NCBI GenBank assembly: GCA_016787575.1
Contig: JAEUUO010000009.1
Coordinates: forward strand, 62,001 to 126,000
Source of the DNA: Saprospiraceae bacterium
GTDB taxonomy: Bacteria > Bacteroidota > Bacteroidia > Chitinophagales > Saprospiraceae
Reading direction: 5' to 3'
Length of the DNA stretch: 64,000 bases
Shown here: in pieces, positions 1 through 64,000 of the stretch
Layout of the letters: each line of letters opens with the position of its first letter
Numbering within the stretch: position 1 is the stretch's first letter
The notes under the pieces: generated by a model
What the model was told of the DNA's origin: nothing
Seen by the model: only the letters and a program-made list of their open reading frames with translations
Database searches by the model: none
Made by a program: the position numbers and the translations under genes

Positions 1-578
1 TTTAAAATACTTTTTTTGTAAGCCGAATTTTTTTCAATTTTGAATTCAGGATTGCAGCTTTGATAGAGCACTTTAATTTTGTCTGGGTTTGTAGCATAAT
101 ATTGACAAATATCATTTTTAGAACTTTCTGAACAGGCCAAAATTAGATCAGCATGTTTACAAGCGTATTTAGATTTCAAGTTATAAATAAGACGATCTAT
201 GAAAGGGTAGGTATTCGGGTAAATTTTAAAAATTAAATCATGAATTGTAACAATAGATTTTATTTTATTTTTTGGAAAATTAAAGGGAATTTCATTGCTT
301 AAACCATGATAAAGATTTATTTCATCTTTAATCAAGTCATTTGAAATGCCATAAGACCTCCAAGCTATCTTTATTGCATTTGAAGGAAGGTGAACTTTAA
401 ATAAATCAGAATGGAAATAATTGGTAGACAGCTCACGATTTATAGAAGGCGTATATAAATGAAATTCAAAGTCTGGATTTTTGGAAGGTAGATCTTGTAA
501 TAAATTACGACTGTAATTACCCAGACCTGTAAAATTGTTAAATACTCTTTTTGCATCGAATCCAATCTTCAACTTCAT
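1..578 (-). CDS. GT4-family glycosyltransferase, N-terminal part (cut by window edge)
   Basis: The reverse strand from the ATG at 578 reads open to the window edge. It begins MKLKIGFDAKRVFNN and continues through TGLGNYSRNLL, an IVTIHDLIF stretch and ILACSESSKNDI. This is the N-terminal acceptor-binding Rossmann half of a GT-B glycosyltransferase of family GT4, which builds polysaccharide or glycolipid from nucleotide sugars at the cytoplasmic face. The C-terminal half with the nucleotide-sugar site lies outside the window. The start sits 1 bp after the stop of the upstream GT39 gene, so the two are probably co-transcribed. It resembles the complete GT4 gene at 28806 in its opening motif. Acceptor and donor cannot be told from this fragment. 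Confidence 0.8.
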   Translation of the reverse strand, partial: MKLKIGFDAKRVFNNFTGLGNYSRNLLQDLPSKNPDFEFHLYTPSINRELSTNYFHSDLFKVHLPSNAIKIAWRSYGISNDLIKDEINLYHGLSNEIPFNFPKNKIKSIVTIHDLIFKIYPNTYPFIDRLIYNLKSKYACKHADLILACSESSKNDICQYYATNPDKIKVLYQSCNPEFKIEKNSAYKKSIL

Positions 579-579
579 T

Positions 580-2034
580 CTAGTTCGTATTACCTGATAT
601 TGAATTTGCAACCCTGTAAATGGCATAATCCTCGTTGTTAAAAACGCAGGGATAGTCTAATTTTATTTCAGTTCCAAGGGCTCTTTTAAGGATTACCACA
701 TATTTTAGTCCTAATTTTATTGCAGCCTCGAGGTATTCTTTTTCCATGATTTTTTCGTTGGTTTCAACCCAACCTTTACGATGTGCAAAATACATTGGAG
801 TTGGAAACAATCCGCTGTTTATCATTATTAACTCTGATTTTATTGAAAATGAATCCAGGCTGTTTTCAAGATTTTCCAATTTAGCAAAATTTTCTTTAAT
901 TCTAAAATCGTGTTTTTGATTTATAAAACCTTCAAAACCTATAATAATTAAAATCAAATAAATATATAAATTATTTTTAATTAAGCTCAATCCATATGCG
1001 GCCAAAAGGCACATCACAGGTACGAAAGGTATAATGTAATATTCGTGATGTGCAAAAGTCCAGCCTGATTTGCACATAATTATAAAAAATGAACAAAAAC
1101 TGATCGCAAGAACACATAGATATGTTTTGTTTTTATCATAGATTGCCTGAAGGATTCCAAGAATAAAAAATACAAAAGCAATGTATTTTATGCCGCTGGA
1201 ATAAAATTTTTTTAGACTGTCAGACCAATATAATATAATTTCATTGAACCCTTCCACCAAGGGCTTTCCCATAAAAAAATGCCAAAAGCCATATGATTGC
1301 ACCAAATGAGGAACCCAATAAAAATACCAAATAGCAGGAAAAATTAACATGAGGATACTTGTAAGTATAAAATTAAATTTGGTCCGAATGCTATGCTGAT
1401 TGTTTAATATAAGCAGTATAAAAATCGACAATAAATAGGCTGAACTTAATTTGCTTAAAATCCCAATAGAACCAAGAATAAAGTAAATAAACAAATTTAT
1501 ATTTTTAGATGAATTCTCAAAATAGTTTGTTCCATAATACAGGGCTGCTATTATAAAAGACATAGAAAACGTATCTGGCATTATTTTACGAGAATAGCTA
1601 AACCATATTGAAAACAACAAAATAAAAGTAGCATACTTAGCTATTTCAAGATTAAAATATTTTTGAATCAGTTTGAAAAAAAACCAGATGCCAAAACTTG
1701 ATACAATTAAATTAATGAGACGACCATACCAATGTTCGTAACCAAATATTTTTGATACGGTGTAAATTAAATAGTTGAAAATTGGAAACTCCATTCCTGT
1801 AATGCCGGTTTTTTCACCAGCTATGTCAAGGCGTGGGTAAAAAATATTTGCATCGATTTCTAAAAAATTGCGGGCAACCATACAAACGGTAGTTTGGCGC
1901 CAATTATGTGCAAACTCTAGTGGTGGTCTGGTAATTCCATGCAATCGAATGATGAAAAAAAGTAGAATCCAAAATCGAATATCTAACAGGAGATTGTTGA
2001 CAGGATTTCTTAATCGCTCCAGAATAAAATTCAT
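580..2034 (-). CDS. GT39/ArnT-like polytopic membrane glycosyltransferase
   Basis: The 484-residue protein has about ten hydrophobic helices and a short soluble C-terminal tail. The first periplasmic loop, around residues 35-46, reads RPPLEFAHNWRQ. An acidic residue in that loop is typical of GT39/ArnT-type enzymes, which use polyprenyl-phosphate sugars. A segment near residue 320 reads GWTFAHHEYYIIPF, also typical of this group. It probably transfers a lipid-linked sugar to protein or lipid outside the cytoplasmic membrane. Its ATG overlaps the TGA of the upstream gene by 4 bp and its stop is 1 bp from the GT4 start, so it is an operon member. The substrate is unknown. Confidence 0.75.
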   Translation of the reverse strand: MNFILERLRNPVNNLLLDIRFWILLFFIIRLHGITRPPLEFAHNWRQTTVCMVARNFLEIDANIFYPRLDIAGEKTGITGMEFPIFNYLIYTVSKIFGYEHWYGRLINLIVSSFGIWFFFKLIQKYFNLEIAKYATFILLFSIWFSYSRKIMPDTFSMSFIIAALYYGTNYFENSSKNINLFIYFILGSIGILSKLSSAYLLSIFILLILNNQHSIRTKFNFILTSILMLIFPAIWYFYWVPHLVQSYGFWHFFMGKPLVEGFNEIILYWSDSLKKFYSSGIKYIAFVFFILGILQAIYDKNKTYLCVLAISFCSFFIIMCKSGWTFAHHEYYIIPFVPVMCLLAAYGLSLIKNNLYIYLILIIIGFEGFINQKHDFRIKENFAKLENLENSLDSFSIKSELIMINSGLFPTPMYFAHRKGWVETNEKIMEKEYLEAAIKLGLKYVVILKRALGTEIKLDYPCVFNNEDYAIYRVANSISGNTN

Positions 2035-2522
2035 TTTATGGGTCGATATAATTTGATGCGCCCTTTCTTAAGTGTTTCAAGATCTATTGGGCTCAATCCA
2101 ACTTTTTTACCTGAGAATCCTGTGTTTTGATGTGCTAAGGTGTAACTGCCTTTACTGAGAACTTCATAAATTATAGCAGTATGGTGTTTCATATCTTCAT
2201 GAAATATGATGCCATTTTTTACATACTTTAATTTAACCCGCTCAAATTGTATGATGTCGCCCGGATATACGGAATCTGTTTCCAGGTTTAGTAATTGTCC
2301 AAATTTATATTGATGATTCCAATTTGCTCCAACAGTTTCCAATGCTTCGGCTGCCAGGTCCCAACATTCACCACGATCCACTTTTTTACCAATTTTTGAA
2401 CTAACGTACTCTATAATTTTCGAATTTAATGGTGGAATGGTATCATAGTGTACATATGTTTTGCCGCTGCCAAATAGTACCATGGGCAGACAAATGATTA
2501 TTACTAGAATTTTTAAAATCAT
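2031..2522 (-). CDS. Exported cysteine-proteinase-fold (BBC1/AIM3- or NlpC/P60-like) protein
   Basis: I start this gene at the ATG at 2522. The in-frame codon at 2543 is a TTG, and the ATG gives a clean signal peptide (MILKILVIIICLP). The mature part has DRGECWDLAAEAL with a Cys at about residue 53 on a predicted helix, then a PGDIIQF strand, then a KHHTAII His pair near residues 113-114. This is the Cys/His layout of the NlpC/P60-like fold, and it is closest to the BBC1/AIM3 cysteine-proteinase-fold domain as I remember it. It may be a peptidase or amidase acting outside the cytoplasm, but catalysis is not proven. It overlaps the next gene by 4 bp (ATGA). Confidence 0.6.
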   Translation of the reverse strand: MILKILVIIICLPMVLFGSGKTYVHYDTIPPLNSKIIEYVSSKIGKKVDRGECWDLAAEALETVGANWNHQYKFGQLLNLETDSVYPGDIIQFERVKLKYVKNGIIFHEDMKHHTAIIYEVLSKGSYTLAHQNTGFSGKKVGLSPIDLETLKKGRIKLYRPIK

Positions 2523-2536
2523 TGCGTATGCTGAGT

Positions 2537-3094
2537 TTACCAATTCACTTTCAAATTTAAATAATTTTCCTTAGTCATCAACCACTTGTTAACTGGCTGT
2601 TCAAAATTGAGCCAGCCTGGAATTCCGGTATATTGTTCAAATAATTGAAATCCCAATTTTTGTAGTAATTTATTTGGTGCAGGATTTAAAGCATACGGTT
2701 CACAAAATAAATACTCCAATGCCAAATTGGTAAAAAAGATAGGAATGCCAAGTTTGACAAACTGCAGTCCTAAGCCCTTTATACGATGCATTTGATTCCA
2801 TAAATGTAAATGCATATAAGCTTCTTTTCCATAAATTATTTTGCTGACATTGGAATGACCAACAGCCTGATTGTTCAATAACCAGATCAGGCAATACGAT
2901 TCTTTTTCTTTGTAGTTTTGTTGAAGCTGTTTTGATAAAAACGTTCTCCATTCTGCTTCTTTAGGCATTTTGTTCATATCGACCCCCATATTTTCCATAA
3001 AGGAAGCTTTAGATTCTGTCCAATAGGAAATTAAAGCATCTAAATCCTCAGCTCTTAATTCGCGAATACTTAATTTAGAGCTTACCTGATTCAT
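2537..3094 (-). CDS. GNAT-family N-acetyltransferase
   Basis: The 185-residue protein has the GNAT order: an N-terminal strand and helix (LSIRELRAEDLDALISYW), a central strand with CLIWLLNNQAVGHSNVS, then MHLHLWNQMHRIKGLGLQFVKLG covering the acetyl-CoA loop. The classical Q/RxxGxG/A motif is relaxed here to RIKGLG. The tail PAPNKLLQKLGFQLFEQY is typical of acetyltransferases that act on small molecules or amino-terminal groups. Its ATG overlaps the stop of the upstream HhH gene by 4 bp, so the two are translationally coupled. The acceptor is unknown. Confidence 0.75.
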   Translation of the reverse strand: MNQVSSKLSIRELRAEDLDALISYWTESKASFMENMGVDMNKMPKEAEWRTFLSKQLQQNYKEKESYCLIWLLNNQAVGHSNVSKIIYGKEAYMHLHLWNQMHRIKGLGLQFVKLGIPIFFTNLALEYLFCEPYALNPAPNKLLQKLGFQLFEQYTGIPGWLNFEQPVNKWLMTKENYLNLKVNW

Positions 3095-3381
3095 TCATTG
3101 TAAGTTTTATCTTTCCAATACCACCAATTTAATTTTTCGATTTCGTGTATTTTCTCCGAAGCAAAATAGACTGCACATCTAAACGTATACAGCATGCAAA
3201 TGTCATGAATTTGACCGCTTAGTGCATTAAGGGAATTGTATAAATGAAGTGGATTTTTATTTTTTAAGTCTGATATTTCCCGAATACCAATATTCCACAA
3301 ATCTAAAGAACAGGCTTTGCCAATTGAAGGTATTTTTTGTAACTCTTTTAATGTTTTACTCTTTTTATTAAGTTCTGACAT
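3091..3381 (-). CDS. Cdd1-like helix-hairpin-helix protein
   Basis: A 96-residue protein with a helix-hairpin-helix element LQKIPSIGKACSLDLWNIG near residues 13-31, followed by the Cdd1 ('pathogenicity locus') signature around FRCAVYFA and a terminal WWYWKD. These match the small Cdd1 family, whose HhH suggests non-specific DNA binding; no firm function is known to me. The gene lies 3 bp downstream of the LTA-synthase-like gene and overlaps the GNAT start by 4 bp, so it is in the middle of the same minus-strand run. Confidence 0.75.
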   Translation of the reverse strand: MSELNKKSKTLKELQKIPSIGKACSLDLWNIGIREISDLKNKNPLHLYNSLNALSGQIHDICMLYTFRCAVYFASEKIHEIEKLNWWYWKDKTYNE

Positions 3382-3384
3382 AGT

Positions 3385-5352
3385 TTATTGTTTCATTTTA
3401 CCGTATTTATAGCGGTAACTGGCTGTTTGATAGTAAGAGATAATTTTATTCCTGTCTAGTGCATTTACAGTCGGGAGTTCTTCTAAATATTCCGGATTAT
3501 TCTCTTTAAAATTCCATTCATAGCACTTCTTGCGGTCATTTAAAATGATAAAATTTGATTTTCGCATAAAACCAAGGGTTCTGTAGTTTCCAAGTAAAGC
3601 CCGATCCTCATCTTCTTTCATTTTGTAAATATCCTTTCCATAAAACTCTGATTGATAATTCCAATTTAAAATTCCAAATAATGTTGGAATTAGATCAATT
3701 TGAGAAACCAATCTGGTAATTTTTTCAGGAGGTTTTCCGCTATTGTAGATCCATGCAGGAATCAAATATTTAGAAATGTTAATATCCCATTTTCCTGCAC
3801 TGCTTGCACAATGATCTGCGACAATTAGAAATACAGTATTTTTAAACCAAGCTTTTGTTTTTGCCTCTTCCAGGTATTTGGAAATAGCATAATCCGTGTA
3901 TTTAACAGCAGCTTCGCGGCTTCCTTGTGGCAAATCAATTTTATCTTTAGGAAATGTATAAGGTTTATGATTGGAAGTAGTCATTACAAAATAAAAACCT
4001 GCTTGTTTTTTAGTGTAATTTTTATCTTGTTCCTTAGTCAATCTTTTATAAATATCTTCATCAGAAACTCCCCAGGCATTTTCAAATTGTACTTCTTCAT
4101 CCGAAATATTCTGTCGGCTTGTTTTAATATTATCAGTCAAAGGATTCCCACGGTTTCTGTCAATGATGTTGAATCCTTGTCCGCCGAAAAAATTATTCAT
4201 ATTGTCAAAATATCCATCACCGCCATAGACAAAGTAAGCTGCATAATTCTTTTTTTGCAAAACGGTATTAATTGAAAAAATATTTTGGTTATCGGGTCTT
4301 CGGACAATACTATTTCCAGGAGTAGGCGGGACGCACAAAGTTAATGCTTCCATACCCCTAACTGTGCGGGTTCCTGTAGCATAAAGTTTTGAGAAGGTGA
4401 TACTTTCTTCCGTTAATTTGTCTAAATATGGTGTTATGTTTTTAGAATTTCCAAAGGAACCCAGGAAATCTGCACTAAAACTTTCAAGACAAATCAAAAC
4501 GATATTAGGATGTATTTCGGCACTGTCATGTTTCACATCCCGACGTAGATCCCAAAATTCAGTCCCGCTATATGTTTGGTTGTCTTGTTTGATTTCCTGT
4601 TTGATTTCTTCAAAAGCTTGTTTAACCTGGATGGTATCATAAAATGTTTCATAATCCAATTCATTTGATCTGAATGCTGCGAAAAATGAATACACTCCAT
4701 TTTTTGATAGTTCGTTATTGTAAATATTTTGACTCCAGTCCGCTTGCTTATTTTCTACAAAGTATAAATAGAGTACGGCTACTATAAAAACGGGGGACAA
4801 AACTTTTAAGCGATTTAGAAAATTTACCTTTGATTGAAAAGTCCCACTTGCTAATTTTAATTTGTATGTGATGTAGAAAAAGGAAAGAATAATTGAAAAG
4901 ACTGTTCCAAAAATTAAAGGCAATGGATACGATTGTTTTATATTTTCTACAACTTCGAAAGTGTAGATTAAATAATCCACCGCGATAAAATTGAAACGTG
5001 TATTAAATTCAGCCCAAAATGGAAATTCAGCCAGGAATCCAAAAACTGCTATAAAAAGGAGAATAAATAATAAAAAATAGCTTATGAATTTATCAACAAC
5101 ATGGCCGATTAAAAATTTTGGAAATAATAATAGGTAAATGGCGTAAATCAGACTCATGAAAATCGCTGCCCCTAAATCAAAAATATAACCTAAGGCAAAT
5201 ATTCTAATGAAGTGAAATACATTAAATTCCAGCTTATCAAATGAAAGGATGATAAAACTAAATCGGATAAGCAAACTACAAATGCAAAAAAAGATTATAT
5301 ATGAAAACAAGAAACCAAATCTACCCAGATTAATTTTTGATTTTAAATTCAT
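3385..5352 (-). CDS. LTA-synthase-family membrane phosphotransferase (sulfatase fold)
   Basis: The 655-residue protein has five N-terminal membrane helices within residues 10-200, then an extracytoplasmic alkaline-phosphatase/sulfatase domain. The metal-binding CLESFSADF has its Glu at about 290. The likely nucleophile Thr is at about 330 in TGTRTVRGMEAL, and VADHCASSAG near 515 carries Asp and His metal ligands. The family transfers phosphoglycerol or phosphoethanolamine head groups from phospholipids. In Bacteroidota, which lack lipoteichoic acid, the target is more likely lipid A or another surface glycan (inference). It is the first gene of the minus-strand run that ends with the glycosyltransferases, which fits envelope decoration. 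Confidence 0.8.
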   Translation of the reverse strand: MNLKSKINLGRFGFLFSYIIFFCICSLLIRFSFIILSFDKLEFNVFHFIRIFALGYIFDLGAAIFMSLIYAIYLLLFPKFLIGHVVDKFISYFLLFILLFIAVFGFLAEFPFWAEFNTRFNFIAVDYLIYTFEVVENIKQSYPLPLIFGTVFSIILSFFYITYKLKLASGTFQSKVNFLNRLKVLSPVFIVAVLYLYFVENKQADWSQNIYNNELSKNGVYSFFAAFRSNELDYETFYDTIQVKQAFEEIKQEIKQDNQTYSGTEFWDLRRDVKHDSAEIHPNIVLICLESFSADFLGSFGNSKNITPYLDKLTEESITFSKLYATGTRTVRGMEALTLCVPPTPGNSIVRRPDNQNIFSINTVLQKKNYAAYFVYGGDGYFDNMNNFFGGQGFNIIDRNRGNPLTDNIKTSRQNISDEEVQFENAWGVSDEDIYKRLTKEQDKNYTKKQAGFYFVMTTSNHKPYTFPKDKIDLPQGSREAAVKYTDYAISKYLEEAKTKAWFKNTVFLIVADHCASSAGKWDINISKYLIPAWIYNSGKPPEKITRLVSQIDLIPTLFGILNWNYQSEFYGKDIYKMKEDEDRALLGNYRTLGFMRKSNFIILNDRKKCYEWNFKENNPEYLEELPTVNALDRNKIISYYQTASYRYKYGKMKQ

Positions 5353-5429
5353 TTTATTTGCTTGTAATCGTTTGAATATATTGTGAATTCTAGGGCAAAT
5401 TTATTAAGTTTAATTAATTATACTTTATT

Positions 5430-5522
5430 AATTCGTGGCATTCCATTTCTCTATTTATCTTTAATTGGTGAATTAAAAGTAAAATATTGCTTTATTCGTC
5501 CTCCATTAATGAATTCGTGGCA
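5430..5522. repeat. Two 11-nt direct repeats (AATTCGTGGCA) between divergent genes
   Basis: AATTCGTGGCA occurs at 5430-5440 and 5512-5522, with weaker relatives (ATTCGTAAATTCG) around 5548. They lie in the 288-nt gap between the divergent genes at 5352 and 5641. The spacing of 82 nt is not clearly iteron-like. The repeats may be dispersed intergenic elements or part of a divergent promoter region; I see no coding content. Confidence 0.4.
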
Positions 5523-5640
5523 ATTTATTTTTTACAATTCGAATAAGATTCGTAAATTCGTAGTCGTAGAAAATAAGACAAATTCACATAAGCATTGATT
5601 GATATTAATTTCTAATTTTGATATCGTAAATAAATCTAAT

Positions 5641-6324
5641 ATGGAAAACAAACCCCTTGCTTTTGATTACATGCAGAAAACCTTGTTTGAAAACATGAAT
5701 ATAGGCGATACTTTGGATCAAGAGTCCTTATTAAATAAAGAAGACAAAAAGGAGTTGAAGTATATATTAGATTCTATAAAAGGATTGGGTACGCAAGCAT
5801 TGCAAAATCAAGCTCCGCAGGAAAATTACATGAAAGTACAATTTGATGCTATGAATCGCAGTGTGTTAAATACCTACGATACCATAATTAGCCTCAAAGA
5901 ATCTTTACAGGATGTTATTAAAGATGCAAAAAGTGCTTATCAATATGTTTTATTGATGTATTTGTTTGCATTTTATCTTGGGGTGGCGCTAATTGTAACT
6001 TCTATCATTTTTGCTGCACAGGACAAAGTATTCTTTTCCATGGCCTTTGGTGCTATAGGTTTGATTGATATAGTTACACATTTTATTTATAAGCCACCGT
6101 TAGATTTGCAAAGCAGCCGGGCCAATCTTGCTCAATTGATGGTTATACTTACTAATTGGTTTTCAGATGTCATGAATTTAAATACATTTATGGCGCAACA
6201 AGGGCAAAATCTAAGTTTAGATCAGTTGAAAGAGCTGTCAGATAAACAAAATGCAAATACTGAAAAGATGTTGGGCCTGATTGAAAAATATTGTGAGCCA
6301 AGCAGTGCAATTGATAAAAAATAA
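5641..6324 (+). CDS. Two-TM membrane protein with cytoplasmic helical arms, function unknown
   Basis: I start at the ATG at 5641, because the in-frame TTG at 5599 adds only a low-quality leader. The 227-residue product has a helical N-terminal arm (residues 1-100) and a hydrophobic hairpin at about 102-126 and 131-150. It then has a tail beginning PLDLQSSRANLAQLMVILTN. The arrangement of helix, two TM segments and a basic/amphipathic helix recalls the two-TM domains described next to TRADD-N-like modules in bacterial conflict systems, but that similarity is from memory and weak. The next gene starts 7 nt after its stop, so the two may be co-transcribed. Confidence 0.6.
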   Translation: MENKPLAFDYMQKTLFENMNIGDTLDQESLLNKEDKKELKYILDSIKGLGTQALQNQAPQENYMKVQFDAMNRSVLNTYDTIISLKESLQDVIKDAKSAYQYVLLMYLFAFYLGVALIVTSIIFAAQDKVFFSMAFGAIGLIDIVTHFIYKPPLDLQSSRANLAQLMVILTNWFSDVMNLNTFMAQQGQNLSLDQLKELSDKQNANTEKMLGLIEKYCEPSSAIDKK

Positions 6325-6331
6325 AGATTTT

Positions 6332-7777
6332 ATGAGAGCTGGTTATCGCTATGGTTTTATTTTATTGACTATACTTGGAAACCTGGCTGCTAGTTTTTCA
6401 CAGTGCAAGCCTGCAATAAATTTAATACAGACAGGAGAATTATTTACAAATCCGGCATTTGGAATAGGTGTATCTATTAAGAAGGATCGCCTGGATCGAC
6501 CATATGTTTATTTAAGCAATAAAAGTGCAGGTTTAAAAATATACAATGTATCAAATGAATCCAATCCCTTGTTAGTAGCCACGGTTTTACCTTCTGAATA
6601 TGGCAATTTAGATGCAATTCAAGTGATTCAGGAAGGCCCTTATTTGTATCTTACTTTGGGTGACATCTGGAATACCAATCAACAAGCCGGATTGGCAATT
6701 TTGGATGTCGCAAACCCTTTGCAAGTAAAAGTTTTAGATTATTATATACATCCAGGAAGTTCCGGTGGCGCCGGTAGTGTTTACATAAAAGATGGAATTG
6801 CATATCTGGCAGCCATGCGTAATGGATTGATTGTTTTGGATGTTCAAGATAAATCAAACATACTTTTTAAGAGTCAGGTCAAATTCAGCAATACGTTTCC
6901 CCATGAAGATTCATCAAATGTAGCTGCTTTCAATGCCAGAGGCATCTGGGTAAAAGATTCTATAGCCTATATTTGTTACGACCGTGGCGGATTGCGTTTG
7001 GTAGCTATTTCAGATCCATTGCATGCAAAACAAATCGGGCAATATTGTTACGAACCATTGATAGATAAAGCAACCGCATACAATTCAATTTGTATTTACA
7101 ACAATTATGCATTTTTAAGTCTCGATTACTATGGAATGGAAATTTTGGATATTTCAGATCCCAGTCATTTAAAGCAAGTGAGTTGGTGGCATCCTCCTAC
7201 CTGGGCTGACACCACTAACAATTTTCAAATCTGGGCCAATTCACGAGGACATGCCAATGAGTTAATCTACGATAGCAGCTGTCATAAAATTTATATGGCT
7301 TGTGGTCGTACGGATATAGCAGTACTGGATGTGGAAGATCCTTCTCATCCAATTACTTGTTTAGAATTTGGTTCTGACAGCGATGATTACGGGACCTGGG
7401 GAATAGACTTTTATAAACAGAAAGCTTATGCAAGCTATATTTGGTCACCATTTTTTCCGCCGTATTCAAATTATACGGGATTTCGAATTGTAGATGTAAA
7501 AGGTTGTCAGGCTACCGATACAAAGTATTTTAATAAGGAAAAGTTAATTCAAGATTTCCAAATCCATACGGAGGATGACTACATTCAAATAAATTTTAAA
7601 GAGGAAATTCAAAAGGTTCTGGTGAGTTTATACAATGTAGATGGTAAAAAATTGCAGATCCAGACTTTTCAAAACAAACAACAAGTTAAAATTCCATTTC
7701 AATTCAATCAGGGAATTTATTGGCTTGTTTTACAAGCAGGAAGCCAACAGGAAGTTATTAAATTTTTCCATCGCTGA
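6332..7777 (+). CDS. Secreted LVIVD-repeat beta-propeller protein with T9SS-type C-terminal domain
   Basis: The ATG at 6332 gives a signal peptide (YRYGFILLTILGNLAASFSQ); an upstream TTG at 6281 lies inside the preceding gene and is unlikely. The body has several repeats of about 50 residues of the LVIVD type, for example LAILDVANPLQVKVLDYY, LIVLDVQDKSNILF, LEILDISDPSHLKQVSWW and IAVLDVEDPSHPITCLEF, which should fold as a beta-propeller. The last 80 residues (IQINFKEEIQKVLVSLYN to IKFFHR) look like a type A T9SS sorting domain, although the usual PNP motif is absent. It is probably displayed on or released from the cell surface. The ligand is unknown. Confidence 0.8.
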   Translation: MRAGYRYGFILLTILGNLAASFSQCKPAINLIQTGELFTNPAFGIGVSIKKDRLDRPYVYLSNKSAGLKIYNVSNESNPLLVATVLPSEYGNLDAIQVIQEGPYLYLTLGDIWNTNQQAGLAILDVANPLQVKVLDYYIHPGSSGGAGSVYIKDGIAYLAAMRNGLIVLDVQDKSNILFKSQVKFSNTFPHEDSSNVAAFNARGIWVKDSIAYICYDRGGLRLVAISDPLHAKQIGQYCYEPLIDKATAYNSICIYNNYAFLSLDYYGMEILDISDPSHLKQVSWWHPPTWADTTNNFQIWANSRGHANELIYDSSCHKIYMACGRTDIAVLDVEDPSHPITCLEFGSDSDDYGTWGIDFYKQKAYASYIWSPFFPPYSNYTGFRIVDVKGCQATDTKYFNKEKLIQDFQIHTEDDYIQINFKEEIQKVLVSLYNVDGKKLQIQTFQNKQQVKIPFQFNQGIYWLVLQAGSQQEVIKFFHR

Positions 7778-7791
7778 TATTATTGATGAAA

Positions 7792-7828
7792 ATAGTTGTT
7801 AGTTGATAGATGATAGTTGTTAGTTGAT
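7792..7828. repeat. 16-nt direct repeat (ATAGTTGTTAGTTGAT x2)
   Basis: The 16-mer is at 7792-7807 and 7813-7828, separated by 5 nt, just after the stop at 7777. It lies between convergent genes and looks like a simple-sequence expansion. No hairpin or coding role is visible. Confidence 0.6.
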
Positions 7829-7947
7829 GGTTGACAGGTGGTCAATGTTTAAATGTGTTTTTTCTATTTAAAAATTAATTTTGATAAACAAAAGTATAAG
7901 TTAATTACGCTACACTTCAATAATTCTTAATTCATAATTTCTAATTT

Positions 7948-8283
7948 TTAATTCGTTTCGTGGGGATGTGGTTTTGGACTGGATAAAGAATAAGCCTTCA
8001 TGAGGATTTCTAAGAAAGCATCTTTTTCTATGGAGTCAATTTTTACATGGGTCCAACCGAGGCTGCCCCATTTGTTAGAAAGGGGCCAGTAGATATCTGG
8101 ATTTAATTTATTGTAAATGTATTGATCTGCTTCTTCTAATTTGACACAGACGAGATTGGTTTTAGCATCAAACGTTGCGAAAATTCGTTTCTTGGTTCGG
8201 AAGGATGTTTTTTCAAAATGTGCTTGTTCGGAAACATCTTCTAAACCGCCACATATAGAACGCAAATCATCAATACTAATCAT
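7948..8283 (-). CDS. MmcQ/YjbR-family protein
   Basis: The 111-residue protein matches the MmcQ/YjbR (CyaY-like fold) family. It begins with a helix (ISIDDLRSICGGLEDV), then FEKTSFRTKKRIFATFD and LVCVKLEEADQYIY. It ends with the family hallmark GSLGWTHVKIDSI and a terminal helix with DAFLEILMKAYSL. Family members are about 110-120 residues and are thought to bind DNA, but their role is unclear. It lies 3 nt downstream of the beta-helix gene on the same strand, so the two may be co-transcribed. Confidence 0.85.
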   Translation of the reverse strand: MISIDDLRSICGGLEDVSEQAHFEKTSFRTKKRIFATFDAKTNLVCVKLEEADQYIYNKLNPDIYWPLSNKWGSLGWTHVKIDSIEKDAFLEILMKAYSLSSPKPHPHETN

Positions 8284-8286
8284 AAT

Positions 8287-9792
8287 TTATTTTATCAAAA
8301 TCTTTTTAAATCCATAAAGGATTTTGCTTTTGGAATTGTAAATTCGGAACAGGTATATGCCTATGGGAAGATTTGTTTTTTCAAATACAGCACCACTCGA
8401 AATATACTTCCCTGTAAATGTAAACATATCGGCTGTTAAATCAGCTTCTTCTGATTGAATTTGCAGAATATTTTCATTTTCGATAAAAATATAATCTAAA
8501 TCATTCGCAAAGTGCTTGGTTTTAGTTGCTTCCGCTTGTTCGTAACAACCGATATCAAATGCGCTCCCTTGTGGACGCTTGCGACCATCGAGATCAACTT
8601 GTACGAGTGTAGAAACAAGATTGCTGCCTGCATTCCAAGCCGGACTGTTATTCGCCAAATGAAAGTCATTGGCTGGTGCATTTAAAAATACATTGTTGTT
8701 ATTGCTGATCAGAATGGAGTGCGCATCATGGCCCAATGCTTGCCAGTTTGCAAAATTGATGTAAGAACTCCCTTGATTGATAGTCATTTTATCGTTGAGC
8801 AGATTGTAATCTCCAAAATAATTGGTACAACTGCTTTCAATATCCAAACTTCCTTTTGGGGAAGCACTGAGTAAGATATTATTCATTACAAATAAACTAT
8901 CACTTTCTATAGCAAGTATGGCCCATTGAGAACCTGCAGGAACCAGGACAGTATTGTTAAATACTTTTACGTGATTGCAGCCAGTAGCGGCATCTCCATG
9001 AAATAAGGTAATACCATTTCCCCCATTTCCCGATCCATTGTTGTAGAGTAGATTATTATAAACCTCACTGTAATATATCCCTTGCAGATTGAGTCCGATG
9101 CGATTGTTGTAACAATAGTTGTTATAAATTTTAACATCAATGGAAATACCGGGTGCCCCACTGCTTAAATCCGGATTAAGTTGGATACCGGCTGCCTTAT
9201 TGTTATAACACTGGTTGTATCGAATGATAACCCGATCGCTGTTGTTTGACACATAAATTCCATGTTCGCCGTAAGAGCGTTTACAAATATTATTTTCGGC
9301 AAGAAAATCGTCGGTGTATCCGGTAAAAATGCCCCGGTAACAACTATCAACAGTACAATTACGCACGGTGATGTGATTGGCAAGAACGGCACGAATGCCA
9401 TCTTCTCCAGATCCACTCGCGTCAGCAATTGCATATACTTTAAAACCATTGACTTCGATGTAATCGCTGCCTTCTACATTCAAACCATCAAAGCCCCGTC
9501 CACAGGTTTGGTTAATCACTACGGCATTGCCCATAGCAAAATAGACAATCTCTTTGCCGGGACTGCCGCTGGCTTTATAAAAGTGATCAAAGCCCTTATA
9601 AAAACCATTGTAAACCAAAATACTGTCACCAGCCTTTGCTTTATTGGTAGCAGTCTGGATGGTTTTATAAGCCATTGCAAAACTCAAACCGGAATTGGCA
9701 TCATTGCCATCGGGTTTTACGTGGTAGTTAATGGCAAGCAGTGGGTTAGTAAAAAGACAGGCAGCAAACAAAAAGTAAAGCAGGTATTTCAT
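8287..9792 (-). CDS. Secreted right-handed beta-helix protein, probable T9SS cargo
   Basis: I take the ATG at 9792, which gives a signal peptide (MKYLLYFLFAACLFTNPLLA); the longer frame adds 30 residues without a signal. The mature part starts with YHVKPDGNDANSG and YKTIQTATNKAKAGDSI, the DUF1565/parallel-beta-helix opening. About ten PbH1-like coils follow, rich in N-ladders such as VKIYNNYCYNNRIGLNLQG and SEVYNNLLYNNG. The C-terminal 75 residues (NENILQIQSEEADLTADMF to GFKKILIK) resemble a T9SS sorting domain. Such proteins often bind or cleave polysaccharide, but no lyase residues are recognisable. The long antisense frame over its N-terminal part is a shadow. Confidence 0.8.
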   Translation of the reverse strand: MKYLLYFLFAACLFTNPLLAINYHVKPDGNDANSGLSFAMAYKTIQTATNKAKAGDSILVYNGFYKGFDHFYKASGSPGKEIVYFAMGNAVVINQTCGRGFDGLNVEGSDYIEVNGFKVYAIADASGSGEDGIRAVLANHITVRNCTVDSCYRGIFTGYTDDFLAENNICKRSYGEHGIYVSNNSDRVIIRYNQCYNNKAAGIQLNPDLSSGAPGISIDVKIYNNYCYNNRIGLNLQGIYYSEVYNNLLYNNGSGNGGNGITLFHGDAATGCNHVKVFNNTVLVPAGSQWAILAIESDSLFVMNNILLSASPKGSLDIESSCTNYFGDYNLLNDKMTINQGSSYINFANWQALGHDAHSILISNNNNVFLNAPANDFHLANNSPAWNAGSNLVSTLVQVDLDGRKRPQGSAFDIGCYEQAEATKTKHFANDLDYIFIENENILQIQSEEADLTADMFTFTGKYISSGAVFEKTNLPIGIYLFRIYNSKSKILYGFKKILIK

Positions 9793-10100
9793 TGTTGGAA
9801 ATTTGATTTGCAAGATAAGGATCCAAAGTGAAATTATTTTCAAGATTTTACCGGCGGGAGTATGTAATGAGCCCATGTCCAATTTTTATTCTATTCAAAT
9901 TGAACTTAGAAAATTCAATAAATTTCTGCATGCATAAGTCAAGCCAGGCAAGCATGCCGTTTATTTTTTAATTTAAATAAAAACCGGCATTGTTTAAATA
10001 AAAATAGCATTGGAAATAAATGGACTTAAGCGATTGACAGAATTGAAATGATATCAATTTAATTAGTTAATTATTTCTCTAAAGAATTTAAAATATTACA
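9793..10100. other. Gene-free stretch upstream of the first conserved leader
   Basis: No reading frame of coding quality is visible. There is an imperfect hairpin at 9954-9990 (ATGCCG pairing with CGGCAT around an AT-rich centre), which could end transcription from either side. The conserved leader begins immediately after this stretch. Confidence 0.4.
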
Positions 10101-10300
10101 ATTTTCCAGATATGTTAAAATTTTAATTTTTAATAAAATAATTGCAAAAAAGTTTGGAAAGTCATTTTTTTTTTATATAACTTTGTATAAGCAGTTCAGT
10201 CTGGAGAATTATTGACCAAGAACTCGTCCATTTTTCAATTTCAATATTTTTAAGTCAGATTATTTTTATTGCCTAAAGGATTATTTCTTTTAGGGGTGTG
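10101..10300 (+). promoter_or_regulatory. Conserved promoter-leader element, copy 1
   Basis: This 200-nt stretch aligns with 30010-30209 at a nearly constant offset of 19909 nt; by hand about three quarters of positions match over the first 190. It holds a TTTG -33 box at 10153-10156, 21 nt of spacer containing a T10 run (10165-10174), and a TAACTTTG -7 box at 10178-10185. Both boxes fit the Bacteroidota consensus. A conserved block TTTTTCAATTTCAATATT starts at 10231. A 9-bp hairpin CCTAAAGGA/TCTTTTAGG (one G-U pair) lies at 10272-10294. The downstream ATG is at 10388, so the transcript would have a leader of about 195 nt. It could be a regulated leader or a small RNA ending after the hairpin. 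Confidence 0.7.
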
Positions 10301-10360
10301 GGCTATTTTGCTTATTTTATATAATTATAAGCTAGACTAATCAGCTAACATGAGATATTT

Positions 10361-10387
10361 ATTCTATAACCCTTTAAAATATAGAAT
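10361..10387 (+). promoter_or_regulatory. Hairpin abutting the start codon of the 10388 gene
   Basis: ATTCTATA (10361-10368) pairs with TATAGAAT (10380-10387) across an 11-nt loop and ends right at the ATG. Its position suggests that it could shape access to the start codon, but an AT-only stem of 8 bp is weak and may be chance. Confidence 0.35.
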
Positions 10388-11140
10388 ATGAAAAAATTAA
10401 TTTATTTCTTTATCTTAGCATGTATGTTAACTAGTATTATTGCATGTGACAAAATACCTTTGACTAATATTCAAGAAAATTTAGACTTAACCCAAAGGGA
10501 TGATAATGATTATTGTGTTGACACGAGTGATTGTGTAAAAGCGCAGGTTGCTGATACACAATTTATTTATGTTGCAGGATATTCACCATGTGAAATTTAT
10601 GCAATCTATGATTTATGGGAATGCAAAACACTTAGCGGAGTTGTTTATAAGTATGCGATAACTAATTTTAAAGTTGAGTTAATTTCGAACGGTTGTGATT
10701 CTTTATTAGATCGATGGGATTCTTTAAGAGTTGTCAATGATTTTGGAACCTTAACCTATGAAATGGATGTATTTTATGCAGCTGCAAAATCGTCTTTAGA
10801 AAATTATTTAGTTGGACAATTTTTTGCTAATCCAACAAACAGGTTAAGACACCCTTGTGGTGGAGGTCCGAGTCAATTATTTATTAGTGAGTTTTATTCA
10901 GCTTTATGTTATATCTGGTGCACTTATGAATATGGCAACCCTCCATTAACTTCTTTAAGCCAATTGGTTTGTGGTGATGCTTGTTGTAAAAAGGAGGTAA
11001 ACTGGTGTTGGAATGGCACTGGTGTAACCAAAGGGACACCATCATATACAGATTATGGCAGTTGTGCAGATAATACAATTGAACCTTGTTATGGTGGAAC
11101 AACTACTGGGAATTGTGATGACCATGATTGTGAACCTTAA
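10388..11140 (+). CDS. Cysteine-rich lipoprotein, function unknown
   Basis: The 250-residue product starts MKKLIYFFILACMLTSIIAC. The Cys at about residue 20 in a TSIIAC lipobox points to a lipoprotein. The mature part has many Cys residues, most in the last 60 residues (VCGDACCKKEVNWCW, GSCADNTIEPCYGG, a final DDHDCEP). This suggests disulfide bonds or metal binding outside the cytoplasm. I do not recognise the family. It is the first gene behind conserved leader copy 1, and the next gene begins 37 nt later on the same strand. Confidence 0.75.
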   Translation: MKKLIYFFILACMLTSIIACDKIPLTNIQENLDLTQRDDNDYCVDTSDCVKAQVADTQFIYVAGYSPCEIYAIYDLWECKTLSGVVYKYAITNFKVELISNGCDSLLDRWDSLRVVNDFGTLTYEMDVFYAAAKSSLENYLVGQFFANPTNRLRHPCGGGPSQLFISEFYSALCYIWCTYEYGNPPLTSLSQLVCGDACCKKEVNWCWNGTGVTKGTPSYTDYGSCADNTIEPCYGGTTTGNCDDHDCEP

Positions 11141-11177
11141 TAATTTTTATAGATTATTTTATTTTTAATACAATAAT

Positions 11178-12794
11178 ATGTTGAAGTATAAATTAGGAAT
11201 ACTATTATTGACATTATTCGAAGTTAATATATTATCACAAATTGACCCAAAAGGTGATATTTTTATTACTAAACAGCCTATATGGTCACATGTCACGTTT
11301 GACACATCTGCAGTTGGTTACAAGAGTAGGACAGGAATGGACTATTGTCATACATTGGTTGATGCAAGGCAACTTATTTGGAATGATAAAATATTAAATG
11401 TACATCATAATGATTTTGACGCACATGAAGGCGCATATATTGAGCAGTTGGATTTGAAAGACGGAAAATTAATCTGGAGCAAGGCATTTGATTTAAGATC
11501 CAATAGTAAACGGGAGAGAGTTTGTAATTATTATTTAAATCAAAATTCCCAAATTGAACTACTATTATCGCAATCTATATCAGACAAGCTGGATCCACCT
11601 TTTAATACATGGAGTATTGGAAATTTAGCTATTCGAAAATTTGATTTTTTTTCTGGAGATGAACTTTATTCGTATCATGCACCAACAGATGATTCTACTT
11701 TTGTTGAATATCAATATATTTTTGATACACCACTTATGTTTAGGAATTTCAAAAATGAAATCTTTTATATTACAGCTGGGTTTGACTTTGTAAATTTGGA
11801 ATTTGGATTTACAAAATATATCATGGATACTTTGGGAAAAAAAATAAGAATAGAAGATGGACCAAGAGTAAAAGCAAAGTATGGAATTAATAATAGTTCT
11901 GAGGATTTTCCAAGAAGGTTATATGGTTTTTCAGATACGTTGATCAGGATGTATCATACATACAAAAATCCTAAATATGTGTCGGGGGATTCGATGGAAT
12001 TGTTTTTTGAAATTTTTGATAATGAATTTAATTTAATTAGAAGATTTGATGTTGCAGATAAAGTTTCTAAAATAAAAGAGTATCAAATTAGCTCTTTGAA
12101 AAATCAGCACTTAGGAATCTATGGAGTGGAATACACTTCAGGATTTCATCCAAGAGAACATTTATTTGTGTTCGATTATTATGGTAATTTAATAGAAGAG
12201 ATCATTTATCCTCATCGCAGAAATGAAGAGAATGGGATTTTTTTAGGCATGACTAAGCTAAAACATGAACCAGGAATCATTTTTGTAAATATGGATAAAC
12301 TGGATATAGATGATCCAAAATTATTATTTTATAAATCAGATGGGAAAGGAAATATTGAATTGTTGCAGAAAATAAGGCTCAAAGATTCATATGCTTTAGT
12401 TATTGGGGCCTATTTAGAAGAATTAGAAAGTAGTAAGATATTATTTAGTGGCTTGTATCGCCAGTTGACTTTGAGTGGAACGACATATACAACCACGGAA
12501 CGATTTATTACAAGTTTGTGGGATTTTGATTTAGGAACCAATTCTGATGGGCCAAAGAAGCAATCTGCTGAAATTAAATTTTCTCCAAATCCGGCAGGTT
12601 TGCAATTTCAAATTGAGGGCGATATTCCAGTCAATTCTACTTATGAAATATATGGAATGAATGGACATCTTCTAAACCAGGGATTTATTTCAACTGCTAT
12701 ATCTCTTAGTGGAATTCCAGCAGGTTTATTGAATGTGTTGATTATTTCTGAAGATGGAACTTTAATTTATTCAGGTAAATTAATTAAGCAATAA
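11178..12794 (+). CDS. Large secreted protein with T9SS type A sorting domain
   Basis: A signal peptide (MLKYKLGILLLTLFEVNILSQ) is followed by about 430 residues rich in beta strands with aromatic and acidic turns (LIWSKAFDLRSNSK, GIYGVEYTSG, LLFYKSDGKGNIELLQKI). The pattern suggests a beta-propeller of PQQ-like or kelch-like type, although no repeat is clean enough to name. The C-terminal 75 residues contain KFSPNPAGLQFQIEGD, TYEIYGMNGHLL and ISGIPAGLLNVLI-like strands, which fit a T9SS type A sorting domain. It is the second gene of the operon at 10388-14648; the next gene starts 13 nt later. Confidence 0.75.
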   Translation: MLKYKLGILLLTLFEVNILSQIDPKGDIFITKQPIWSHVTFDTSAVGYKSRTGMDYCHTLVDARQLIWNDKILNVHHNDFDAHEGAYIEQLDLKDGKLIWSKAFDLRSNSKRERVCNYYLNQNSQIELLLSQSISDKLDPPFNTWSIGNLAIRKFDFFSGDELYSYHAPTDDSTFVEYQYIFDTPLMFRNFKNEIFYITAGFDFVNLEFGFTKYIMDTLGKKIRIEDGPRVKAKYGINNSSEDFPRRLYGFSDTLIRMYHTYKNPKYVSGDSMELFFEIFDNEFNLIRRFDVADKVSKIKEYQISSLKNQHLGIYGVEYTSGFHPREHLFVFDYYGNLIEEIIYPHRRNEENGIFLGMTKLKHEPGIIFVNMDKLDIDDPKLLFYKSDGKGNIELLQKIRLKDSYALVIGAYLEELESSKILFSGLYRQLTLSGTTYTTTERFITSLWDFDLGTNSDGPKKQSAEIKFSPNPAGLQFQIEGDIPVNSTYEIYGMNGHLLNQGFISTAISLSGIPAGLLNVLIISEDGTLIYSGKLIKQ

Positions 12795-12806
12795 TTTAAA
12801 TAGTCT

Positions 12807-13664
12807 ATGAGTATTCTATTAAAAGGACTTTTTATTAATTTTTTATTATTTGTAATTAATAATAGTGAAATTATAGCTCAAAATATACTGAATGGAGATT
12901 TTGAAAAACACAGTTATACAACTTGTAGTTATAATCTACAGGATAATAGTTTTAATTTAGCAATGCAGCATGTATATGCTTTTGGTAAAACCTGGTATAA
13001 TAGAGTATTTGTAGGAGAAATAGATATTCAAACAAAAGACTGTTATGTTAACCCCCAACACGGTGATTGGTGTATCGGTTTATCAAGTGAATATAATACC
13101 TATAAAACGTCTGATGCCATTGCATTAGAGTTAGATAATAACTTGATACCAGGACAGGAATATGAGTTAAAATTCTATTTGTTTGGCAATACAAGTTTTA
13201 ATGATTCCATTTCACCAGTAATCATAGGAATTTCAAATCAAAATAATGCATTAGGTACAATATTAGATACAATTCCGTCTAAAGCTAAGGTATGGGAGGA
13301 ACATACTATTCAATTTGTTGCCGATAAGCTCGCTAGATATATTACAGTTAAGAACCAACCTGGTACCCGTGCCTGGAATCAAATAGATCATTTTACAATT
13401 CGTTTGATTTCAGATGTCCATAATCTAACTTTAACAAATCAGACTTTTGCACTTTATCCAAACCCTGTGCAGAATTTGGTTCAAATTAAAACCAGTTTGC
13501 CATATATTAAAATTAAAGACTTAGTACTTCGAAATGCATTAGGACAAATAGAAGGACATTATCAAAATTTTCCAATTGATTTAAATAACTACTGTCCAGG
13601 AATATATTTTATAGAGTTTGATATGAATGGTAGGCGAGCAACGTATAAAGTTTTAAAACAATAA
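12807..13664 (+). CDS. Secreted beta-sandwich (carbohydrate-binding-like) protein with T9SS sorting domain
   Basis: The 285-residue protein has a signal peptide (LFINFLLFVINNSEIIA). A domain follows that opens NILNGDFEKHS and continues with GQEYELKFYLFGNTS and YITVKNQPGTRAWNQIDHFTIRLI. This is the layout of jelly-roll carbohydrate-binding or DUF642-like modules. The last 70 residues hold FALYPNPVQNLVQIKT and GIYFIEFDMNGRRATYKVLKQ, a clear T9SS type A sorting domain. It sits between two other secreted-protein genes of the operon. The ligand is unknown. Confidence 0.8.
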   Translation: MSILLKGLFINFLLFVINNSEIIAQNILNGDFEKHSYTTCSYNLQDNSFNLAMQHVYAFGKTWYNRVFVGEIDIQTKDCYVNPQHGDWCIGLSSEYNTYKTSDAIALELDNNLIPGQEYELKFYLFGNTSFNDSISPVIIGISNQNNALGTILDTIPSKAKVWEEHTIQFVADKLARYITVKNQPGTRAWNQIDHFTIRLISDVHNLTLTNQTFALYPNPVQNLVQIKTSLPYIKIKDLVLRNALGQIEGHYQNFPIDLNNYCPGIYFIEFDMNGRRATYKVLKQ

Positions 13665-13673
13665 CGGTAATAA

Positions 13674-14648
13674 TTGAGAAGCTATAGTTTTAAATTAGTT
13701 TTATTTATCTGCCAGTTAGCTCTTGTTTCTTGCTGTTTTCTCGGACAAATAGTTTCGCAGGCAATATGGTTACCAGCTAAGGCACCCAATGTCTCTGAGG
13801 AAGACTACAGCATGCATTGTATTTTAATCAAAGCTGGATTTAAAGAACTCGAACTCAATGAAAAAAGATATACACTAAATAATATTGCCGCTAGTTATGC
13901 TAAGTTAAGCAGTCCCAGTGATACCGTGTTTAAATATTTAAATCTAGGATTGGTACACTTCCCACATGATGAATGTTTGACATTGTTTGATAGTATTGAG
14001 CATAATTCTTTTGTTAAATCAGTTGAAAACACGTATTCAACAAGTAGTTCCTCAAAATGGAAACAAGTAAAGCTATTTTGTGACAGCATACTTTCAAGTT
14101 ATAATCGAGAAGTTCAAGAACTGTTACTTGCGATGGAAGATGATGATCAAAAAATACGCGATCGGCTAGACGATATGTATGGATCCAGACAATTTGATCC
14201 TTCGAATCATGCTGCAATGAAATTATGGGATATACAGGAGAAAAAGGATTCCTTGAATCAATTGAAACTGGATCGTATTGTAAATAATTTTGGATTTCCT
14301 GGCAAGAGTTTAGTAGGAAGCAAATTAAGTAATGTAGCGATTTCTATAATTTTACATGGTAATTTAGAATTTCAAGAAAAATATTTAGAGATTGTAAAAA
14401 AGTTTATTGAATTGAATGAGTTGGACAAAGCGAATTATCCCTATTTGATGGACAGAATTTTAATGGGTAAAGGACAAAAGCAAATGTATGGAACTCAATT
14501 TAGTTATGATGAAAAGCTTAAAAAAGTGAGCTTGTATCCGATAGAAGATCCAATTCGTATTGATGAACGAAGAGCAGCATACCACCTACTGCCACTTAAA
14601 TACGATATAGAATTTTACAATAGCATTTATGAGAGATTTGGTAAGTAG
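13674..14648 (+). CDS. Secreted protein of unknown family (TTG start)
   Basis: I keep the TTG at 13674 as start. It is 9 nt after the preceding stop and yields a signal-like stretch (SFKLVLFICQLALVSCCFLGQ); the next ATG would remove it. The 324-residue product is helical and charged, with KRYTLNNIAASYAKLSS, EVQELLLAMEDDDQKIRDRLDDM and LEIVKKFIELNELDKANYPYLMDRI. A short conserved-looking tail RRAAYHLLPLKYDIEFYNSIYERF follows. No T9SS domain is present. Similar helical proteins in Bacteroidota carry the unnamed DUF6624-like pattern (LDRIxxxFGFPG), which fits LDRIVNNFGFPGKSLVG here. It is the last gene of the operon. Confidence 0.65.
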   Translation: MRSYSFKLVLFICQLALVSCCFLGQIVSQAIWLPAKAPNVSEEDYSMHCILIKAGFKELELNEKRYTLNNIAASYAKLSSPSDTVFKYLNLGLVHFPHDECLTLFDSIEHNSFVKSVENTYSTSSSSKWKQVKLFCDSILSSYNREVQELLLAMEDDDQKIRDRLDDMYGSRQFDPSNHAAMKLWDIQEKKDSLNQLKLDRIVNNFGFPGKSLVGSKLSNVAISIILHGNLEFQEKYLEIVKKFIELNELDKANYPYLMDRILMGKGQKQMYGTQFSYDEKLKKVSLYPIEDPIRIDERRAAYHLLPLKYDIEFYNSIYERFGK

Positions 14649-14717
14649 TTGTATTTTGAAGTTGTAGAGAAAAGTTTAATCATGTTTTATTGAATATTTT
14701 TTAACTAAATGATTCTT

Positions 14718-14936
14718 TTAAACTGATTTTAAGTCTGAGGATTTGTTTTTTATTAGTATTCCAGAAAGGCTTTTAACTTTAGGAGCAATCTCCACCTGTT
14801 GTGTTCTATAATTATTTGTAATGTGTTCCAAATAGAATTCAATTAATTTAGAAAGGCTGGTAATTCTTTTTCTTGCATAGGATTTAGCTTTCTCAATGAC
14901 TTTTACATCCAGGCTTAATGTTAATTTAATCTTCAT
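14718..14936 (-). CDS. Orphan DUF6364-like ribbon-helix-helix antitoxin-type protein
   Basis: A 72-residue protein MKIKLTLSLDVKVIEKAKSY followed by KRITSLSKLIEFYLEHIT is the DUF6364-type ribbon-helix-helix antitoxin. A conserved VKSLSGIL stretch is near residue 54. Family members are usually about 80-85 residues with a charged C-terminal extension and precede a PIN-domain toxin gene. Here the protein stops early, and only 69 nt separate it from the convergent neighbour, so there is no room for a toxin. It may be a decaying remnant or a stand-alone regulator. Confidence 0.65.
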   Translation of the reverse strand: MKIKLTLSLDVKVIEKAKSYARKRITSLSKLIEFYLEHITNNYRTQQVEIAPKVKSLSGILIKNKSSDLKSV

Positions 14937-15040
14937 AAATTCTATTGGTTTCCTTGCAAAATTGCAGGATTAAATGCAATTCATCAATTATTTCTCCATT
15001 CCCTTTTTTCTAACGACTTTTGTGTTCTTTAATTCAAAGC

Positions 15041-17998
15041 ATGTTTAAATTAAGTTGCTTGGTCCTGTTAGGACTGCTGGTTTTTCAAGTTCAGGCTCAA
15101 ATTAGTTTTCCGGTTAATGGAGTGAGACTTCCTGAAAATCGAATTGTTTTAATACAAAATGCCATGTTGCATCCCGACACTTCAACAAAGGCTTATTTGG
15201 GTGAGATTCTGATTAAAAATGAATGGATCTTAGAAATTGGGCCTACCGTCAATCATCCGGAAGATGCTGTTCGTTTTAATTTCCAAGGCAAACATGTTTA
15301 CCCTTCATTTATCGATCCGATAAGTGACTATGGCATGGGCGAAGTCAAACGCAGTCCATCCAGAAACAATATGTTGAGCTCTAAGGAAGGTGCTTTTTCA
15401 TGGAACGAAGCCTTGCGTTCTGAGCTAAAAGCATCCGAACTCTTTGTTTATAAGGATGATCAAGCTTCAAAATTACGCGAAGCGGGCTATGGGATTGTTC
15501 AAACCCATATCCCTGATGGAATTTCAAGAGGAACTGCTTGTATCGTTAGTTTAAAACAAGCCAACGAACATGAATTAATCCTTATTCCTGAATCAGCCCA
15601 TTGTTTGAGTTTTAATAAAGGAAGCTCAAGTCAGGATTATCCAAATTCCTTAATGGGCTCAATCGCTTTAATACGACAAGCCTACTTGGATGGATTAAAT
15701 TATAAATTGGCCATCCAACCCAAGGAAACTAATTTAAGTATTGAGGCATGGAACCAAATACAGCAGCTGAATCAGTTATTTATTTGTAGCAATCCACTGG
15801 ATCTGTTACGGGCACAAAAAATTGCACGGGAGTTTCATGTAAAATATCAAATTCTGGGAAGCGGGAAAGAGTATCAAATTCTGGAAACACTGAAAAGCGA
15901 TTCATTGCGCCTCATTCTTCCGGTGAATTTTCCACCGGTTTACAATGTAGAAGATCCATATGATTTATTGCGAATTGATTTATCTGATCTTAAACATTGG
16001 GAACTGGCAGCATCTAATCCCGCTTTCTTGGCAACAGCTGGTATCTCATTTGTTTTTACCGGACAAGATTTAAAAGATCGTAAAGAAATACTAACTAACG
16101 TACGTAAGGCAATCTATCGGGGATTGTCTGAGAGTCGTGCCTTGCATGCTTTAACAATGGGCCCTGCAGAATATCTAAACATACAATCCAAAGCTGGTAG
16201 CCTGGCGCCAAATAAGTACGCTAATTTTATTGTAACTGAACTTCCAATCTTTCAGGAAAAATCAAGCATTAAAGAAAATTGGATTCAGGGTATGCGTTAC
16301 AATTTTTCAAAACCAAAATCTGACAGCATCTCCGGGATGTACGAACTTCGTGTTGATCAAAGTGTATTTAGCCTAACAATAGAAGCTGATGGTGATAAAT
16401 TGGATTTCAAACTAAAATCGAAAGATTCACTTAAACTCAGCATCAATGCAAAAATTCAAGAAGGCTACCTTACTGGCAAAATGAATCGAGGCAATCCGAC
16501 TGCTGACTTGCTTTTTTCTTGTTATAAAACCATCGATGGATGGAAAGGAAATGCACAACTGGAAAATGGAATGTGGCAAGCAATGAGCATTCAAAAAATC
16601 AAATCAGAAGGCGCTATAGCCTTAAAAAAAGACAGTATCTCAAACAAATCTTTTGACAGCATTGGTGTTGTAAATTACCCCTTGGGTGCTTATGGATGGA
16701 AAACAAAACCAACTGTAAAAAACTATTTGATTAAAAATACAACGGTATGGACCAATGAAAAGGAGGGCATTCTTAAAAACATGGATGTCTTAATTCAAAA
16801 TGGCAAAATTTCAGCTCTTGCAAAGAATTTACAAGCTGCAAATGCAATTGTCATAGATGGATCAAACAAACATTTGACTGCCGGAATCATAGACGAACAT
16901 TCTCACATTGCAATCAATGGCGGTGTAAATGAGTGTTCAGAATCCAATACATCCGAAGTTCGAATCGGAGATGTTATCAATAGCGATGACATTAACATTT
17001 ACCGACAATTATCGGGTGGGGTCACTACAGCACATTTATTGCATGGTTCCTGCAATCCAATCGGCGGTCAAACAGCATTGATCAAATTGCGTTGGGGCTA
17101 TTTACCGGAACAAATGAAATTTGAAAAAGTAGATGGATTTATAAAATTTGCTTTGGGCGAGAATGTCAAACGAAGCGGCGGCAATCAGGGAGGTAGATAT
17201 CCTGATACGCGGATGGGAGTTGAGCAAGTGTATCTGGATGCATTTACACGTGCTAAAGAATACGATGCACTCCGTAAATCGGATCCAGCACATACGCGGC
17301 AAAATCTGGAACTCGATGCAATCGCTGAAATTATTAATAAAAAGCGATTTATTACCTGTCACTCGTATGTACAATCAGAGATCAATATGTTAATGAAAGT
17401 TGCCGAACAATTTAATTTCAAAGTCAACACGTTTACACACATTCTCGAAGGGTATAAAGTTGCGGATAAGCTTAAAAAACATGGAGCTGGTGCAGCTGGA
17501 TTTTCCGATTGGTGGGCTTATAAGTATGAAGTGTATGAAGCCATTCCATATAACGGTGCTTTGTTGCACGATCAAGGTGTTGTAACAGCTTTTAATTCCG
17601 ACGATGCTGAAATGGCTCGAAGACTCAATCAGGAAGCAGCCAAAGCAGTTATGTATGGCAATGTACCAGAAGAGGAAGCCTTGAAATTTGTAACCCTCAA
17701 TCCTGCAAAACTTTTGCACATAGATGACCGGGTAGGAAGTATTAAAAAAGGAAAAGATGCCGATTTGGTTTTATGGAATGAACATCCATTGTCAATAAGA
17801 GCGTCTGTTGAAAAAACCTTTGTGGATGGCATTTTGTTTTTTGATAAAGAAGCAGATTTAGTTTTACGAAACGAAATTGCAAAAGAACGAAATCGCATTG
17901 TACAAAAAATGATCAAAGCAAAAGCAGCCGGTGAAGGCAGTGAGAATTTTAGTTCGAGACCCCGTCGTTTATATCATTGCGATTCTATTGGAGAATAA
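15041..17998 (+). CDS. Secreted two-module amidohydrolase (imidazolonepropionase-like)
   Basis: The ATG at 15041 gives a signal peptide (MFKLSCLVLLGLLVFQVQAQ). The 985-residue protein has two amidohydrolase-like modules. The first (about 30-420) ends with LAPNKYANFIVTELP, but its metal motif is lost: FIDPISDYG has Ile and Asp at 94 and 96 where HxH is expected. The second (about 560-960) is intact: IIDEHSHIA with His 620 and 622, ITCHSYVQSEINML, FTHILEG and FNSDDAEMA. It ends with GSIKKGKDADLVLWNEHPL. The role is probably hydrolysis of a cyclic amide or peptide-derived substrate outside the cytoplasm. The neighbouring amidohydrolase follows 16 nt later. Confidence 0.85.
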   Translation: MFKLSCLVLLGLLVFQVQAQISFPVNGVRLPENRIVLIQNAMLHPDTSTKAYLGEILIKNEWILEIGPTVNHPEDAVRFNFQGKHVYPSFIDPISDYGMGEVKRSPSRNNMLSSKEGAFSWNEALRSELKASELFVYKDDQASKLREAGYGIVQTHIPDGISRGTACIVSLKQANEHELILIPESAHCLSFNKGSSSQDYPNSLMGSIALIRQAYLDGLNYKLAIQPKETNLSIEAWNQIQQLNQLFICSNPLDLLRAQKIAREFHVKYQILGSGKEYQILETLKSDSLRLILPVNFPPVYNVEDPYDLLRIDLSDLKHWELAASNPAFLATAGISFVFTGQDLKDRKEILTNVRKAIYRGLSESRALHALTMGPAEYLNIQSKAGSLAPNKYANFIVTELPIFQEKSSIKENWIQGMRYNFSKPKSDSISGMYELRVDQSVFSLTIEADGDKLDFKLKSKDSLKLSINAKIQEGYLTGKMNRGNPTADLLFSCYKTIDGWKGNAQLENGMWQAMSIQKIKSEGAIALKKDSISNKSFDSIGVVNYPLGAYGWKTKPTVKNYLIKNTTVWTNEKEGILKNMDVLIQNGKISALAKNLQAANAIVIDGSNKHLTAGIIDEHSHIAINGGVNECSESNTSEVRIGDVINSDDINIYRQLSGGVTTAHLLHGSCNPIGGQTALIKLRWGYLPEQMKFEKVDGFIKFALGENVKRSGGNQGGRYPDTRMGVEQVYLDAFTRAKEYDALRKSDPAHTRQNLELDAIAEIINKKRFITCHSYVQSEINMLMKVAEQFNFKVNTFTHILEGYKVADKLKKHGAGAAGFSDWWAYKYEVYEAIPYNGALLHDQGVVTAFNSDDAEMARRLNQEAAKAVMYGNVPEEEALKFVTLNPAKLLHIDDRVGSIKKGKDADLVLWNEHPLSIRASVEKTFVDGILFFDKEADLVLRNEIAKERNRIVQKMIKAKAAGEGSENFSSRPRRLYHCDSIGE

Positions 17999-18014
17999 TA
18001 TTATTAAATCAATT

Positions 18015-19301
18015 ATGAACAAACTAAGTATTTTATGTTTCCTGTTTTGCCATTCGGCAACAATGCATTCGCAGCCTGCGCCTGCGGAAAAGCAGCAGGA
18101 AGCCATTGCAATTGTTGGCGCTACGATCCATGTTGGAAATGGTCAATCCATTGCAAATGGAGTAGTTGTATTTGAAAAAGGAGTGTTGCAATATGTTGGA
18201 ACGGATTTCAACAAAGCAGTAAACATAAAAAACCGGATTGATGCTAGCGGAAAACATATTTATCCTGGATTTATTTGCATGGCTACCAATTTGGGACTGG
18301 CAGAAATAGAACAAGTTAAGGCAACGATTGACTACGAAGAATTTGGTTCTATGAATCCTAACGTACGTTCGTTAACATCCTACAATACAGACAGTAAAAT
18401 TATTCCAACCGTTCGCAGCAATGGCATGTTACTGGCACAAGTGATCCCCAATGGCGGGATCATTTCAGGACAATCGTCTGTAATGCAACTGGATGCCTGG
18501 AATTGGGAAGACGCAGTTGTAAAAGCAGATGAGGGCATTTTTTTAAATTGGCCCTCACCCAATCCACCCCGTCGTTTTGGGCCAGATGCCGATAAAACTC
18601 AACAAGATCCCGATCGCTACCAAACTGAAATGAATGCTTTGAAAGCCTATTTTGATGAAGCCCTGGCATATTCTAAAGTTCCCCACAAAACAAATGTTAA
18701 TCTGGCCTATGAATCCATGAAAGATTTATTCAAAGGAATTAAAAAACTATACATCCGCACACAGGCAGCAAAAGCAATCATACATTCGGTGCAATTTGCT
18801 GAGAAGTATGGTTTGAAACCGGTTTTAGTAGGGGCAAATGAAGCCTGGCGCGTTGTGGATTTTTTAAAGGAACATCAAGTTTCTATAATTTTAGGGCAAG
18901 TGCACAGTTTACCTGCCCGGGAAGATGATGATTACGACCAGCCATTTAAAAATCCTAAAATTTTGCAAGATGCGGGTATTTTATATTGTTTTTCAATCAC
19001 CGGTTTTTGGGAACAGCGAAATTTGCATTTTCAAGCCGGGCATGCATTGGGATATGGATTAAATTATGAGCAAGCCATTGCAGGCTTAAGTTTAAATCCT
19101 GCCAAAATTCTGGGACTGGATCAAAGATTGGGAAGTCTGGAAGCAGGCAAGGAAGCAACATTGTTTGTAAGTGACGGAGATGTTTTGGATATGCGAACCA
19201 GTCGGGTGACTCGTGCGTTTATACAAGGAAGGGCCATAGATCTTGACAATAAACAGAAAGAGTTGTACAGAAGATTTTATGCCAAATACCATCCCGAATA
19301 A
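18015..19301 (+). CDS. Secreted amidohydrolase-like protein lacking the HxH motif
   Basis: I start at the ATG at 18015, which gives a signal peptide (LSILCFLFCHSATMHSQ); the longer frame overlaps the preceding gene. The 428-residue protein has the amidohydrolase N-terminal sandwich (IAIVGATIHVGNGQ, IDASGKHIYPGFI) and the C-terminal SLNPAKILGLDQRLGSLEAGKEATLFV. The HxH motif is replaced by Ala90 and Asn92 in FICMATNLG, so metal binding of the usual kind is unlikely. It may be a partner subunit of the preceding protein, pairing with its active module. It is 16 nt downstream and surely co-transcribed. Confidence 0.8.
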   Translation: MNKLSILCFLFCHSATMHSQPAPAEKQQEAIAIVGATIHVGNGQSIANGVVVFEKGVLQYVGTDFNKAVNIKNRIDASGKHIYPGFICMATNLGLAEIEQVKATIDYEEFGSMNPNVRSLTSYNTDSKIIPTVRSNGMLLAQVIPNGGIISGQSSVMQLDAWNWEDAVVKADEGIFLNWPSPNPPRRFGPDADKTQQDPDRYQTEMNALKAYFDEALAYSKVPHKTNVNLAYESMKDLFKGIKKLYIRTQAAKAIIHSVQFAEKYGLKPVLVGANEAWRVVDFLKEHQVSIILGQVHSLPAREDDDYDQPFKNPKILQDAGILYCFSITGFWEQRNLHFQAGHALGYGLNYEQAIAGLSLNPAKILGLDQRLGSLEAGKEATLFVSDGDVLDMRTSRVTRAFIQGRAIDLDNKQKELYRRFYAKYHPE

Positions 19302-19325
19302 GATGCAGCTAAGGATTCCCGTTTA

Positions 19326-19934
19326 ATGTATATGTTTATACGCCAAATCGTTTTTTTCTATTTAATTCCGGCTTTTCTAATTGCACAAGATCAGCCTAAG
19401 GAATTTCAAACGATCATTGACGGGCAGCCTGTAAAAGTAATTGTAAACAATGGAGATACATTGTTTGAAATATTATTAGAAAAGGCAGTTGTTCGTCCGG
19501 TTATTGTATTTGATGATTATAAATCGGAAAATCTCTATCATAAGTATAGACGGTATGCTGCGGTAGTTTATCCGTATGCAGTGCATGCGGTACGATTGTA
19601 CAATCAATTGCAAATACTAACAGAAGGGCAGACCGATAAAGAACGAAGGAAAATTGTCAAGCAAATCAGCAATACCTTGGAAGAAGAATTTGAAACTCCG
19701 TTAAAAAATTTGACCAAGACGCAAGGATTGATTTTAACCAAAATGATTGAGCGACAATTGGATAAACCGTTTTATGGCATTGTGAAAGAATTGAAAGGTG
19801 GTTTTTCTGCTTTTATGTGGAATGAAGTAGGAAAGATGAATGGATATAAATTGAAGAATAAATATGAAAGAGGGCAGGATAAAATTATGGATGCCGTTTT
19901 GGATGAATTTGATATGACTATAGATTTAGAATAA
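19326..19934 (+). CDS. DUF4294-family exported protein
   Basis: The 202-residue protein has a signal peptide (FIRQIVFFYLIPAFLIAQ) and the DUF4294 core: VVRPVIVFDDYKSENLYHKY, then RRYAAVVYPYAVHAVRLYNQL, KIVKQISNTLEEEFETPLKNL and LTKTQGLILTKMIERQLDKP. It ends with SAFMWNEVGKMNGYKLKNKY. The family is common in Bacteroidota, and its function is unknown to me. It is followed 2 nt later by the mevalonate decarboxylase gene, so the two share a transcript. Confidence 0.85.
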   Translation: MYMFIRQIVFFYLIPAFLIAQDQPKEFQTIIDGQPVKVIVNNGDTLFEILLEKAVVRPVIVFDDYKSENLYHKYRRYAAVVYPYAVHAVRLYNQLQILTEGQTDKERRKIVKQISNTLEEEFETPLKNLTKTQGLILTKMIERQLDKPFYGIVKELKGGFSAFMWNEVGKMNGYKLKNKYERGQDKIMDAVLDEFDMTIDLE

Positions 19935-19936
19935 GT

Positions 19937-20959
19937 ATGAATACAAACATTAGCTGGGAAGCACCTTCAAATATTGCAATTGTAAAATATTGGGGCAAAC
20001 GGGCACAACAATTACCAATCAATCCTTCCTTTAGTTTTACTTTAAATAATTGTAAAACTAAAACGAGCATACAATGGGAACAACGAAGCGGTCAAGATCA
20101 TTTGGATTTTGAATTTTTTTACGATGGTCAACGAAAGCCGCGCTTTGAATATAAACTCAAAACATTTTTTAACCATGTTGAAGCACTTTATCCAGCATTC
20201 AAGTCTGTTTATTTAAATATAGATTCCATCAACAGTTTCCCACATTCAGCAGGGATTGCATCATCCGCATCGGCAATGGCAGCCCTTGCTTTGTGTATGA
20301 TGAGTATTGAAAATGATATCAATGGTGTTGTGATGCAACAAGATGAATTTTTAAATAAAGCATCCTATTTAGCTCGTTTAGGTTCTGGTTCTGCATGTCG
20401 CTCTGTGTATCCATTGGCTGCAGCTTGGGGATACTCCAAGACTTTAGCAGGGAGCTCAGATGATTATGCAGTTCCTTTAGCAAATCAACTTCATGAGGAA
20501 TTTAAAACAATCCAGGATTATATTTTTATTGTCAGTCGTGCAGAGAAAAAAGTTTCCTCCAGTGCCGGACATCAATTAATGGAAAATCATCCATACCGGG
20601 ATGCACGCATTCAACAAGCACATGAAAATTTTAATTTGTTGTTACCGGTATTAAAAACTGGAGACTGGACAACTTTTATAAAAATTTGTGAAACGGAAGC
20701 ATTGAGTTTACATGGATTGATGATGAGCTCTAATCCATCTTATATTTTATTAGAACCTGAATCTATTCACATTATCAATGAATTAAAATTATTTCAACAA
20801 GAATCCAAATTACCCATCACTTTTACAATAGATGCGGGTCCCAATATCCATGTTTTATTTCCATTGCGAATACGGGAAGAAGTTGATGCATGGATCCAAA
20901 ATTGCTTGAGTAAATATTGGGAAGAAGAACAAATTATTTTTGATGGGCTTCAATCTTAA
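19937..20959 (+). CDS. mvaD: Diphosphomevalonate decarboxylase
   Basis: The 340-residue protein is a GHMP-kinase-fold enzyme that decarboxylates mevalonate diphosphate to isopentenyl diphosphate with ATP in the cytoplasm. SWEAPSNIAIVKYWGKR is the N-terminal substrate loop. SFPHSAGIASSASAMAALAL is the ATP/phosphate loop, and LGSGSACRSVYPLAAAWGY carries the conserved Ser/Arg. TFTIDAGPNIHVLFP is the C-terminal GHMP motif containing an Asp. Length fits the family. Its presence implies the mevalonate route to isoprenoids in this organism; no other pathway gene is in the window. Confidence 0.95.
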   Translation: MNTNISWEAPSNIAIVKYWGKRAQQLPINPSFSFTLNNCKTKTSIQWEQRSGQDHLDFEFFYDGQRKPRFEYKLKTFFNHVEALYPAFKSVYLNIDSINSFPHSAGIASSASAMAALALCMMSIENDINGVVMQQDEFLNKASYLARLGSGSACRSVYPLAAAWGYSKTLAGSSDDYAVPLANQLHEEFKTIQDYIFIVSRAEKKVSSSAGHQLMENHPYRDARIQQAHENFNLLLPVLKTGDWTTFIKICETEALSLHGLMMSSNPSYILLEPESIHIINELKLFQQESKLPITFTIDAGPNIHVLFPLRIREEVDAWIQNCLSKYWEEEQIIFDGLQS

Positions 20960-21010
20960 TCCCAAATTATTGGTTAGAGCCTTGATTTTTGGAATTGAAA
21001 ATTTATTTTT

Positions 21011-21817
21011 TCACCAAATATTTTTCTGCTCCAGATTTACTTTTTCTGGATAAAATAATTTGGTAGTGCGAAGAAAATTTTCAGAAAAATCTGAAACGTA
21101 AAATTGATCATTCCCGGATTTTTGATCACTTAGCAATTCTTTTTCAGCCAAGGCTGTTTTTAATGCAGTTGCGGTAACTTCGGTTGAATCCAAAACCGGC
21201 ATTTTGTGATGAAAAAATTCACTTATTTCCTGTTTAATAAGCGGATAATGGGTACATGCAAGCAATAAGGCATCAATATTTTTTAATTGTGGATCGCTTA
21301 AATAAGTTTCTAATACAGAGCGGCTGATTGCATTATTTACAAAGCCTTCTTCAATCATAGGAGCTAATAATGGAGTTGCGAGAGAATACAGTTCTACTGA
21401 TTTTTTTTGAACATGAAATTGTTTGTCATAAACACCGGATTGGACAGTAGCATGCGTTGCAATCAAACCAACCCGATGGTAATCATGTTGGCAACAATAA
21501 TCGACCAGGGGATCCACTACATTTACAAAGACTGCCTTGTCTTTAAAAAATTCTAATAAAACTTCATAAGCTGCGGTGGAAGCTGAATTGCAGGCAACAA
21601 CAATGGCTTTACAATCATTTTCTAATAAAAAGCGACAGATTCGCAAGGAATAATAGCGAATGGCATCGTGAGACTTTTCACCATAAGGCAAATGGGCCGT
21701 ATCCCCAAAATAAATAAATCGTTCGTTAGGTAAGTTGTAATGAATAGCAGAAGCAACCGTAAGACCGCCGACTCCGGAATCGAATATTCCAACAGGCCGC
21801 CTGGCATTGTTATTCAC
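21011..21817 (-). CDS. murI: Glutamate racemase
   Basis: The 268-residue protein interconverts L- and D-glutamate for peptidoglycan synthesis, without cofactor. VGIFDSGVGGLTV has the conserved Asp near residue 13. VVACNSASTAA has catalytic Cys76, and LLACTHYPLIK has the second catalytic Cys188 followed by His190. The length is normal. It lies 3 nt downstream of the second OmpH gene, an order seen in many Bacteroidota, where it ends the bamA-ompH-ompH-murI run. The start ATG at 21817 is well placed. Confidence 0.95.
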   Translation of the reverse strand: MNNNARRPVGIFDSGVGGLTVASAIHYNLPNERFIYFGDTAHLPYGEKSHDAIRYYSLRICRFLLENDCKAIVVACNSASTAAYEVLLEFFKDKAVFVNVVDPLVDYCCQHDYHRVGLIATHATVQSGVYDKQFHVQKKSVELYSLATPLLAPMIEEGFVNNAISRSVLETYLSDPQLKNIDALLLACTHYPLIKQEISEFFHHKMPVLDSTEVTATALKTALAEKELLSDQKSGNDQFYVSDFSENFLRTTKLFYPEKVNLEQKNIW

Positions 21818-21820
21818 AAA

Positions 21821-22330
21821 TCAGATTCCAAGTTTTAATCTAACGCTGGCAGTTACATCCATGGAATCAGCTGCATAAAGTAAGATGCCTGTGCTGGAAT
21901 CAAAGATGTAAGTAAACTGCCCTTCAGTTGCAACTTGTTTGATGGCATTATTCACTTTATCGATCAAAGGCTGAAGCAATTCTTGTCTTTTCGTAGTTAG
22001 TTGTTTTTGAACTTCTTGTTCATATTTAGACAATTCACCTTCTTGTTCTTTTAATTTTTTTGCTTCTTCGTCCAATGCTTTCGGACTGATTTCACCGGAT
22101 TGTTCTCGGCGTTGCAAATCTTTGTATTTTCCTTCTAATTCCTGAACCATCATCTGACCTTTTTTCTCTAATTGGGTCTGAAGTGCTTGTAAATTGGCAT
22201 CTGCCTGTTTGACTTCAGGCAATTCAGCCAAAAGGGCCTGAGAATTCAAATAACCAAATTTTTGGGCATTCAGGCCGGTAAAAGAAATCAAAATACTAAG
22301 TATCGATAAATATAAAAGCTTGATATTCAT
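21821..22330 (-). CDS. OmpH/Skp-family periplasmic chaperone (second copy)
   Basis: I take the ATG at 22330, which gives a signal peptide (MNIKLLYLSILSILIS). The 169-residue protein has a short N-terminal strand (KFGYLNSQALLAELPEVKQ), a long charged coiled coil (LQTQLEKKGQMMVQELEGKY and KLKEQEGELSKYEQE) and a C-terminal strand pair (TYIFDSSTGILLYAADSMDV). This is the OmpH/Skp fold, a trimeric chaperone that carries outer-membrane proteins through the periplasm. It follows a paralogue at 22381-22905. Confidence 0.9.
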   Translation of the reverse strand: MNIKLLYLSILSILISFTGLNAQKFGYLNSQALLAELPEVKQADANLQALQTQLEKKGQMMVQELEGKYKDLQRREQSGEISPKALDEEAKKLKEQEGELSKYEQEVQKQLTTKRQELLQPLIDKVNNAIKQVATEGQFTYIFDSSTGILLYAADSMDVTASVRLKLGI

Positions 22331-22380
22331 TCGTTTAAAAATTTTGGACTGCAAAGATAGGATAGCGAAGCCGATCCTGA

Positions 22381-22905
22381 CTATTTAGATTTTAATTTTT
22401 TAATGATTGCTTCTGTCTTATCCAGGTCTTTGCTGTAATAAATGATTCCAGCAGAACCGCTGGTATCAAACATTGCTTCCAGGCCACTTCCTGAAGCAAA
22501 TTCCTGAATTGCTGCATACACACGATCTTGTATTGGACGAACGAGGTCTTGTCTTCTCTTGAAAAGTTCGCCCTCTTCTCCAAAGCGGTCTTTTTGAAGT
22601 TTGCGCACCTCTTTTTCCTTATTGGTTATTTCTTCTTCTTTTTGCTTGCGCTGTTCTTCAGTTAAAAGGACTTGTTCAGCCTGATATTTATTATACATGG
22701 CCTTTATTTTATCGTATTCAATGGAAATTTCCTGTTTCCAGCCGGCAGCTACGCGGTCTAATTCATCCTGAGCTTTTTTGTAGTCGTCCAGATTATCCAA
22801 TACTTTATTGACATCAACCAGGGCAAAACGTTGCGCGGACATGGTTTCTTTCATTCCAAATGCAAGTAAAACCATCAATAAGATCTTATTCATGCTGTTT
22901 TTCAT
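22381..22905 (-). CDS. OmpH/Skp-family periplasmic chaperone (first copy)
   Basis: The 174-residue protein starts MKNSMNKILLMVLLAFGM, a signal peptide; the internal Met5 is an equally good start. FALVDVNKVLDNLDDYKKAQ opens the OmpH domain. A coiled coil of about 70 residues follows (YNKYQAEQVLLTEEQRKQ onward), then PIQDRVYAAIQEFASGSGLE and a closing strand pair. It is a Skp-type chaperone paralogous to the next gene. In many Bacteroidota bamA lies directly upstream of this pair; here the upstream 830 nt hold no such gene. Confidence 0.9.
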   Translation of the reverse strand: MKNSMNKILLMVLLAFGMKETMSAQRFALVDVNKVLDNLDDYKKAQDELDRVAAGWKQEISIEYDKIKAMYNKYQAEQVLLTEEQRKQKEEEITNKEKEVRKLQKDRFGEEGELFKRRQDLVRPIQDRVYAAIQEFASGSGLEAMFDTSGSAGIIYYSKDLDKTEAIIKKLKSK

Positions 22906-23339
22906 TTTAATGCTTAGTTTAACGAGTTTGTATTTATAAAATTGCGTAAAAGTAAGGTTTTTGCCGGTTTAGCATCTACCTTGTTTAGACTCAAACTCTA
23001 ATATAATTCCTTTCGTTTCCCTAAACCCATATTTAACCTAAACTTAACGGCAGGATAAGATATATTTTTCGTAAATGGGTTAGCTTATAATCTTTAGTTG
23101 GTATCTGACAAATGGCATCGGCGACATATAAATTAATGTAGTATACATGTCAAACAAGAAGGATAATCTAAAATCTTGGACGATATTTTTGAAGCCCAAA
23201 CCCATGAAAGATGCTTTTAATTATTTTAAGTCTAAAGTTTCAATATATTAAAAAAAATCCGAGACTATAACCTCCAATGAGAATTAATTAAATACTTTAA
23301 ATTGACGCTCTTTTAATGAGTTTGGGGTTCAACGGGAAC
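22906..23339. other. Gene-free stretch upstream of the ompH pair
   Basis: No reading frame of coding quality is visible on either strand, and no tandem repeat. It must contain the promoter of the minus-strand ompH-ompH-murI run, but I could not pick out convincing -33 and -7 boxes. Confidence 0.4.
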
Positions 23340-23622
23340 ACAATTTTATAGTAGCACTTATTTAACGATGGTGCATATGCAATCTGCTGTGGTTTCCAAT
23401 GCCTTTCAATTGGAAGAACCATATAGCTATTATTTTTATAATTAAAACAAAGTAATCTCCAGGTTAAAAGGATAAGACTGGTCTTTCACTAAAATTAAAT
23501 TCGCCAAGAAATAAAAAAGAATCTCCAAATTAGTTTACATATTGTAATATAAATTCATTGGCTTCTGATTGTTTGAAGTCCTTATGAATAAATAGATCTA
23601 CTTTTCTATATAAATTTTGCAT
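23340..23622 (-). pseudogene. Possible decayed coding sequence
   Basis: Reading the minus strand from the ATG at 23622 gives 30 codons, MQNLYRKVDLFIHKDFKQ and SEANEFILQYVN, then TAA at 23530-23532. The same frame continues with FGDSFLFLGEFNFSERPVLSF, stops again at 23464-23466, and resumes with PGDYFVLIIK. The composition after the first stop looks protein-like, as in a gene killed by nonsense changes. I do not recognise the product and chance is possible. Confidence 0.3.
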
Positions 23623-23720
23623 CTTATTTTACTTTGTTAAAAATCAAATCTATTATATGAATTCATGTTAATTCCATGTTTTAACAGATGTTCTTTTTGA
23701 ATTTCTGTAGTATTTAAAAA

Positions 23721-23737
23721 CCTAAAGTATCTTTAGG
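23721..23737 (+). promoter_or_regulatory. Perfect 7-bp hairpin 2 nt before the hutH start
   Basis: CCTAAAG-TAT-CTTTAGG is a perfect inverted repeat at 23721-23737, and the hutH ATG is at 23740. In the mRNA it would occupy the ribosome landing zone, so it could tune initiation or be a protein-binding site. The arms resemble those of the leader hairpins at 10272 and 30182, which may be coincidence. Confidence 0.4.
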
Positions 23738-23739
23738 CC

Positions 23740-25227
23740 ATGAATTCAGTTTATCTATTGGGATCACGAGATTGCAGTATCCAGGATATTAAAAAGATAT
23801 TGCATGAGGACTTAACATTAGAGGTTGAGCTTGATTTAAAATTAAAACTGCAGCAACAACGCATAAAGCTGGAATCGATTCTTCAAGAAAGTGATCGGGC
23901 GATTTATGGAATTAATACTGGATTTGGCGCTCTTTGCAATACCATCATTCCAGACGATAAACTCAGTGATTTGCAATCGAATTTGGTAAGATCACATGCC
24001 TGTGGTTTTGGAGCGTTTGTTCCAATTCCAACTGCTAGATTGGTATTGTTACTGAAAATTATTTGTCTTTGCAAAGGATATTCTGCGGTTCGATGGGAGT
24101 TGATTGATTTTTTAATTCAAATATTCAATCATAAGTTCACACCACAAATACCGGAGATGGGTTCTTTAGGTGCATCTGGAGACCTGGCGCCTTTAGCGCA
24201 TCTTTCGTTACCTTGTATAGGAGAAGGAATTTTGTATTTTGAATCAAAAGCGTATCCAAGTTATGAATTGCTTTCTAGTCGAAACATTTCTATACCTTAT
24301 TTAAAAGCAAAGGAAGGATTGGCCTTACTGAATGGTACTCAATATTCTCTTAGCTTATTATTTACTGCATGGGATTCCGCAATTAGATCGTATCATAACA
24401 GCAATTTAAATGCAGCCCTATCCATGGAAGCATTTAACTGCAATTTGGGATTTCTACATCCAATGATTCATGATATTCGAAAACAAAAAGGGCAAATACA
24501 TGCAGCCAGAGAAATTTCAAATTGGTTTGAAGGTAGTGATTTAAGCGCAAGAGATAAAAAATCAGTTCAGGATCCGTATTCTTTTCGTTGTGCTCCACAA
24601 GTACATGGAGCCAGCTATGATGCCATTGACTATTGCAGGCATATTATTGAAAACGAAATCAACAGTGTTACAGACAATCCATTGATGCTGTCAGAAACAG
24701 AAATAGTGTCAGGAGGAAATTTTCATGCACAGCCGCTTGCCCTGGCATCCGATTTTTTATGTCTTGCAATTGCAGAGTTGGCCAATATTTCTGAAAGACG
24801 CTTGTATCAACTTGTTTGTGGCTTGCGAGGCTTGCCGGATTTTTTAACTTCAGAACCAGGATTAAATTCCGGATATATGATCGTTCAGTATGCGGCAGCC
24901 GCAGCAGTCAGCTTAAATAAACAGTATTGCAGTCCATCGTCCATTGATTCGATCATCAGTTCTAAAGGGCAGGAAGACCACGTAAGTATGGCTGCAAATG
25001 CCGGCATCCGATGCAATAAAGTTGCTCAACAGACAGAAATGGTTTTGGCTATGGAATGGCTTACTGCTGCGCGAGCCATGCATTTCAGGCCTGAATTTAA
25101 AGTTGGAACTAAGTTAAAAAATTTGTTGGATTTATATCAGCAGCAGGTAGCTTTTCAAGAGAGCGATCACATACCTTCACTGTTTTATCAGAAGACGTTG
25201 GATTTTCTTAAAACTATAAACCATTAA
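23740..25227 (+). CDS. hutH: Histidine ammonia-lyase (aromatic amino acid lyase family)
   Basis: The 495-residue protein removes ammonia from histidine to give urocanate. The MIO cofactor triad is present as A145-S146-G147 in GSLGASGDLAPLAH. Tyr56 lies in AIYGINTGFGAL, and RSHACGFG and GGNFHAQPLA are present. The sequence QEDHVSMA with Glu412 is the HAL signature, since PAL and TAL enzymes have other residues there, so I favour histidine over tyrosine. Length is normal. No other hut gene is nearby, and a PagL-like gene follows after 1 nt. The alternative is a lyase for pigment synthesis. Confidence 0.88.
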   Translation: MNSVYLLGSRDCSIQDIKKILHEDLTLEVELDLKLKLQQQRIKLESILQESDRAIYGINTGFGALCNTIIPDDKLSDLQSNLVRSHACGFGAFVPIPTARLVLLLKIICLCKGYSAVRWELIDFLIQIFNHKFTPQIPEMGSLGASGDLAPLAHLSLPCIGEGILYFESKAYPSYELLSSRNISIPYLKAKEGLALLNGTQYSLSLLFTAWDSAIRSYHNSNLNAALSMEAFNCNLGFLHPMIHDIRKQKGQIHAAREISNWFEGSDLSARDKKSVQDPYSFRCAPQVHGASYDAIDYCRHIIENEINSVTDNPLMLSETEIVSGGNFHAQPLALASDFLCLAIAELANISERRLYQLVCGLRGLPDFLTSEPGLNSGYMIVQYAAAAAVSLNKQYCSPSSIDSIISSKGQEDHVSMAANAGIRCNKVAQQTEMVLAMEWLTAARAMHFRPEFKVGTKLKNLLDLYQQQVAFQESDHIPSLFYQKTLDFLKTINH

Positions 25228-25228
25228 T

Positions 25229-26371
25229 TTGAAAAGTGGAATCCTGGTTTTTTGTTTAATATTCAGTTGTCATTTGACGGCACAGTTTTCTAACTGGACT
25301 CTGCAAGCAGCATATGTTCCAGGAAAATTATCGAAACACACAGAGAAGATGTTGTATGATCCAAGCGGTATTGCATCCTTTGCCGAATTGGATTTAGTTT
25401 ATCAAACTCAAGGAAATTTTGCCTGGGAGCGGTACTATAAATTGCCCCGATATGGAATTTCTGTGCGTTATTTGGATCTTGGAAAGCCACGTGAAATTTT
25501 AGGAGATGGTTTTTCAATTGCTCCATACATGGACTTTGGATTTTTGCAACACAGAACATATTCCATTCATTTTTTAATTGCATGTGGATTGGCGTATTTA
25601 AATTTACCTTATGACATCAAGACAAATTCAAGGCAGACTGCAATTGGATCACATTGGAACAATCATACCAGTTTTCAAATCAGGGTTGAACATTCCTTTT
25701 TAACTAAGCACGCTTTGTTTTTGGGTGCAAGTTTAAGTCATACGAGCAACGGCGCTTACAAATCACCCAATTTAGGTTTGAATTATTTATCAGGGGTTGT
25801 TGGTATAGGACTTAATTCTCAAAAGCAGCAGACCTATGAACGTTTACAAGACAACTTGGTTTCAGAAATTGACAAGGGAGATCCTCATTTTTCATTTCAG
25901 CTGGAATGGGGAGCTACCTGGAAAGAAACACGCATTCCCAATGGTCCGAAATATTTGATCAATTACTGGACGACAGATTTTGGTTATCAATATACAAATT
26001 ATAAATCCTGGCGAATTGCGGTTGATATGGAAAACAATCATTTGGCTTCGTATTTTAGTGATTACACTGAATTGAGAAATAATAAGAAACAGGCAGCAAA
26101 GGATGGATTGCGATTGAATGTATACGGAGGTCACCAATGGTTGTTTGGAGGTATCAGTTTAAGTTTAAAAGCCGGTTATCAGTTTTTAAGAAATATCAGT
26201 TTGGATGATTATCCCGTTGTAACTAAACTGGATCTTTGTTATCTTGTGCCTTATGCATTTTTAAATCGAGTGAAACCCTATTTAGGAATTAGTTTGAAAA
26301 CACATTTTGGTACTGCAGAATATATTGGTGTTATGGTAGGACTTCGTTTAGATCGTTATAATAAAAAATGA
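25229..26371 (+). CDS. PagL-like lipid A deacylase / acyloxyacyl hydrolase (outer-membrane barrel)
   Basis: A TTG start at 25229 gives a signal peptide (SGILVFCLIFSCHLTAQ). The 380-residue product is a beta barrel. Its central part contains GASLSHTSNGAYKSPNLGLN, which matches the PagL catalytic motif HxSN, here His171 and Ser173. PagL removes the 3-O acyl chain of lipid A in the outer membrane. At 380 residues it is much longer than classic PagL (about 150-170). The extra C-terminal 190 residues form more barrel-like strands (WKETRIPNGPKYLINYWTTD, YPVVTKLDLCYLVPYAF). It begins 1 nt after hutH and overlaps the M48 gene by 4 bp. Confidence 0.7.
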   Translation: MKSGILVFCLIFSCHLTAQFSNWTLQAAYVPGKLSKHTEKMLYDPSGIASFAELDLVYQTQGNFAWERYYKLPRYGISVRYLDLGKPREILGDGFSIAPYMDFGFLQHRTYSIHFLIACGLAYLNLPYDIKTNSRQTAIGSHWNNHTSFQIRVEHSFLTKHALFLGASLSHTSNGAYKSPNLGLNYLSGVVGIGLNSQKQQTYERLQDNLVSEIDKGDPHFSFQLEWGATWKETRIPNGPKYLINYWTTDFGYQYTNYKSWRIAVDMENNHLASYFSDYTELRNNKKQAAKDGLRLNVYGGHQWLFGGISLSLKAGYQFLRNISLDDYPVVTKLDLCYLVPYAFLNRVKPYLGISLKTHFGTAEYIGVMVGLRLDRYNKK

Positions 26372-27303
26372 AATTAAGAAATATGAAATACCTGATTTTA
26401 ACTGTGTTTTTGTTTTTAGAATTCAGCGCATGTAAATCCTTAAAAAAAGGTTGGGATAATTTAAATTTATTTCCTGTTAGCCAAGATGTGGAATTAGGTA
26501 AACAGGTCTATGGAGAAATCATTGCAAATGAAAAGGACTTTCCTAAGTTACCAGAGTCAGGAAATGAGGAGTTGTATAAATACATTAACGCCATTGTACA
26601 GAAAATACTTTTAACAGGAAAAGTTGATTATGCCAAAGATTTTCCCTGGAAGATTACAATTATAAACGATCCCAAAACACAAAATGCATTTGCAACGCCA
26701 GGTGGATACATATTTATATATACCGGACTTTTAAAATTTTTAGATTCTGAAGATCAATTGGCCGGTGTGCTTGGTCATGAAATTGCACATGCAGCAAATA
26801 GACACAGTACCAAACAGTTAACCAAAATTGTTGGATTGCAAGTTCTGGCGGATGCTGCATTGGGGAATAAGGAAACCATCAAACAAGTTGCAACAGCTTT
26901 AATTGGTTTAAGTTTCAGCAGGGCTCATGAAACACAGGCAGATACTTTTTCTGTAATTTATTTGTGTCAGACAGATTATAATGCAAATGGAGCTTCAGGT
27001 TTTTTTAAGAAGATAAAAGGGCAAGGATCACAACCGAGTTGGCTGAGCACACATCCAAATCCAGCAAACCGGATAGAATCCATAGATGGAAAACAAAAAG
27101 CTATGGGATGTAAAGGAAATCAGTCGTATGAAAAGGCCTATGCAAAAATGAAAGCATTGCTGGATAAAATCAATCCTCCAATTTTACCTGAAGAGAAGAC
27201 CATTCCAAATACGAATGCGAATTCAACAAAGAAGGAAAGCAAAACACCTCCACCGGATACTACTGTACAGAATAAAAACAAGGTGTTGACAAAACCGAAG
27301 TAA
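26368..27303 (+). CDS. M48-family metalloprotease lipoprotein
   Basis: The 311-residue protein has a lipoprotein signal (FLFLEFSAC, Cys22) and an M48 domain: FATPGGYIFIYTGLLKFL, then zinc motif HEIAH at 137-141 and a third ligand Glu near 193 in RAHETQADTFSVIYL. It ends WLSTHPNPANRIESI and a low-complexity Pro/Lys tail. It resembles BepA/LoiP-type periplasmic proteases that trim misfolded outer-membrane proteins. The ATG at 26368 overlaps the previous stop by 4 bp; an alternative ATG at 26383 is also possible. Confidence 0.88.
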   Translation: MKLRNMKYLILTVFLFLEFSACKSLKKGWDNLNLFPVSQDVELGKQVYGEIIANEKDFPKLPESGNEELYKYINAIVQKILLTGKVDYAKDFPWKITIINDPKTQNAFATPGGYIFIYTGLLKFLDSEDQLAGVLGHEIAHAANRHSTKQLTKIVGLQVLADAALGNKETIKQVATALIGLSFSRAHETQADTFSVIYLCQTDYNANGASGFFKKIKGQGSQPSWLSTHPNPANRIESIDGKQKAMGCKGNQSYEKAYAKMKALLDKINPPILPEEKTIPNTNANSTKKESKTPPPDTTVQNKNKVLTKPK

Positions 27304-27320
27304 TGGGGGGAAGAAGCCTA

Positions 27321-27704
27321 GGAAATGCTGCAATTTTCCAATTTTCCAATTCTACAATGTAAAGAGTCTATAGAAAGGAAGTCTGTAGTCTTTAGGAAAT
27401 GCTGCAATTTTCCAATTTTCCAATTCTACAATGTAAAGTCTATAGAAAGGAAGTCTATAGTCTATAGGAAATACTGCAATTTTCCAATTTTCCAATTCTA
27501 CAATGTAAAGAGTCTATAGAAATGAAGTCTGTAGTCTTTAGGAAATGTTGCGATTTTCCAATTCTTCAATTCTACAATGTAAAGAGTCTATAGAAAGGAA
27601 GTCTGTAGTCTATAGGAAATGCTGCAATTTTCCAATTTTCCAATTCTACAATGTAAAGAGTCTATAGAAAGGAAGTCTGTAGTCTATAGGAAATGCTGCA
27701 ATTT
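27321..27704. repeat. Tandem repeat, 74-bp unit, about 5.2 copies
   Basis: Units begin with GGAAATGCTGCAATTTTCC at 27321, 27395, 27467, 27541 and 27615, with a partial sixth at 27689. Four are 74 bp and the second is 72 bp (2-nt deletion). The units differ at only a few sites. There are no unique spacers, so it is not a CRISPR array. The short open frame through it is a by-product. It follows the M48 gene stop by 17 nt and precedes the SPFH gene's stop. Confidence 0.9.
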
Positions 27705-27720
27705 GCTTTTTAGATTTTAA

Positions 27721-27769
27721 CCTCTAGCTTCTAGCTTCTAGCCTCTAGCCTCTAGCCTTTAGCCTTTAG
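27721..27769. repeat. Heptamer repeat (CYTYTAG x7)
   Basis: Seven consecutive 7-nt units of the form C-Y-T-Y-T-A-G (CCTCTAG, CTTCTAG, CCTTTAG variants) run from 27721, followed by a T6 run. It directly follows the 74-bp tandem repeat. Such arrays are prone to length change. No function is visible. Confidence 0.85.
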
Positions 27770-27785
27770 CCTTTTTTCCGACTCG

Positions 27786-28709
27786 CTATTTCGAATCCAA
27801 AATTACCGGAGCATGCTTATCCATAACAATTACTTTTGCATTGCTTGAATTTACCAATCCCTGGTATGCTTTAATCCATTCGTATTGTAGTTGTTTATCG
27901 GTTAGGGTAGCATTTATAATTTTTTGATAATCGGCAATACCCTGTGCTTCTACGCGTTTACGCTCTGCTTCTTGTTTTTCTTTTTGTAGTACAAAGGTCA
28001 TTTTTTGTGCATCTTGCTCTGCACTGATTTTTTCCTCAATAGAGTTTCTAACTGATTCCGGCAAGGTAATATTTCTAACAAGTAATTGTTCGAGTTCCAT
28101 GCCTCGTGCTAAGAAGTCGGCTTCTATGCTTTTGTAAATGCGTTGTTGAAATTCATCTCTTTTGATAGAAAAAAGTTCAATTGCCTGATAATAAACAGCA
28201 TTGTCTCTTATTTTTGTTCGGGAGATTGGGCGTACAATTTTATCAACGTAATCAGAACCAATTTCCTGAATGATTCTTGGAGCCTCATTCTTTTTTAAAC
28301 GAAAAAGTACTGTTAGATCTATGACAACTTCTAATCCATCTGAGGTTAATACCCGAATTGCATCATCTCCTGATTTCATTCCTTCATCATGTACACCGCT
28401 CATAGTATAGTTTTGAGTTTTAACGTCGAGCCTCACAATATCCAATAAAGGATTGATAATATGCAAGCCACTTTCCAAAATATCAGGCTGCACTTTGCCA
28501 AACAATTTTTTAACCCCAATGCGTCCTGCATCAATTTGAATAACGGCAGAAAACAGAAATCCGAAAATAATCAGAGCTGCCCCGATGGCGCGAATGATTC
28601 GATTAAACCGGTTGATGGTGTTGTCCGGATTGCGAAGAAAAAAACTGACAAAAAGCAAGATAATTCCAATCGACATTAAAGCCATAGTATGTTTATTTTG
28701 ATTTAACAA
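27786..28709 (-). CDS. Prohibitin/SPFH-domain membrane protein
   Basis: The 307-residue protein has two N-terminal membrane helices (MALMSIGIILLFVSFF and IIRAIGAALIIFGFLFSAVI). An SPFH band-7 domain follows (GRIGVKKLFGKVQ, then GLEVVIDLTVLFRL, DKIVRPISRTKIRDNAVYY), then a coiled coil with EKISAEQDAQKMTFVLQKEK. Prohibitin-type proteins form large ring scaffolds in the membrane and can hold the FtsH protease. The start could be Met1 (28709) or Met9 (28685). Confidence 0.88.
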   Translation of the reverse strand: MLNQNKHTMALMSIGIILLFVSFFLRNPDNTINRFNRIIRAIGAALIIFGFLFSAVIQIDAGRIGVKKLFGKVQPDILESGLHIINPLLDIVRLDVKTQNYTMSGVHDEGMKSGDDAIRVLTSDGLEVVIDLTVLFRLKKNEAPRIIQEIGSDYVDKIVRPISRTKIRDNAVYYQAIELFSIKRDEFQQRIYKSIEADFLARGMELEQLLVRNITLPESVRNSIEEKISAEQDAQKMTFVLQKEKQEAERKRVEAQGIADYQKIINATLTDKQLQYEWIKAYQGLVNSSNAKVIVMDKHAPVILDSK

Positions 28710-28805
28710 CGCTAAGATAGTCCCAGGAGTTCCACAAAGTGCAAGATCAATTTGGATTAGGCTGATTGCTTTGGCTTACCTTTGGGTTTCTAATTAACAA
28801 GGCTT

Positions 28806-29945
28806 TTGAAAATTGCTGTAAATGCACGTTTTTTGATTCAAGGGAAACTTGAGGGGATTGGCTGGTATTCCTACCAGATTTTAAAAAATATAGTCGAAAG
28901 CCATCCGGAACATCAGTACATTTTCTTTTTTGACAGGAGCTACGATCCGGAGTTCATTTTCAATGATTCTGTAAAACCTGTTGTTTTACGACCTCCTGCC
29001 AGACATCCCTTTTTATGGTATTGGTGGTTTGAAAAGGCCTTGCCAAAAGCATTAAAAGTCTGTAATGCAGATGTTTTTTTTAGTCCGGATGCCTATTTAT
29101 CACTTTCTGTAGATATTCCGCAATATTTGGTTGTGCATGATTTAGCATATATTCATTATCCTGAGCAAGTTCCTTTTTTGGTTCGAATGTATTATCAATA
29201 TTTTGTTCCCAGACAAATTGAAAAAGCCAGGCATATTTTTGCTGTTTCAGAAGCAACGCGACAAGATATAGTCACTCGTTTTAATTGTGCGCCTGAAAAG
29301 ATCAGTATTGCATACAACGGCGTTCGTTCGTTATTTAAACCAATAAGCGAAGAAATACAAGAAGATGTTCGTGCACGTTACAGTCAATCAAAAAAATATT
29401 TTTTATTTGTTGGAGCGATTCATCCAAGAAAAAATGTAGCAAAGCTCATCCAGGCATTTGATTTATTTTGTTTAAAAACGAAAGCAGATTTTCAGTTATT
29501 AATTGTTGGAAGAAAGGCCTGGATGACAGATGAAACAGAAGCAGTTTGGCAAAACAGTCCAAATAAAAGTCGCATTCAATTTTATTCGTACATGGATACC
29601 GAGCAATTGGCTTTAGTAACTGCATCTGCATTTGCAGCAATCAATCCATCGTTATTGGAAGGATTTGGCGTTCCGGTTTTAGAAGCATTGAATTGTGATG
29701 TACCGGTATTGGTATCCAATTGTTTTTCTTTGCCAGAGGTAGCAGGACCAGGAGCTTATATTTTTGATCCAAATGATTTAGAAGATATTGCAATTGCTAT
29801 GATTCAATCGATTGATGATCCGAAACGTACGCAAAGAATTGAAGCAGGCGCCATACACCGTATGCAATTTAACTGGCAACACACCGCAGAACATATTTAT
29901 AATACGCTTATACAGGAGCATAAGGAGAAACATATAAAAAATTAA
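28806..29945 (+). CDS. GT4-family glycosyltransferase
   Basis: The 379-residue protein starts at a TTG (28806) and begins KIAVNARFLIQGKLEGIGWY, the GT4 acceptor loop. YLVVHDLAYIHYPEQVP and ARHIFAVSEATRQDI are typical of the N-terminal half. YFLFVGAIHPRKNVAKLIQAF opens the donor domain, and NPSLLEGFGVPVLEALNCDVP contains the EX7E donor-binding motif. It would transfer a sugar from a nucleotide donor onto a glycan or lipid. It lies alone between a divergent SPFH gene and the second conserved leader. Confidence 0.88.
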   Translation: MKIAVNARFLIQGKLEGIGWYSYQILKNIVESHPEHQYIFFFDRSYDPEFIFNDSVKPVVLRPPARHPFLWYWWFEKALPKALKVCNADVFFSPDAYLSLSVDIPQYLVVHDLAYIHYPEQVPFLVRMYYQYFVPRQIEKARHIFAVSEATRQDIVTRFNCAPEKISIAYNGVRSLFKPISEEIQEDVRARYSQSKKYFLFVGAIHPRKNVAKLIQAFDLFCLKTKADFQLLIVGRKAWMTDETEAVWQNSPNKSRIQFYSYMDTEQLALVTASAFAAINPSLLEGFGVPVLEALNCDVPVLVSNCFSLPEVAGPGAYIFDPNDLEDIAIAMIQSIDDPKRTQRIEAGAIHRMQFNWQHTAEHIYNTLIQEHKEKHIKN

Positions 29946-30009
29946 TTTAGGGAAATCTTAAACCCTTATAATCATTTATACCTTACCGAAAATATACTGA
30001 AATATTATT

Positions 30010-30209
30010 ATTTTCCAGATATGTTAATTTTTATTTTTTTTTAAAAATAATTGCAAAAAAGTTTGGAAAGTCATTTTTTTTTTTTATAAATTTGTATTAG
30101 GAGTTCGTTTCTGTGGATTTTTTATCAAAGAACTCAGAATTTTTCAATTTCAATATTCTTAATTCAGGTGATTTATTCTACCTAAAGGATGAGTTCCTTT
30201 AGTAGGTGC
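30010..30209 (+). promoter_or_regulatory. Conserved promoter-leader element, copy 2
   Basis: This is the second copy of the element at 10101-10300. It has a TTTG -33 box at 30062-30065, a 21-nt spacer containing a T12 run (30074-30085), and a TAAATTTG -7 box at 30087-30094. TTTTTCAATTTCAATATT starts at 30140. The hairpin CTAAAGGA/TCCTTTAG at 30182-30202 is fully Watson-Crick, and T6 follows at about 30212. The spacer is again 21 nt even though the T run is two longer than in copy 1. The downstream ATG lies about 510 nt away (30602), so the leader transcript may end at the hairpin or continue into the operon. Confidence 0.7.
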
Positions 30210-30601
30210 GGTTTTTTGTTTCCAAAGATTAAAGTGTTAAAGTAAGGCTTAATTGTTAGCCTCAATCATTTATAAGTATTATTTGTTAATCATGGCAAAA
30301 TAAAGGCATAGAATTGTCTAGGTGACTTGAGTAGAACATTTGTCTATTATATAGAAAGTAAACTTTAATTGAATAATAAGCTATTGTGAATAAATAAAAT
30401 TGCTTTTAAATTATTTGATCTTTTAAAATTTAAATCATGGAAATATTGGAATCACTTTTACCTGATTATTAATTCCAGAATAAGACAAATTGGAATTTGT
30501 TTATTCAGGCATGAGTAGTCTACATTCATACGAAATTCAACTATTTTATATTCAATTTGAAATGGTATGTCTATTAATTCACTTATTTTAAAACTTTGAT
30601 C
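30210..30601. other. Long untranslated region upstream of the 30602 gene, with a hairpin
   Basis: No coding frame is visible. At 30475-30509 an inverted repeat (GAATAA-G-ACAAA pairing with TTTGT-TTATTC, one bulged G, short loop) forms a strong hairpin about 95 nt before the ATG. The region could be a long 5-prime leader of the beta-helix operon, or it may hold its real promoter. Confidence 0.45.
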
Positions 30602-33427
30602 ATGAAGATATTTAATCTAATTATTTCTATCTTAGCTTTAAAAACCATACTAAGATTTTATTATTTAATTAGAAGGCTAAAAAGAATTGAAACAGTTTTT
30701 ACCACTCTTATTTTTTGCTTATTGATATCAATAACTATAAATTCACAATCTTCATTATGCTCCCAGTATGGAACAATTCCTGGAAATGCAATATATTTTA
30801 ACTCTAAAACAATTAGTTCACCTGAAACATACACAGACAAATATATTGTTGTAAATGGAGATTTGACAATTAATCACATTCTGGCAACTTTTACGCGTTG
30901 CACATTTAATATTTCATCGGGATCTCAGATATTTATTAATAGTGGTAAAAGATTAAGTTTATTTGGTTGTTTGATATTTTCATGCGGGGACACTCCATGG
31001 AATGGAGTTTATGTTAGTCCAAATGGTTTATTAATCTGCAGAAATGAATCTCAGAATAACACCATTATTGAAAATGCAAATAATGCAATAATACTACTTT
31101 CGAAATCGAAATTGACATTAGAATCTACTATTTTTACTAGAAATGACATATGCATTTATGTTTTTGGATCCCCGACTATTTTTAAATTTAAAGATAATAT
31201 TTTCTCAGGAGTTTTCTCTACATCATTATCCAATATTGGAATTAATTTAGATTGGTATAACAACACGAGTTTGCCAATATATAGTACTTTTGATGTTGAA
31301 GGTATCGCATCTGGAATAAATCAATTTATTGGCCTAAAATATGGAATACATGGTTTAAATTCAACAATAAAAATCCAGAATTGCCAATTTTCAAGATGTG
31401 AAAATGGCATTTCTAATTCATACCTTAAAGGGAAGGTAAATAATATAAAGGGGTTTGGAAAGGAATCAACTACTGCAACATTTATTAATAATAATGCATA
31501 TAATATATATATTGAAGGTGATTCCTATACAAGGATAACAGATTGTAAATTCTTCATTGATACAAGATTTAATGCTTCGGCGGGTATTCCAAATGTTACT
31601 GTAGCAAGGAATAAAAATAATGGGGGATCGACTTTAATAGAAAACAATAGTTTTATTGATGAATTATATTCTTCGACATATGCAGATGTTGGAATGAGTA
31701 ATACCGATCTATATATTTATTTCTGTCCTTCTCCTGGCGGATTTAAAATTGCGAATAATAGTTTTAAAGCAACAAATCATAGTCTATTTACAAAACATTT
31801 AATCGTTCAATGTTATGTGACATTATGTGATTTCATTTCAGCGGGAATTATATCTGACAATAATTTTGAGCTTAATAGTATTTATTGTGTAGATGTTGGA
31901 ATATCAGAAGAGGAACCAGAATATAGTAACGGTGAATTTAATTTTTGCTTGTCATGTACTCAATCACGATCTTTATTTATTGATTTATGTTACAATACAC
32001 TTATATCTGATAATACTTTCACAAAAGATGCAACTGGTGCTACTTCGACGGAGATCAATGGGGGTTCCCAAAATGTAAAATGCATTGGTAATACTTTTAA
32101 CGAAACAAACCGTTTACCATACTGTGACAATGTAGGCTTGAGGATAGTTGGGTCCTCACCGGAGGTTTGTAATAATTATTTTCTGGAAAATTTTGTGGGT
32201 TTGGATGCTTTATATCAATCTACAGGAACGAGAATTTCGTCCAATACATTTGATGGTAATTATACAGGAATTCATTATTTTAATATGGCCACAATTGGTG
32301 GGCAATTTCATAGAGGTAATAAATGGGAAAATGTTTTTGAAAGTGGGTATAAGTTAATTCATGATAACGGAAATTCATCCATTACACTATTAAATCAGTA
32401 TAAAATTGATCCAAATAACTACGGTACTTTGCAGCATTTTTGGCCTGGAACTTTTGCACCAAGTGAATTCGTTTTTCCTGAGCAGAGTGTTTTGCAAGCT
32501 TGTTCTTCAAATCCATTTGATCCTTATGGCCCTGAAATATTTAATAATCTACCTTATGGTCCAAGATGGGAAAGTTACTATTTTACCATTAGATATATGG
32601 AACAAGGTGGAAATTTTGAGGATTTAGGGTTTGAAACTTTATATGATTCTCTTTATAATTTACCAATATTCAAATTAATGCAAGTAGAAAAGGACATTAG
32701 TGAACTCTATTCGCAACTTAGTATTTACAATGATTCATTGCTAGAATTTGATTTAATAATGAAAGATGTGACAATTGAAATTGATGAACAAAAACTAAAT
32801 GTAATTGATGATTCTATTGAAACAGGATTTTCTCTGGATTCTTTGTATTATGTTCTTGATTCATTATATCTTATGAAGGAAAGTATTTATATACGTTTGT
32901 TAGAGGAAAGAAATGAAATTCTTGAGCAAATATATAGTCAAAATAATTCAATAACCACCTCCAGTGACCTTGAGATAAATAGAATCAATTTGAATAATAT
33001 CAAAATAAAATTGTTAAAAAATGAGTTACTTAGTTTCAATGATAGTACATTTCTTCGATCTGTGTCAGTAATTTGTGGATTAAATGAAGGAAATAATGAT
33101 GTTATTGCCAGATCTATTCTTAGAAGCTATTTTAATGTTGACCTACTTCCAAGTTTAGAATGCGTTGAAGAATCGTTAATTGATAATAAAAGTGATTCTA
33201 ATAAAATATTTAATAAGTTAGATGAACTCATTCACCCTAAAAAAGTAAATGGTGATATAAGTTTAAAGTCAATTGAAATATTTGATTTATTGTACAGGAA
33301 AGTGAATATATACAAGAGCTATGAAGAGTTAACAAATGCATTACTAATTCCTGGACTGTATATACTAAGGTATAATTTGAAAAATGGAGAATTAAAAACT
33401 ACCAAATTATGGTTACCAATAAATTAG
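30602..33427 (+). CDS. Large secreted beta-helix surface protein
   Basis: The ATG at 30602 follows a TTG that I reject. The 941-residue product has an extended basic N-terminus and a hydrophobic stretch (FTTLIFCLLISITINSQ), probably the signal peptide. Residues about 80-640 are right-handed beta-helix coils with repeated NN/GI patterns, for example IENANNAIILLSKSKLTLES, FSRCENGISNSYLKGKV, VCNNYFLENFVGLDALYQ and STFDGNYTGIHYFN-like turns. A helical segment follows (about 680-790, LMQVEKDISELYSQLSIY), then a T9SS-like tail (SIEIFDLLYRKVNIYKSYEE to KLWLPIN). It heads the operon behind leader copy 2. Confidence 0.8.
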   Translation: MKIFNLIISILALKTILRFYYLIRRLKRIETVFTTLIFCLLISITINSQSSLCSQYGTIPGNAIYFNSKTISSPETYTDKYIVVNGDLTINHILATFTRCTFNISSGSQIFINSGKRLSLFGCLIFSCGDTPWNGVYVSPNGLLICRNESQNNTIIENANNAIILLSKSKLTLESTIFTRNDICIYVFGSPTIFKFKDNIFSGVFSTSLSNIGINLDWYNNTSLPIYSTFDVEGIASGINQFIGLKYGIHGLNSTIKIQNCQFSRCENGISNSYLKGKVNNIKGFGKESTTATFINNNAYNIYIEGDSYTRITDCKFFIDTRFNASAGIPNVTVARNKNNGGSTLIENNSFIDELYSSTYADVGMSNTDLYIYFCPSPGGFKIANNSFKATNHSLFTKHLIVQCYVTLCDFISAGIISDNNFELNSIYCVDVGISEEEPEYSNGEFNFCLSCTQSRSLFIDLCYNTLISDNTFTKDATGATSTEINGGSQNVKCIGNTFNETNRLPYCDNVGLRIVGSSPEVCNNYFLENFVGLDALYQSTGTRISSNTFDGNYTGIHYFNMATIGGQFHRGNKWENVFESGYKLIHDNGNSSITLLNQYKIDPNNYGTLQHFWPGTFAPSEFVFPEQSVLQACSSNPFDPYGPEIFNNLPYGPRWESYYFTIRYMEQGGNFEDLGFETLYDSLYNLPIFKLMQVEKDISELYSQLSIYNDSLLEFDLIMKDVTIEIDEQKLNVIDDSIETGFSLDSLYYVLDSLYLMKESIYIRLLEERNEILEQIYSQNNSITTSSDLEINRINLNNIKIKLLKNELLSFNDSTFLRSVSVICGLNEGNNDVIARSILRSYFNVDLLPSLECVEESLIDNKSDSNKIFNKLDELIHPKKVNGDISLKSIEIFDLLYRKVNIYKSYEELTNALLIPGLYILRYNLKNGELKTTKLWLPIN

Positions 33428-34923
33428 TTTGCATTTTTTGTATTGCTTTTAATTTTTCATTTATTTTAAGCATAGCATCGCAGGGACATGCAATTAATTG
33501 GATATTAGGGTATGGTATCAACAACGATACAAGTTTTTATGGTAGGACAATTTTAAATTTTTCTAATCCTACTTTAGCAATAATTAGAAATTTTGGAGGA
33601 TTTAAATTTGAACTAGGATTTGAAAATAATTCTTTTTCGGATGACCTTGGAAAATTAAGATTTTTTTATGATGGATTTAGACTGGGAAATGCAATTGATT
33701 ACAATATCATTGAAAATGGGGATACTTTAAATCCAGGGAAAATTTGGCTTGCTTATCAAGGGGGATTTTACCCTATAAGTGATGCTTCAGTTTTTATACC
33801 CCCTTTGAAATTTGATAGTATATTAATGTTGATTCATTTACCGATTGATTTCTACAATGGTCAGCCTTACCCTTATTCTCCAAGTATTTATGAGACAAGA
33901 ATTAATATGAATTCAAATGGTGGAAAAGGTAAAGCTATTTCAAAGAACAAAGCTATATTTAAGGGCGATATTTCACCAATTGTCTTTGGCGGATGTCGGC
34001 ATTCAAATGGTAGAGACTGGTGGTTAATCTTCAAAAACAATCAAGGTCCAAAATACTATAAATTTCTTTACTCAAATTCTCAAATTTATAAAATTGATTC
34101 TCAAGAATTAGGGAGTTCAGTTATTGATTACTCGTCGGTTGGTAATGCAGTTTTCTCACAGGATGGGAAAAAATTTGTTAGGATTTCAAATCAAGATGGT
34201 ATCCAAATTTTTAATTTTGATAGATGCGATGGAAATTTGTCAAACTTTGTTCAAATTGAGAATGATTCCATAAAACCTTCATTTTGGGTAAATGTTGCAC
34301 TATCTGCCAATAATAGATTTTTATATGCATCAACAAACACGAAAATATTTCAATATGATTTAGAAGCTTCAAATATTCAAGCAAGTATGGAAATTGTCGG
34401 CAATTGGGATGGATTTATCTATGATAGATTTTTTACAACAAGTTTTTGTGATATGCAACTAGCTGCAGATGGAAAAATTTATATATCATGCGCAAGCGGA
34501 AATATTTTTTTGCATGTAATTAACGATCCAGATTTAAAAGGTAAAAGGTGTGATTTTCAATTACGAGCTGTTACTTTACCTAGCTATATTGCGTGCGGCT
34601 TGGGAAATTATCCAAACTACTTGCTTGGACCAGAGGAAGGTAGTATTTGTGATAGTTTAACGTCTAATAATAATATTTTCTATAATCATTATTTTAACGT
34701 TTATCCAAATCCTGCAAAAGATCTATTGCGTGTTGTGATTATAAAGGATAATCTACCAATTAATTATACTATTTATAATCAAACTGGTGATTTGTTGCAA
34801 AAAAGTAGTTGGGATAGGCAATTAGAATTCGATTTGAATATAGAGCGACTCCATAAGGGCCTTTATTTTTTGCAACTAAATTTTTTAGATGGAAGCGTTG
34901 TTAGGAAATTTGTTAAAAATTAG
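33409..34923 (+). CDS. Secreted beta-propeller-like protein with T9SS type A domain
   Basis: The ATG at 33409 overlaps the preceding gene by 19 nt, indicating coupling. A signal peptide (VCIFCIAFNFSFILSIASQ) is followed by GHAINWILGYGINNDTSFYG. WD40/propeller-like blades follow, with GNAVFSQDGKKFVRISNQDG, ANNRFLYASTNTKIFQYDLE and MQLAADGKIYISCASGNIFL. The C-terminal 80 residues hold FNVYPNPAKDLLRVVIIKDN and GLYFLQLNFLDGSVVRKFVK, a clear T9SS type A sorting domain. It may interact with the upstream beta-helix protein. Confidence 0.8.
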   Translation: MVTNKLVCIFCIAFNFSFILSIASQGHAINWILGYGINNDTSFYGRTILNFSNPTLAIIRNFGGFKFELGFENNSFSDDLGKLRFFYDGFRLGNAIDYNIIENGDTLNPGKIWLAYQGGFYPISDASVFIPPLKFDSILMLIHLPIDFYNGQPYPYSPSIYETRINMNSNGGKGKAISKNKAIFKGDISPIVFGGCRHSNGRDWWLIFKNNQGPKYYKFLYSNSQIYKIDSQELGSSVIDYSSVGNAVFSQDGKKFVRISNQDGIQIFNFDRCDGNLSNFVQIENDSIKPSFWVNVALSANNRFLYASTNTKIFQYDLEASNIQASMEIVGNWDGFIYDRFFTTSFCDMQLAADGKIYISCASGNIFLHVINDPDLKGKRCDFQLRAVTLPSYIACGLGNYPNYLLGPEEGSICDSLTSNNNIFYNHYFNVYPNPAKDLLRVVIIKDNLPINYTIYNQTGDLLQKSSWDRQLEFDLNIERLHKGLYFLQLNFLDGSVVRKFVKN

Positions 34924-35387
34924 GAAATGAACTCTTAAATTTGAATAATTTATTTTCTCTGGAATACTTATAAAAAAATGAAGGAAATATTTTATTTTAA
35001 TTGCAAGTTTAAATTTATATTATTATTACCCATTTTATTATTGCCAATTGAGGCATTACAACAATATGAAAGTCTAACTTGGGTTATAGGATAGGATAAT
35101 AAACATTGAAGTCTTTTAGTAGAAAAAAATTAAATTATAGGCAAGCTCAGGCCTCCGTTTACCTTCACCTCGCATTTTTATAAACAATCAGGTACAGCTA
35201 TTGAATTTAGTATTTAATAATTCTTAAACCTGGATTAAGAAGTTTTATAGATTCTCTTAATATAAATTGTATTGAAAGTCAATTTATAATAAATACATTT
35301 TCCCTGCATGTGTTAAAGCGCTTCCTGTTAATAAATTGAGAATAAATTCAGGAATAAAATTATTATGTTTGTCTAAAATTTATTCAA
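34924..35387. other. Intergenic stretch with remnants of a secreted-protein gene
   Basis: A short truncated frame lies at 34978-35094 (separate entry). The rest shows no good coding frame and no strong hairpin. The region probably holds the promoter of the 35388 gene, but no convincing boxes were found. Confidence 0.4.
34978..35094 (+). pseudogene. Truncated signal-peptide-bearing paralogue of the 33409 gene
   Basis: From the ATG at 34978 the frame reads MKEIFYFNCKFKFILLLP, then ILLLPIEALQQYESLTWVIG, and stops at TAG 35092-35094. The form hydrophobic leader then Q and TWVIG matches the leader and NWILGYG of the 33409 protein. The frame continues after the stop as DNKH, also compatible with GINND. 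This looks like the killed start of a second copy. It could instead be an unrelated small peptide. Confidence 0.4.
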
Positions 35388-37445
35388 ATGAAGCGACTTT
35401 ACCTTTTTCTCTCATTCTTATTTTGTTTGAGCGCCCTTGATGCTCAATATTATTACCTGCCTTATCCAAAAATTGGTAAGAATCCAGGTGAATTAAATAA
35501 AGACAATGAATACCCACCGAATGGTGGATTACCAGCTGGTTGGACTACGATTATGACTGGCCCTCAAGCATCTGGAAACTGGACGGCTGCTATTAATTTG
35601 CCAATTACCTTTTACTTTAACGGTGCATTGGTTACAAAATTTAAAGCAAGTAGCAGCGGTGTAGTTACTTTCAATACAAAAACCGTTTTGAAAGTGGATT
35701 CGAATAATGTGGCTTTACCAAGCGCATTGATTCCTGACAGTTCCATTTGTATTTGGGGATTGCGTTGTGCAACCGGTGATTACATTGTAACTAAAACTTT
35801 CGGAACCAAACCGAATCGTCAATTTTGGATTCAGTACAATTCTTACAGTGAACCCAATTTAAAAGCTGGATGGATTTATGCATCTGTTGTATTAGAAGAA
35901 ACCACCAATAAAATTTATTTAGTGGATCAGCGGACCCAATGTGTGTTTAACAGTGCAGTGTGTCAGGATAAAACAAATATTACACTGGGCGTTCAGGTTG
36001 ATGCAAATTACGCAGTCATGGTTGATGGTTCACCAGATTATAAAAGCGATAATCTGAATAACTTTTTAGTAGATGATAATACTTATTATGAGTTTATTCA
36101 AGGAACACAATCGCAAGAAGATATCCTTGGATTGCAACATGATTTTAAAAGATATTATCTAACGAAAGATTTTCCATTGACCGTTAATGGAACATTCCGC
36201 AATACTGGTTCAACAATTGTTTCGAAAGTTGTTTATAACTACAATGTGGATAATGGACCGATTGTATCTAAAGAAATTACCGGTTTGAATGCAGCTCCTT
36301 TGTCAGATTTTCAGGTGAGCCATCCGGATGTTTGGGCTTCTGCTACAAAAGGAGTTTACACCGTAAAATCCTGGATTAGTTTGGTAAATGACAATCCAAC
36401 CGGAACTGCTTCGGATGATACCATTCGTACTGTGGTTAATGTAAATGACACTTCAATCATTCGTAAGTTGATGCATGAAAATTTTTCATCTTCAACCTGT
36501 CCTCCTTGTAAACCGGGTAACGAAACAATGCATGCTGTGCAGAGTAATTTTCCGGATTTGTATTCTGAGTTGAATTATCATTATTATTTTCCTGGAACAG
36601 GAGATCCATACTATACGCAAGAAGCACGTGACCGTGGAAACTATTACGGCGGTGTAAATGCAATACCTGCATTGTTTTTGGATGGAACAACCAATATCAA
36701 TCCAAATGGATATACCGTGCCTCAATTTGCAGAGTTACAGGAAATACCGGCATTCTATCAAATCAATCCAAGTGGTACTGTAAATGGACAGAAAATAGAT
36801 GTAAGTATAGAAATTCAAACCATAGCACCAATAACTGCAACTACCAGGCTGAATGTTGCAATAGCAGAAAAGAAAACCTTTAAAAACGTCAAAACAAATG
36901 GAGAAACGGAATTTCCACATGTCATGAAAAAGTTGATTCCAAGTTCTGCAGGAACCTTGGTTGGTGTGGTGCCAGCTGAATCCAGTAAGACCATTAATTT
37001 GACCTGGACTGTACCGGGAGCCTATCGTTTGCCATTGGATGCTCAAACAGCTAATATCATCAATTTGGCTACAGAAAATAGCATTGAAGATTTTGCCAAT
37101 CTGGAAGTGATTGCCTGGTTGCAAGAAAGTGATAAAAGTGTATTGCAATCCAATTCTGCAGATCTTGTATTTGTAGTTGGAACCAATCAAACCGTTGAGA
37201 AAAAAGAAATCAGTATAAATCCAAATCCAGCGAGCTCATATTTCTTCATCAACATGGCTGAATTTGGAAAAGACCAAATTTTAAAAGTATTGATTGCAGA
37301 TGAAACCGGAAAATTGGTTTATGCTGAAAAAACCAATTTGGGGTCTTTATTTGTAAATACTAGCAATTGGACTCCCGGATTGTACCATGTAAAAGTGGTA
37401 GGAAAAAATCAGGAAGCCAATCATAAAGTACTTGTCGTTGAATAA
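35388..37445 (+). CDS. Omp28-like secreted protein with thioredoxin-fold CPPC and T9SS domain
   Basis: A signal peptide (LYLFLSFLFCLSALDAQ) precedes a beta-rich N-terminal half. Residues about 365-450 contain HENFSSSTCPPCKPGNETMH with Cys371 and Cys374, then GGVNAIPALFLDGTTNIN. This is the Omp28-related thioredoxin-like arrangement. The C-terminal 80 residues hold ISINPNPASSYFFINMAEFG and GLYHVKVVGKNQEANHKVLV, a T9SS type A sorting domain. It may handle disulfides on exported proteins, but this is inference. A strong terminator follows at 37465. Confidence 0.85.
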   Translation: MKRLYLFLSFLFCLSALDAQYYYLPYPKIGKNPGELNKDNEYPPNGGLPAGWTTIMTGPQASGNWTAAINLPITFYFNGALVTKFKASSSGVVTFNTKTVLKVDSNNVALPSALIPDSSICIWGLRCATGDYIVTKTFGTKPNRQFWIQYNSYSEPNLKAGWIYASVVLEETTNKIYLVDQRTQCVFNSAVCQDKTNITLGVQVDANYAVMVDGSPDYKSDNLNNFLVDDNTYYEFIQGTQSQEDILGLQHDFKRYYLTKDFPLTVNGTFRNTGSTIVSKVVYNYNVDNGPIVSKEITGLNAAPLSDFQVSHPDVWASATKGVYTVKSWISLVNDNPTGTASDDTIRTVVNVNDTSIIRKLMHENFSSSTCPPCKPGNETMHAVQSNFPDLYSELNYHYYFPGTGDPYYTQEARDRGNYYGGVNAIPALFLDGTTNINPNGYTVPQFAELQEIPAFYQINPSGTVNGQKIDVSIEIQTIAPITATTRLNVAIAEKKTFKNVKTNGETEFPHVMKKLIPSSAGTLVGVVPAESSKTINLTWTVPGAYRLPLDAQTANIINLATENSIEDFANLEVIAWLQESDKSVLQSNSADLVFVVGTNQTVEKKEISINPNPASSYFFINMAEFGKDQILKVLIADETGKLVYAEKTNLGSLFVNTSNWTPGLYHVKVVGKNQEANHKVLVVE

Positions 37446-37464
37446 AAAATAATTTACCTGAATG

Positions 37465-37497
37465 AAAAAAGCCATTGACTGTGTTGATGGCTTTTTT
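37465..37497 (+). terminator. Rho-independent terminator after the 35388 gene
   Basis: AAAAAAGCCAT (37465-37475) pairs perfectly with ATGGCTTTTTT (37487-37497) around an 11-nt loop, giving 11 bp and a U run. It lies 20 nt after the stop of the Omp28-like gene. The stem also reads well in the other direction, but that orientation faces no nearby minus-strand gene. Confidence 0.85.
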
Positions 37498-37546
37498 TAT
37501 TGGTTTACAAACGTGCGTTGCCAATTTGTGATTAGTTTTGCGCAAC

Positions 37547-38167
37547 ATGGTTTGGACAGGGAAAAAATTTATTGTTTTTGAAGGAATTGATGGATCTGGA
37601 AAGAGTACACAAGCAAGATTGCTTCATGAAAAGCTCACTATCAATGGTGTTGCTAATTTCCTGACTGCAGAACCAACCAACCGACCTATAGGAAAATTAA
37701 TTCGCGACATTTTTGCGCATCGATTGTACGGCAACGATGCAACCATTGCCGCCCTTTTTGTGGCGGATCGATTGGAACATTTGACCCATCCCGAAGACGG
37801 AATTCTCCATCATTTGAACAAGGAAGTATTGGTTATTTGCGATCGATATTATTTATCATCCTATGCTTATCAGGGGATTCATGTTTCATTAGAATGGGTT
37901 ATCCAGGCCAATGCAATGAGTGTGTCTATGGCAAAACCGGATGTTCATGTATTTATTGACTTGCCCGTTGAAATGGCATTGGAACGATTGATTCAATCCA
38001 GGCAACACATCGAACGTTATGAAACGCTGGAAAATTTGAAAAAGGTTCGCGATCAATATTTTTTAGTGATAGACCAATTAAAATCAGAAGAACAAATTGT
38101 CGTATTGGATGGATCTCAAAATCAAGAACTGCTTTCAAAGCAGATTTGGGATTTACTTAGTAACTAA
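37547..38167 (+). CDS. tmk: Thymidylate kinase
   Basis: The ATG at 37547 gives a 206-residue protein; an upstream TTG adds three residues. FIVFEGIDGSGKSTQARLLH is the P-loop (residues 8-27), VICDRYYLSSYAYQG is the DRY/DRH motif, and HVFIDLPVEMALERL is the Walker B-like strand. A short arginine-containing lid with RQHIERYE is present. The enzyme phosphorylates dTMP to dTDP for DNA synthesis. It stands alone between a terminator and a convergent CBS-domain gene. Confidence 0.93.
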   Translation: MVWTGKKFIVFEGIDGSGKSTQARLLHEKLTINGVANFLTAEPTNRPIGKLIRDIFAHRLYGNDATIAALFVADRLEHLTHPEDGILHHLNKEVLVICDRYYLSSYAYQGIHVSLEWVIQANAMSVSMAKPDVHVFIDLPVEMALERLIQSRQHIERYETLENLKKVRDQYFLVIDQLKSEEQIVVLDGSQNQELLSKQIWDLLSN

Positions 38168-38239
38168 TTTAGCTTTATAAAAATTATTTTAATCTTTCGC
38201 AGTCACAGCAATGTGTTGTAAAGCAATTCAATCTAAAGA

Positions 38240-39520
38240 TTAATCTTGCTTTTGAGATTTAGTTTTAAGCAATACTTTATCTATCCGAGCGCCATCCATG
38301 TCGAGAATTTCGATTTCATAATTTAGCCAAGGAATGATTTCTCCTGTTTTAGGAATCCGCCGCAATTCATGTAAAATTAATCCACTGATTGTATTAAATG
38401 GATAATCATCTTTTAGACTTTCGAGATCCATTTTTAATAAAAATTCGGATAATGGGTATTGGCCATCTATTAACCAGGTACCGTCCTCGCGTTGGAAAAA
38501 TGAAAATTCACTGGAATAAAATTCTGACACATCTCCTACCAGAGCTTCCAATAAATCATTTAAAGTAATCAGACCTTTCATATCTCCAAATTCATCAATG
38601 ACGATGGCGTAGTGGATGGTACTTGTTTTAAAGATTTTTAAAGCTTCATACGCTGATAAATTTTCAATAACAAATTGAGCTTGTTTGATGTGATCAATCA
38701 ACTTAAAAGATGGATCTTCAATATGTTTAAATAAATCTTTCAGAAAGATAATTCCTGTGATATCCATTTTGTCATCAACAACAGGATAGACAGAATGCAT
38801 TTCCTGGTTGACCGTTTTGCGGATGGTGTCTTTATCGAATGAAGCTTTTAATACAACGGTATCACTGATGTGAGTCATGAGAGAAGCAACTTTGCGATCA
38901 CCCAAACTGATCACACGTTCCATAATATCTTGTTCGATTTCATGTAAAGCGCCGCCTTCAGTACCTTCCTGAATGATGGCTTTGATTTCTTCTTCAGTCA
39001 CCCGACTGTCGGATGAAGCTTTGATGCCTAAAAGTCTGATAATAAAATCCGAGGTGTGCGTTAATAACCATATAAAAGGTGCTGTCAAAACAGATATCCA
39101 ATACATGGGGAAGGACAATAATTTAGATATGCGTTCCGGCATAGTGAGTCCAATTCTTTTTGGAACCAATTCACCTAAAACCAGAGAAAAAAAAGTCAGT
39201 ATAATGACGATCAAAGTTACAGCAATCGTTTTACTATAATCTTGCAAAAGATGGTATTGATTGATATATGCAGTCAAGTCATCTTCAATTTTTTGTCCGC
39301 TGTAAATACCGGTTAAAATACCAATCAGGGTAATTCCAATTTGAACAGTAGAAAGAAACTTTCCGGGATTTTCTGATAATTCCAAAGCTTTTTTAGCAGC
39401 CAGATCACCTCTTTTAGATGCAGCTTCCAATCTTGATTTTCTGGAAGAGACCATGGCAATTTCTGACATGGCAAACAAGCCATTGAGTAGTATTAAAAAA
39501 AGAATGATAAGCAGTTCCAT
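38240..39520 (-). CDS. CNNM/HlyC-type transporter with CBS pair (hemolysin family)
   Basis: The 426-residue protein has a DUF21/CNNM membrane domain (about residues 1-190, four helices with GELVPKRIGL and ENPGKFLSTVQIG). Two CBS domains follow (about 205-325, including VISLGDRKVASLMTHI and SAYEALKIFKTSTIHYAIVI). The last domain is CorC/HlyC (GTWLIDGQYPLSEFLLKMD, NYEIEILDMDGARIDKVLL). Such proteins are linked to magnesium or other divalent cation efflux; the hemolysin name is historical. The gene is on its own minus-strand unit. Confidence 0.9.
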   Translation of the reverse strand: MELLIILFLILLNGLFAMSEIAMVSSRKSRLEAASKRGDLAAKKALELSENPGKFLSTVQIGITLIGILTGIYSGQKIEDDLTAYINQYHLLQDYSKTIAVTLIVIILTFFSLVLGELVPKRIGLTMPERISKLLSFPMYWISVLTAPFIWLLTHTSDFIIRLLGIKASSDSRVTEEEIKAIIQEGTEGGALHEIEQDIMERVISLGDRKVASLMTHISDTVVLKASFDKDTIRKTVNQEMHSVYPVVDDKMDITGIIFLKDLFKHIEDPSFKLIDHIKQAQFVIENLSAYEALKIFKTSTIHYAIVIDEFGDMKGLITLNDLLEALVGDVSEFYSSEFSFFQREDGTWLIDGQYPLSEFLLKMDLESLKDDYPFNTISGLILHELRRIPKTGEIIPWLNYEIEILDMDGARIDKVLLKTKSQKQD

Positions 39521-39649
39521 AGTTTAACAAAAATATGAAACATGAACCAGAACCTAGGAGTAAAGATGAAAGTGGATATTTTTAATTATCCCACAATTGG
39601 CATTTAAATAGCGATTAAGCTAGCAATAATAAAAAGCTAAAAGACTCAA

Positions 39650-40186
39650 TTAATTTTCCAAAGCAGCAATGTCTTCATAAATTGCATAATGTCCGGCAAT
39701 CATGTTTTTTAATGCTTTACGAGCAAAGAATATTCTACTCTTTACCGTACCCAGTGGTAATTTTAGTTCATCAGCAATTTCCTGATATTTAAAACCGTGA
39801 TAATATCGTAGGAATGGAATTTTTAAACTGTCGTCCAGACTTTCAACCATACCGTTTAATTCTTTCATCATAATATCTGAATCAGCTCTGTTTAGAACAG
39901 AATTGTTGATAGAATTTAAATAGTATTGATTGTCGCTATGATCATTAATAACACCTCCTTTAACCTTCCGTCGATAATTATTAATGAAGATATTTTTCAT
40001 TATGGTAATTAACCAAGCTTTGAAATTGGTACCTGGCTGAAATTTATCTTTATTTGACAATGCCCGGAAAGCAGTTTCCTGACACAGATCTTTTGCATCT
40101 TCTGAATCTTTGGTTAGACTATACGCAAAATTCTGAAGGGTTTGTGTCTGCTTATCTAACAAATTGTAAAACTCTACAGTTGACAT
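39650..40186 (-). CDS. ECF-type RNA polymerase sigma factor
   Basis: I start at the ATG at 40186, giving 178 residues; the longer frame lies over the promoter. LQNFAYSLTKDSEDAKDLCQ and FKAWLITIMKNIFINNYRRK are sigma region 2, and IPFLRYYHGFKYQEIADELK and LPLGTVKSRIFFARKALKNM are region 4. No anti-sigma gene sits next to it. It resembles the RpoE-like ECF factors that are abundant in Bacteroidota. Confidence 0.9.
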   Translation of the reverse strand: MSTVEFYNLLDKQTQTLQNFAYSLTKDSEDAKDLCQETAFRALSNKDKFQPGTNFKAWLITIMKNIFINNYRRKVKGGVINDHSDNQYYLNSINNSVLNRADSDIMMKELNGMVESLDDSLKIPFLRYYHGFKYQEIADELKLPLGTVKSRIFFARKALKNMIAGHYAIYEDIAALEN

Positions 40187-40203
40187 ATCTATTATATTTC
40201 CCC

Positions 40204-40211
40204 CAAATTTA
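40204..40211 (-). promoter_or_regulatory. -7 box (TAAATTTG) upstream of the ECF sigma gene
   Basis: On the minus strand TAAATTTG fits the Bacteroidota TAnnTTTG -7 consensus and ends 17 nt before the ATG at 40186. No good -33 TTG lies at the expected distance, so the promoter may be weak or activated. This box supports the choice of the shorter start. Confidence 0.45.
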
Positions 40212-40362
40212 TTATTTTGTTTAATTATAATGAAATTTTTCTTAAACAAAACTTGTTAAAATTTTGATAAATTGCATAATAATTGCATAATTAATTGAAA
40301 ATCAATTATTTTAAGAATTCTTACAAATTATCATTCGTTCAATTAAAAATGAAACCAACAAC

Positions 40363-41466
40363 TTATTGCTGGGCTTTACCCATTAAATAGCCTGCAATGG
40401 CCAAAAATACCAAATTGGGTAACCAGATTGCAAATATGGGTGGAAGCAGGTCATTATTGGCAAAAGTGAGAGACATTTTCGACAAAAAGATATAAACGAC
40501 CCCCAGAATGATTCCAGCTGCCAGATGTAATCCCATCCCACCCCGAACTTTTCGGGTTGCAATGCAAGCCCCAATAAAGGACAAAATCAAGGTTGTAATC
40601 GGATCAGCAGTACGTCGCTGGCGTTCCACTTCGTATAATTTACTGATTCCGGAGCCTTTTAGCTTTTCCCTTTTAATAAAACGTCCCAATTCGGAAGTTG
40701 TCATCATATCTTTTTGATTGGATATAAAGACAAAGTCTTCCGGGTGTAAATTGAGCGCAGTATCTATAGAAACGCCTGTTTTTACTTCAATATTTTCTGT
40801 GCTATCTCCAAAATTGCGGATGGTAATGTCTTTTAATGTCCAAATATTGGGTTCACTTTTCCATTTAATGGTTTTGGCATCCAGAGTTTGTACAATTTTT
40901 TCTTTTTCAAATTTTTCCATTTGAAAATCAATGCCACTGCTATCGGCTCCTTGATAATATCTCAAAAAAGCACCCAGCTGCGGACCAATAAAAAAATGGA
41001 TGTTGCGATCTCTGGATTTTATATTTCCAGGACGAATGTATTTATTGTCAAAATCACGCAAAACTTTATTTGATTTTGGAACGTAGTAATGATTTCCAAT
41101 CAAATGTATAATTGTAAAAATAGAACCCGCCAATAAAAATGGTTTAAGCAATCGTTTAAACGAAACACCGGAACTAAACAATGGAATAATTTCAGTTTGA
41201 CCCGCCATTCTCGATGTAAAAAATATAACCGTTATTAAAGCATACAAGGGAAATAAAAGTGAATTGATCCAAGGCAGGAAGTTGAAATAATATTGCGAAC
41301 TAACTTCCCAAAAACTCAATCCTTTTGAAATGAATTTATCAATGCGTTCACTTACATCAAAAACTACTGAAAGCATGGAAAAGAGTAGCATGATAAACAG
41401 AAAGGTCCGTACATATTTTCCAATGATGTAACGATCCATAATTTTAAGTCGCATAATCTCCCACAT
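40363..41466 (-). CDS. LptF/LptG-family permease (lipopolysaccharide export)
   Basis: The 367-residue protein has the YjgP/YjgQ layout. An N-terminal helix block (DRYIIGKYVRTFLFIMLLF, LPWINSLLFPLYALITVIFF, AGSIFTIIHLIGNHYYVP) and a periplasmic beta-jellyroll domain (about 130-270) come first. Three C-terminal helices follow (LILSFIGACIATRKVRGG, GIILGVVYIFLSKMSLTF, FAIWLPNLVFLAIAGYLM). It would form the membrane part of the ABC complex that moves lipopolysaccharide across the periplasm. The start overlaps the tgt stop by 1 nt; a start at MDRY is also possible. Confidence 0.88.
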   Translation of the reverse strand: MWEIMRLKIMDRYIIGKYVRTFLFIMLLFSMLSVVFDVSERIDKFISKGLSFWEVSSQYYFNFLPWINSLLFPLYALITVIFFTSRMAGQTEIIPLFSSGVSFKRLLKPFLLAGSIFTIIHLIGNHYYVPKSNKVLRDFDNKYIRPGNIKSRDRNIHFFIGPQLGAFLRYYQGADSSGIDFQMEKFEKEKIVQTLDAKTIKWKSEPNIWTLKDITIRNFGDSTENIEVKTGVSIDTALNLHPEDFVFISNQKDMMTTSELGRFIKREKLKGSGISKLYEVERQRRTADPITTLILSFIGACIATRKVRGGMGLHLAAGIILGVVYIFLSKMSLTFANNDLLPPIFAIWLPNLVFLAIAGYLMGKAQQ

Positions 41467-42602
41467 CAGCGTCTGGCACTAATTACAGGAAGCATCTGGT
41501 CCTTCCATAGTTTAAAATTATTGTTTAAAATTTGCTTTCTAGCCTCTTCCATCAACCAAAGGTAAAATCGCAAATTTTGCAAACTTGCCAATTGCGCACC
41601 TAAAATTTCATTAGACATAATTAAATGTCTAAGATACGATTTGCTGTGTTGTTGGCTGGTTGTCAGGTCAAGCTTTTCATCTAGTGGACTAAAATCATCT
41701 TTCCATTTTAAATTGCGTATATGAATAATACCCTGAGTTGTATAAATGATTCCATGTCTTGCATTTCGTGTTGGTAAAACGCAATCAAAAAAATCGATTC
41801 CTCGTTCAATGGAATTTAATAAATTTTGGGGAGTTCCAACTCCCATTAAATAGCGGGCAGACAGGACAGGCATGTGTTGACAACAAATTGAAACCAATCG
41901 ATTCAATTCTTCTTCCGGTTCGCCAACGCTTAAGCCACCTATTGCATAAATTGGATTGGGGTACCGGGTAATTGCCTGAATAGATTCTATTCGCAAGTCT
42001 TCATATACCGAACCTTGAGAAATGGGTACATAACATTGATGGTGTCCGTATAGTGGATTTGTTTTTTCAAAATGATTGATTCCTGATTCCAACCAACGAT
42101 GTGTAATATTCATGGAGCGACGAACGTAATTTCGTTCGGAAGGATATGGGGGACATTCATCCAAGGCCATCATGATATCAGAACCTAATGAGCGTTGAAT
42201 ATCAACAACACGTTCCGGAGTAAATAAATGTTTAGAACCATCTATGTGGGATGAAAAAACAACGCCTTCTTCTTTTATTTTGCGATTGGCACTTAATGAA
42301 AAAACCTGATAGCCACCGCTGTCTGTGAGTAGGGGTTTATTCCAATTCATAAACCGGTGTAATCCTCCTGCTTTTTCAATAATTTCAGTTCCGGGACGCA
42401 AATAAAGATGATAGGTATTTCCTAAAATGATTTGTGCTTTGACTGCATCTTTTAATTCAGTTTGGTGTACGGCTTTTACGGTCGCAGATGTACCAACTGG
42501 CATAAAAATAGGAGTCTCGATGCATCCATGAACAGTACTAAAACTACCTGCACGTGCATTGCAATTAGCATCTGTAGCAATGAGCTCAAACTGAGGTTTC
42601 AT
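41466..42602 (-). CDS. tgt: tRNA-guanine transglycosylase without the zinc site
   Basis: The 378-residue protein swaps guanine for a queuine precursor at position 34 of GUN-anticodon tRNAs. Catalytic motifs are intact: LLTDSGGYQVFSLSA, MALDECPPYPS, YAIGGLSVGEPEEE and the nucleophile region IDFFDCVLPTRNARHG. The zinc site is not. Where E. coli-type enzymes have CxCxxC followed by a His in IHNLRYY, this protein has Leu311, Leu313, Ser316 and Gln342 (DEKLDLTTSQQH and SLQNLRFY). It sits between rodA (directly abutting) and the LptF/G gene. Confidence 0.93.
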   Translation of the reverse strand: MKPQFELIATDANCNARAGSFSTVHGCIETPIFMPVGTSATVKAVHQTELKDAVKAQIILGNTYHLYLRPGTEIIEKAGGLHRFMNWNKPLLTDSGGYQVFSLSANRKIKEEGVVFSSHIDGSKHLFTPERVVDIQRSLGSDIMMALDECPPYPSERNYVRRSMNITHRWLESGINHFEKTNPLYGHHQCYVPISQGSVYEDLRIESIQAITRYPNPIYAIGGLSVGEPEEELNRLVSICCQHMPVLSARYLMGVGTPQNLLNSIERGIDFFDCVLPTRNARHGIIYTTQGIIHIRNLKWKDDFSPLDEKLDLTTSQQHSKSYLRHLIMSNEILGAQLASLQNLRFYLWLMEEARKQILNNNFKLWKDQMLPVISARR

Positions 42603-43991
42603 TTAAGCTTTTCTTTGCATTTTTAAAAGAACACCAATCATGAGTGAAAATCCAATGAGCGCTGATCCTCCTTTACTAATAAACGGCAAAGGGATTCCAA
42701 TAATAGGTACCAGTCCCATCGTCATACCAATATTGATAAGCACATGAACAAACAACAATCCTGCAACACACAATGCATAATTAGAAAAAAACTTTTTTTC
42801 ACTGCGTTGGCTCATTAATACGATTCTGAAAATTAAAATGAAAAACAAAATGATCACGGTTATAGACCCTAAAAATCCTTGTTCTTCTCCGATGGACGAA
42901 AAAATAAAATCGGTAGATTGCTCAGGTACAAATTTTAGTTTGGTCATGTTGCCATTTAAATAACCTTTTCCAAAAAAGCCGCCAGCGCCGATTGCTACTT
43001 TAGATTGCAAAATATTGTAAAGGGAGCCTCTTGGATCGCATTGTGAAGGAGTCAACCACACTTTAATACGTTCTTGTTGGTGTGGCTCTAATCCATTGAA
43101 AAAATTTATAGATGTGTAACTGAATAAAGCCAAAATTCCAAACCCAAATGCTACGATTAAACTCAATCGTTCTTCTTTGGATTTCCATAAATAAATGAGT
43201 GAAGCAAGCAACAGTGCACCAGCGATTAGTAAAACCTGGAACAATGGAATAAAAAAGTTCAATCCAATTAAACCTGAAATAAAAATCAGAAACAGCAGCC
43301 ATTGAAATTTAAAGGGTCTAAAATAATACCAGCACAAGATGAGCGATAAAATCAGCAGTCCCAATAAAATATATGGAATTGGAAATAAAAAAGAGAAAAT
43401 GAAAACGGCAAAAAACAAAACTAAAATTAAATAGTAAAATTCGTTGAGTCCTTCAATAAATAAAAGCACAAAAAAGGAAAGAAAAGTCAATGCGGAACCT
43501 GCATCTGGTTGGAATAAAATAAAAAACACCGGAGCAAAAATAATTCCGAAAGAAATTAACTGATAATTGACTTGTTTAAGATTGGTTTTGAAATAGCTGA
43601 GGTAGGAACTGAGAGCCAGTGCTGTTCCAAATTTCGCAATTTCGGCAGGTTGGATGGACAATCCGCCAATATTCAACCATGCTTTTGCTCCTTTAACTTC
43701 TGTACCAAAAATCAATACAACGATCAACAGAAATATACCGACTCCATAGATTATATATGCAAACGTATGCCAGAATTTTTCATCTATCAATTGACTCAAG
43801 AAAAATAAAATGAGCGCAATGCCCATGTATAGGGACTGCTTTGTAATTGGAACAGAGAGATCGAATAAATCCCTGTTGATATTTTGGGAGTAGGTAACAG
43901 AATAAATGGAAAGCCAACCAATAATTACTAAGCTGAAATAAATTCCCAGTGTAATCCAATCATAATTTGCAGCCCTTGGTTTTCTTATCAT
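42603..43991 (-). CDS. rodA: RodA-type SEDS peptidoglycan polymerase
   Basis: The 462-residue membrane protein is a SEDS-family glycosyltransferase that polymerises lipid II during cell elongation. Family motifs include GAKAWLNIGGLSIQPAEIAK, FILFQPDAGSALTF with the conserved Asp, VAIGAGGFFGKGYLNG and FVPEQSTDFIFSSIGEEQGF, ending in IPLPFISKGGSALIGF. It is longer than E. coli RodA because of extra helices in the middle (about residues 185-280). It lies between the SPOR-domain gene (5 nt away) and tgt. Confidence 0.9.
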   Translation of the reverse strand: MIRKPRAANYDWITLGIYFSLVIIGWLSIYSVTYSQNINRDLFDLSVPITKQSLYMGIALILFFLSQLIDEKFWHTFAYIIYGVGIFLLIVVLIFGTEVKGAKAWLNIGGLSIQPAEIAKFGTALALSSYLSYFKTNLKQVNYQLISFGIIFAPVFFILFQPDAGSALTFLSFFVLLFIEGLNEFYYLILVLFFAVFIFSFLFPIPYILLGLLILSLILCWYYFRPFKFQWLLFLIFISGLIGLNFFIPLFQVLLIAGALLLASLIYLWKSKEERLSLIVAFGFGILALFSYTSINFFNGLEPHQQERIKVWLTPSQCDPRGSLYNILQSKVAIGAGGFFGKGYLNGNMTKLKFVPEQSTDFIFSSIGEEQGFLGSITVIILFFILIFRIVLMSQRSEKKFFSNYALCVAGLLFVHVLINIGMTMGLVPIIGIPLPFISKGGSALIGFSLMIGVLLKMQRKA

Positions 43992-43996
43992 TTGAA

Positions 43997-44383
43997 TTAA
44001 AATTCATCATAAGAAATTTTATCAACGGATAAAAATGCACTTGGAAATTTCTTTTTAATTCCTTCAAGTGTAGCTGCAGCTTCTGCACGAGATAAAAATG
44101 CACCAGCTTTTAAGTAGTAATAGGGTTCTTTGTATTCCCATTTACTTTTTAAACTAAATTGTTGTTGAAATCCAGATCGCGTATTTTCCATCAAGCGACG
44201 ATCTGTTGTTGTGATAATGGTAATTCTCCAACCGGTTATGTGCGTAATGGCGCGATTGGTTTTCAAGTATTGATCCATGATTAAACTGACTTTGGGATCT
44301 TCTTGAATGGTGATGCCATCCTGTGCAAACATTGCATTGCACATCAAGAAAGATAATCCGCAAATCATGAACCTAATTTTCAT
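43997..44383 (-). CDS. Periplasmic SPOR-domain-like protein
   Basis: The 128-residue protein has a signal peptide ([16 protein letters not shown]) and a compact C-terminal domain ([57 protein letters not shown]), which fits a SPOR-type peptidoglycan-binding fold. SPOR domains bind denuded glycan strands at division sites. The gene overlaps secA by 4 nt and precedes rodA, which suits a cell-wall role. Confidence 0.7.
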
Positions 44384-47300
44384 TCAGCGCCGTGACAATT
44401 TTTAAATTTTTTTCCGCTTCCACAAGGGCAAGGATCGTTTCTTCCAATTTTTGGTCCGGTATTGCGCACTTGTTGTACAGGAGCTTGTTCTGATCTTCCG
44501 GCAGACTCTGCTGCTCTTCGCATGGTTTCTTCTGAACGGTTTGTTTTTGTTTTGCTATAATCTGTACGTTGTGCACGTGCTTCCCGAACTTCCTGATTTA
44601 CATTAATCTGTAATTTGCCTTTTGAAAGATAGGATGTAATGTCCTGATTCATTTTATAAACCAGGGTTTCAAACAATTTATAAGCTTCAATTTTGTAAAT
44701 GACCAAAGGATCTTTTTGTTCGAAGCTTGCTGCTTGAACCGATTCTTTGAGTTCATCCATATTTCGTAAGTGTTCTTTCCATTCGTAATCCAAACGGATC
44801 AATGCAACAGAACGTTCGATGTCGCGCATGATATTCGCACCATTGGTTTTAATTGCTGTTTCAATATCTGCAGCAATAGGAAGTGGTTCAGAATGTCCAT
44901 CGGAAAATGGAATAGCAATGCGCTGATATTTTTGACCTTCGTTTTGGTGTATGTTTTTAATAAAAGGCATAAGAACTTCTTTAATGCCTTCTTCTTTTCT
45001 ATTGTAGAAACTATAAAACTGTTTTGCCAATTCGTTGACAACATCCTGGTCTTTGGATTCTCTGAAAAAAGCAGGACCCATTTCTGGTTCTATTCCAAGT
45101 GTACTGATGCATTCTAATTCGAAACCTTCATAATCCGAACTTGATTTAAAGCGACTGACTGTATTTTCAATCGTTGAATGAAACATATAACTTAAGTCAA
45201 CGGAAAGCCGGTCGCCATATAAAGCGTGATCGCGTTTTTTATAAATCGCTTCCCGTTGAATATTCATAACATCGTCATATTCCAGCAAGCGTTTCCGGAT
45301 ACCAAAGTTATTTTCTTCTACTTTTTTCTGTGCGCGTTCGATGGATTTAGTAACCATGGAATGTTGCATTACTTCCCCTTCCTTATGGCCCAGTTTATCC
45401 ATGATTCCGGTGATTCGGTCGGAATTAAACAGACGCATTAAATTGTCTTCAAAAGAAACAAAAAATTGACTGGAACCCGGATCACCCTGACGACCGGCAC
45501 GACCTCTCAACTGACGATCTACACGACGAGATTCATGGCGTTCAGTACCGATGATGGCAAGTCCACCTGCCTTTTTGACTTCATCCGTTATTTTTATATC
45601 CGTACCTCTACCAGCCATATTGGTGGCGATGGTAACTTTTCCAGGCCTTCCCGCTTCAGCTACAATTTCTGCTTCCCGTTGGTGTTGTTTTGCGTTTAAT
45701 ACATTGTGAGCGATGCCACGCAATTGAAGCATGCGACTCAGTTTTTCAGAGATATCAACGGAAGTGGTACCCACTAAAACCGGACGACCCTGGTTGGTAC
45801 ATACAGCAATTTCATCGATGACTGCATTAAATTTTTCACGTGCAGTTTTGTAAACCAAATCTTCCCGATCGTCGCGAATGATCGGTTTATTTGTTGGAAT
45901 GACAACCACATCCAATTTATAAATCTGCCAAAATTCACCGGCTTCAGTTTCAGCTGTACCGGTCATACCGGCCAATTTATGATACATCCGGAAATAATTT
46001 TGAAGCGTGATGGTTGCATAAGTTTGTGTTAACTCACCCACTTTAACCTGTTCTTTGGCTTCAATGGCCTGATGTAAACCATCTGAATAGCGACGGCCTT
46101 CCAACAAGCGCCCAGTACCTTCATCCACAATTTTCACATGGCCATCTATTACAACATAGTCTTCGTCAATTTCAAAAATGGCGTATGCTTTTAACAACTG
46201 GCTCACACAATGCAGGCGTTTGGATTTTGTGGAAAAATCTTCTAACGCTTTTTCTTTTTGATTAATCAACTCATCCTTTGTTAAGGACGTATTGGTTTCT
46301 ATTTCATGAATCACAGAAGAAAGATCCGGAATCATATAAAAATTTGGATCCGTTTCACCCTTTGAAAGAAAATCAATACCCAATGTTGTTAATTCAACCT
46401 GTCGGTTTTTTTCATCGATTGTAAATAGAAGAGGAGCATCTGCTATCCGCATATTTTTCGATTGTTCCTGCATGTAGTAATTCTCTGATTTTTGCAGGAT
46501 GTTGCGAATGCCATCTTCGCTGAGGTATTTAATTAAAGGTCTTGATTTTGGAAGTGCACGATAGGATCGCAACAAAGACATACCGCCTTCCCCTTCTGCA
46601 TATCCTGTTTTTCCTTCAGCTATTAATTTACGGGCTTCGGTTAAATAATGAGTGGCCAATCGTTTTTGTTCGTTGACCAGTCGTTCGACTTTTGGTTTAA
46701 GAACATTGTATTCTTCACTTTCTTCATCTACATCTACCGGTCCGGAAATTATTAATGGAGTTCTGGCGTCATCGATCAATACACTATCCACTTCATCGAC
46801 CATTGCATAATGGTGTTTGATTTGAACTTTTTCTTCAACTGACCGAACCATGTTATCCCGGAGGTAGTCAAAACCAAATTCATTGTTAGTACCGTAAGTA
46901 ATGTCGCAATTATAGGCTTTGATACGCTGAGGTGAATGCGGTTTGTATTTATCTATGCAATCAACGGTCAATAATAAAAATTCGAAAATAGGAGCAATCC
47001 ATTCGGAGTCACGACGTGCCAAATAGTCATTGACCGTAACGATGTGCACTCCTTCTCCGGGCAATGCATTGAGATAAGCCGGCAAAGTTGCTACCAGTGT
47101 TTTTCCTTCCCCGGTGCCCATTTCGGCAATTTTACCATCGTGGAGTACCATACCACCGATTAATTGGACATCGTAATGGATCATATTCCATGTAATATCA
47201 CCCCCGGCGGCAGTCCATTTATTGGCATAGACCGCTTGATCCCCATTGAGCGTGATGTATGGCTTAGAAATGGACAGATCCCGGTCATGGTCTGTGGCTT

Positions 47301-47685
47301 TGAGGGTCAAGCTCTCATTGTAGAAAAAGCGACGCGCTGTTTCTTTGACTACTGCAAATGCTTCCGGAAGCAATTTATATAGAATTTCTTCTATTTGCTG
47401 GTTCCGTTCTTTTTGCTTTTTGTCAATTTCATTGTAGATGTCTTCCTTCGTAAAAACATCCGGTTCTTGATCGGATTGTTCTTTTAAATTATTGATTTCC
47501 AAGTCAATAGAAGCAAGGTAGTCTTTAATACGGGCTCGAAATTCGAGTGTTTTATTCCTAAGATCGTCATTGCTAAGTTGCTGGAATTCCGTTGCGAAAT
47601 GGTTTATTTCCTCAATGCGAGGGCTGTAGGCTTTAACATCTTTATCCTGTTTGCTGCCAAAAATTTTTTTAAGTACTCCGAACAT
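44380..47685 (-). CDS. secA: SecA preprotein translocase ATPase
   Basis: The 1101-residue protein drives protein export through Sec[21 protein letters not shown] is the Walker A (around residues 189-206), [19 protein letters not shown] the DEVD box, and [20 protein letters not shown] and [20 protein letters not shown] the helicase motifs. The zinc-binding SEC-C tail ([17 protein letters not shown]) is intact. The length is typical of the long Bacteroidota form. It begins a run of at least five minus-strand genes: secA, SPOR, rodA, tgt and lptF/G. Confidence 0.97.
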
Positions 47686-47898
47686 AAATGAGGGTCAAAA
47701 TTACATATTTCAGTGCCAACTCAGCCTGAATTTGATGATGCGGGAACACAAATCATACCATCAAAGATTAAATGACAGAATGGCAGTGGAAATTGCACAG
47801 ATTTTATTGATTCTGGGATCAAGGCGGATTAATATTCAATGAGATGTACTAAGTTTGGCCTTCCAAGATCTTTTATTCCAAAAATCCGTTTCTATTAA

Positions 47899-48333
47899 AT
47901 GTTCCGAAGAATTAGATATGAACTTATTAAAGTACTGCGCTCGCATGGGACCAGTCATGAAATAGCTTTTGGTGCGGCAATTGGGGCATTTATCAGTATT
48001 TTCCCAACTTTTGGTACGGGAACATTGCTGGTATTATTAGCCTACAGGTTTATTAATTTTAATTTAGTTTCAGCCATTAGTGGAAGTTTGATTTCAAATG
48101 TGTTTACCGGACCTTTTTTTATGGCTCTGAGTTATAAAATTGGAGCAGTTATCCTCAGGAGTAATTTTGAGTTTGATTTTAAAACCTGGTACAAGCAATT
48201 AGATCAGGTAGGATTGAGTCTGTTGGTGGGATCTTTATTATTAAGTACGGTTTGCAGTGTTGCAATTTATTTTTTAATTAAAAAAATTGTCGGTAACTAT
48301 AAAAACCGCTTTACTAAAAATCTGAGCACTTAA
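47899..48333 (+). CDS. DUF2062-domain membrane protein
   Basis: The 144-residue protein has HEIAFGAAIGAFISIFPTFGTG near the N-terminus and LSLLVGSLLLSTVCSVAIYF at the C-terminus. This is the DUF2062 arrangement of two to three membrane helices with a conserved GSPhxxAxGhAxG-like turn. Function is unknown. It is followed 7 nt later by the phospholipase D gene, and the pair is probably co-transcribed, diverging from secA. Confidence 0.85.
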   Translation: MFRRIRYELIKVLRSHGTSHEIAFGAAIGAFISIFPTFGTGTLLVLLAYRFINFNLVSAISGSLISNVFTGPFFMALSYKIGAVILRSNFEFDFKTWYKQLDQVGLSLLVGSLLLSTVCSVAIYFLIKKIVGNYKNRFTKNLST

Positions 48334-48340
48334 TAATTGT

Positions 48341-49525
48341 ATGAAATTTGAAAGACGAAATGCACAAAAATATCTACGGAGTTTTGCTAAAGCAGATCGC
48401 ATCACCTTTCTACAAAGCGGCTCTTCTTTTTTTAATGAATTTACTGCACAGATTGAAGCTGCAAAGCGATCTATTTCGATTCAGACGTATAAACTGGATG
48501 ATGAAATTACCGGACAAAAAATAGCAGAAGCTTTGATACGGGCTGTAAAGCGCGGTGTAGATGTTGATTTGGTAGTGGATGGATTTGGATCAATTGAATT
48601 GAACAGTGAATTTGAAAACTATTTGAAAGACAATGGAATCCAGTTTCGATTTTTCTCAAAAATATCCCTGTTTAAAAATTTAAGAATTGGAAGAAGGCTG
48701 CATCATAAGATAGCTGTTTTTGATCAGCAAACAGCAATGGTTGGAGGAATTAATCTGGCAACTAAATACGAAGGTACTGATTCTCAAAAGCCCTGGTTGG
48801 ATTTCGGTGTTTTGATTGAAGGCAGTATATGCAAGCAATTTGAAAAAATCTGTTTTTTAATTGAAGAAAAAGCATTTGTAGGGATGCCAAAACAATCACC
48901 AGATGTGGCGACCAATTTTTCAGCTACAAATATCAACATCCGGCAAAATGATTGGTTGCGTAAGCGCAGTCAGATTCTAAGATCTTATTTAATGGCCGTT
49001 CAGAATTCAGAAAAGTCCATTATATTATTTGCAAGTTATTTTTTGCCAGGATATCGATTGCGAAAAGCTTTGGAAAATGCTGCAAAGCGAGGTGTAAAAA
49101 TAAAAGTAGTTTTATCTGGTATTTCAGACATCCCATTTTTTCATAATGCCAGTAAGTATCTGTACAAATGGTTACAGAAGAATAATATAAAAGTGTATGA
49201 ATGGACACCCACCGTATTGCATGCCAAGCTGGCTGTTATAGATGGAGAATGGATGACAATAGGATCTTTTAATTTAAACCATCTGAGTGCCTATGCCAGC
49301 ATTGAATTGAATGTGGATATTTTGTCCAAACCATTTGTCCATGAGGTTACAACAAAACTCAAACAATTAATTGAACAAGGATGTGAGGAAATTAAATACG
49401 ATCCAAACACGTCATGGTTTATTCGAATGAAGCAGCTGTCTGCTTATTATTCAGGACGGGTATTGATGAATTGGATTACCTTTTTTCCTAATATCAGGAA
49501 TTATTATTCGAAAATGGTGGATTAG
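48341..49525 (+). CDS. Phospholipase D / cardiolipin-synthase-like protein
   Basis: The 394-residue protein has two HKD motifs. HHKIAVFD is His121, Lys123 and Asp128, with GGINLATKY after it. HAKLAVID is His294, Lys296 and Asp301, with GSFNLNHLS after it. This is the full PLD active site of a cardiolipin-synthase-type enzyme, which joins phosphatidyl groups in the membrane. It lacks the N-terminal two-helix membrane anchor of ClsA, so it resembles the ClsB class. It is 7 nt downstream of the DUF2062 gene. Confidence 0.88.
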   Translation: MKFERRNAQKYLRSFAKADRITFLQSGSSFFNEFTAQIEAAKRSISIQTYKLDDEITGQKIAEALIRAVKRGVDVDLVVDGFGSIELNSEFENYLKDNGIQFRFFSKISLFKNLRIGRRLHHKIAVFDQQTAMVGGINLATKYEGTDSQKPWLDFGVLIEGSICKQFEKICFLIEEKAFVGMPKQSPDVATNFSATNINIRQNDWLRKRSQILRSYLMAVQNSEKSIILFASYFLPGYRLRKALENAAKRGVKIKVVLSGISDIPFFHNASKYLYKWLQKNNIKVYEWTPTVLHAKLAVIDGEWMTIGSFNLNHLSAYASIELNVDILSKPFVHEVTTKLKQLIEQGCEEIKYDPNTSWFIRMKQLSAYYSGRVLMNWITFFPNIRNYYSKMVD

Positions 49526-49835
49526 AGTCAATTAAAAATTAAGAATTAATAATTAAGAATTTTAGGAAGGAGTCAAACTTACATTATAGGATTTGTGTGA
49601 GTTATTAAATTTATTACTTGTTTCAATTACGAATTGTTCGAGCTTAAGGATTCCTGTCGAATGGATCTAGCAGATTTTAGCTGAATTGCAGGCAAGCTGC
49701 GATTTTTATTAATTTAAAAAAAATTTCTGGAATGTAGTTGAATTTAAAATACTTTTATAGATTTGATAACCAATCTTGAATTCCGGTTACTATATTAAAA
49801 TAGGAGTGTAGACTCAACATTTAAAATTATGGAAA
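49526..49835. other. AT-rich gene-free stretch
   Basis: It starts with simple repeats of AATTAAGAATT and has no coding frame of quality. A small GC hairpin with a run of T may lie near 49692-49710, but it is weak. The large inverted repeat at 49836 follows. Confidence 0.4.
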
Positions 49836-49896
49836 TTCTATATTTTCCTCCAATAAACTAGTTTTAAAACCTTAGTTTATTGGGGAAAATATAGAA
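49836..49896. repeat. Long inverted repeat (24-25 nt arms)
   Basis: Arm one (49836-49860) reads TTCTATATTTTCC then TCCAATAAACTA. Arm two (49873-49896) is its reverse complement except for a single extra T in arm one. The loop is 12 nt. It lies 53 nt before the patatin gene. It could be a terminator for the PLD unit, an RNA hairpin in the leader, or a MITE-type remnant, though no target-site duplication is evident. Confidence 0.75.
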
Positions 49897-49949
49897 TGAA
49901 GCATTTTTCCTTCTAACCGATTTGCTGAATTACTTAAAAATTAAATGCA

Positions 49950-52205
49950 ATGGCTGCAAACGGTGCTGTATTGGCTTTTTTCAGGAAGCTGTATTATACG
50001 TTTACCAAAAACTGGTTTTACATTGTATTGGCTTTTCTAACCCCGATGCTTTTATTTTATGTGTCGCAAGGAACAGAGATCATTGCCATTTTATTTGACG
50101 GGGGCAATTTTTGGAATATTTTTTTGATTCTTTTTAGTTTTCAGTTATTGTTTTATGCTATTTGGGTGATACCGCCGTATTCACTGTCAATTACAAGATG
50201 GCTAACTAACAAATTCAATAAGGAAGATCCTTTTCCTGAGGAAGGAATTTATGCCTTGTTTTCAAAGTTGGCCATAGCGTATAATTCCAAGGTGGATGAG
50301 AAGGAAGTATTTCCAATTCGAAATTTTGCCGGTTTGCCATTTTTGATATTTACATTGATGCTTATTGAGTCTTATATAGATACCAATACTGGAATAGCTG
50401 GATTGATTGGATTTATCATTTTAGGATTGTATTTGTCAAAATGGACTCAAAATCCAATTGGAGAGCTGATAAAGAAAGTATTGAAAAACCTGACTGTCGA
50501 ACATTTTGGTTATCTTTTTCATGTGACATTCATCCTTTGCATCAGCATTTGTTGGATGTTTGAATGGTATTGGGTTTCTTTTATACTAATTATCTTATTG
50601 TACTTGTTAAACAATGCATTTTATGCTTTTATAGAAAGCCACAGTGATATAGACATTATAAAGGCAAACTACAAAGCAAATAAAATCAAATATTGGATTT
50701 TTACCGGATTGCTTGTAAGTTTTTTATTGTTTTTTTCCTGGCTGACATTTTCAGATCACATGCATCTTTTTTCTTCGGTGATTGTAATGAATGTTTCGTT
50801 TACAGTTTTTATTGCCGCAATTGATTTATGGATCAAAACACCTAACGATGCATTTAAAATGCTTGAAAAACAACCTGAAATACGAAAAGCAATCATTAAT
50901 ATAAGTAAAACTCAGGATGAGCAATTGATTTCGAAATTCAGTGCAGCCTACGAATTTTTTCAAGCAGTAAAATTTGTTGCCATATTTGGAATGTCCTTTT
51001 ATATATTTTTTGACGCATTTAATAAGCACCGGGTGCGGGTAGAAACGTCGAAACCAGCTGATAAATTTTATAGTTCCTATAATAGAGATAGTTTGGATGC
51101 GTATTTTAAACGTTGGGCGAAAGGTATTGATTCCAGTAAGCCAGTGATTTTAATTGCTGGACAAGGTGGAGGTTCGCGTGCAGGCGCCTGGATGGTGATG
51201 AATTTAGATACTCTGGATAAGCAGGATCCATCGTTTCTCCGAAATTTATTTGCAATATCCACAGTTTCTGGTAGCAGTTCAGGAGCCAATATGATGCTCA
51301 ACAAGTGGAGTTTGGAACAGGATGGGATTAAAGTTGAAACCAAGAGTAATTTAGAATTGGCTCAAAGACTTTATACCTACAATTATTTGACCGCAGCAAC
51401 CTGGGGTATGCTGTGGAGTGATGCACTGAGAAATTTAATAACGGCGAAAGACAAGCCAGCCCGTGACCGCAATCTGTATCGGCAATATGATGAAGGTCGA
51501 GCATTTAGTTTGTGTTATCCAGAAACATTTCGGGATACTGCTATTAAACATTTTCAACTAGATTTAATGGCAAATTGGGATAGCAACATTTCAAAAAAGC
51601 GACTGCCATTGCTATTCTTAAATACAGCTACAACGCAAGCCGGGAAGCGAGCCATTTCAGCACCGGTTTTAATTGAGCCAAAAATATTTGGAACAGCCAT
51701 TGACTTATATCACAAAGTCAAGCACCAAAAAACAGGTGCAGACACTTTGTATCATTTTCCATTGGTTACCGCCGTCAATTTAAGTCAGGCATTTCCGTTT
51801 GTTTGTGCATACAATTATGTGGAAAACGTTGGAAATATGATTGATGGAGGTTTGTATGAAAACTCAGGTTGCAATACGCTTTTTGAAATCTATAGATATT
51901 TGGTCAATAGCTATCCAAATTTACAATATAAAATCCTACTAATTCAAAACAGCGACAACGATAACGACAACACTGCCTCCAATAGTTCCGTGTTGTGGAA
52001 TACTATTACATCGGCAGCCGCTTCTCCGTTTTCGGGACATAGTCATTATTGGGAACAAAATATTATTTTAATGAAACGAGATACAGATACAGTTATAAAA
52101 ATTTACCCAAAAATTGGATGTCAATGGACGGATACCCCTTTGGGAATTTTGTTGAGTAAAAAATCGGTGGATAAGTTGTGGGGGTATGTGGGGAGGAGGG
52201 AGTAA
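49950..52205 (+). CDS. Membrane-embedded patatin-like phospholipase
   Basis: The 751-residue protein joins an N-terminal membrane part (about residues 1-370, seven or eight helices) to a patatin domain. AGQGGGSRAGAWM is the oxyanion loop (around 403-415). TVSGSSSGANM has the nucleophile elbow GxSxG with Ser443. MIDGGLYENSG has the catalytic Asp632 of the Ser-Asp dyad. Patatins cleave acyl chains from lipids. The extra membrane domain should hold the enzyme at the membrane, with the active domain probably in the cytoplasm. It is not obviously linked to the two-component locus that starts at 52337, although it lies just upstream of it. Confidence 0.82.
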   Translation: MAANGAVLAFFRKLYYTFTKNWFYIVLAFLTPMLLFYVSQGTEIIAILFDGGNFWNIFLILFSFQLLFYAIWVIPPYSLSITRWLTNKFNKEDPFPEEGIYALFSKLAIAYNSKVDEKEVFPIRNFAGLPFLIFTLMLIESYIDTNTGIAGLIGFIILGLYLSKWTQNPIGELIKKVLKNLTVEHFGYLFHVTFILCISICWMFEWYWVSFILIILLYLLNNAFYAFIESHSDIDIIKANYKANKIKYWIFTGLLVSFLLFFSWLTFSDHMHLFSSVIVMNVSFTVFIAAIDLWIKTPNDAFKMLEKQPEIRKAIINISKTQDEQLISKFSAAYEFFQAVKFVAIFGMSFYIFFDAFNKHRVRVETSKPADKFYSSYNRDSLDAYFKRWAKGIDSSKPVILIAGQGGGSRAGAWMVMNLDTLDKQDPSFLRNLFAISTVSGSSSGANMMLNKWSLEQDGIKVETKSNLELAQRLYTYNYLTAATWGMLWSDALRNLITAKDKPARDRNLYRQYDEGRAFSLCYPETFRDTAIKHFQLDLMANWDSNISKKRLPLLFLNTATTQAGKRAISAPVLIEPKIFGTAIDLYHKVKHQKTGADTLYHFPLVTAVNLSQAFPFVCAYNYVENVGNMIDGGLYENSGCNTLFEIYRYLVNSYPNLQYKILLIQNSDNDNDNTASNSSVLWNTITSAAASPFSGHSHYWEQNIILMKRDTDTVIKIYPKIGCQWTDTPLGILLSKKSVDKLWGYVGRRE

Positions 52206-52336
52206 TAGGAAAGGACAAATTTTCAATTACGAATTACAAAAGATTGGTGGGTGGAGAGAAGCTAAATGAACTGATTGGATGAAATTTGAGGTGGGATGAG
52301 GGCTTGTAAGTTGTTAAGATTGCATTTTATTAAGGG

Positions 52337-52384
52337 ATATAACAAAAGTTATATGGTTTGCTTTTTATTGTAGATCTACATTTG
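52337..52384 (+). promoter_or_regulatory. Palindrome-type promoter A
   Basis: The palindrome ATATAAC-AAAA-GTTATAT (52337-52354) lies upstream of a TTTG (52357-52360), a TTGC-TTTT stretch and a TACATTTG -7 box (52377-52384). The distance from the last A of GTTATA to the end of the -7 box is 31 nt, as in the promoters at 56203 and 57290. The gap between -33 and -7 is about 16 nt, shorter than normal, which suggests an activated promoter. The ATG of the 52403 gene is 18 nt after the -7 box. Confidence 0.75.
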
Positions 52385-52402
52385 TAAGATTAAATTTATA
52401 AT

Positions 52403-53236
52403 ATGAAAAATATTCTAGTGATTCTATTTATTTTATTTTTTGGCCATGCCTTACTTTATTGTCAAAGTGATATTATTATTACAATTGATAATTCAAATCA
52501 AGAATTAAAAGTTGGTAAAAAGAAATTTCGGGTTGGAAAATTTATAAAAATTTCAATAAATAACTATGTTGCAGATGAAAATACTTATACCATTGATTAT
52601 GAAGGGGTAGATTATATAAATGATGAAATGGTTAAGAAATTTAGTAGTTATACTAATTCTACTATAAATTTAACCTCTAGTTCAAATACATACAATTACC
52701 TACCGATCCAAGTTGAAAATAAGGATTTTTCAATTTTAAGAGTGAAGCGTTTTAAGAAGAATGAGACAACTCCATCAGAAGAGAGGACCTATAAATTTAA
52801 AAATTACGGATCCATTAAATTTGATGTAAGTAGTGGATTTTTCCTAACTAAAAATTTCGATGAAAAATATTCATTATATTCACTTGAAAATGGTTCAGGA
52901 AAAAAGAAAATAGTGCGGGATGATAATGGAAAAATCAAATTAGGAATTGGAATTTTAGCCCATTTACATTCCAGAACAAAATACATGACAAATTTAGGAT
53001 TTTGCGCAGGTTTTGAAATAAATAATGATGCTAAAATAGGATATTTAGCGGGAGGGTCTCTATTATTTGGTTCCGACCGTAAATTTGTTTTTAGTAGCGG
53101 ATTAGCGTTGAGTAAAATTAAAAAAATATCCAATTTGTATAAAGAAGGACAGGAAGTTGATATGGCAGTAAATGAAATACCTTTAAAAGATGTTTGGAAA
53201 GGATCATTATTTGGAAGTTTTACTTATAATTTTTAA
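52403..53236 (+). CDS. Secreted, outer-membrane-like protein of unknown family
   Basis: A signal peptide (LVILFILFFGHALLYCQ) precedes about 260 residues. The N-terminal half (IIITIDNSNQELKVGKKKFR) looks like a soluble beta-domain. The C-terminal half (FDVSSGFFLTKNFDEKYSLY, LGIGILAHLHSRTKYMTNLG, KIGYLAGGSLLFGSDRKFVF, ending GSLFGSFTYNF) has the alternating strands and terminal Phe of a small outer-membrane barrel. I do not know the family. It is the first gene behind promoter A and is followed 10 nt later by the first LCPPKC-tail gene. Confidence 0.7.
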   Translation: MKNILVILFILFFGHALLYCQSDIIITIDNSNQELKVGKKKFRVGKFIKISINNYVADENTYTIDYEGVDYINDEMVKKFSSYTNSTINLTSSSNTYNYLPIQVENKDFSILRVKRFKKNETTPSEERTYKFKNYGSIKFDVSSGFFLTKNFDEKYSLYSLENGSGKKKIVRDDNGKIKLGIGILAHLHSRTKYMTNLGFCAGFEINNDAKIGYLAGGSLLFGSDRKFVFSSGLALSKIKKISNLYKEGQEVDMAVNEIPLKDVWKGSLFGSFTYNF

Positions 53237-53246
53237 AATAAATAAA

Positions 53247-53834
53247 ATGCTATTTTTAATTTCTGTTTTAATTCTAACCATTATTCTCTTAGTCCTAATT
53301 ATTCTAATTCAAAGAAGTAAATTAAGTAAAATAGAAGGACAATCGTTCTCTTTAATGAAAAGTGTTAAAAATCAAGAAAACCCTGAAGAAAAGTTTGATT
53401 TTAGGGCGGCATTTGATGGCAATTCTGGATTAATCAGCATTCCATACAATATAGCTAAATTGATGGTTCAAAAATATGTGAACGGAGATAATTATTTACC
53501 AAGGTCTGTTTATTTTTATGGCAACAATTTTGAAGAATTGAAGAACTACTTACGTGATGATGCAATTAAAGGGATAAAAGTATATTTTGGAAGATATTAT
53601 AAAGATGACTCAACTTCTGGTCGCTCTGTATATGATTATCTTAGGAAACTTTATAGTGCAACTGAAGCTGATAGATTGCTATCAATGGCTGCTTATCATG
53701 TTACAGCAATACTTGCAGTTACAAATGAAAATGGAGAAATAGATAAAAATAAACTTATAAATTTAGGAGGATTATGTCCACCAAAATGTGTACCTGAAAG
53801 TTATGAAGATAATGATCCACTTTATCACGATTAA
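53247..53834 (+). CDS. Membrane-anchored protein with C-terminal LCPPKC motif (copy 1)
   Basis: I start at the ATG at 53247, 10 nt after the previous stop. The 195-residue protein has one N-terminal membrane helix (LISVLILTIILLVLIILI), then a soluble domain with ISIPYNIAKLMVQKYVNGD, PRSVYFYGNNFEELKNYL, KGIKVYFGRYYKDDST and AILAVTNENGEI. It ends with INLGGLCPPKCVPESYED. It is paralogous to 54200-54769. Small Bacteroidota proteins with this G-x-LCPPxC ending are familiar to me but have no known function. A terminator follows at 54088. Confidence 0.75.
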   Translation: MLFLISVLILTIILLVLIILIQRSKLSKIEGQSFSLMKSVKNQENPEEKFDFRAAFDGNSGLISIPYNIAKLMVQKYVNGDNYLPRSVYFYGNNFEELKNYLRDDAIKGIKVYFGRYYKDDSTSGRSVYDYLRKLYSATEADRLLSMAAYHVTAILAVTNENGEIDKNKLINLGGLCPPKCVPESYEDNDPLYHD

Positions 53835-54087
53835 ATAATTTTACAACCTCTAATCAGGATATTAAATGTAGAATTTGAATTTAAATTGGATTTTGTAAAT
53901 TATAGTTTGTCTTAAATTTGGATCTTTAAAATAAAGCAGATCAATCATAGAACAAATAATTGATAAGTTTGAATCAATTAAAAAGATCTGGAATCACTTG
54001 TTCACATTATAAAAATAATGAATGGAGTAAATATTAAGTGTAATTTTTAAATGGTATTGATAATTGATATGAAACTACAATAAAGCA
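53835..54087. other. Gene-free AT-rich stretch between the LCPPKC paralogues
   Basis: There is no coding frame of quality and no copy of the palindrome promoter. It leads into the terminator at 54088. The promoter of the 54200 unit must lie between 54088 and 54199, but I could not identify convincing boxes. Confidence 0.4.
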
Positions 54088-54120
54088 ATGTCCGATCAAA
54101 GTAAACTCGGGATATTTTTT
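54088..54120 (+). terminator. Probable terminator between the two LCPPKC genes
   Basis: ATGTCCGA pairs with TCGGGATAT (one bulged G, one G-U pair) and is followed by T6 at 54115-54120. It suggests that the promoter A unit (52403, 53247) ends here and that the 54200 gene belongs to another transcript. Confidence 0.5.
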
Positions 54121-54199
54121 GGTATGTGTTTTATATTTCAAGCTAATTCTGCAATTAGAAATGTATAATCTAATTAAATATTAATTAATCTTAAAATAT

Positions 54200-54769
54200 A
54201 TGAAAAAATTGAATATTATTTTTGTAATTGCAATAGCAATATTAACTATAGTGATAATTATTTTATTGCAAAAATTAAATGAATATGAGAAAAAGTATGT
54301 TGCACCTATGGACAACACTATTGTTAAATTTGATACAAGTTTTACTGGAAAGAACTTTCTGTCAATTATTAAATTGTCAATGGCAAAAAAATTGGTAAAG
54401 AGGTATAATGATGACAATCCTGGTATTCCAAGGTCAGTTTTTTTTCAAGGCGATGATTTAACAAAATTTAGAAATTATATTAACGCTTCAGATGTATTTG
54501 GATTAAGAGTATATTTAGGTAGGTATTATAATAATGATTCTGACGGAGATGATATAATAAAAGATTATATTAAGGATTTATTTAATAATGCTGATGAACG
54601 TGATAAATATCTTAAGAACTACGAAAAAACAATTACTACAGTTATTTTAGCAACAACTGATATGAACGGAAATCCGATAACGGATAAGTTAATCAATTTA
54701 GGTGGTCTTTGCCCACCAAAATGTAAACCAGATGGTTATAATCCTGAAAATGATGTATTGTATAAATAA
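54200..54769 (+). CDS. Membrane-anchored protein with C-terminal LCPPKC motif (copy 2)
   Basis: The 189-residue paralogue of the 53247 protein has one N-terminal membrane helix (IIFVIAIAILTIVIIILL), then FLSIIKLSMAKKLVKRYND, PRSVFFQGDDLTKFRNYI, FGLRVYLGRYYNNDSDGD and TTVILATTDMNG. It ends with INLGGLCPPKCKPDGYNP. The order of motifs is the same in both copies, including the RYY block and the Cys pair. The soluble domain should lie outside the cytoplasm. It precedes the 7TM-like gene by 22 nt, so it is probably in the kinase operon. Confidence 0.75.
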   Translation: MKKLNIIFVIAIAILTIVIIILLQKLNEYEKKYVAPMDNTIVKFDTSFTGKNFLSIIKLSMAKKLVKRYNDDNPGIPRSVFFQGDDLTKFRNYINASDVFGLRVYLGRYYNNDSDGDDIIKDYIKDLFNNADERDKYLKNYEKTITTVILATTDMNGNPITDKLINLGGLCPPKCKPDGYNPENDVLYK

Positions 54770-54791
54770 AGTGATATTTCATTTATAAACA

Positions 54792-55433
54792 GTGAAAATA
54801 ATATTAACCTATAAATTGATTTTAATTATTTCATTTATATTTAGTTTATTATTAAAAAAAAATTGCAATAGCTCCATAAAATATTTTGAGTTATTTCTTG
54901 GCATTTCTCTATTTTTAGATGCTTTTTTAGGAAGTCTGTTTATATATTTTGGACTTCAAAATGCTTTGATTTACAATATTTTAATTTTAATCCAAGTACC
55001 CTTTTTTTTATATTTGTTTTCCAGTTACTTTAAGGGTCACAGTAATTATATTTTATTTAAGAGAATAATATGGGGAGTTGTAATTTTCTCAATTATAAAC
55101 TTCCTTTTTATTCAGGGTCCCACACATGTTAATAATTATAGTTATTTGCTCGGCATGAGTGTATTGTGCATATTGATTGTAAAGTACTATTATAGTTTAC
55201 TTCTAAGTGAAGTGCCGGTTTCTTTATTTAGCTTACCCTTGTTTTGGCTTTCTATAGGTATTTTATTGTTTTTTACTGCAAGTTTTCCAATATTGGCTTA
55301 TTTAAATATAATTATTGATTCTAATTCAATGCTCACTGAACCTTTATATGATTTAGTTGGGATTGGAAATATTTTTCTTAGTTTAAGTTATCTAATGGTA
55401 GTATTATGTCCCTTGATGATCCCAAAGTCATAA
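54792..55433 (+). CDS. Polytopic membrane protein (6-7 helices) upstream of the kinase
   Basis: The 213-residue protein starts at a GTG (54792); no ATG lies early in the frame. It is almost all hydrophobic, with about seven helices (LILIISFIFSLLL, LFLGISLFLDAFLGSLFIYF, IIWGVVIFSIINFLFIQG, LGMSVLCILIVKYYYSLLL, LPLFWLSIGILLFFTASFP and a last one near 185-210). It overlaps the kinase start by 28 nt, so it is translationally coupled. A natural guess is a sensor or input partner for the kinase, which itself has only one helix (inference). Confidence 0.7.
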   Translation: MKIILTYKLILIISFIFSLLLKKNCNSSIKYFELFLGISLFLDAFLGSLFIYFGLQNALIYNILILIQVPFFLYLFSSYFKGHSNYILFKRIIWGVVIFSIINFLFIQGPTHVNNYSYLLGMSVLCILIVKYYYSLLLSEVPVSLFSLPLFWLSIGILLFFTASFPILAYLNIIIDSNSMLTEPLYDLVGIGNIFLSLSYLMVVLCPLMIPKS

Positions 55434-56212
55434 GACTCATTATTCTGACTGCATTTTTAATGCCCGTTTTATTATCGGGTTTATTAATATGGTTTTTGGT
55501 TTTCTACCAAAAAAAGAAATTGGCTCAGCAACTTGAAAAGAAGGATAGTCTATTACGCGAACAACAACTCATCATCGAAAAACAAGAATCCATTCAGCAT
55601 GAGCGAAACCGGATCGCAGCGGAGATGCATGACGATTTGGGTTCTGGTTTAACAACTATCCGGTATTTAAGTGACCGGGCTTTGCAGAAAGCAAGCTCTG
55701 AAGAAGAGCGGGTTCAAATTGGACTGATTGCATCCCAAAGCAATGCCCTCATTCGAAATATGTCTGAGATTATTTGGGCACTCAATGTTCGTTTTGATAC
55801 TTTGGATAGTTTATTGGCTTATTTAAGAAGGTATGCAGCAGAATTTTTAGATGAACATCACATATCGTTTAGCTGGAATCAAAATGAATTGTTAGAAAAT
55901 TTTCAGTTGAGTGGGGAGGTTCGCAGGAACATTCATCTTACGGTTAAGGAGGCATTAAATAATATAGTAAAGCATTCTGGTGCAAGTTCGGTTCTGATTC
56001 ATTATAAAACTGAAGGAGATACTGCTTTATTAAAAATACAGGATAATGGAAAGGGATTTATTCCGGATACCATATCCTCAGATGGAAATGGGCTTTACAA
56101 TATGAAAAACCGGATGAAGTCTATTCAAGGAAACATTTCAATTCTGCAAAACCATCCTGGCACTGAGATCGTGCTGCAATTTCCGATTAATCCGAAAACC
56201 CCTATAACTTAA
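55406..56212 (+). CDS. NarX/DegS-type sensor histidine kinase
   Basis: The 268-residue protein has one membrane helix (LIILTAFLMPVLLSGLLIWF), a short coiled coil and a HisKA_3 domain with the phosphorylated His75 in RNRIAAEMHDDLGSGLTTI. An HATPase domain follows (HLTVKEALNNIVKHSGASSV with the N box, IQDNGKGFIPD with the G1 box, GLYNMKNRMKSI). It has no periplasmic sensor loop, so input probably comes from a partner. Its stop codon lies inside the palindrome of promoter B. The cognate regulator is almost surely the 56623 protein. Confidence 0.92.
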   Translation: MSLDDPKVIRLIILTAFLMPVLLSGLLIWFLVFYQKKKLAQQLEKKDSLLREQQLIIEKQESIQHERNRIAAEMHDDLGSGLTTIRYLSDRALQKASSEEERVQIGLIASQSNALIRNMSEIIWALNVRFDTLDSLLAYLRRYAAEFLDEHHISFSWNQNELLENFQLSGEVRRNIHLTVKEALNNIVKHSGASSVLIHYKTEGDTALLKIQDNGKGFIPDTISSDGNGLYNMKNRMKSIQGNISILQNHPGTEIVLQFPINPKTPIT

Positions 56213-56249
56213 GTTATATTTTCTTGCTTTTAGGTCTATCCGATCTTTG
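56203..56249 (+). promoter_or_regulatory. Palindrome-type promoter B
   Basis: TATAAC-TTAA-GTTATA (56203-56218) is a perfect 16-nt palindrome that overlaps the kinase stop. TTGCTTTTA starts at 56224, and a GATCTTTG -7-like box lies at 56242-56249. GTTATA to the end of the -7 box is again 31 nt. The ATG of the 56264 gene is 14 nt later. The promoter drives the 56264 gene and very likely the response regulator. Confidence 0.75.
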
Positions 56250-56263
56250 TAAGAAAATAGTTT

Positions 56264-56581
56264 ATGAAACTTATCACCATTTATTTTGAAAGGAATATTA
56301 CAATCGAAATTGAGTTGTATTTTTTAGTAGTGGAACGCATACGGATTAACAATGAACTTGTAAGTTCAAAATTTTCTATTCTTGGACGCGTTCATAATTT
56401 TCATCATGAGGGCCATAATTATAAAGTAGTATTGACAGCCGGCGCATTTGGTTGGTGGTTGGATCTTTACAAAGATGGTTCAGCTCTTATAGAATCTGCT
56501 AAACATGGATGTTTGATCTTATTTTGTATAGGAGTAGGTTTCTTGTTCCTGTTGGATTTATTGCATAAATACATGAATTAG
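56264..56581 (+). CDS. Small membrane protein of unknown function
   Basis: The 105-residue product begins with a beta-strand region (LITIYFERNITIEIELYFLV, SILGRVHNFHHEGHNYKVVL) and ends with one membrane helix (HGCLILFCIGVGFLFLLDLL). I do not recognise it. The gene is directly behind promoter B and 41 nt upstream of the response regulator. Confidence 0.65.
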   Translation: MKLITIYFERNITIEIELYFLVVERIRINNELVSSKFSILGRVHNFHHEGHNYKVVLTAGAFGWWLDLYKDGSALIESAKHGCLILFCIGVGFLFLLDLLHKYMN

Positions 56582-56622
56582 TTAATTTTTATTATACTTG
56601 TACTGAACTTGCTTAGAAATTT

Positions 56623-57249
56623 ATGAAAATAGCAATCCTTGAAGACTTGAAAGATGTGGCCTTGATGTTGCAAGAGCTCTTTAAGGATCAGGAAGATATG
56701 AGTTGTACGCAGGTTTATCATACTGCGGAAGACGCCATGCAGTTTTTAAAGCAACACCCTGCGGATGTTTTAATTGTTGATATTGGGTTGCCCAGGGCTT
56801 CTGGTATTGATGCAATTAATTATCTTATTAAATACTGCCCGGCCATGCAGTTTTGCATGTTTACTGTTTATGAAGATGATGAAAAAATCTTTAACTCACT
56901 TCAAGCCGGGGCGAAAGGATATATACTGAAAGGATCTGATCCGAAGAAAATTATTGAAGCTGTGCGCGAATTGCATCAGGGTGGTTCCCCTATGAGTCCT
57001 AGTATTGCCCGCCGAATATTGGATGTTTTTCAAAAAATGAATTTAAATCCTTCCCCATCTAAATTACCGCTTACCTCAAGAGAATTGGAATTATTGGATT
57101 TGCTTGCAAAGGGATTGTTGTATAAAGAAATTGCCGATCAATTGGGAATAACAACCGGCACCGTTAAACAGCACATCCATAAAATATACGACAAACTGCA
57201 AGTGACAAATCGCACAGAAGCAATTAATTTATACCGATTCGGTAAGTAG
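56623..57249 (+). CDS. NarL/LuxR-family response regulator
   Basis: The 208-residue protein has a receiver domain with Asp53 in DVLIVDIGLPRASG as phosphoacceptor and Lys102 in AKGYILKGSDP, and a LuxR helix-turn-helix (LTSRELELLDLLAKGLLYKE, IADQLGITTGTVKQHIHKIY). It lies downstream of the kinase and between promoters B and C. The TATAAC-N4-GTTATA palindromes fit a dimeric NarL-type regulator. Promoter B would give autoregulation. Confidence 0.93.
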   Translation: MKIAILEDLKDVALMLQELFKDQEDMSCTQVYHTAEDAMQFLKQHPADVLIVDIGLPRASGIDAINYLIKYCPAMQFCMFTVYEDDEKIFNSLQAGAKGYILKGSDPKKIIEAVRELHQGGSPMSPSIARRILDVFQKMNLNPSPSKLPLTSRELELLDLLAKGLLYKEIADQLGITTGTVKQHIHKIYDKLQVTNRTEAINLYRFGK

Positions 57250-57289
57250 TTAATTCATTTTACATTTTATTTGTATTAAATCCATTTGG

Positions 57290-57336
57290 TATAACAAAGG
57301 TTATATTTTATTGCCTTTAAGCACGAGATACTTTTG
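57290..57336 (+). promoter_or_regulatory. Palindrome-type promoter C
   Basis: TATAAC-AAAG-GTTATA (57290-57305) is followed by TTGCCTTTA from 57311 and a TACTTTTG -7 box (57329-57336). GTTATA to the end of the -7 box is 31 nt, the same as in A and B. A TTG in the -7 box is also the first codon of a longer frame, which shows that the ATG at 57370 is the true start of the next gene. The leader is then about 25-30 nt. Confidence 0.75.
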
Positions 57337-57369
57337 TTTCATTATTTATTAATTTTTAAATCTATTAAA

Positions 57370-60300
57370 ATGAAAACAATTTTATCCGTATTTATTTGTT
57401 TTGGATTTTTTTATTCCAAACTCTTTTCGCAGGTTGATTGTGAATCTACTTGTCCGGTTCCTTTTGTAAATTGGGATGCTGTTCAATGTGAGCATTATGA
57501 ACAATTTAGTCCGGGACAGGTATTAATCACGAACGATTGGAAGACTTTTCCAAGTAGTAGCAATCCGCCGTATTATCCTATACCTGCAACTATTCAATTG
57601 GGACATGTAGGTCCGAGTTGGTTATATTATGCCGATTTCACTTGCAATAGCAGTTCAAAGCCGGTGGATAATAATTATTATTTTCGGATTCAACCCAAGA
57701 ATTATCGTTTTAGCACTTCTATGTTTTTCTTTAATGGAAATTCAGGATACTTTTCCATGTTAAATTCAAATTTAGCGCGAGTCGTTAATTTTTATTTTAA
57801 TGGGACCGGTTCTGTATCTGTTTCCAATGCAAACAATACATACATTGGCAGTTTCACATATCCCCAGGGAGAATGGTTTGATTTGAATTTATTTTATCAT
57901 GCTAATGAAGGACGAATTGAAGTATTTAGAAATGATTACAAAGTTTTTGAAGTTAAAAATATTTCTAGCAGTGCTGCAGGATTTCCTTCTGTTGCAAATT
58001 TTTTTACTCACAAACCGGGAGAAGCTTTCTTTTTAGGAGGTTCTTGTCTGGTAATTAGTAATGGAATCTTAGTTACTTGTTCACAGGATTATGTACCGCA
58101 ATGTTTGAATGGAACGAATGAGGAAGTTGGCTCAAATGGTTGTTACGCTGGGCTAGCTGGATACCTAAGCAGCGAAATTCATCCATGCGAAGTGACCAGT
58201 AATCCTTGTGATGATTGTGATGAATGCTTTACGTATAGATTTGATTGTGGAGACCCTAGAACTATTTATTTAACGAGCAGTTATTGCCATGAGGATGTAC
58301 CGGTATTCTCAAAGTCAGCTAAGCAACAAGCAGAAGAATTTGAATGGGAATTTAAGAATAGTTCAAATACTATTATTCAGCCTGAATATTTGAATGGATC
58401 ATCTTCCAACTCAATTAATCCAATTTGCAGGTTTCCTACTCCAGGAAATTACACCATATGTTTTAGAGTATATAAATTTAATGGAGCTGGAAGATATAAA
58501 TTTTATGAGTGTTGTTATGTGGTTAAAGTTGCTGCACCTTGTACGAAGCCACCTAGTTTGTTTGTCAGTGCTTCCAATCCAAATGCAAATTCAGAAGTCA
58601 ATTTTACTACTACGGGTTCAGATATTGAAACTTTTTCGTGGCGTATTGATGATCAGGCAGCCTATTTAGGAGGCGTATCGGCAACAGGCAGTACATTTCG
58701 ATGCGGAATTCCTGCAGGGAAGGAGTGTATTACTGTATGCTTAACAGTTGGTAATGGATGTGGAATGCTTTCCAAATGTTTGAAGGTGTGCAGACCAAAT
58801 TCGGGTTGTGGAACCAAGCCAGCCCCCCATCCACCGATTGTTTATACAGTAAATCAAAACAATGAATTGAGTTTTCAAAATGTTCCAGTAATGGACAGTT
58901 ATCAATGGACTTTGCCTGGTGGATGCACTTTTACAGGAGGCACGAATGCAAATTCTAGATCACCTATATGTAAATTACCAGATCCCAATTGCAGTTATGT
59001 AATTTGTTTAAAAATGAATATTGGTTTTTGTTATACCTATTGTTATTGCTTCACAATAAAACCACAGTTTTCTGGTCAAGTTACTTTTGATCCGGAAGAA
59101 ATGAGTTGTGCCGGAAATGGACAAGAAGTAGTTGTACCCGTTCGCATTAAAAATTTTTCGAGTATGACTTCCGTAGATATTACAGCACTATTAAGTCCAA
59201 CAACAGTTGCAGATTTTATCAGCGCTACAGCAGGGCCAAACATTAATGCAAATGCATTTGCATATCAAATTTTATCATCATCAAAAATTAAGATTGCCTG
59301 GGCTGGAGTCTCAAGTGCTCCAACAACCTTAATAGATAATGACATATTTTGTTATATAAGAGTTAAATTAAAAGGAGCAGCAAATTCATCAGCAACCATT
59401 TCATTTGATCCATCAAGTTATATAGTAAAACAAGATCGTGTAAGCATTACACCAAGTTTTAAAAATGGTAGTGTTTGTGTAAACGGTTCATTCACCATTT
59501 GCGGGAAAATTAGTACGGAGGAAAACAAACCAGTTAAAGATGTTTCAGTTGAATTAATTGGGCAGAGTACCCAAACTGTTAAAACAGATGCTTCAGGTAA
59601 TTATTGTTTTACAAATGTACCAGCTGGAACATTTACCATCAGGCCAAAAAAATTGTCTAATCCTGGCAATGGAGTAGAAATTGCAGATATTGCAGATATC
59701 CAAGGCCATATTTTAGGAAGTTTTATTTTGAATTCACCCTTTAAAATGATAGCTGCCGATGTTGACAATAATAAATCAATTAACACCACTGATATAGGTC
59801 GCATCATTCCTGTGTATTTTAACAAAAACCAGGCATTTGCTGCTGTTGAAAGTTGGCGGTTTATACCAAAATCTTACAATTTTCCAAATGATAAAAATCC
59901 ATTTCAATCCACATTTCCGGAAAGTCGCAGTATTCAAATCAGTAAAAATGAAAGTGGAATAGATTTTACGGGTATTAAAATGGGAGATGTTGATTTAGAT
60001 AGTGATCCACAAAAAATTGTAAGTGGTCCGGAACTGCCTTTAATTACAGAAAGATCCCTAAAACAACAGCCGACACTGGATCTAAAAATAAATAATTCTC
60101 AGGTTATGCCAGGTAGAAAAATAGTTGTGCCTGTGTATGCCAAAGGATTTAAAGGAGTAATTTCTTATGGATTTTCTTTAAGCTGGAACGCTACTAAGTT
60201 GCAATATTCTAAATTAATTTCATTTAACCCGAAATTAAACATGAATACATCAAATTTCAATTTAATAAATGCTGATAAAGGTAAATTGGGTGTTTCGTGG

Positions 60301-60765
60301 TATATTTTAAATGCTGCAGGTATTAGCTTAAATGATAAGGACACTTTATTTTCAATTGAATTTAATGCGATTGGGCAGGATGGCGATTCTACACAAGTAA
60401 GTTTTACTGATCTTCCAATAGCTATGGGATTTTCTAATAATCAAGAAAGTTTTAAACTTAATGTAATGAATGGAACGATTAAAATCCGGACGGTATTAAT
60501 TGGTGTTCATACAGATCAACTTCCTGAAAAATTTAATTTATTTCCAAATCCAGCCAGCAATATAATCCATTTAGATATGGAGGATGGAAATTTAAGTGAT
60601 GCATCCGTAGTGATTGTTTCAAGTGATGGAAAAATTTATCCTGGAAAGCTTGAAATCTATCAGGGACATGGAGTTATGGATATTAGTTTTATTCCTAACG
60701 GTATTTATAATTTGAGAATTGTCTACCAAAATCGGAATTACCGAATCCCATTTTGTAAGTTTTAA
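57370..60765 (+). CDS. Large T9SS protein with cohesin-like and dockerin-like modules
   Basis: Start at the ATG at 57370; the earlier TTG lies in promoter C. The 1131-residue protein has a signal peptide (LSVFICFGFFYSKLFSQ), a laminin-G-like N-terminal region (about 50-220) and Cys-rich PKD-like beta domains (about 230-560). A cohesin-like domain is at about 568-707 (GQEVVVPVRIKNFSSMTSVD). A carboxypeptidase-regulatory-like domain is at about 708-775 (KPVKDVSVELIGQ, YCFTNVPAGTFTI), a dockerin-like calcium loop at about 797-812 (ADVDNNKSINTTDIGR), and a second cohesin-like domain at about 903-1042. The tail is a T9SS sorting domain (FNLFPNPASNIIHLD). It may assemble with other modules on the surface. 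Confidence 0.85.
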   Translation: MKTILSVFICFGFFYSKLFSQVDCESTCPVPFVNWDAVQCEHYEQFSPGQVLITNDWKTFPSSSNPPYYPIPATIQLGHVGPSWLYYADFTCNSSSKPVDNNYYFRIQPKNYRFSTSMFFFNGNSGYFSMLNSNLARVVNFYFNGTGSVSVSNANNTYIGSFTYPQGEWFDLNLFYHANEGRIEVFRNDYKVFEVKNISSSAAGFPSVANFFTHKPGEAFFLGGSCLVISNGILVTCSQDYVPQCLNGTNEEVGSNGCYAGLAGYLSSEIHPCEVTSNPCDDCDECFTYRFDCGDPRTIYLTSSYCHEDVPVFSKSAKQQAEEFEWEFKNSSNTIIQPEYLNGSSSNSINPICRFPTPGNYTICFRVYKFNGAGRYKFYECCYVVKVAAPCTKPPSLFVSASNPNANSEVNFTTTGSDIETFSWRIDDQAAYLGGVSATGSTFRCGIPAGKECITVCLTVGNGCGMLSKCLKVCRPNSGCGTKPAPHPPIVYTVNQNNELSFQNVPVMDSYQWTLPGGCTFTGGTNANSRSPICKLPDPNCSYVICLKMNIGFCYTYCYCFTIKPQFSGQVTFDPEEMSCAGNGQEVVVPVRIKNFSSMTSVDITALLSPTTVADFISATAGPNINANAFAYQILSSSKIKIAWAGVSSAPTTLIDNDIFCYIRVKLKGAANSSATISFDPSSYIVKQDRVSITPSFKNGSVCVNGSFTICGKISTEENKPVKDVSVELIGQSTQTVKTDASGNYCFTNVPAGTFTIRPKKLSNPGNGVEIADIADIQGHILGSFILNSPFKMIAADVDNNKSINTTDIGRIIPVYFNKNQAFAAVESWRFIPKSYNFPNDKNPFQSTFPESRSIQISKNESGIDFTGIKMGDVDLDSDPQKIVSGPELPLITERSLKQQPTLDLKINNSQVMPGRKIVVPVYAKGFKGVISYGFSLSWNATKLQYSKLISFNPKLNMNTSNFNLINADKGKLGVSWYILNAAGISLNDKDTLFSIEFNAIGQDGDSTQVSFTDLPIAMGFSNNQESFKLNVMNGTIKIRTVLIGVHTDQLPEKFNLFPNPASNIIHLDMEDGNLSDASVVIVSSDGKIYPGKLEIYQGHGVMDISFIPNGIYNLRIVYQNRNYRIPFCKF

Positions 60766-60783
60766 CGATTGTGGAAATGATAA

Positions 60784-60811
60784 ATAGAAGCAGGTCTTAT
60801 CCTGCTTCTAT
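60784..60811 (+). terminator. Hairpin after the 57370 gene
   Basis: ATAGAAGCAGG pairs with CCTGCTTCTAT around a TCTTAT loop (11 bp, perfect), 18 nt after the stop. The T run behind it is short, so termination may be partial. Confidence 0.65.
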
Positions 60812-60861
60812 TATCTTTCAAATTAATATTTCATTATTTACCTAATTTAAAATCATAAAAA

Positions 60862-61779
60862 ATGAAAACACAAATTTGCATTATTTTATTTGCATTAAAC
60901 TGTTTGTTAGTTTATTCTCAAAGTTCGAATGAGACTGAAAATTCAACAACGACATCAATTAATGATGATATTACAGTAACTCTTTCTCTTGGTTCCAATC
61001 TTGATCTTGCAGAGGGATTAAAATTAAATTCCTTTTATGGAAGGCTGAGCGCTGTGAAACACAATTTCCTCCAATCACAAAAGGGATGGATTCGAAAAAA
61101 TGTGTTGAGTAAGATGGGAATTTATGGAGCTGTTTATCAAAATAATTACATTACTGAAAACAAGCAAGAATTGCCTCCTGCATATTATTATTCACTTATC
61201 CAAAAACAAAGTCCGACTGAATTCCAATTCGAAAGATCATATTCAAAAATTAAGATACAAAAAACATATAAAAACGTTGGACTGATCCTCACCTTTCCAT
61301 TTAATATTACCAATCACAATCGCCAAATCAATGATCCAATCAACAATTTTTTCTTTACGCCTTTAGATTTTGAGGCAGTATTAACGAGGGAGACAATTAA
61401 CGGGGAATACAATACGCTGTATAAAGATACTATTGTCACCGCTAACTTTAAATTTGATAGTTTGCTTACGGAATATAAGCAAAGCAAGGATTTTGTTGAC
61501 TATTATTGGAATTTTACTAATTTTCAATACTTGTTTAAAGGCAATGATTACGAAGTATTTATTAAGATGACTCCATTAAGTCTAAATTGGAAAGGTGGAG
61601 AAGCAAGATCACATACAGGATATGGGTTTTACTTTGGGGTAATTGAAAAAAGTTTCAATATACGTATTGGAGGGGAGTTTAAGGGCGTTTACGGAGATCC
61701 CAATCCATTTTACAATTTGTTTATAACCAAATCGTTTAAATTAAACAAGTTTGGGAAATTGTTTAAAGAAACTGATTAA
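60862..61779 (+). CDS. Exported protein, probably an outer-membrane barrel; family unknown
   Basis: The 305-residue protein has a signal peptide (ICIILFALNCLLVYSQ) and alternating strands (VTLSLGSNLDLAEGLKLNSF, YKNVGLILTFPFNITN, YEVFIKMTPLSLNWKGG), ending with SFNIRIGGEFKGVYG and NLFITKSFKLNKFGKL. It suggests an outer-membrane barrel or adhesin-like protein, but I do not recognise the family. It follows the hairpin at 60784 and ends convergently, overlapping the next gene's stop by 4 nt. Confidence 0.65.
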   Translation: MKTQICIILFALNCLLVYSQSSNETENSTTTSINDDITVTLSLGSNLDLAEGLKLNSFYGRLSAVKHNFLQSQKGWIRKNVLSKMGIYGAVYQNNYITENKQELPPAYYYSLIQKQSPTEFQFERSYSKIKIQKTYKNVGLILTFPFNITNHNRQINDPINNFFFTPLDFEAVLTRETINGEYNTLYKDTIVTANFKFDSLLTEYKQSKDFVDYYWNFTNFQYLFKGNDYEVFIKMTPLSLNWKGGEARSHTGYGFYFGVIEKSFNIRIGGEFKGVYGDPNPFYNLFITKSFKLNKFGKLFKETD

Positions 61780-62492
61780 TGAACGTAGGCTTTAAGTTTA
61801 TTTTTTTTATTTAATGGAATCAAGTTTGAATTTTCAATTTGATGATAGTAATTTCTAGCCTCAGATATTTTGTTTTCCATTAATAGGATTATACATAAAT
61901 TAAAGATAGCCTCTGTTTTATAAGGATCAGAAGATATTTCAGTCATGTGAATTAAAATTTCCTTAGCATTTTCAGAAAGACCTGATTGCAAGTAAAGGTG
62001 TGAGAGGTATCGCATGGCGATAATGTCTTTTGGATGGGATACTAGGTAACTTTTAAAATAAGCTTCACTTGACTTCAATTGATTATTATCAAAGAAATAT
62101 ATAGCAGTATCCAACGACGTTTTAATTTCCACTTCATTACGGAGGGATACTGATCCTGGTTTTACATATAAACTGGCATAAACTTCTTCTGGATTCAATT
62201 CCTTCGTCTGATCCTTATAAAAAAGCAGATAAATTCCACCAATACCTACAATAACAATCGCTGCGATTCTTACAAATAATAATAAAGTGTTATCAGGTTT
62301 TTTAAGCGCTTGTAGTTGTTGGCGCGTTTCTTGTTCAATAAGATTTGCAGCCAAAGTCTTAGCTGTTTTATATTCAGAAACAGCTTGAGCTAATTCCTGA
62401 CTTCTTTTAATTTCCTGCTCAAATAACTTGGCCTCCTGCGGATCCAATTTACCGTCCAGAAAATCCTCTATCTTATTTATAAGATCATTCAT
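61776..62492 (-). CDS. TPR-containing membrane protein, likely anti-sigma factor
   Basis: The 238-residue protein has an N-terminal helical segment typical of anti-sigma factors (MNDLINKIEDFLDGKLDPQE, SQELAQAVSEYKTAKTLAAN). A single membrane helix follows (LLLFVRIAAIVIVGIGGIYL), then a periplasmic tail with TPR-like helices (LKSSEAYFKSYLVSHPKDII, AMRYLSHLYLQSGLSENAKE, YKTEAIFNLCIILLMENKIS). It overlaps the ECF sigma gene by 8 nt. The pair is the classic ECF sigma/anti-sigma arrangement in which the tail senses a signal. Confidence 0.8.
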   Translation of the reverse strand: MNDLINKIEDFLDGKLDPQEAKLFEQEIKRSQELAQAVSEYKTAKTLAANLIEQETRQQLQALKKPDNTLLLFVRIAAIVIVGIGGIYLLFYKDQTKELNPEEVYASLYVKPGSVSLRNEVEIKTSLDTAIYFFDNNQLKSSEAYFKSYLVSHPKDIIAMRYLSHLYLQSGLSENAKEILIHMTEISSDPYKTEAIFNLCIILLMENKISEARNYYHQIENSNLIPLNKKNKLKAYVH

Positions 62493-63072
62493 GTTTTAGA
62501 GCTTGATGGATCTGAGGATTATTATGAACCAAAGTAATTAACTCCTGTAAACACAGGCTTTTCTTTTTTCGAACCATTCCATCTGATTTATAGTTTAGTT
62601 TGGATGCAATTTCTTCCATAGCATATCCATTAGCCCAATACATCAGGACTTCTTTACAGTTTTTTCCAATATTAGTGAGCAGCTTATCAAGCAAGGTCCA
62701 CTTTTCGCGGTTTAAGATAGAAACCAAACTGCTTTCTTCCTTTGAATCCCAATCATGGGATTCAAGGCTGTCCGTGGTATTAAATTTCATTCTCTTTTTT
62801 GACTCTGCATACCAAAGGTGCTTTGAAATACCCATAAGGTAAGCGGATAACTCTACTTCAATTGTCAAATTTCTATTTGAAAAGACCGATTTAATAAATT
62901 GGACTATCATTTCGTCAAATAAGATCACTGCATCCTCTTCATTTCCATGGTGTCTCAGGACATACCGTTTAATTGCTGCTTTTAATTGAGTATCTGTATA
63001 AATCCATTTAACAACATCGGCTCGTTCTCTTTCCGTTCCCCGAATTTTTGCCAATAGCTCCTGAACACTCAA
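62485..63072 (-). CDS. ECF-type RNA polymerase sigma factor
   Basis: The 195-residue protein has sigma region 2 (VLRHHGNEEDAVILFDEMIV, LSAYLMGISKHLWYAESKKR) and region 4 (GKNCKEVLMYWANGYAMEEI, ASKLNYKSDGMVRKKKSLCL). It is divergent from the secreted TPR gene at 63206 and upstream of its presumed anti-sigma factor. It probably controls that divergent gene (inference). Confidence 0.85.
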   Translation of the reverse strand: MSVQELLAKIRGTERERADVVKWIYTDTQLKAAIKRYVLRHHGNEEDAVILFDEMIVQFIKSVFSNRNLTIEVELSAYLMGISKHLWYAESKKRMKFNTTDSLESHDWDSKEESSLVSILNREKWTLLDKLLTNIGKNCKEVLMYWANGYAMEEIASKLNYKSDGMVRKKKSLCLQELITLVHNNPQIHQALKHE

Positions 63073-63097
63073 TTTGGAATCATTTGAATTGTGAGTT

Positions 63098-63105
63098 CAA
63101 AGTTA
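63098..63105 (-). promoter_or_regulatory. -7 box (TAACTTTG) for the ECF sigma unit
   Basis: On the minus strand TAACTTTG fits TAnnTTTG and lies 25 nt before the ATG at 63072. No clear -33 element was found, so confidence is moderate. Confidence 0.4.
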
Positions 63106-63177
63106 AAATAAGTTACCTCGAAATTAAATAATTATAAAAAATTATTAAATTATATTATGATCTCTCAGGCTTATTCT

Positions 63178-63185
63178 TAAATTTG
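63178..63185 (+). promoter_or_regulatory. -7 box (TAAATTTG) for the 63206 gene
   Basis: TAAATTTG on the plus strand fits TAnnTTTG and lies 20 nt before the ATG at 63206. A TG at 63158 could be part of a weak -33 region. Together with 63098 it gives a divergent promoter pair. Confidence 0.4.
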
Positions 63186-63205
63186 TTTCAATATCAACCA
63201 ACCCG

Positions 63206-64000
63206 ATGCCTCGTATAATTTATACTTGCAAATTATTTTGTTTTTGCCTGATCTTTTCAGCTGAAACCAGCGCACAATTGGATAGTTCCATACAATACAG
63301 TTTGCAGTTATATGCTAAAAACCATCAATGGGATAGTATAAATAAGTATTTGTATAAATTTGCTAAACGGCAATATAACGAGCGCAAGCTAACTGATGTC
63401 ACATGTAAGCAATATCTTGAATGGATTCACCAACTGGAAAAAAATAATGCCAGTCGAGTTCAGATTCGGATAGCCTATATGAATTTTGCGAATGTCATCA
63501 GCAAGCATAAGTCTGAAATTGCATCTCTTAAATATTTACTCATTGCTCATTCTTTGGTAGATGATTTATTTTGCCTTGATAAGTATGCCTGGTTTGTTGA
63601 AAATAGTATAGCCAACATTTACAATATGCTTGACGACTTGGAGAAATCTCAATATTTTCATGGACTGACGCGGAATGCTTTGGAGTTTTCAGAAGATTAT
63701 AAAAATCTGAGCAGAACATATACGAATCTTGGAACTTTATATCATACCAGCGGTGATTTACATAAGGCAATGATTGCTTTATATAATGGGCTTCAACTAG
63801 CAAATGAAGAGAATTATTACCAGGGAATTTTTTCTAACGAGATCGGACTTGTCGAATCTTACTTATCTTTAGATTCTTTCAAGCTTGCTCAAAAATTACT
63901 GTACGATGCAAATTTTATTATTGATTCTACACCAGTAAATAAACAAGTTGAAAATAGATATAATTATAACAAAAATCAAGCCTTATTGTATTTTAAGTTA
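63206..64000 (+). CDS. Secreted tetratricopeptide-repeat protein (cut by window edge)
   Basis: The frame is open from the ATG at 63206 to the window end. It has a signal peptide (IIYTCKLFCFCLIFSAETSA), then TPR-like helix pairs, for example YNMLDDLEKSQYFHGLTRNA, LSRTYTNLGTLYHTSGDLHK, AMIALYNGLQLANEENYYQG and ESYLSLDSFKLAQKLLYDAN. Secreted TPR proteins divergent from an ECF sigma/anti-sigma pair often end in a CHAT peptidase domain in Bacteroidota, but the C-terminus is outside the window, so this is only a guess. Confidence 0.8.
   Translation, partial: MPRIIYTCKLFCFCLIFSAETSAQLDSSIQYSLQLYAKNHQWDSINKYLYKFAKRQYNERKLTDVTCKQYLEWIHQLEKNNASRVQIRIAYMNFANVISKHKSEIASLKYLLIAHSLVDDLFCLDKYAWFVENSIANIYNMLDDLEKSQYFHGLTRNALEFSEDYKNLSRTYTNLGTLYHTSGDLHKAMIALYNGLQLANEENYYQGIFSNEIGLVESYLSLDSFKLAQKLLYDANFIIDSTPVNKQVENRYNYNKNQALLYFKL

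Follow-up and report, generated by a model that had tools for sequence, protein, structure and literature searches.

Results

Organization of the Locus

The locus lies on the forward strand of a 64,000-nucleotide window (the whole stretch of DNA that was analysed) from a Saprospiraceae (Bacteroidota) genome and contains a histidine kinase gene, a NarL-type response regulator gene and their neighbors, with three copies of a palindrome in front of putative promoters (Table 1). The palindrome, TATAACNNNNGTTATA (TATAAC-N4-GTTATA), was recovered without mismatch at the three positions reported in the initial annotation. Each copy is followed by a -7 box of the form xAnnTTTG (TACATTTG, GATCTTTG, and TACTTTTG) whose last G stands exactly 31 nt past the palindrome in 3/3 sites, which confirms the fixed spacing noticed at that stage. 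TACATTTG and TACTTTTG fit the Bacteroidota box TAnnTTTG, and GATCTTTG does so with one change. The window flanks of the three palindromes are mutually unrelated, so that these are not copies of one another, and no T-run follows the short stem at any of the window sites.

Table 1. Genes and predicted regulatory elements of the locus, in window coordinates.
Feature	Position	Strand	Basis or remark
Putative operator 1, TATAACAAAAGTTATA	52338..52353	+	Exact match; in the genome confined to the locus
Predicted -33 position, promoter 1 (TGG), directly after operator 1	52354..52356	+	Position inferred from clade and sister-regulator sites
-7 box of promoter 1, TACATTTG	52377..52384	+	Ends 31 nt past operator 1
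277-aa exported protein, no family; leads unit 1	52403..53236	+	36% ortholog with site in G002
LCPPKC protein 1	53247..53834	+	41% to LCPPKC protein 2
LCPPKC protein 2	54200..54769	+	Relatives (23%) in G006 and G003
Hydrophobic protein, overlaps kinase start	54792..55433	+	Homologs adjoin short kinases in relatives
Histidine kinase, HisKA_3 and HATPase_c	55406..56212	+	PF07730, PF02518
Putative operator 2, TATAACTTAAGTTATA	56203..56218	+	Exact match; overlaps last codons of kinase gene
Predicted -33 position, promoter 2 (TTT), directly after operator 2	56219..56221	+	As for promoter 1
-7 box of promoter 2, GATCTTTG	56242..56249	+	Ends 31 nt past operator 2
Small 105-aa protein	56264..56581	+	First gene after operator 2
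NarL-type response regulator, helix GTVKQHIHKIY	56623..57249	+	Response_reg, GerE; alignment, tree
Putative operator 3, TATAACAAAGGTTATA	57290..57305	+	Exact match
Predicted -33 position, promoter 3 (TTT), directly after operator 3	57306..57308	+	As for promoter 1
-7 box of promoter 3, TACTTTTG	57329..57336	+	Ends 31 nt past operator 3
Giant type IX-secreted protein, cohesin-like domain; putative operator 3 target	57370..60765	+	Cohesin, Por_Secre_tail; site-bearing orthologs in G002 and G004

The regulator starting at 56623 (hereafter 56623) has a receiver domain (PF00072, E 8.5e-19), in which D8, D53, T81, and K103 are invariant across an alignment of 17 orthologs, the phospho-acceptor Asp being thus kept, and a C-terminal LuxR/GerE helix-turn-helix (PF00196, E 3.5e-17). 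Its closest solved structures are VraR, DesR, and NarL. Alignment and tree indicate that the recognition helix GTVKQHIH is common to site-linked regulators and missing from their paralogs. Kinase 55406 has the HisKA_3 domain expected of a partner, and we consider the pair putative. Homologs of the hydrophobic protein encoded just before it adjoin short kinases in six relatives (G003, G004, G006, G010, G073, and G120), and this protein is a possible sensor partner. The relatives of LCPPKC protein 2 are located behind a site and ahead of a hydrophobic protein and kinase in G006 and G003; LCPPKC protein 1 matched no Pfam or NCBIfam family at cut-off.

Rarity of the Palindrome in the Genome

The initial annotation had seen no other full copy in the window and had named many copies unrelated to the regulon as grounds against its reading. 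A genome scan did not bear this out: exact copies number only three in the whole 3.57-Mb genome, all of them inside 5 kb of this locus. Under a first-order Markov model of the window, the expectation is 0.007 exact copies for a 64-kb stretch and 0.37 for the genome; three within 5 kb have p ~2e-11, and a palindrome with TTTG at exactly 31 nt is expected ~0.008 times per genome. The reversed control pattern also has three copies in this genome, so that the raw count is not unusual by itself, whereas the clustering and the spacing are. Nine further copies with one mismatch were detected in the genome, mostly inside genes and none with an xAnnTTTG box at 31 nt, and we rejected them as additional regulon targets.

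Comparison Within the Genus and Family

In the five genomes of the genus that encode an ortholog of 56623, we recovered 3, 3, 2, 3, and 2 perfect matches to palindrome plus spacing, and none in any of the four genus genomes without it; presence of the site and of the regulator thus agree in 9/9 genomes. When the spacing was not assumed, TTTG stood at 31 nt from 14 of the 15 exact palindromes in the ortholog-bearing genomes and from 0/3 in the others. Among other family genomes picked by the regulator alone, this was the case for only ~8/25 exact palindromes. Conservation in relatives, proposed initially as a check, was obtained for the arms and the 31-nt spacing, which go with the regulator ortholog, but not for the TTGCyTTT block (see below).

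The putative targets keep the site in trans: it precedes the 52403 ortholog in G002 (L157) and the giant ortholog in G004 (L156) on contigs other than that of the regulator, and in G002 (L033) the giant ortholog likewise has it in this position. A counterpart of operator 2, placed between the kinase and regulator genes, was seen again in G002, G073, G115, and G058; sites ahead of the regulator gene recur in other genera, and in many genera the regulator locus contains or adjoins a site. No site was found near the regulator on its contig in G004, and G056 and G017 have sites without a regulator match at E 1e-30. The genes downstream of sites in relatives range over fatty-acid desaturase, tyrosinase, caspase-TPR, and pYEATS, and type IX-secreted proteins appear repeatedly; this diversity led us to reject a single function common to all targets.

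Promoter Geometry

Each of the three window sites has the TTGCyTTT block described between palindrome and -7 box, with a 1-nt shift in the first, but TTGC occurs at this place in only 3/26 clade sites, all three being those of the window. We thus rejected it both as a conserved element and as the -33 element. At the place abutting the palindrome, TT is found in 18/26 clade sites and TTG in 7/26, and TTG in 12/16 sites of sister regulators. The -33 position would accordingly be the TT(G) that immediately follows the palindrome and lies 20 nt from the -7 box, in which case the -33/-7 spacing is normal and not short as first suggested. The window triplets (TGG, TTT, and TTT) are a poor fit to the TTG expected ~19-21 nt before the -7 box.

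The center of the operator lies 38.5 nt upstream of the last base of the -7 box. In Flavobacterium psychrophilum, the promoter box was mapped at -12 to -5 (PMC9723704), which predicts a center at about -43.5, in agreement with the ~45 nt estimated initially. For a class II activator, one expects an operator center near -40 to -45, overlapping or next to the -35/-33 element, and a fixed helical position with respect to the core promoter; the predicted center and the peaks at 31 and 30 nt fit these expectations.

Sister Regulators Across Bacteroidota

Genes for 179 related regulators at other Bacteroidota loci were retrieved solely on the basis of protein similarity. Around them, palindromes of perfect 6-N4-6 form but with other arms peaked at 31 nt (16) and 30 nt (6) from the end of the box, against 0.6 at each remaining spacing, and the peak was absent away from regulator genes. 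Exactly 31 nt is not an absolute rule, since 30 nt is used in the TACTAC group and at C41 and C11 of the own genome (G000). Elsewhere in the own genome, most LuxR-type genes showed no clear site.

The 30-31 nt rule distinguished more than 10 arm sequences, with partial pairing of arms and helices (TATAAC with GTVKQHIH, TACTAC with ETVRTHIR, TACAAC with ETVRTHVH, and TTACAC with DTVKKHVG). Arm distance correlated with helix distance when all 27 pairs were included (Mantel r 0.45, p 5e-5). The correlation was only weak once each distinct arm was represented by a single entry (r 0.17, p 0.09), and we do not claim a simple arm-helix code.

Discussion

Our analyses make it quite likely that the three palindromes are operators of 56623, which when phosphorylated would activate three units in a class II manner. 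The proposal of the initial annotation that 56623 recognizes these sites, regulates its own gene and controls the two flanking units is supported by the co-occurrence of regulator and sites, the targets in trans, the site before the regulator gene and the shared recognition helix. Kinase 55406 would probably phosphorylate 56623, whose dimer would bind TATAAC-N4-GTTATA some 43 nt before the transcription start and, abutting a weak -33, could bring the primary sigma holoenzyme to the xAnnTTTG box. The units switched on would be the one led by 52403 towards the kinase gene (presumably a single transcript from 52403 to 56212), the small gene 56264 with the regulator's own gene, and the gene of the giant type IX-secreted surface protein.

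The same dimer, abutting or covering the -33, might instead block RNA polymerase until released. Position alone cannot separate activation from repression, and autoregulated genes are often repressed; yet the strict 30-31 nt kept over differing arms and the weak -33 of the clade point to a contact with sigma on a fixed face, where a repressor would tolerate more positions. We thus infer activation and consider repression unlikely. It is less probable still, and indeed very doubtful, that some other, unlinked transcription factor uses the sites and has the regulator as just one of its targets: the two genomes having sites without a close regulator would fit this, but it is at odds with the agreement throughout the genus, the sites located at or next to regulator loci in many genera, and the fact that GTVKQHIH accompanies these arms while different arms take that place at sister regulators. 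A non-operator origin (chance AT-rich repeats, RNA hairpins, terminators or mobile repeats), suggested by the AT-rich sequence and the control count, can be regarded as refuted by the comparative data, given the unrelated flanks, the short stem lacking a T-run, clustering and spacing far past chance, and a pattern kept over genera.

Beyond this locus, we think it likely that related NarL-type regulators throughout Bacteroidota share one architecture: a 6-N4-6 palindrome abutting the -33, whose center of symmetry precedes the end of the -7 box by 38 to 39 nt, with subfamily arms set by the recognition helix and a copy usually beside the regulator's own gene. NarL-type two-component systems are numerous in Bacteroidota genomes. 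If the proposal is true, the operator, and then the regulon, of very many uncharacterized systems could be read from sequence by a rule needing no known motif: beside the regulator, find a palindrome that is followed at 30-31 nt by the end of TAnnTTTG, then search for its arms genome-wide. The rule predicts small regulons, here the kinase/LCPPKC unit, the regulator itself and the giant secreted surface protein. For regulators of this subfamily, the literature searched yielded not one operator sequence; it likewise gave no Bacteroidota NarL-type operator of this architecture, no description of a regulator palindrome immediately abutting the -33, and only unrelated papers for the palindrome text.

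Among known systems, ComA of Bacillus subtilis, from the same NarL/FixJ-type superfamily, uses inverted hexamers separated by 4 nt, the spacer length that performed best in binding tests (PMC4797271). TATAAC-N4-GTTATA has this form, as do the 6-N4-6 palindromes of the sister loci. The arms of ComA are TTGCGG, a direct repeat is also used and the site is upstream of that of the polymerase, whereas here one palindrome abuts the -33 of a Bacteroidota promoter. Compared with the Bacteroidota primary-sigma promoter (TTG, ~20 nt, TAnnTTTG), the -7 box is alike and the sister loci also have TTG ~20 nt upstream, but the window differs by its degenerate -33. FimS/FimR of Porphyromonas gingivalis, whose regulator is of LuxR type, resembles our locus by description, as a Bacteroidota two-component system acting on a surface-protein promoter. 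It is a direct activator at the mfa1 promoter (PMC1974823), and differs by its fimbrial-gene target; that paper gives no operator sequence. Finally, PorX/PorY-SigP of P. gingivalis is a two-component control tied to type IX secretion (PMC4800418, PMC8050853); it is reported to act on secretion-machine genes via an ECF sigma factor or at porT, whereas the targets we propose comprise a cargo protein together with the system's own genes, behind TAnnTTTG-type promoters.

The palindromic sites of the locus

The full sites of the window, each made of the palindrome TATAAC-N4-GTTATA followed by a -7 box (xAnnTTTG), are listed below with the neighbouring genes, which we name by their start coordinates.

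Sites and genes of the locus in the window
Coordinate	Feature	Description
52338	Site	TATAACNNNNGTTATA, zero mismatches; upstream of 52403
52403	Gene	Exported-looking protein, 277 aa, without family
53247-53834	Gene	LCPPKC protein, 41% identical to 54200; common NLGGLCPPKC near C terminus
54200-54769	Gene	LCPPKC protein, related to 53247
54792	Gene	Hydrophobic protein, overlaps kinase start
55406	Gene	Short HisKA_3/HATPase_c kinase
56203	Site	TATAACNNNNGTTATA, zero mismatches; upstream of 56264-56623, overlaps final codons of kinase gene
56264	Gene	Small protein
56623	Gene	NarL-type response regulator
57290	Site	TATAACNNNNGTTATA, zero mismatches; upstream of 57370
57370	Gene	Type IX-secreted protein (giant protein), 1131 aa, cohesin-like domain

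We searched the whole assembly (3,565,243 bases, 41 contigs) and found no fourth exact copy of the palindrome, which extends to the genome what the initial annotation had noticed for the window. The nine one-mismatch copies in the assembly were mostly intragenic and none had xAnnTTTG at the site distance. The rigid spacing initially described was also recovered, TTTG ending exactly 31 nt after the palindrome in 3/3 window sites. Under a Markov model of the window, 0.37 exact palindromes are expected per genome, or 0.008 with TTTG at 31 nt in either orientation, and the probability of three palindromes in 5 kb is about 2e-11. Because a reversed control pattern likewise gave three matches, the count of three alone is unremarkable; the remarkable features are the clustering of the palindromes and their spacing.

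The two LCPPKC paralogs are uncharacterised and have in common a hydrophobic stretch at the N terminus and the invariant motif NLGGLCPPxC. In G006 and G003, two related genomes, relatives (23%) occupy the equivalent position, upstream of the genes for the hydrophobic protein and the kinase. No recognised sensor domain was present in the window kinase, whose partner may be the hydrophobic protein; other relatives instead have a long kinase at this position. Comparison of the window with the loci L033, L146 and L147 gave two sensor layouts for one regulator, either the hydrophobic protein and short kinase (54792-56212) or a single long kinase, about 1000 aa in length, that bears propeller and Y_Y_Y domains.

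Conservation in the genus and the family

Five of nine genomes of the genus, G000 (the genome of the window), G002, G003, G004 and G006, encode an ortholog of the regulator (67-100% identity), and no ortholog was found in the other four, the best among the matches listed reaching at most 44% identity. Perfect matches to the palindrome followed by N24 and AnnTTTG numbered 3, 3, 2, 3 and 2 in the regulator-bearing genomes and zero in the others. With the spacing left free, TTTG was located at exactly 31 nt in 14/15 exact palindromes of the former and in 0/3 of the latter. The nine genomes contained a single one-mismatch full-site match, at L139 in G003, and the genus signal is thus nearly all or none. 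This site, one of those 14, lies inside a reading frame and is possibly due to chance.

Some targets were found on a contig different from that of the regulator and had a site upstream, namely the ortholog of the 52403 protein in G002 (36%; L157) and that of the giant protein in G004 (46%; L156). Such targets, which retain their site away from the regulator, strongly support a regulon acting in trans. At L033 in G002, the giant-protein ortholog (45%) and the regulator each have a site, as in the window. In G006, and piecewise in G003 (L036, L035, L159), one unit encodes LCPPKC protein, hydrophobic protein, kinase and regulator, with the first site upstream of it and the second downstream of the regulator. 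TATAAC promoters were also observed in G004 upstream of a caspase-domain/TPR protein (L155:9936-12527) and of a unit with a pYEATS-domain protein (L154:9964-10707). The regulator orthologs of L141, L147 and L035 are at contig ends, the next gene often missing from the assembly; the genes lost are perhaps repetitive giant genes.

Among 120 genomes of the Saprospiraceae, the regulator (E 1e-45 or better) was found in 14, and exact full sites were present in 6 of these 14 versus 3 of the 106 others (Fisher p 6e-5). Sites lay within or adjoining regulator loci in G120 (two loci), G109, G062, G071, G094 and G058, and an exact palindrome lay between kinase and regulator in G073 and G115, with TTTG at 29 nt in the latter. 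The spacing rule was looser in family genomes picked by the regulator alone, with TTTG at 31 nt in about 8/25 exact palindromes and 30 nt or variant boxes in others. G056 and G017 had sites and no regulator match at E 1e-30.

A tree of 36 regulators placed the site-bearing orthologs in one supported group, in which the helix GTVKQHIHxIY is common to nearly all members. G003 and G006 provide the exceptions, second copies with GTVKQSIH whose loci have no site; paralogs that share a genome with the orthologs have other helices, such as ETVRSHIK and NTIRCHIY.

Site anatomy

We compared 26 exact sites, whose arms and TTTG are fixed by the selection of the set. Besides these, the last two of the four central bases (nnAR, an A followed by a weaker A/G), the TT immediately 3' of the palindrome and the A at position 2 of the -7 box (24/26, partly imposed by the search) stood out, and no further columns did. 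The TTGCyTTT block, previously taken as conserved, was restricted to the window. Likewise, the supposedly short gap between -33 and -7 turned out to be ordinary. The expected -33 position, 20 nt before the 8-nt box, corresponds to the trinucleotide directly adjoining the palindrome (TT in 18/26 sites, TTG in 7/26), hence an ordinary promoter spacing with the operator adjoining a weak -33. If the box lies at -12 to -5, as mapped in F. psychrophilum (PMC9723704), the palindrome dyad would occupy a class II position, at -43.5.

Sister regulators

Searching named genomes for members of the regulator family yielded 80 loci, of which 54 were counted as Bacteroidota on the basis of record titles. In two loci the geometry was evident on direct inspection: TACAAC-N4-GTTGTA was found at 31 nt both upstream and downstream of the regulator gene in a Bacteroidetes MAG (L221), and TATAAC-N4-GTTCTA upstream of that of Dawidia soli (L218). 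When perfect 6-N4-6 palindromes with any arms were first counted, 10 lay at 31 nt versus about 1.6 per other spacing; in 89 further loci across the class, chosen by protein similarity and taken alone, the spacings of 30 nt and 31 nt had 5 each versus 1.1 (whole-locus counts). From 330 nt before to 430 nt after 179 regulator genes (175 loci), the 31-nt spacing had 16 and the 30-nt spacing 6, versus a mean of 0.6, perfect palindromes alone being counted and only a minority of the genes having one. When whole loci were scanned, 17 sites (31 nt) and 8 sites (30 nt) lay within 450 nt of the genes, versus 2.3, with no peak farther away (14 and 12 versus 11.0).

TTG immediately followed the palindrome in 12/16 of the 31-nt sister sites. 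The arms TACTAC occurred with the helix ETVRTHIR in three genomes, one having two sites, and TTACAC with DTVKKHVG in two Chryseobacterium species; TACGTA, TACGGC, TACCAC, TCCCTA and others were also found. Arm and helix covaried overall, the correlation being weak among distinct arms (p 0.09). At L412:8350 and L405:4741, single palindromes have a TTTG box 30-31 nt off on either side, an arrangement suggestive of a single operator shared by two divergent promoters. Within G000 itself, sites spaced 30 nt from a -7 box also lie near other LuxR-type regulator genes: contig C41 carries a divergent TCACCC-N4-GGGTGA-type pair (L311:3132, L311:3170) about 2 kb from one such gene, and C11 a TCAGGG-N4-CCCTGA site (L310:3935) within about 2 kb of one.

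Discussion

Most likely, a phosphorylated dimer of the regulator would occupy the palindrome, make contact with sigma region 4 at the adjoining -33, and activate the three promoters, the regulator's own among them. Positive autoregulation of the sensor and regulator units could then produce a switch-like response with surface proteins as output. The main rival is repression by the same regulator, with which the position alone is compatible; activation is favoured because the spacing is strict and the -33 weak in the clade.

The regulon is a local NarL-type two-component regulon, a type already known. Less expected is the promoter architecture shared across the phylum, of which a literature search, with most subscription papers outside its reach, found no description, and priority is not certain. 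By sequence, the nearest solved structures are VraR, DesR and NarL. The site of ComA is an inverted repeat of two hexamers, with a best spacer of 4 nt (PMC4797271), and the window palindrome has the same hexamer-4-hexamer inverted form.
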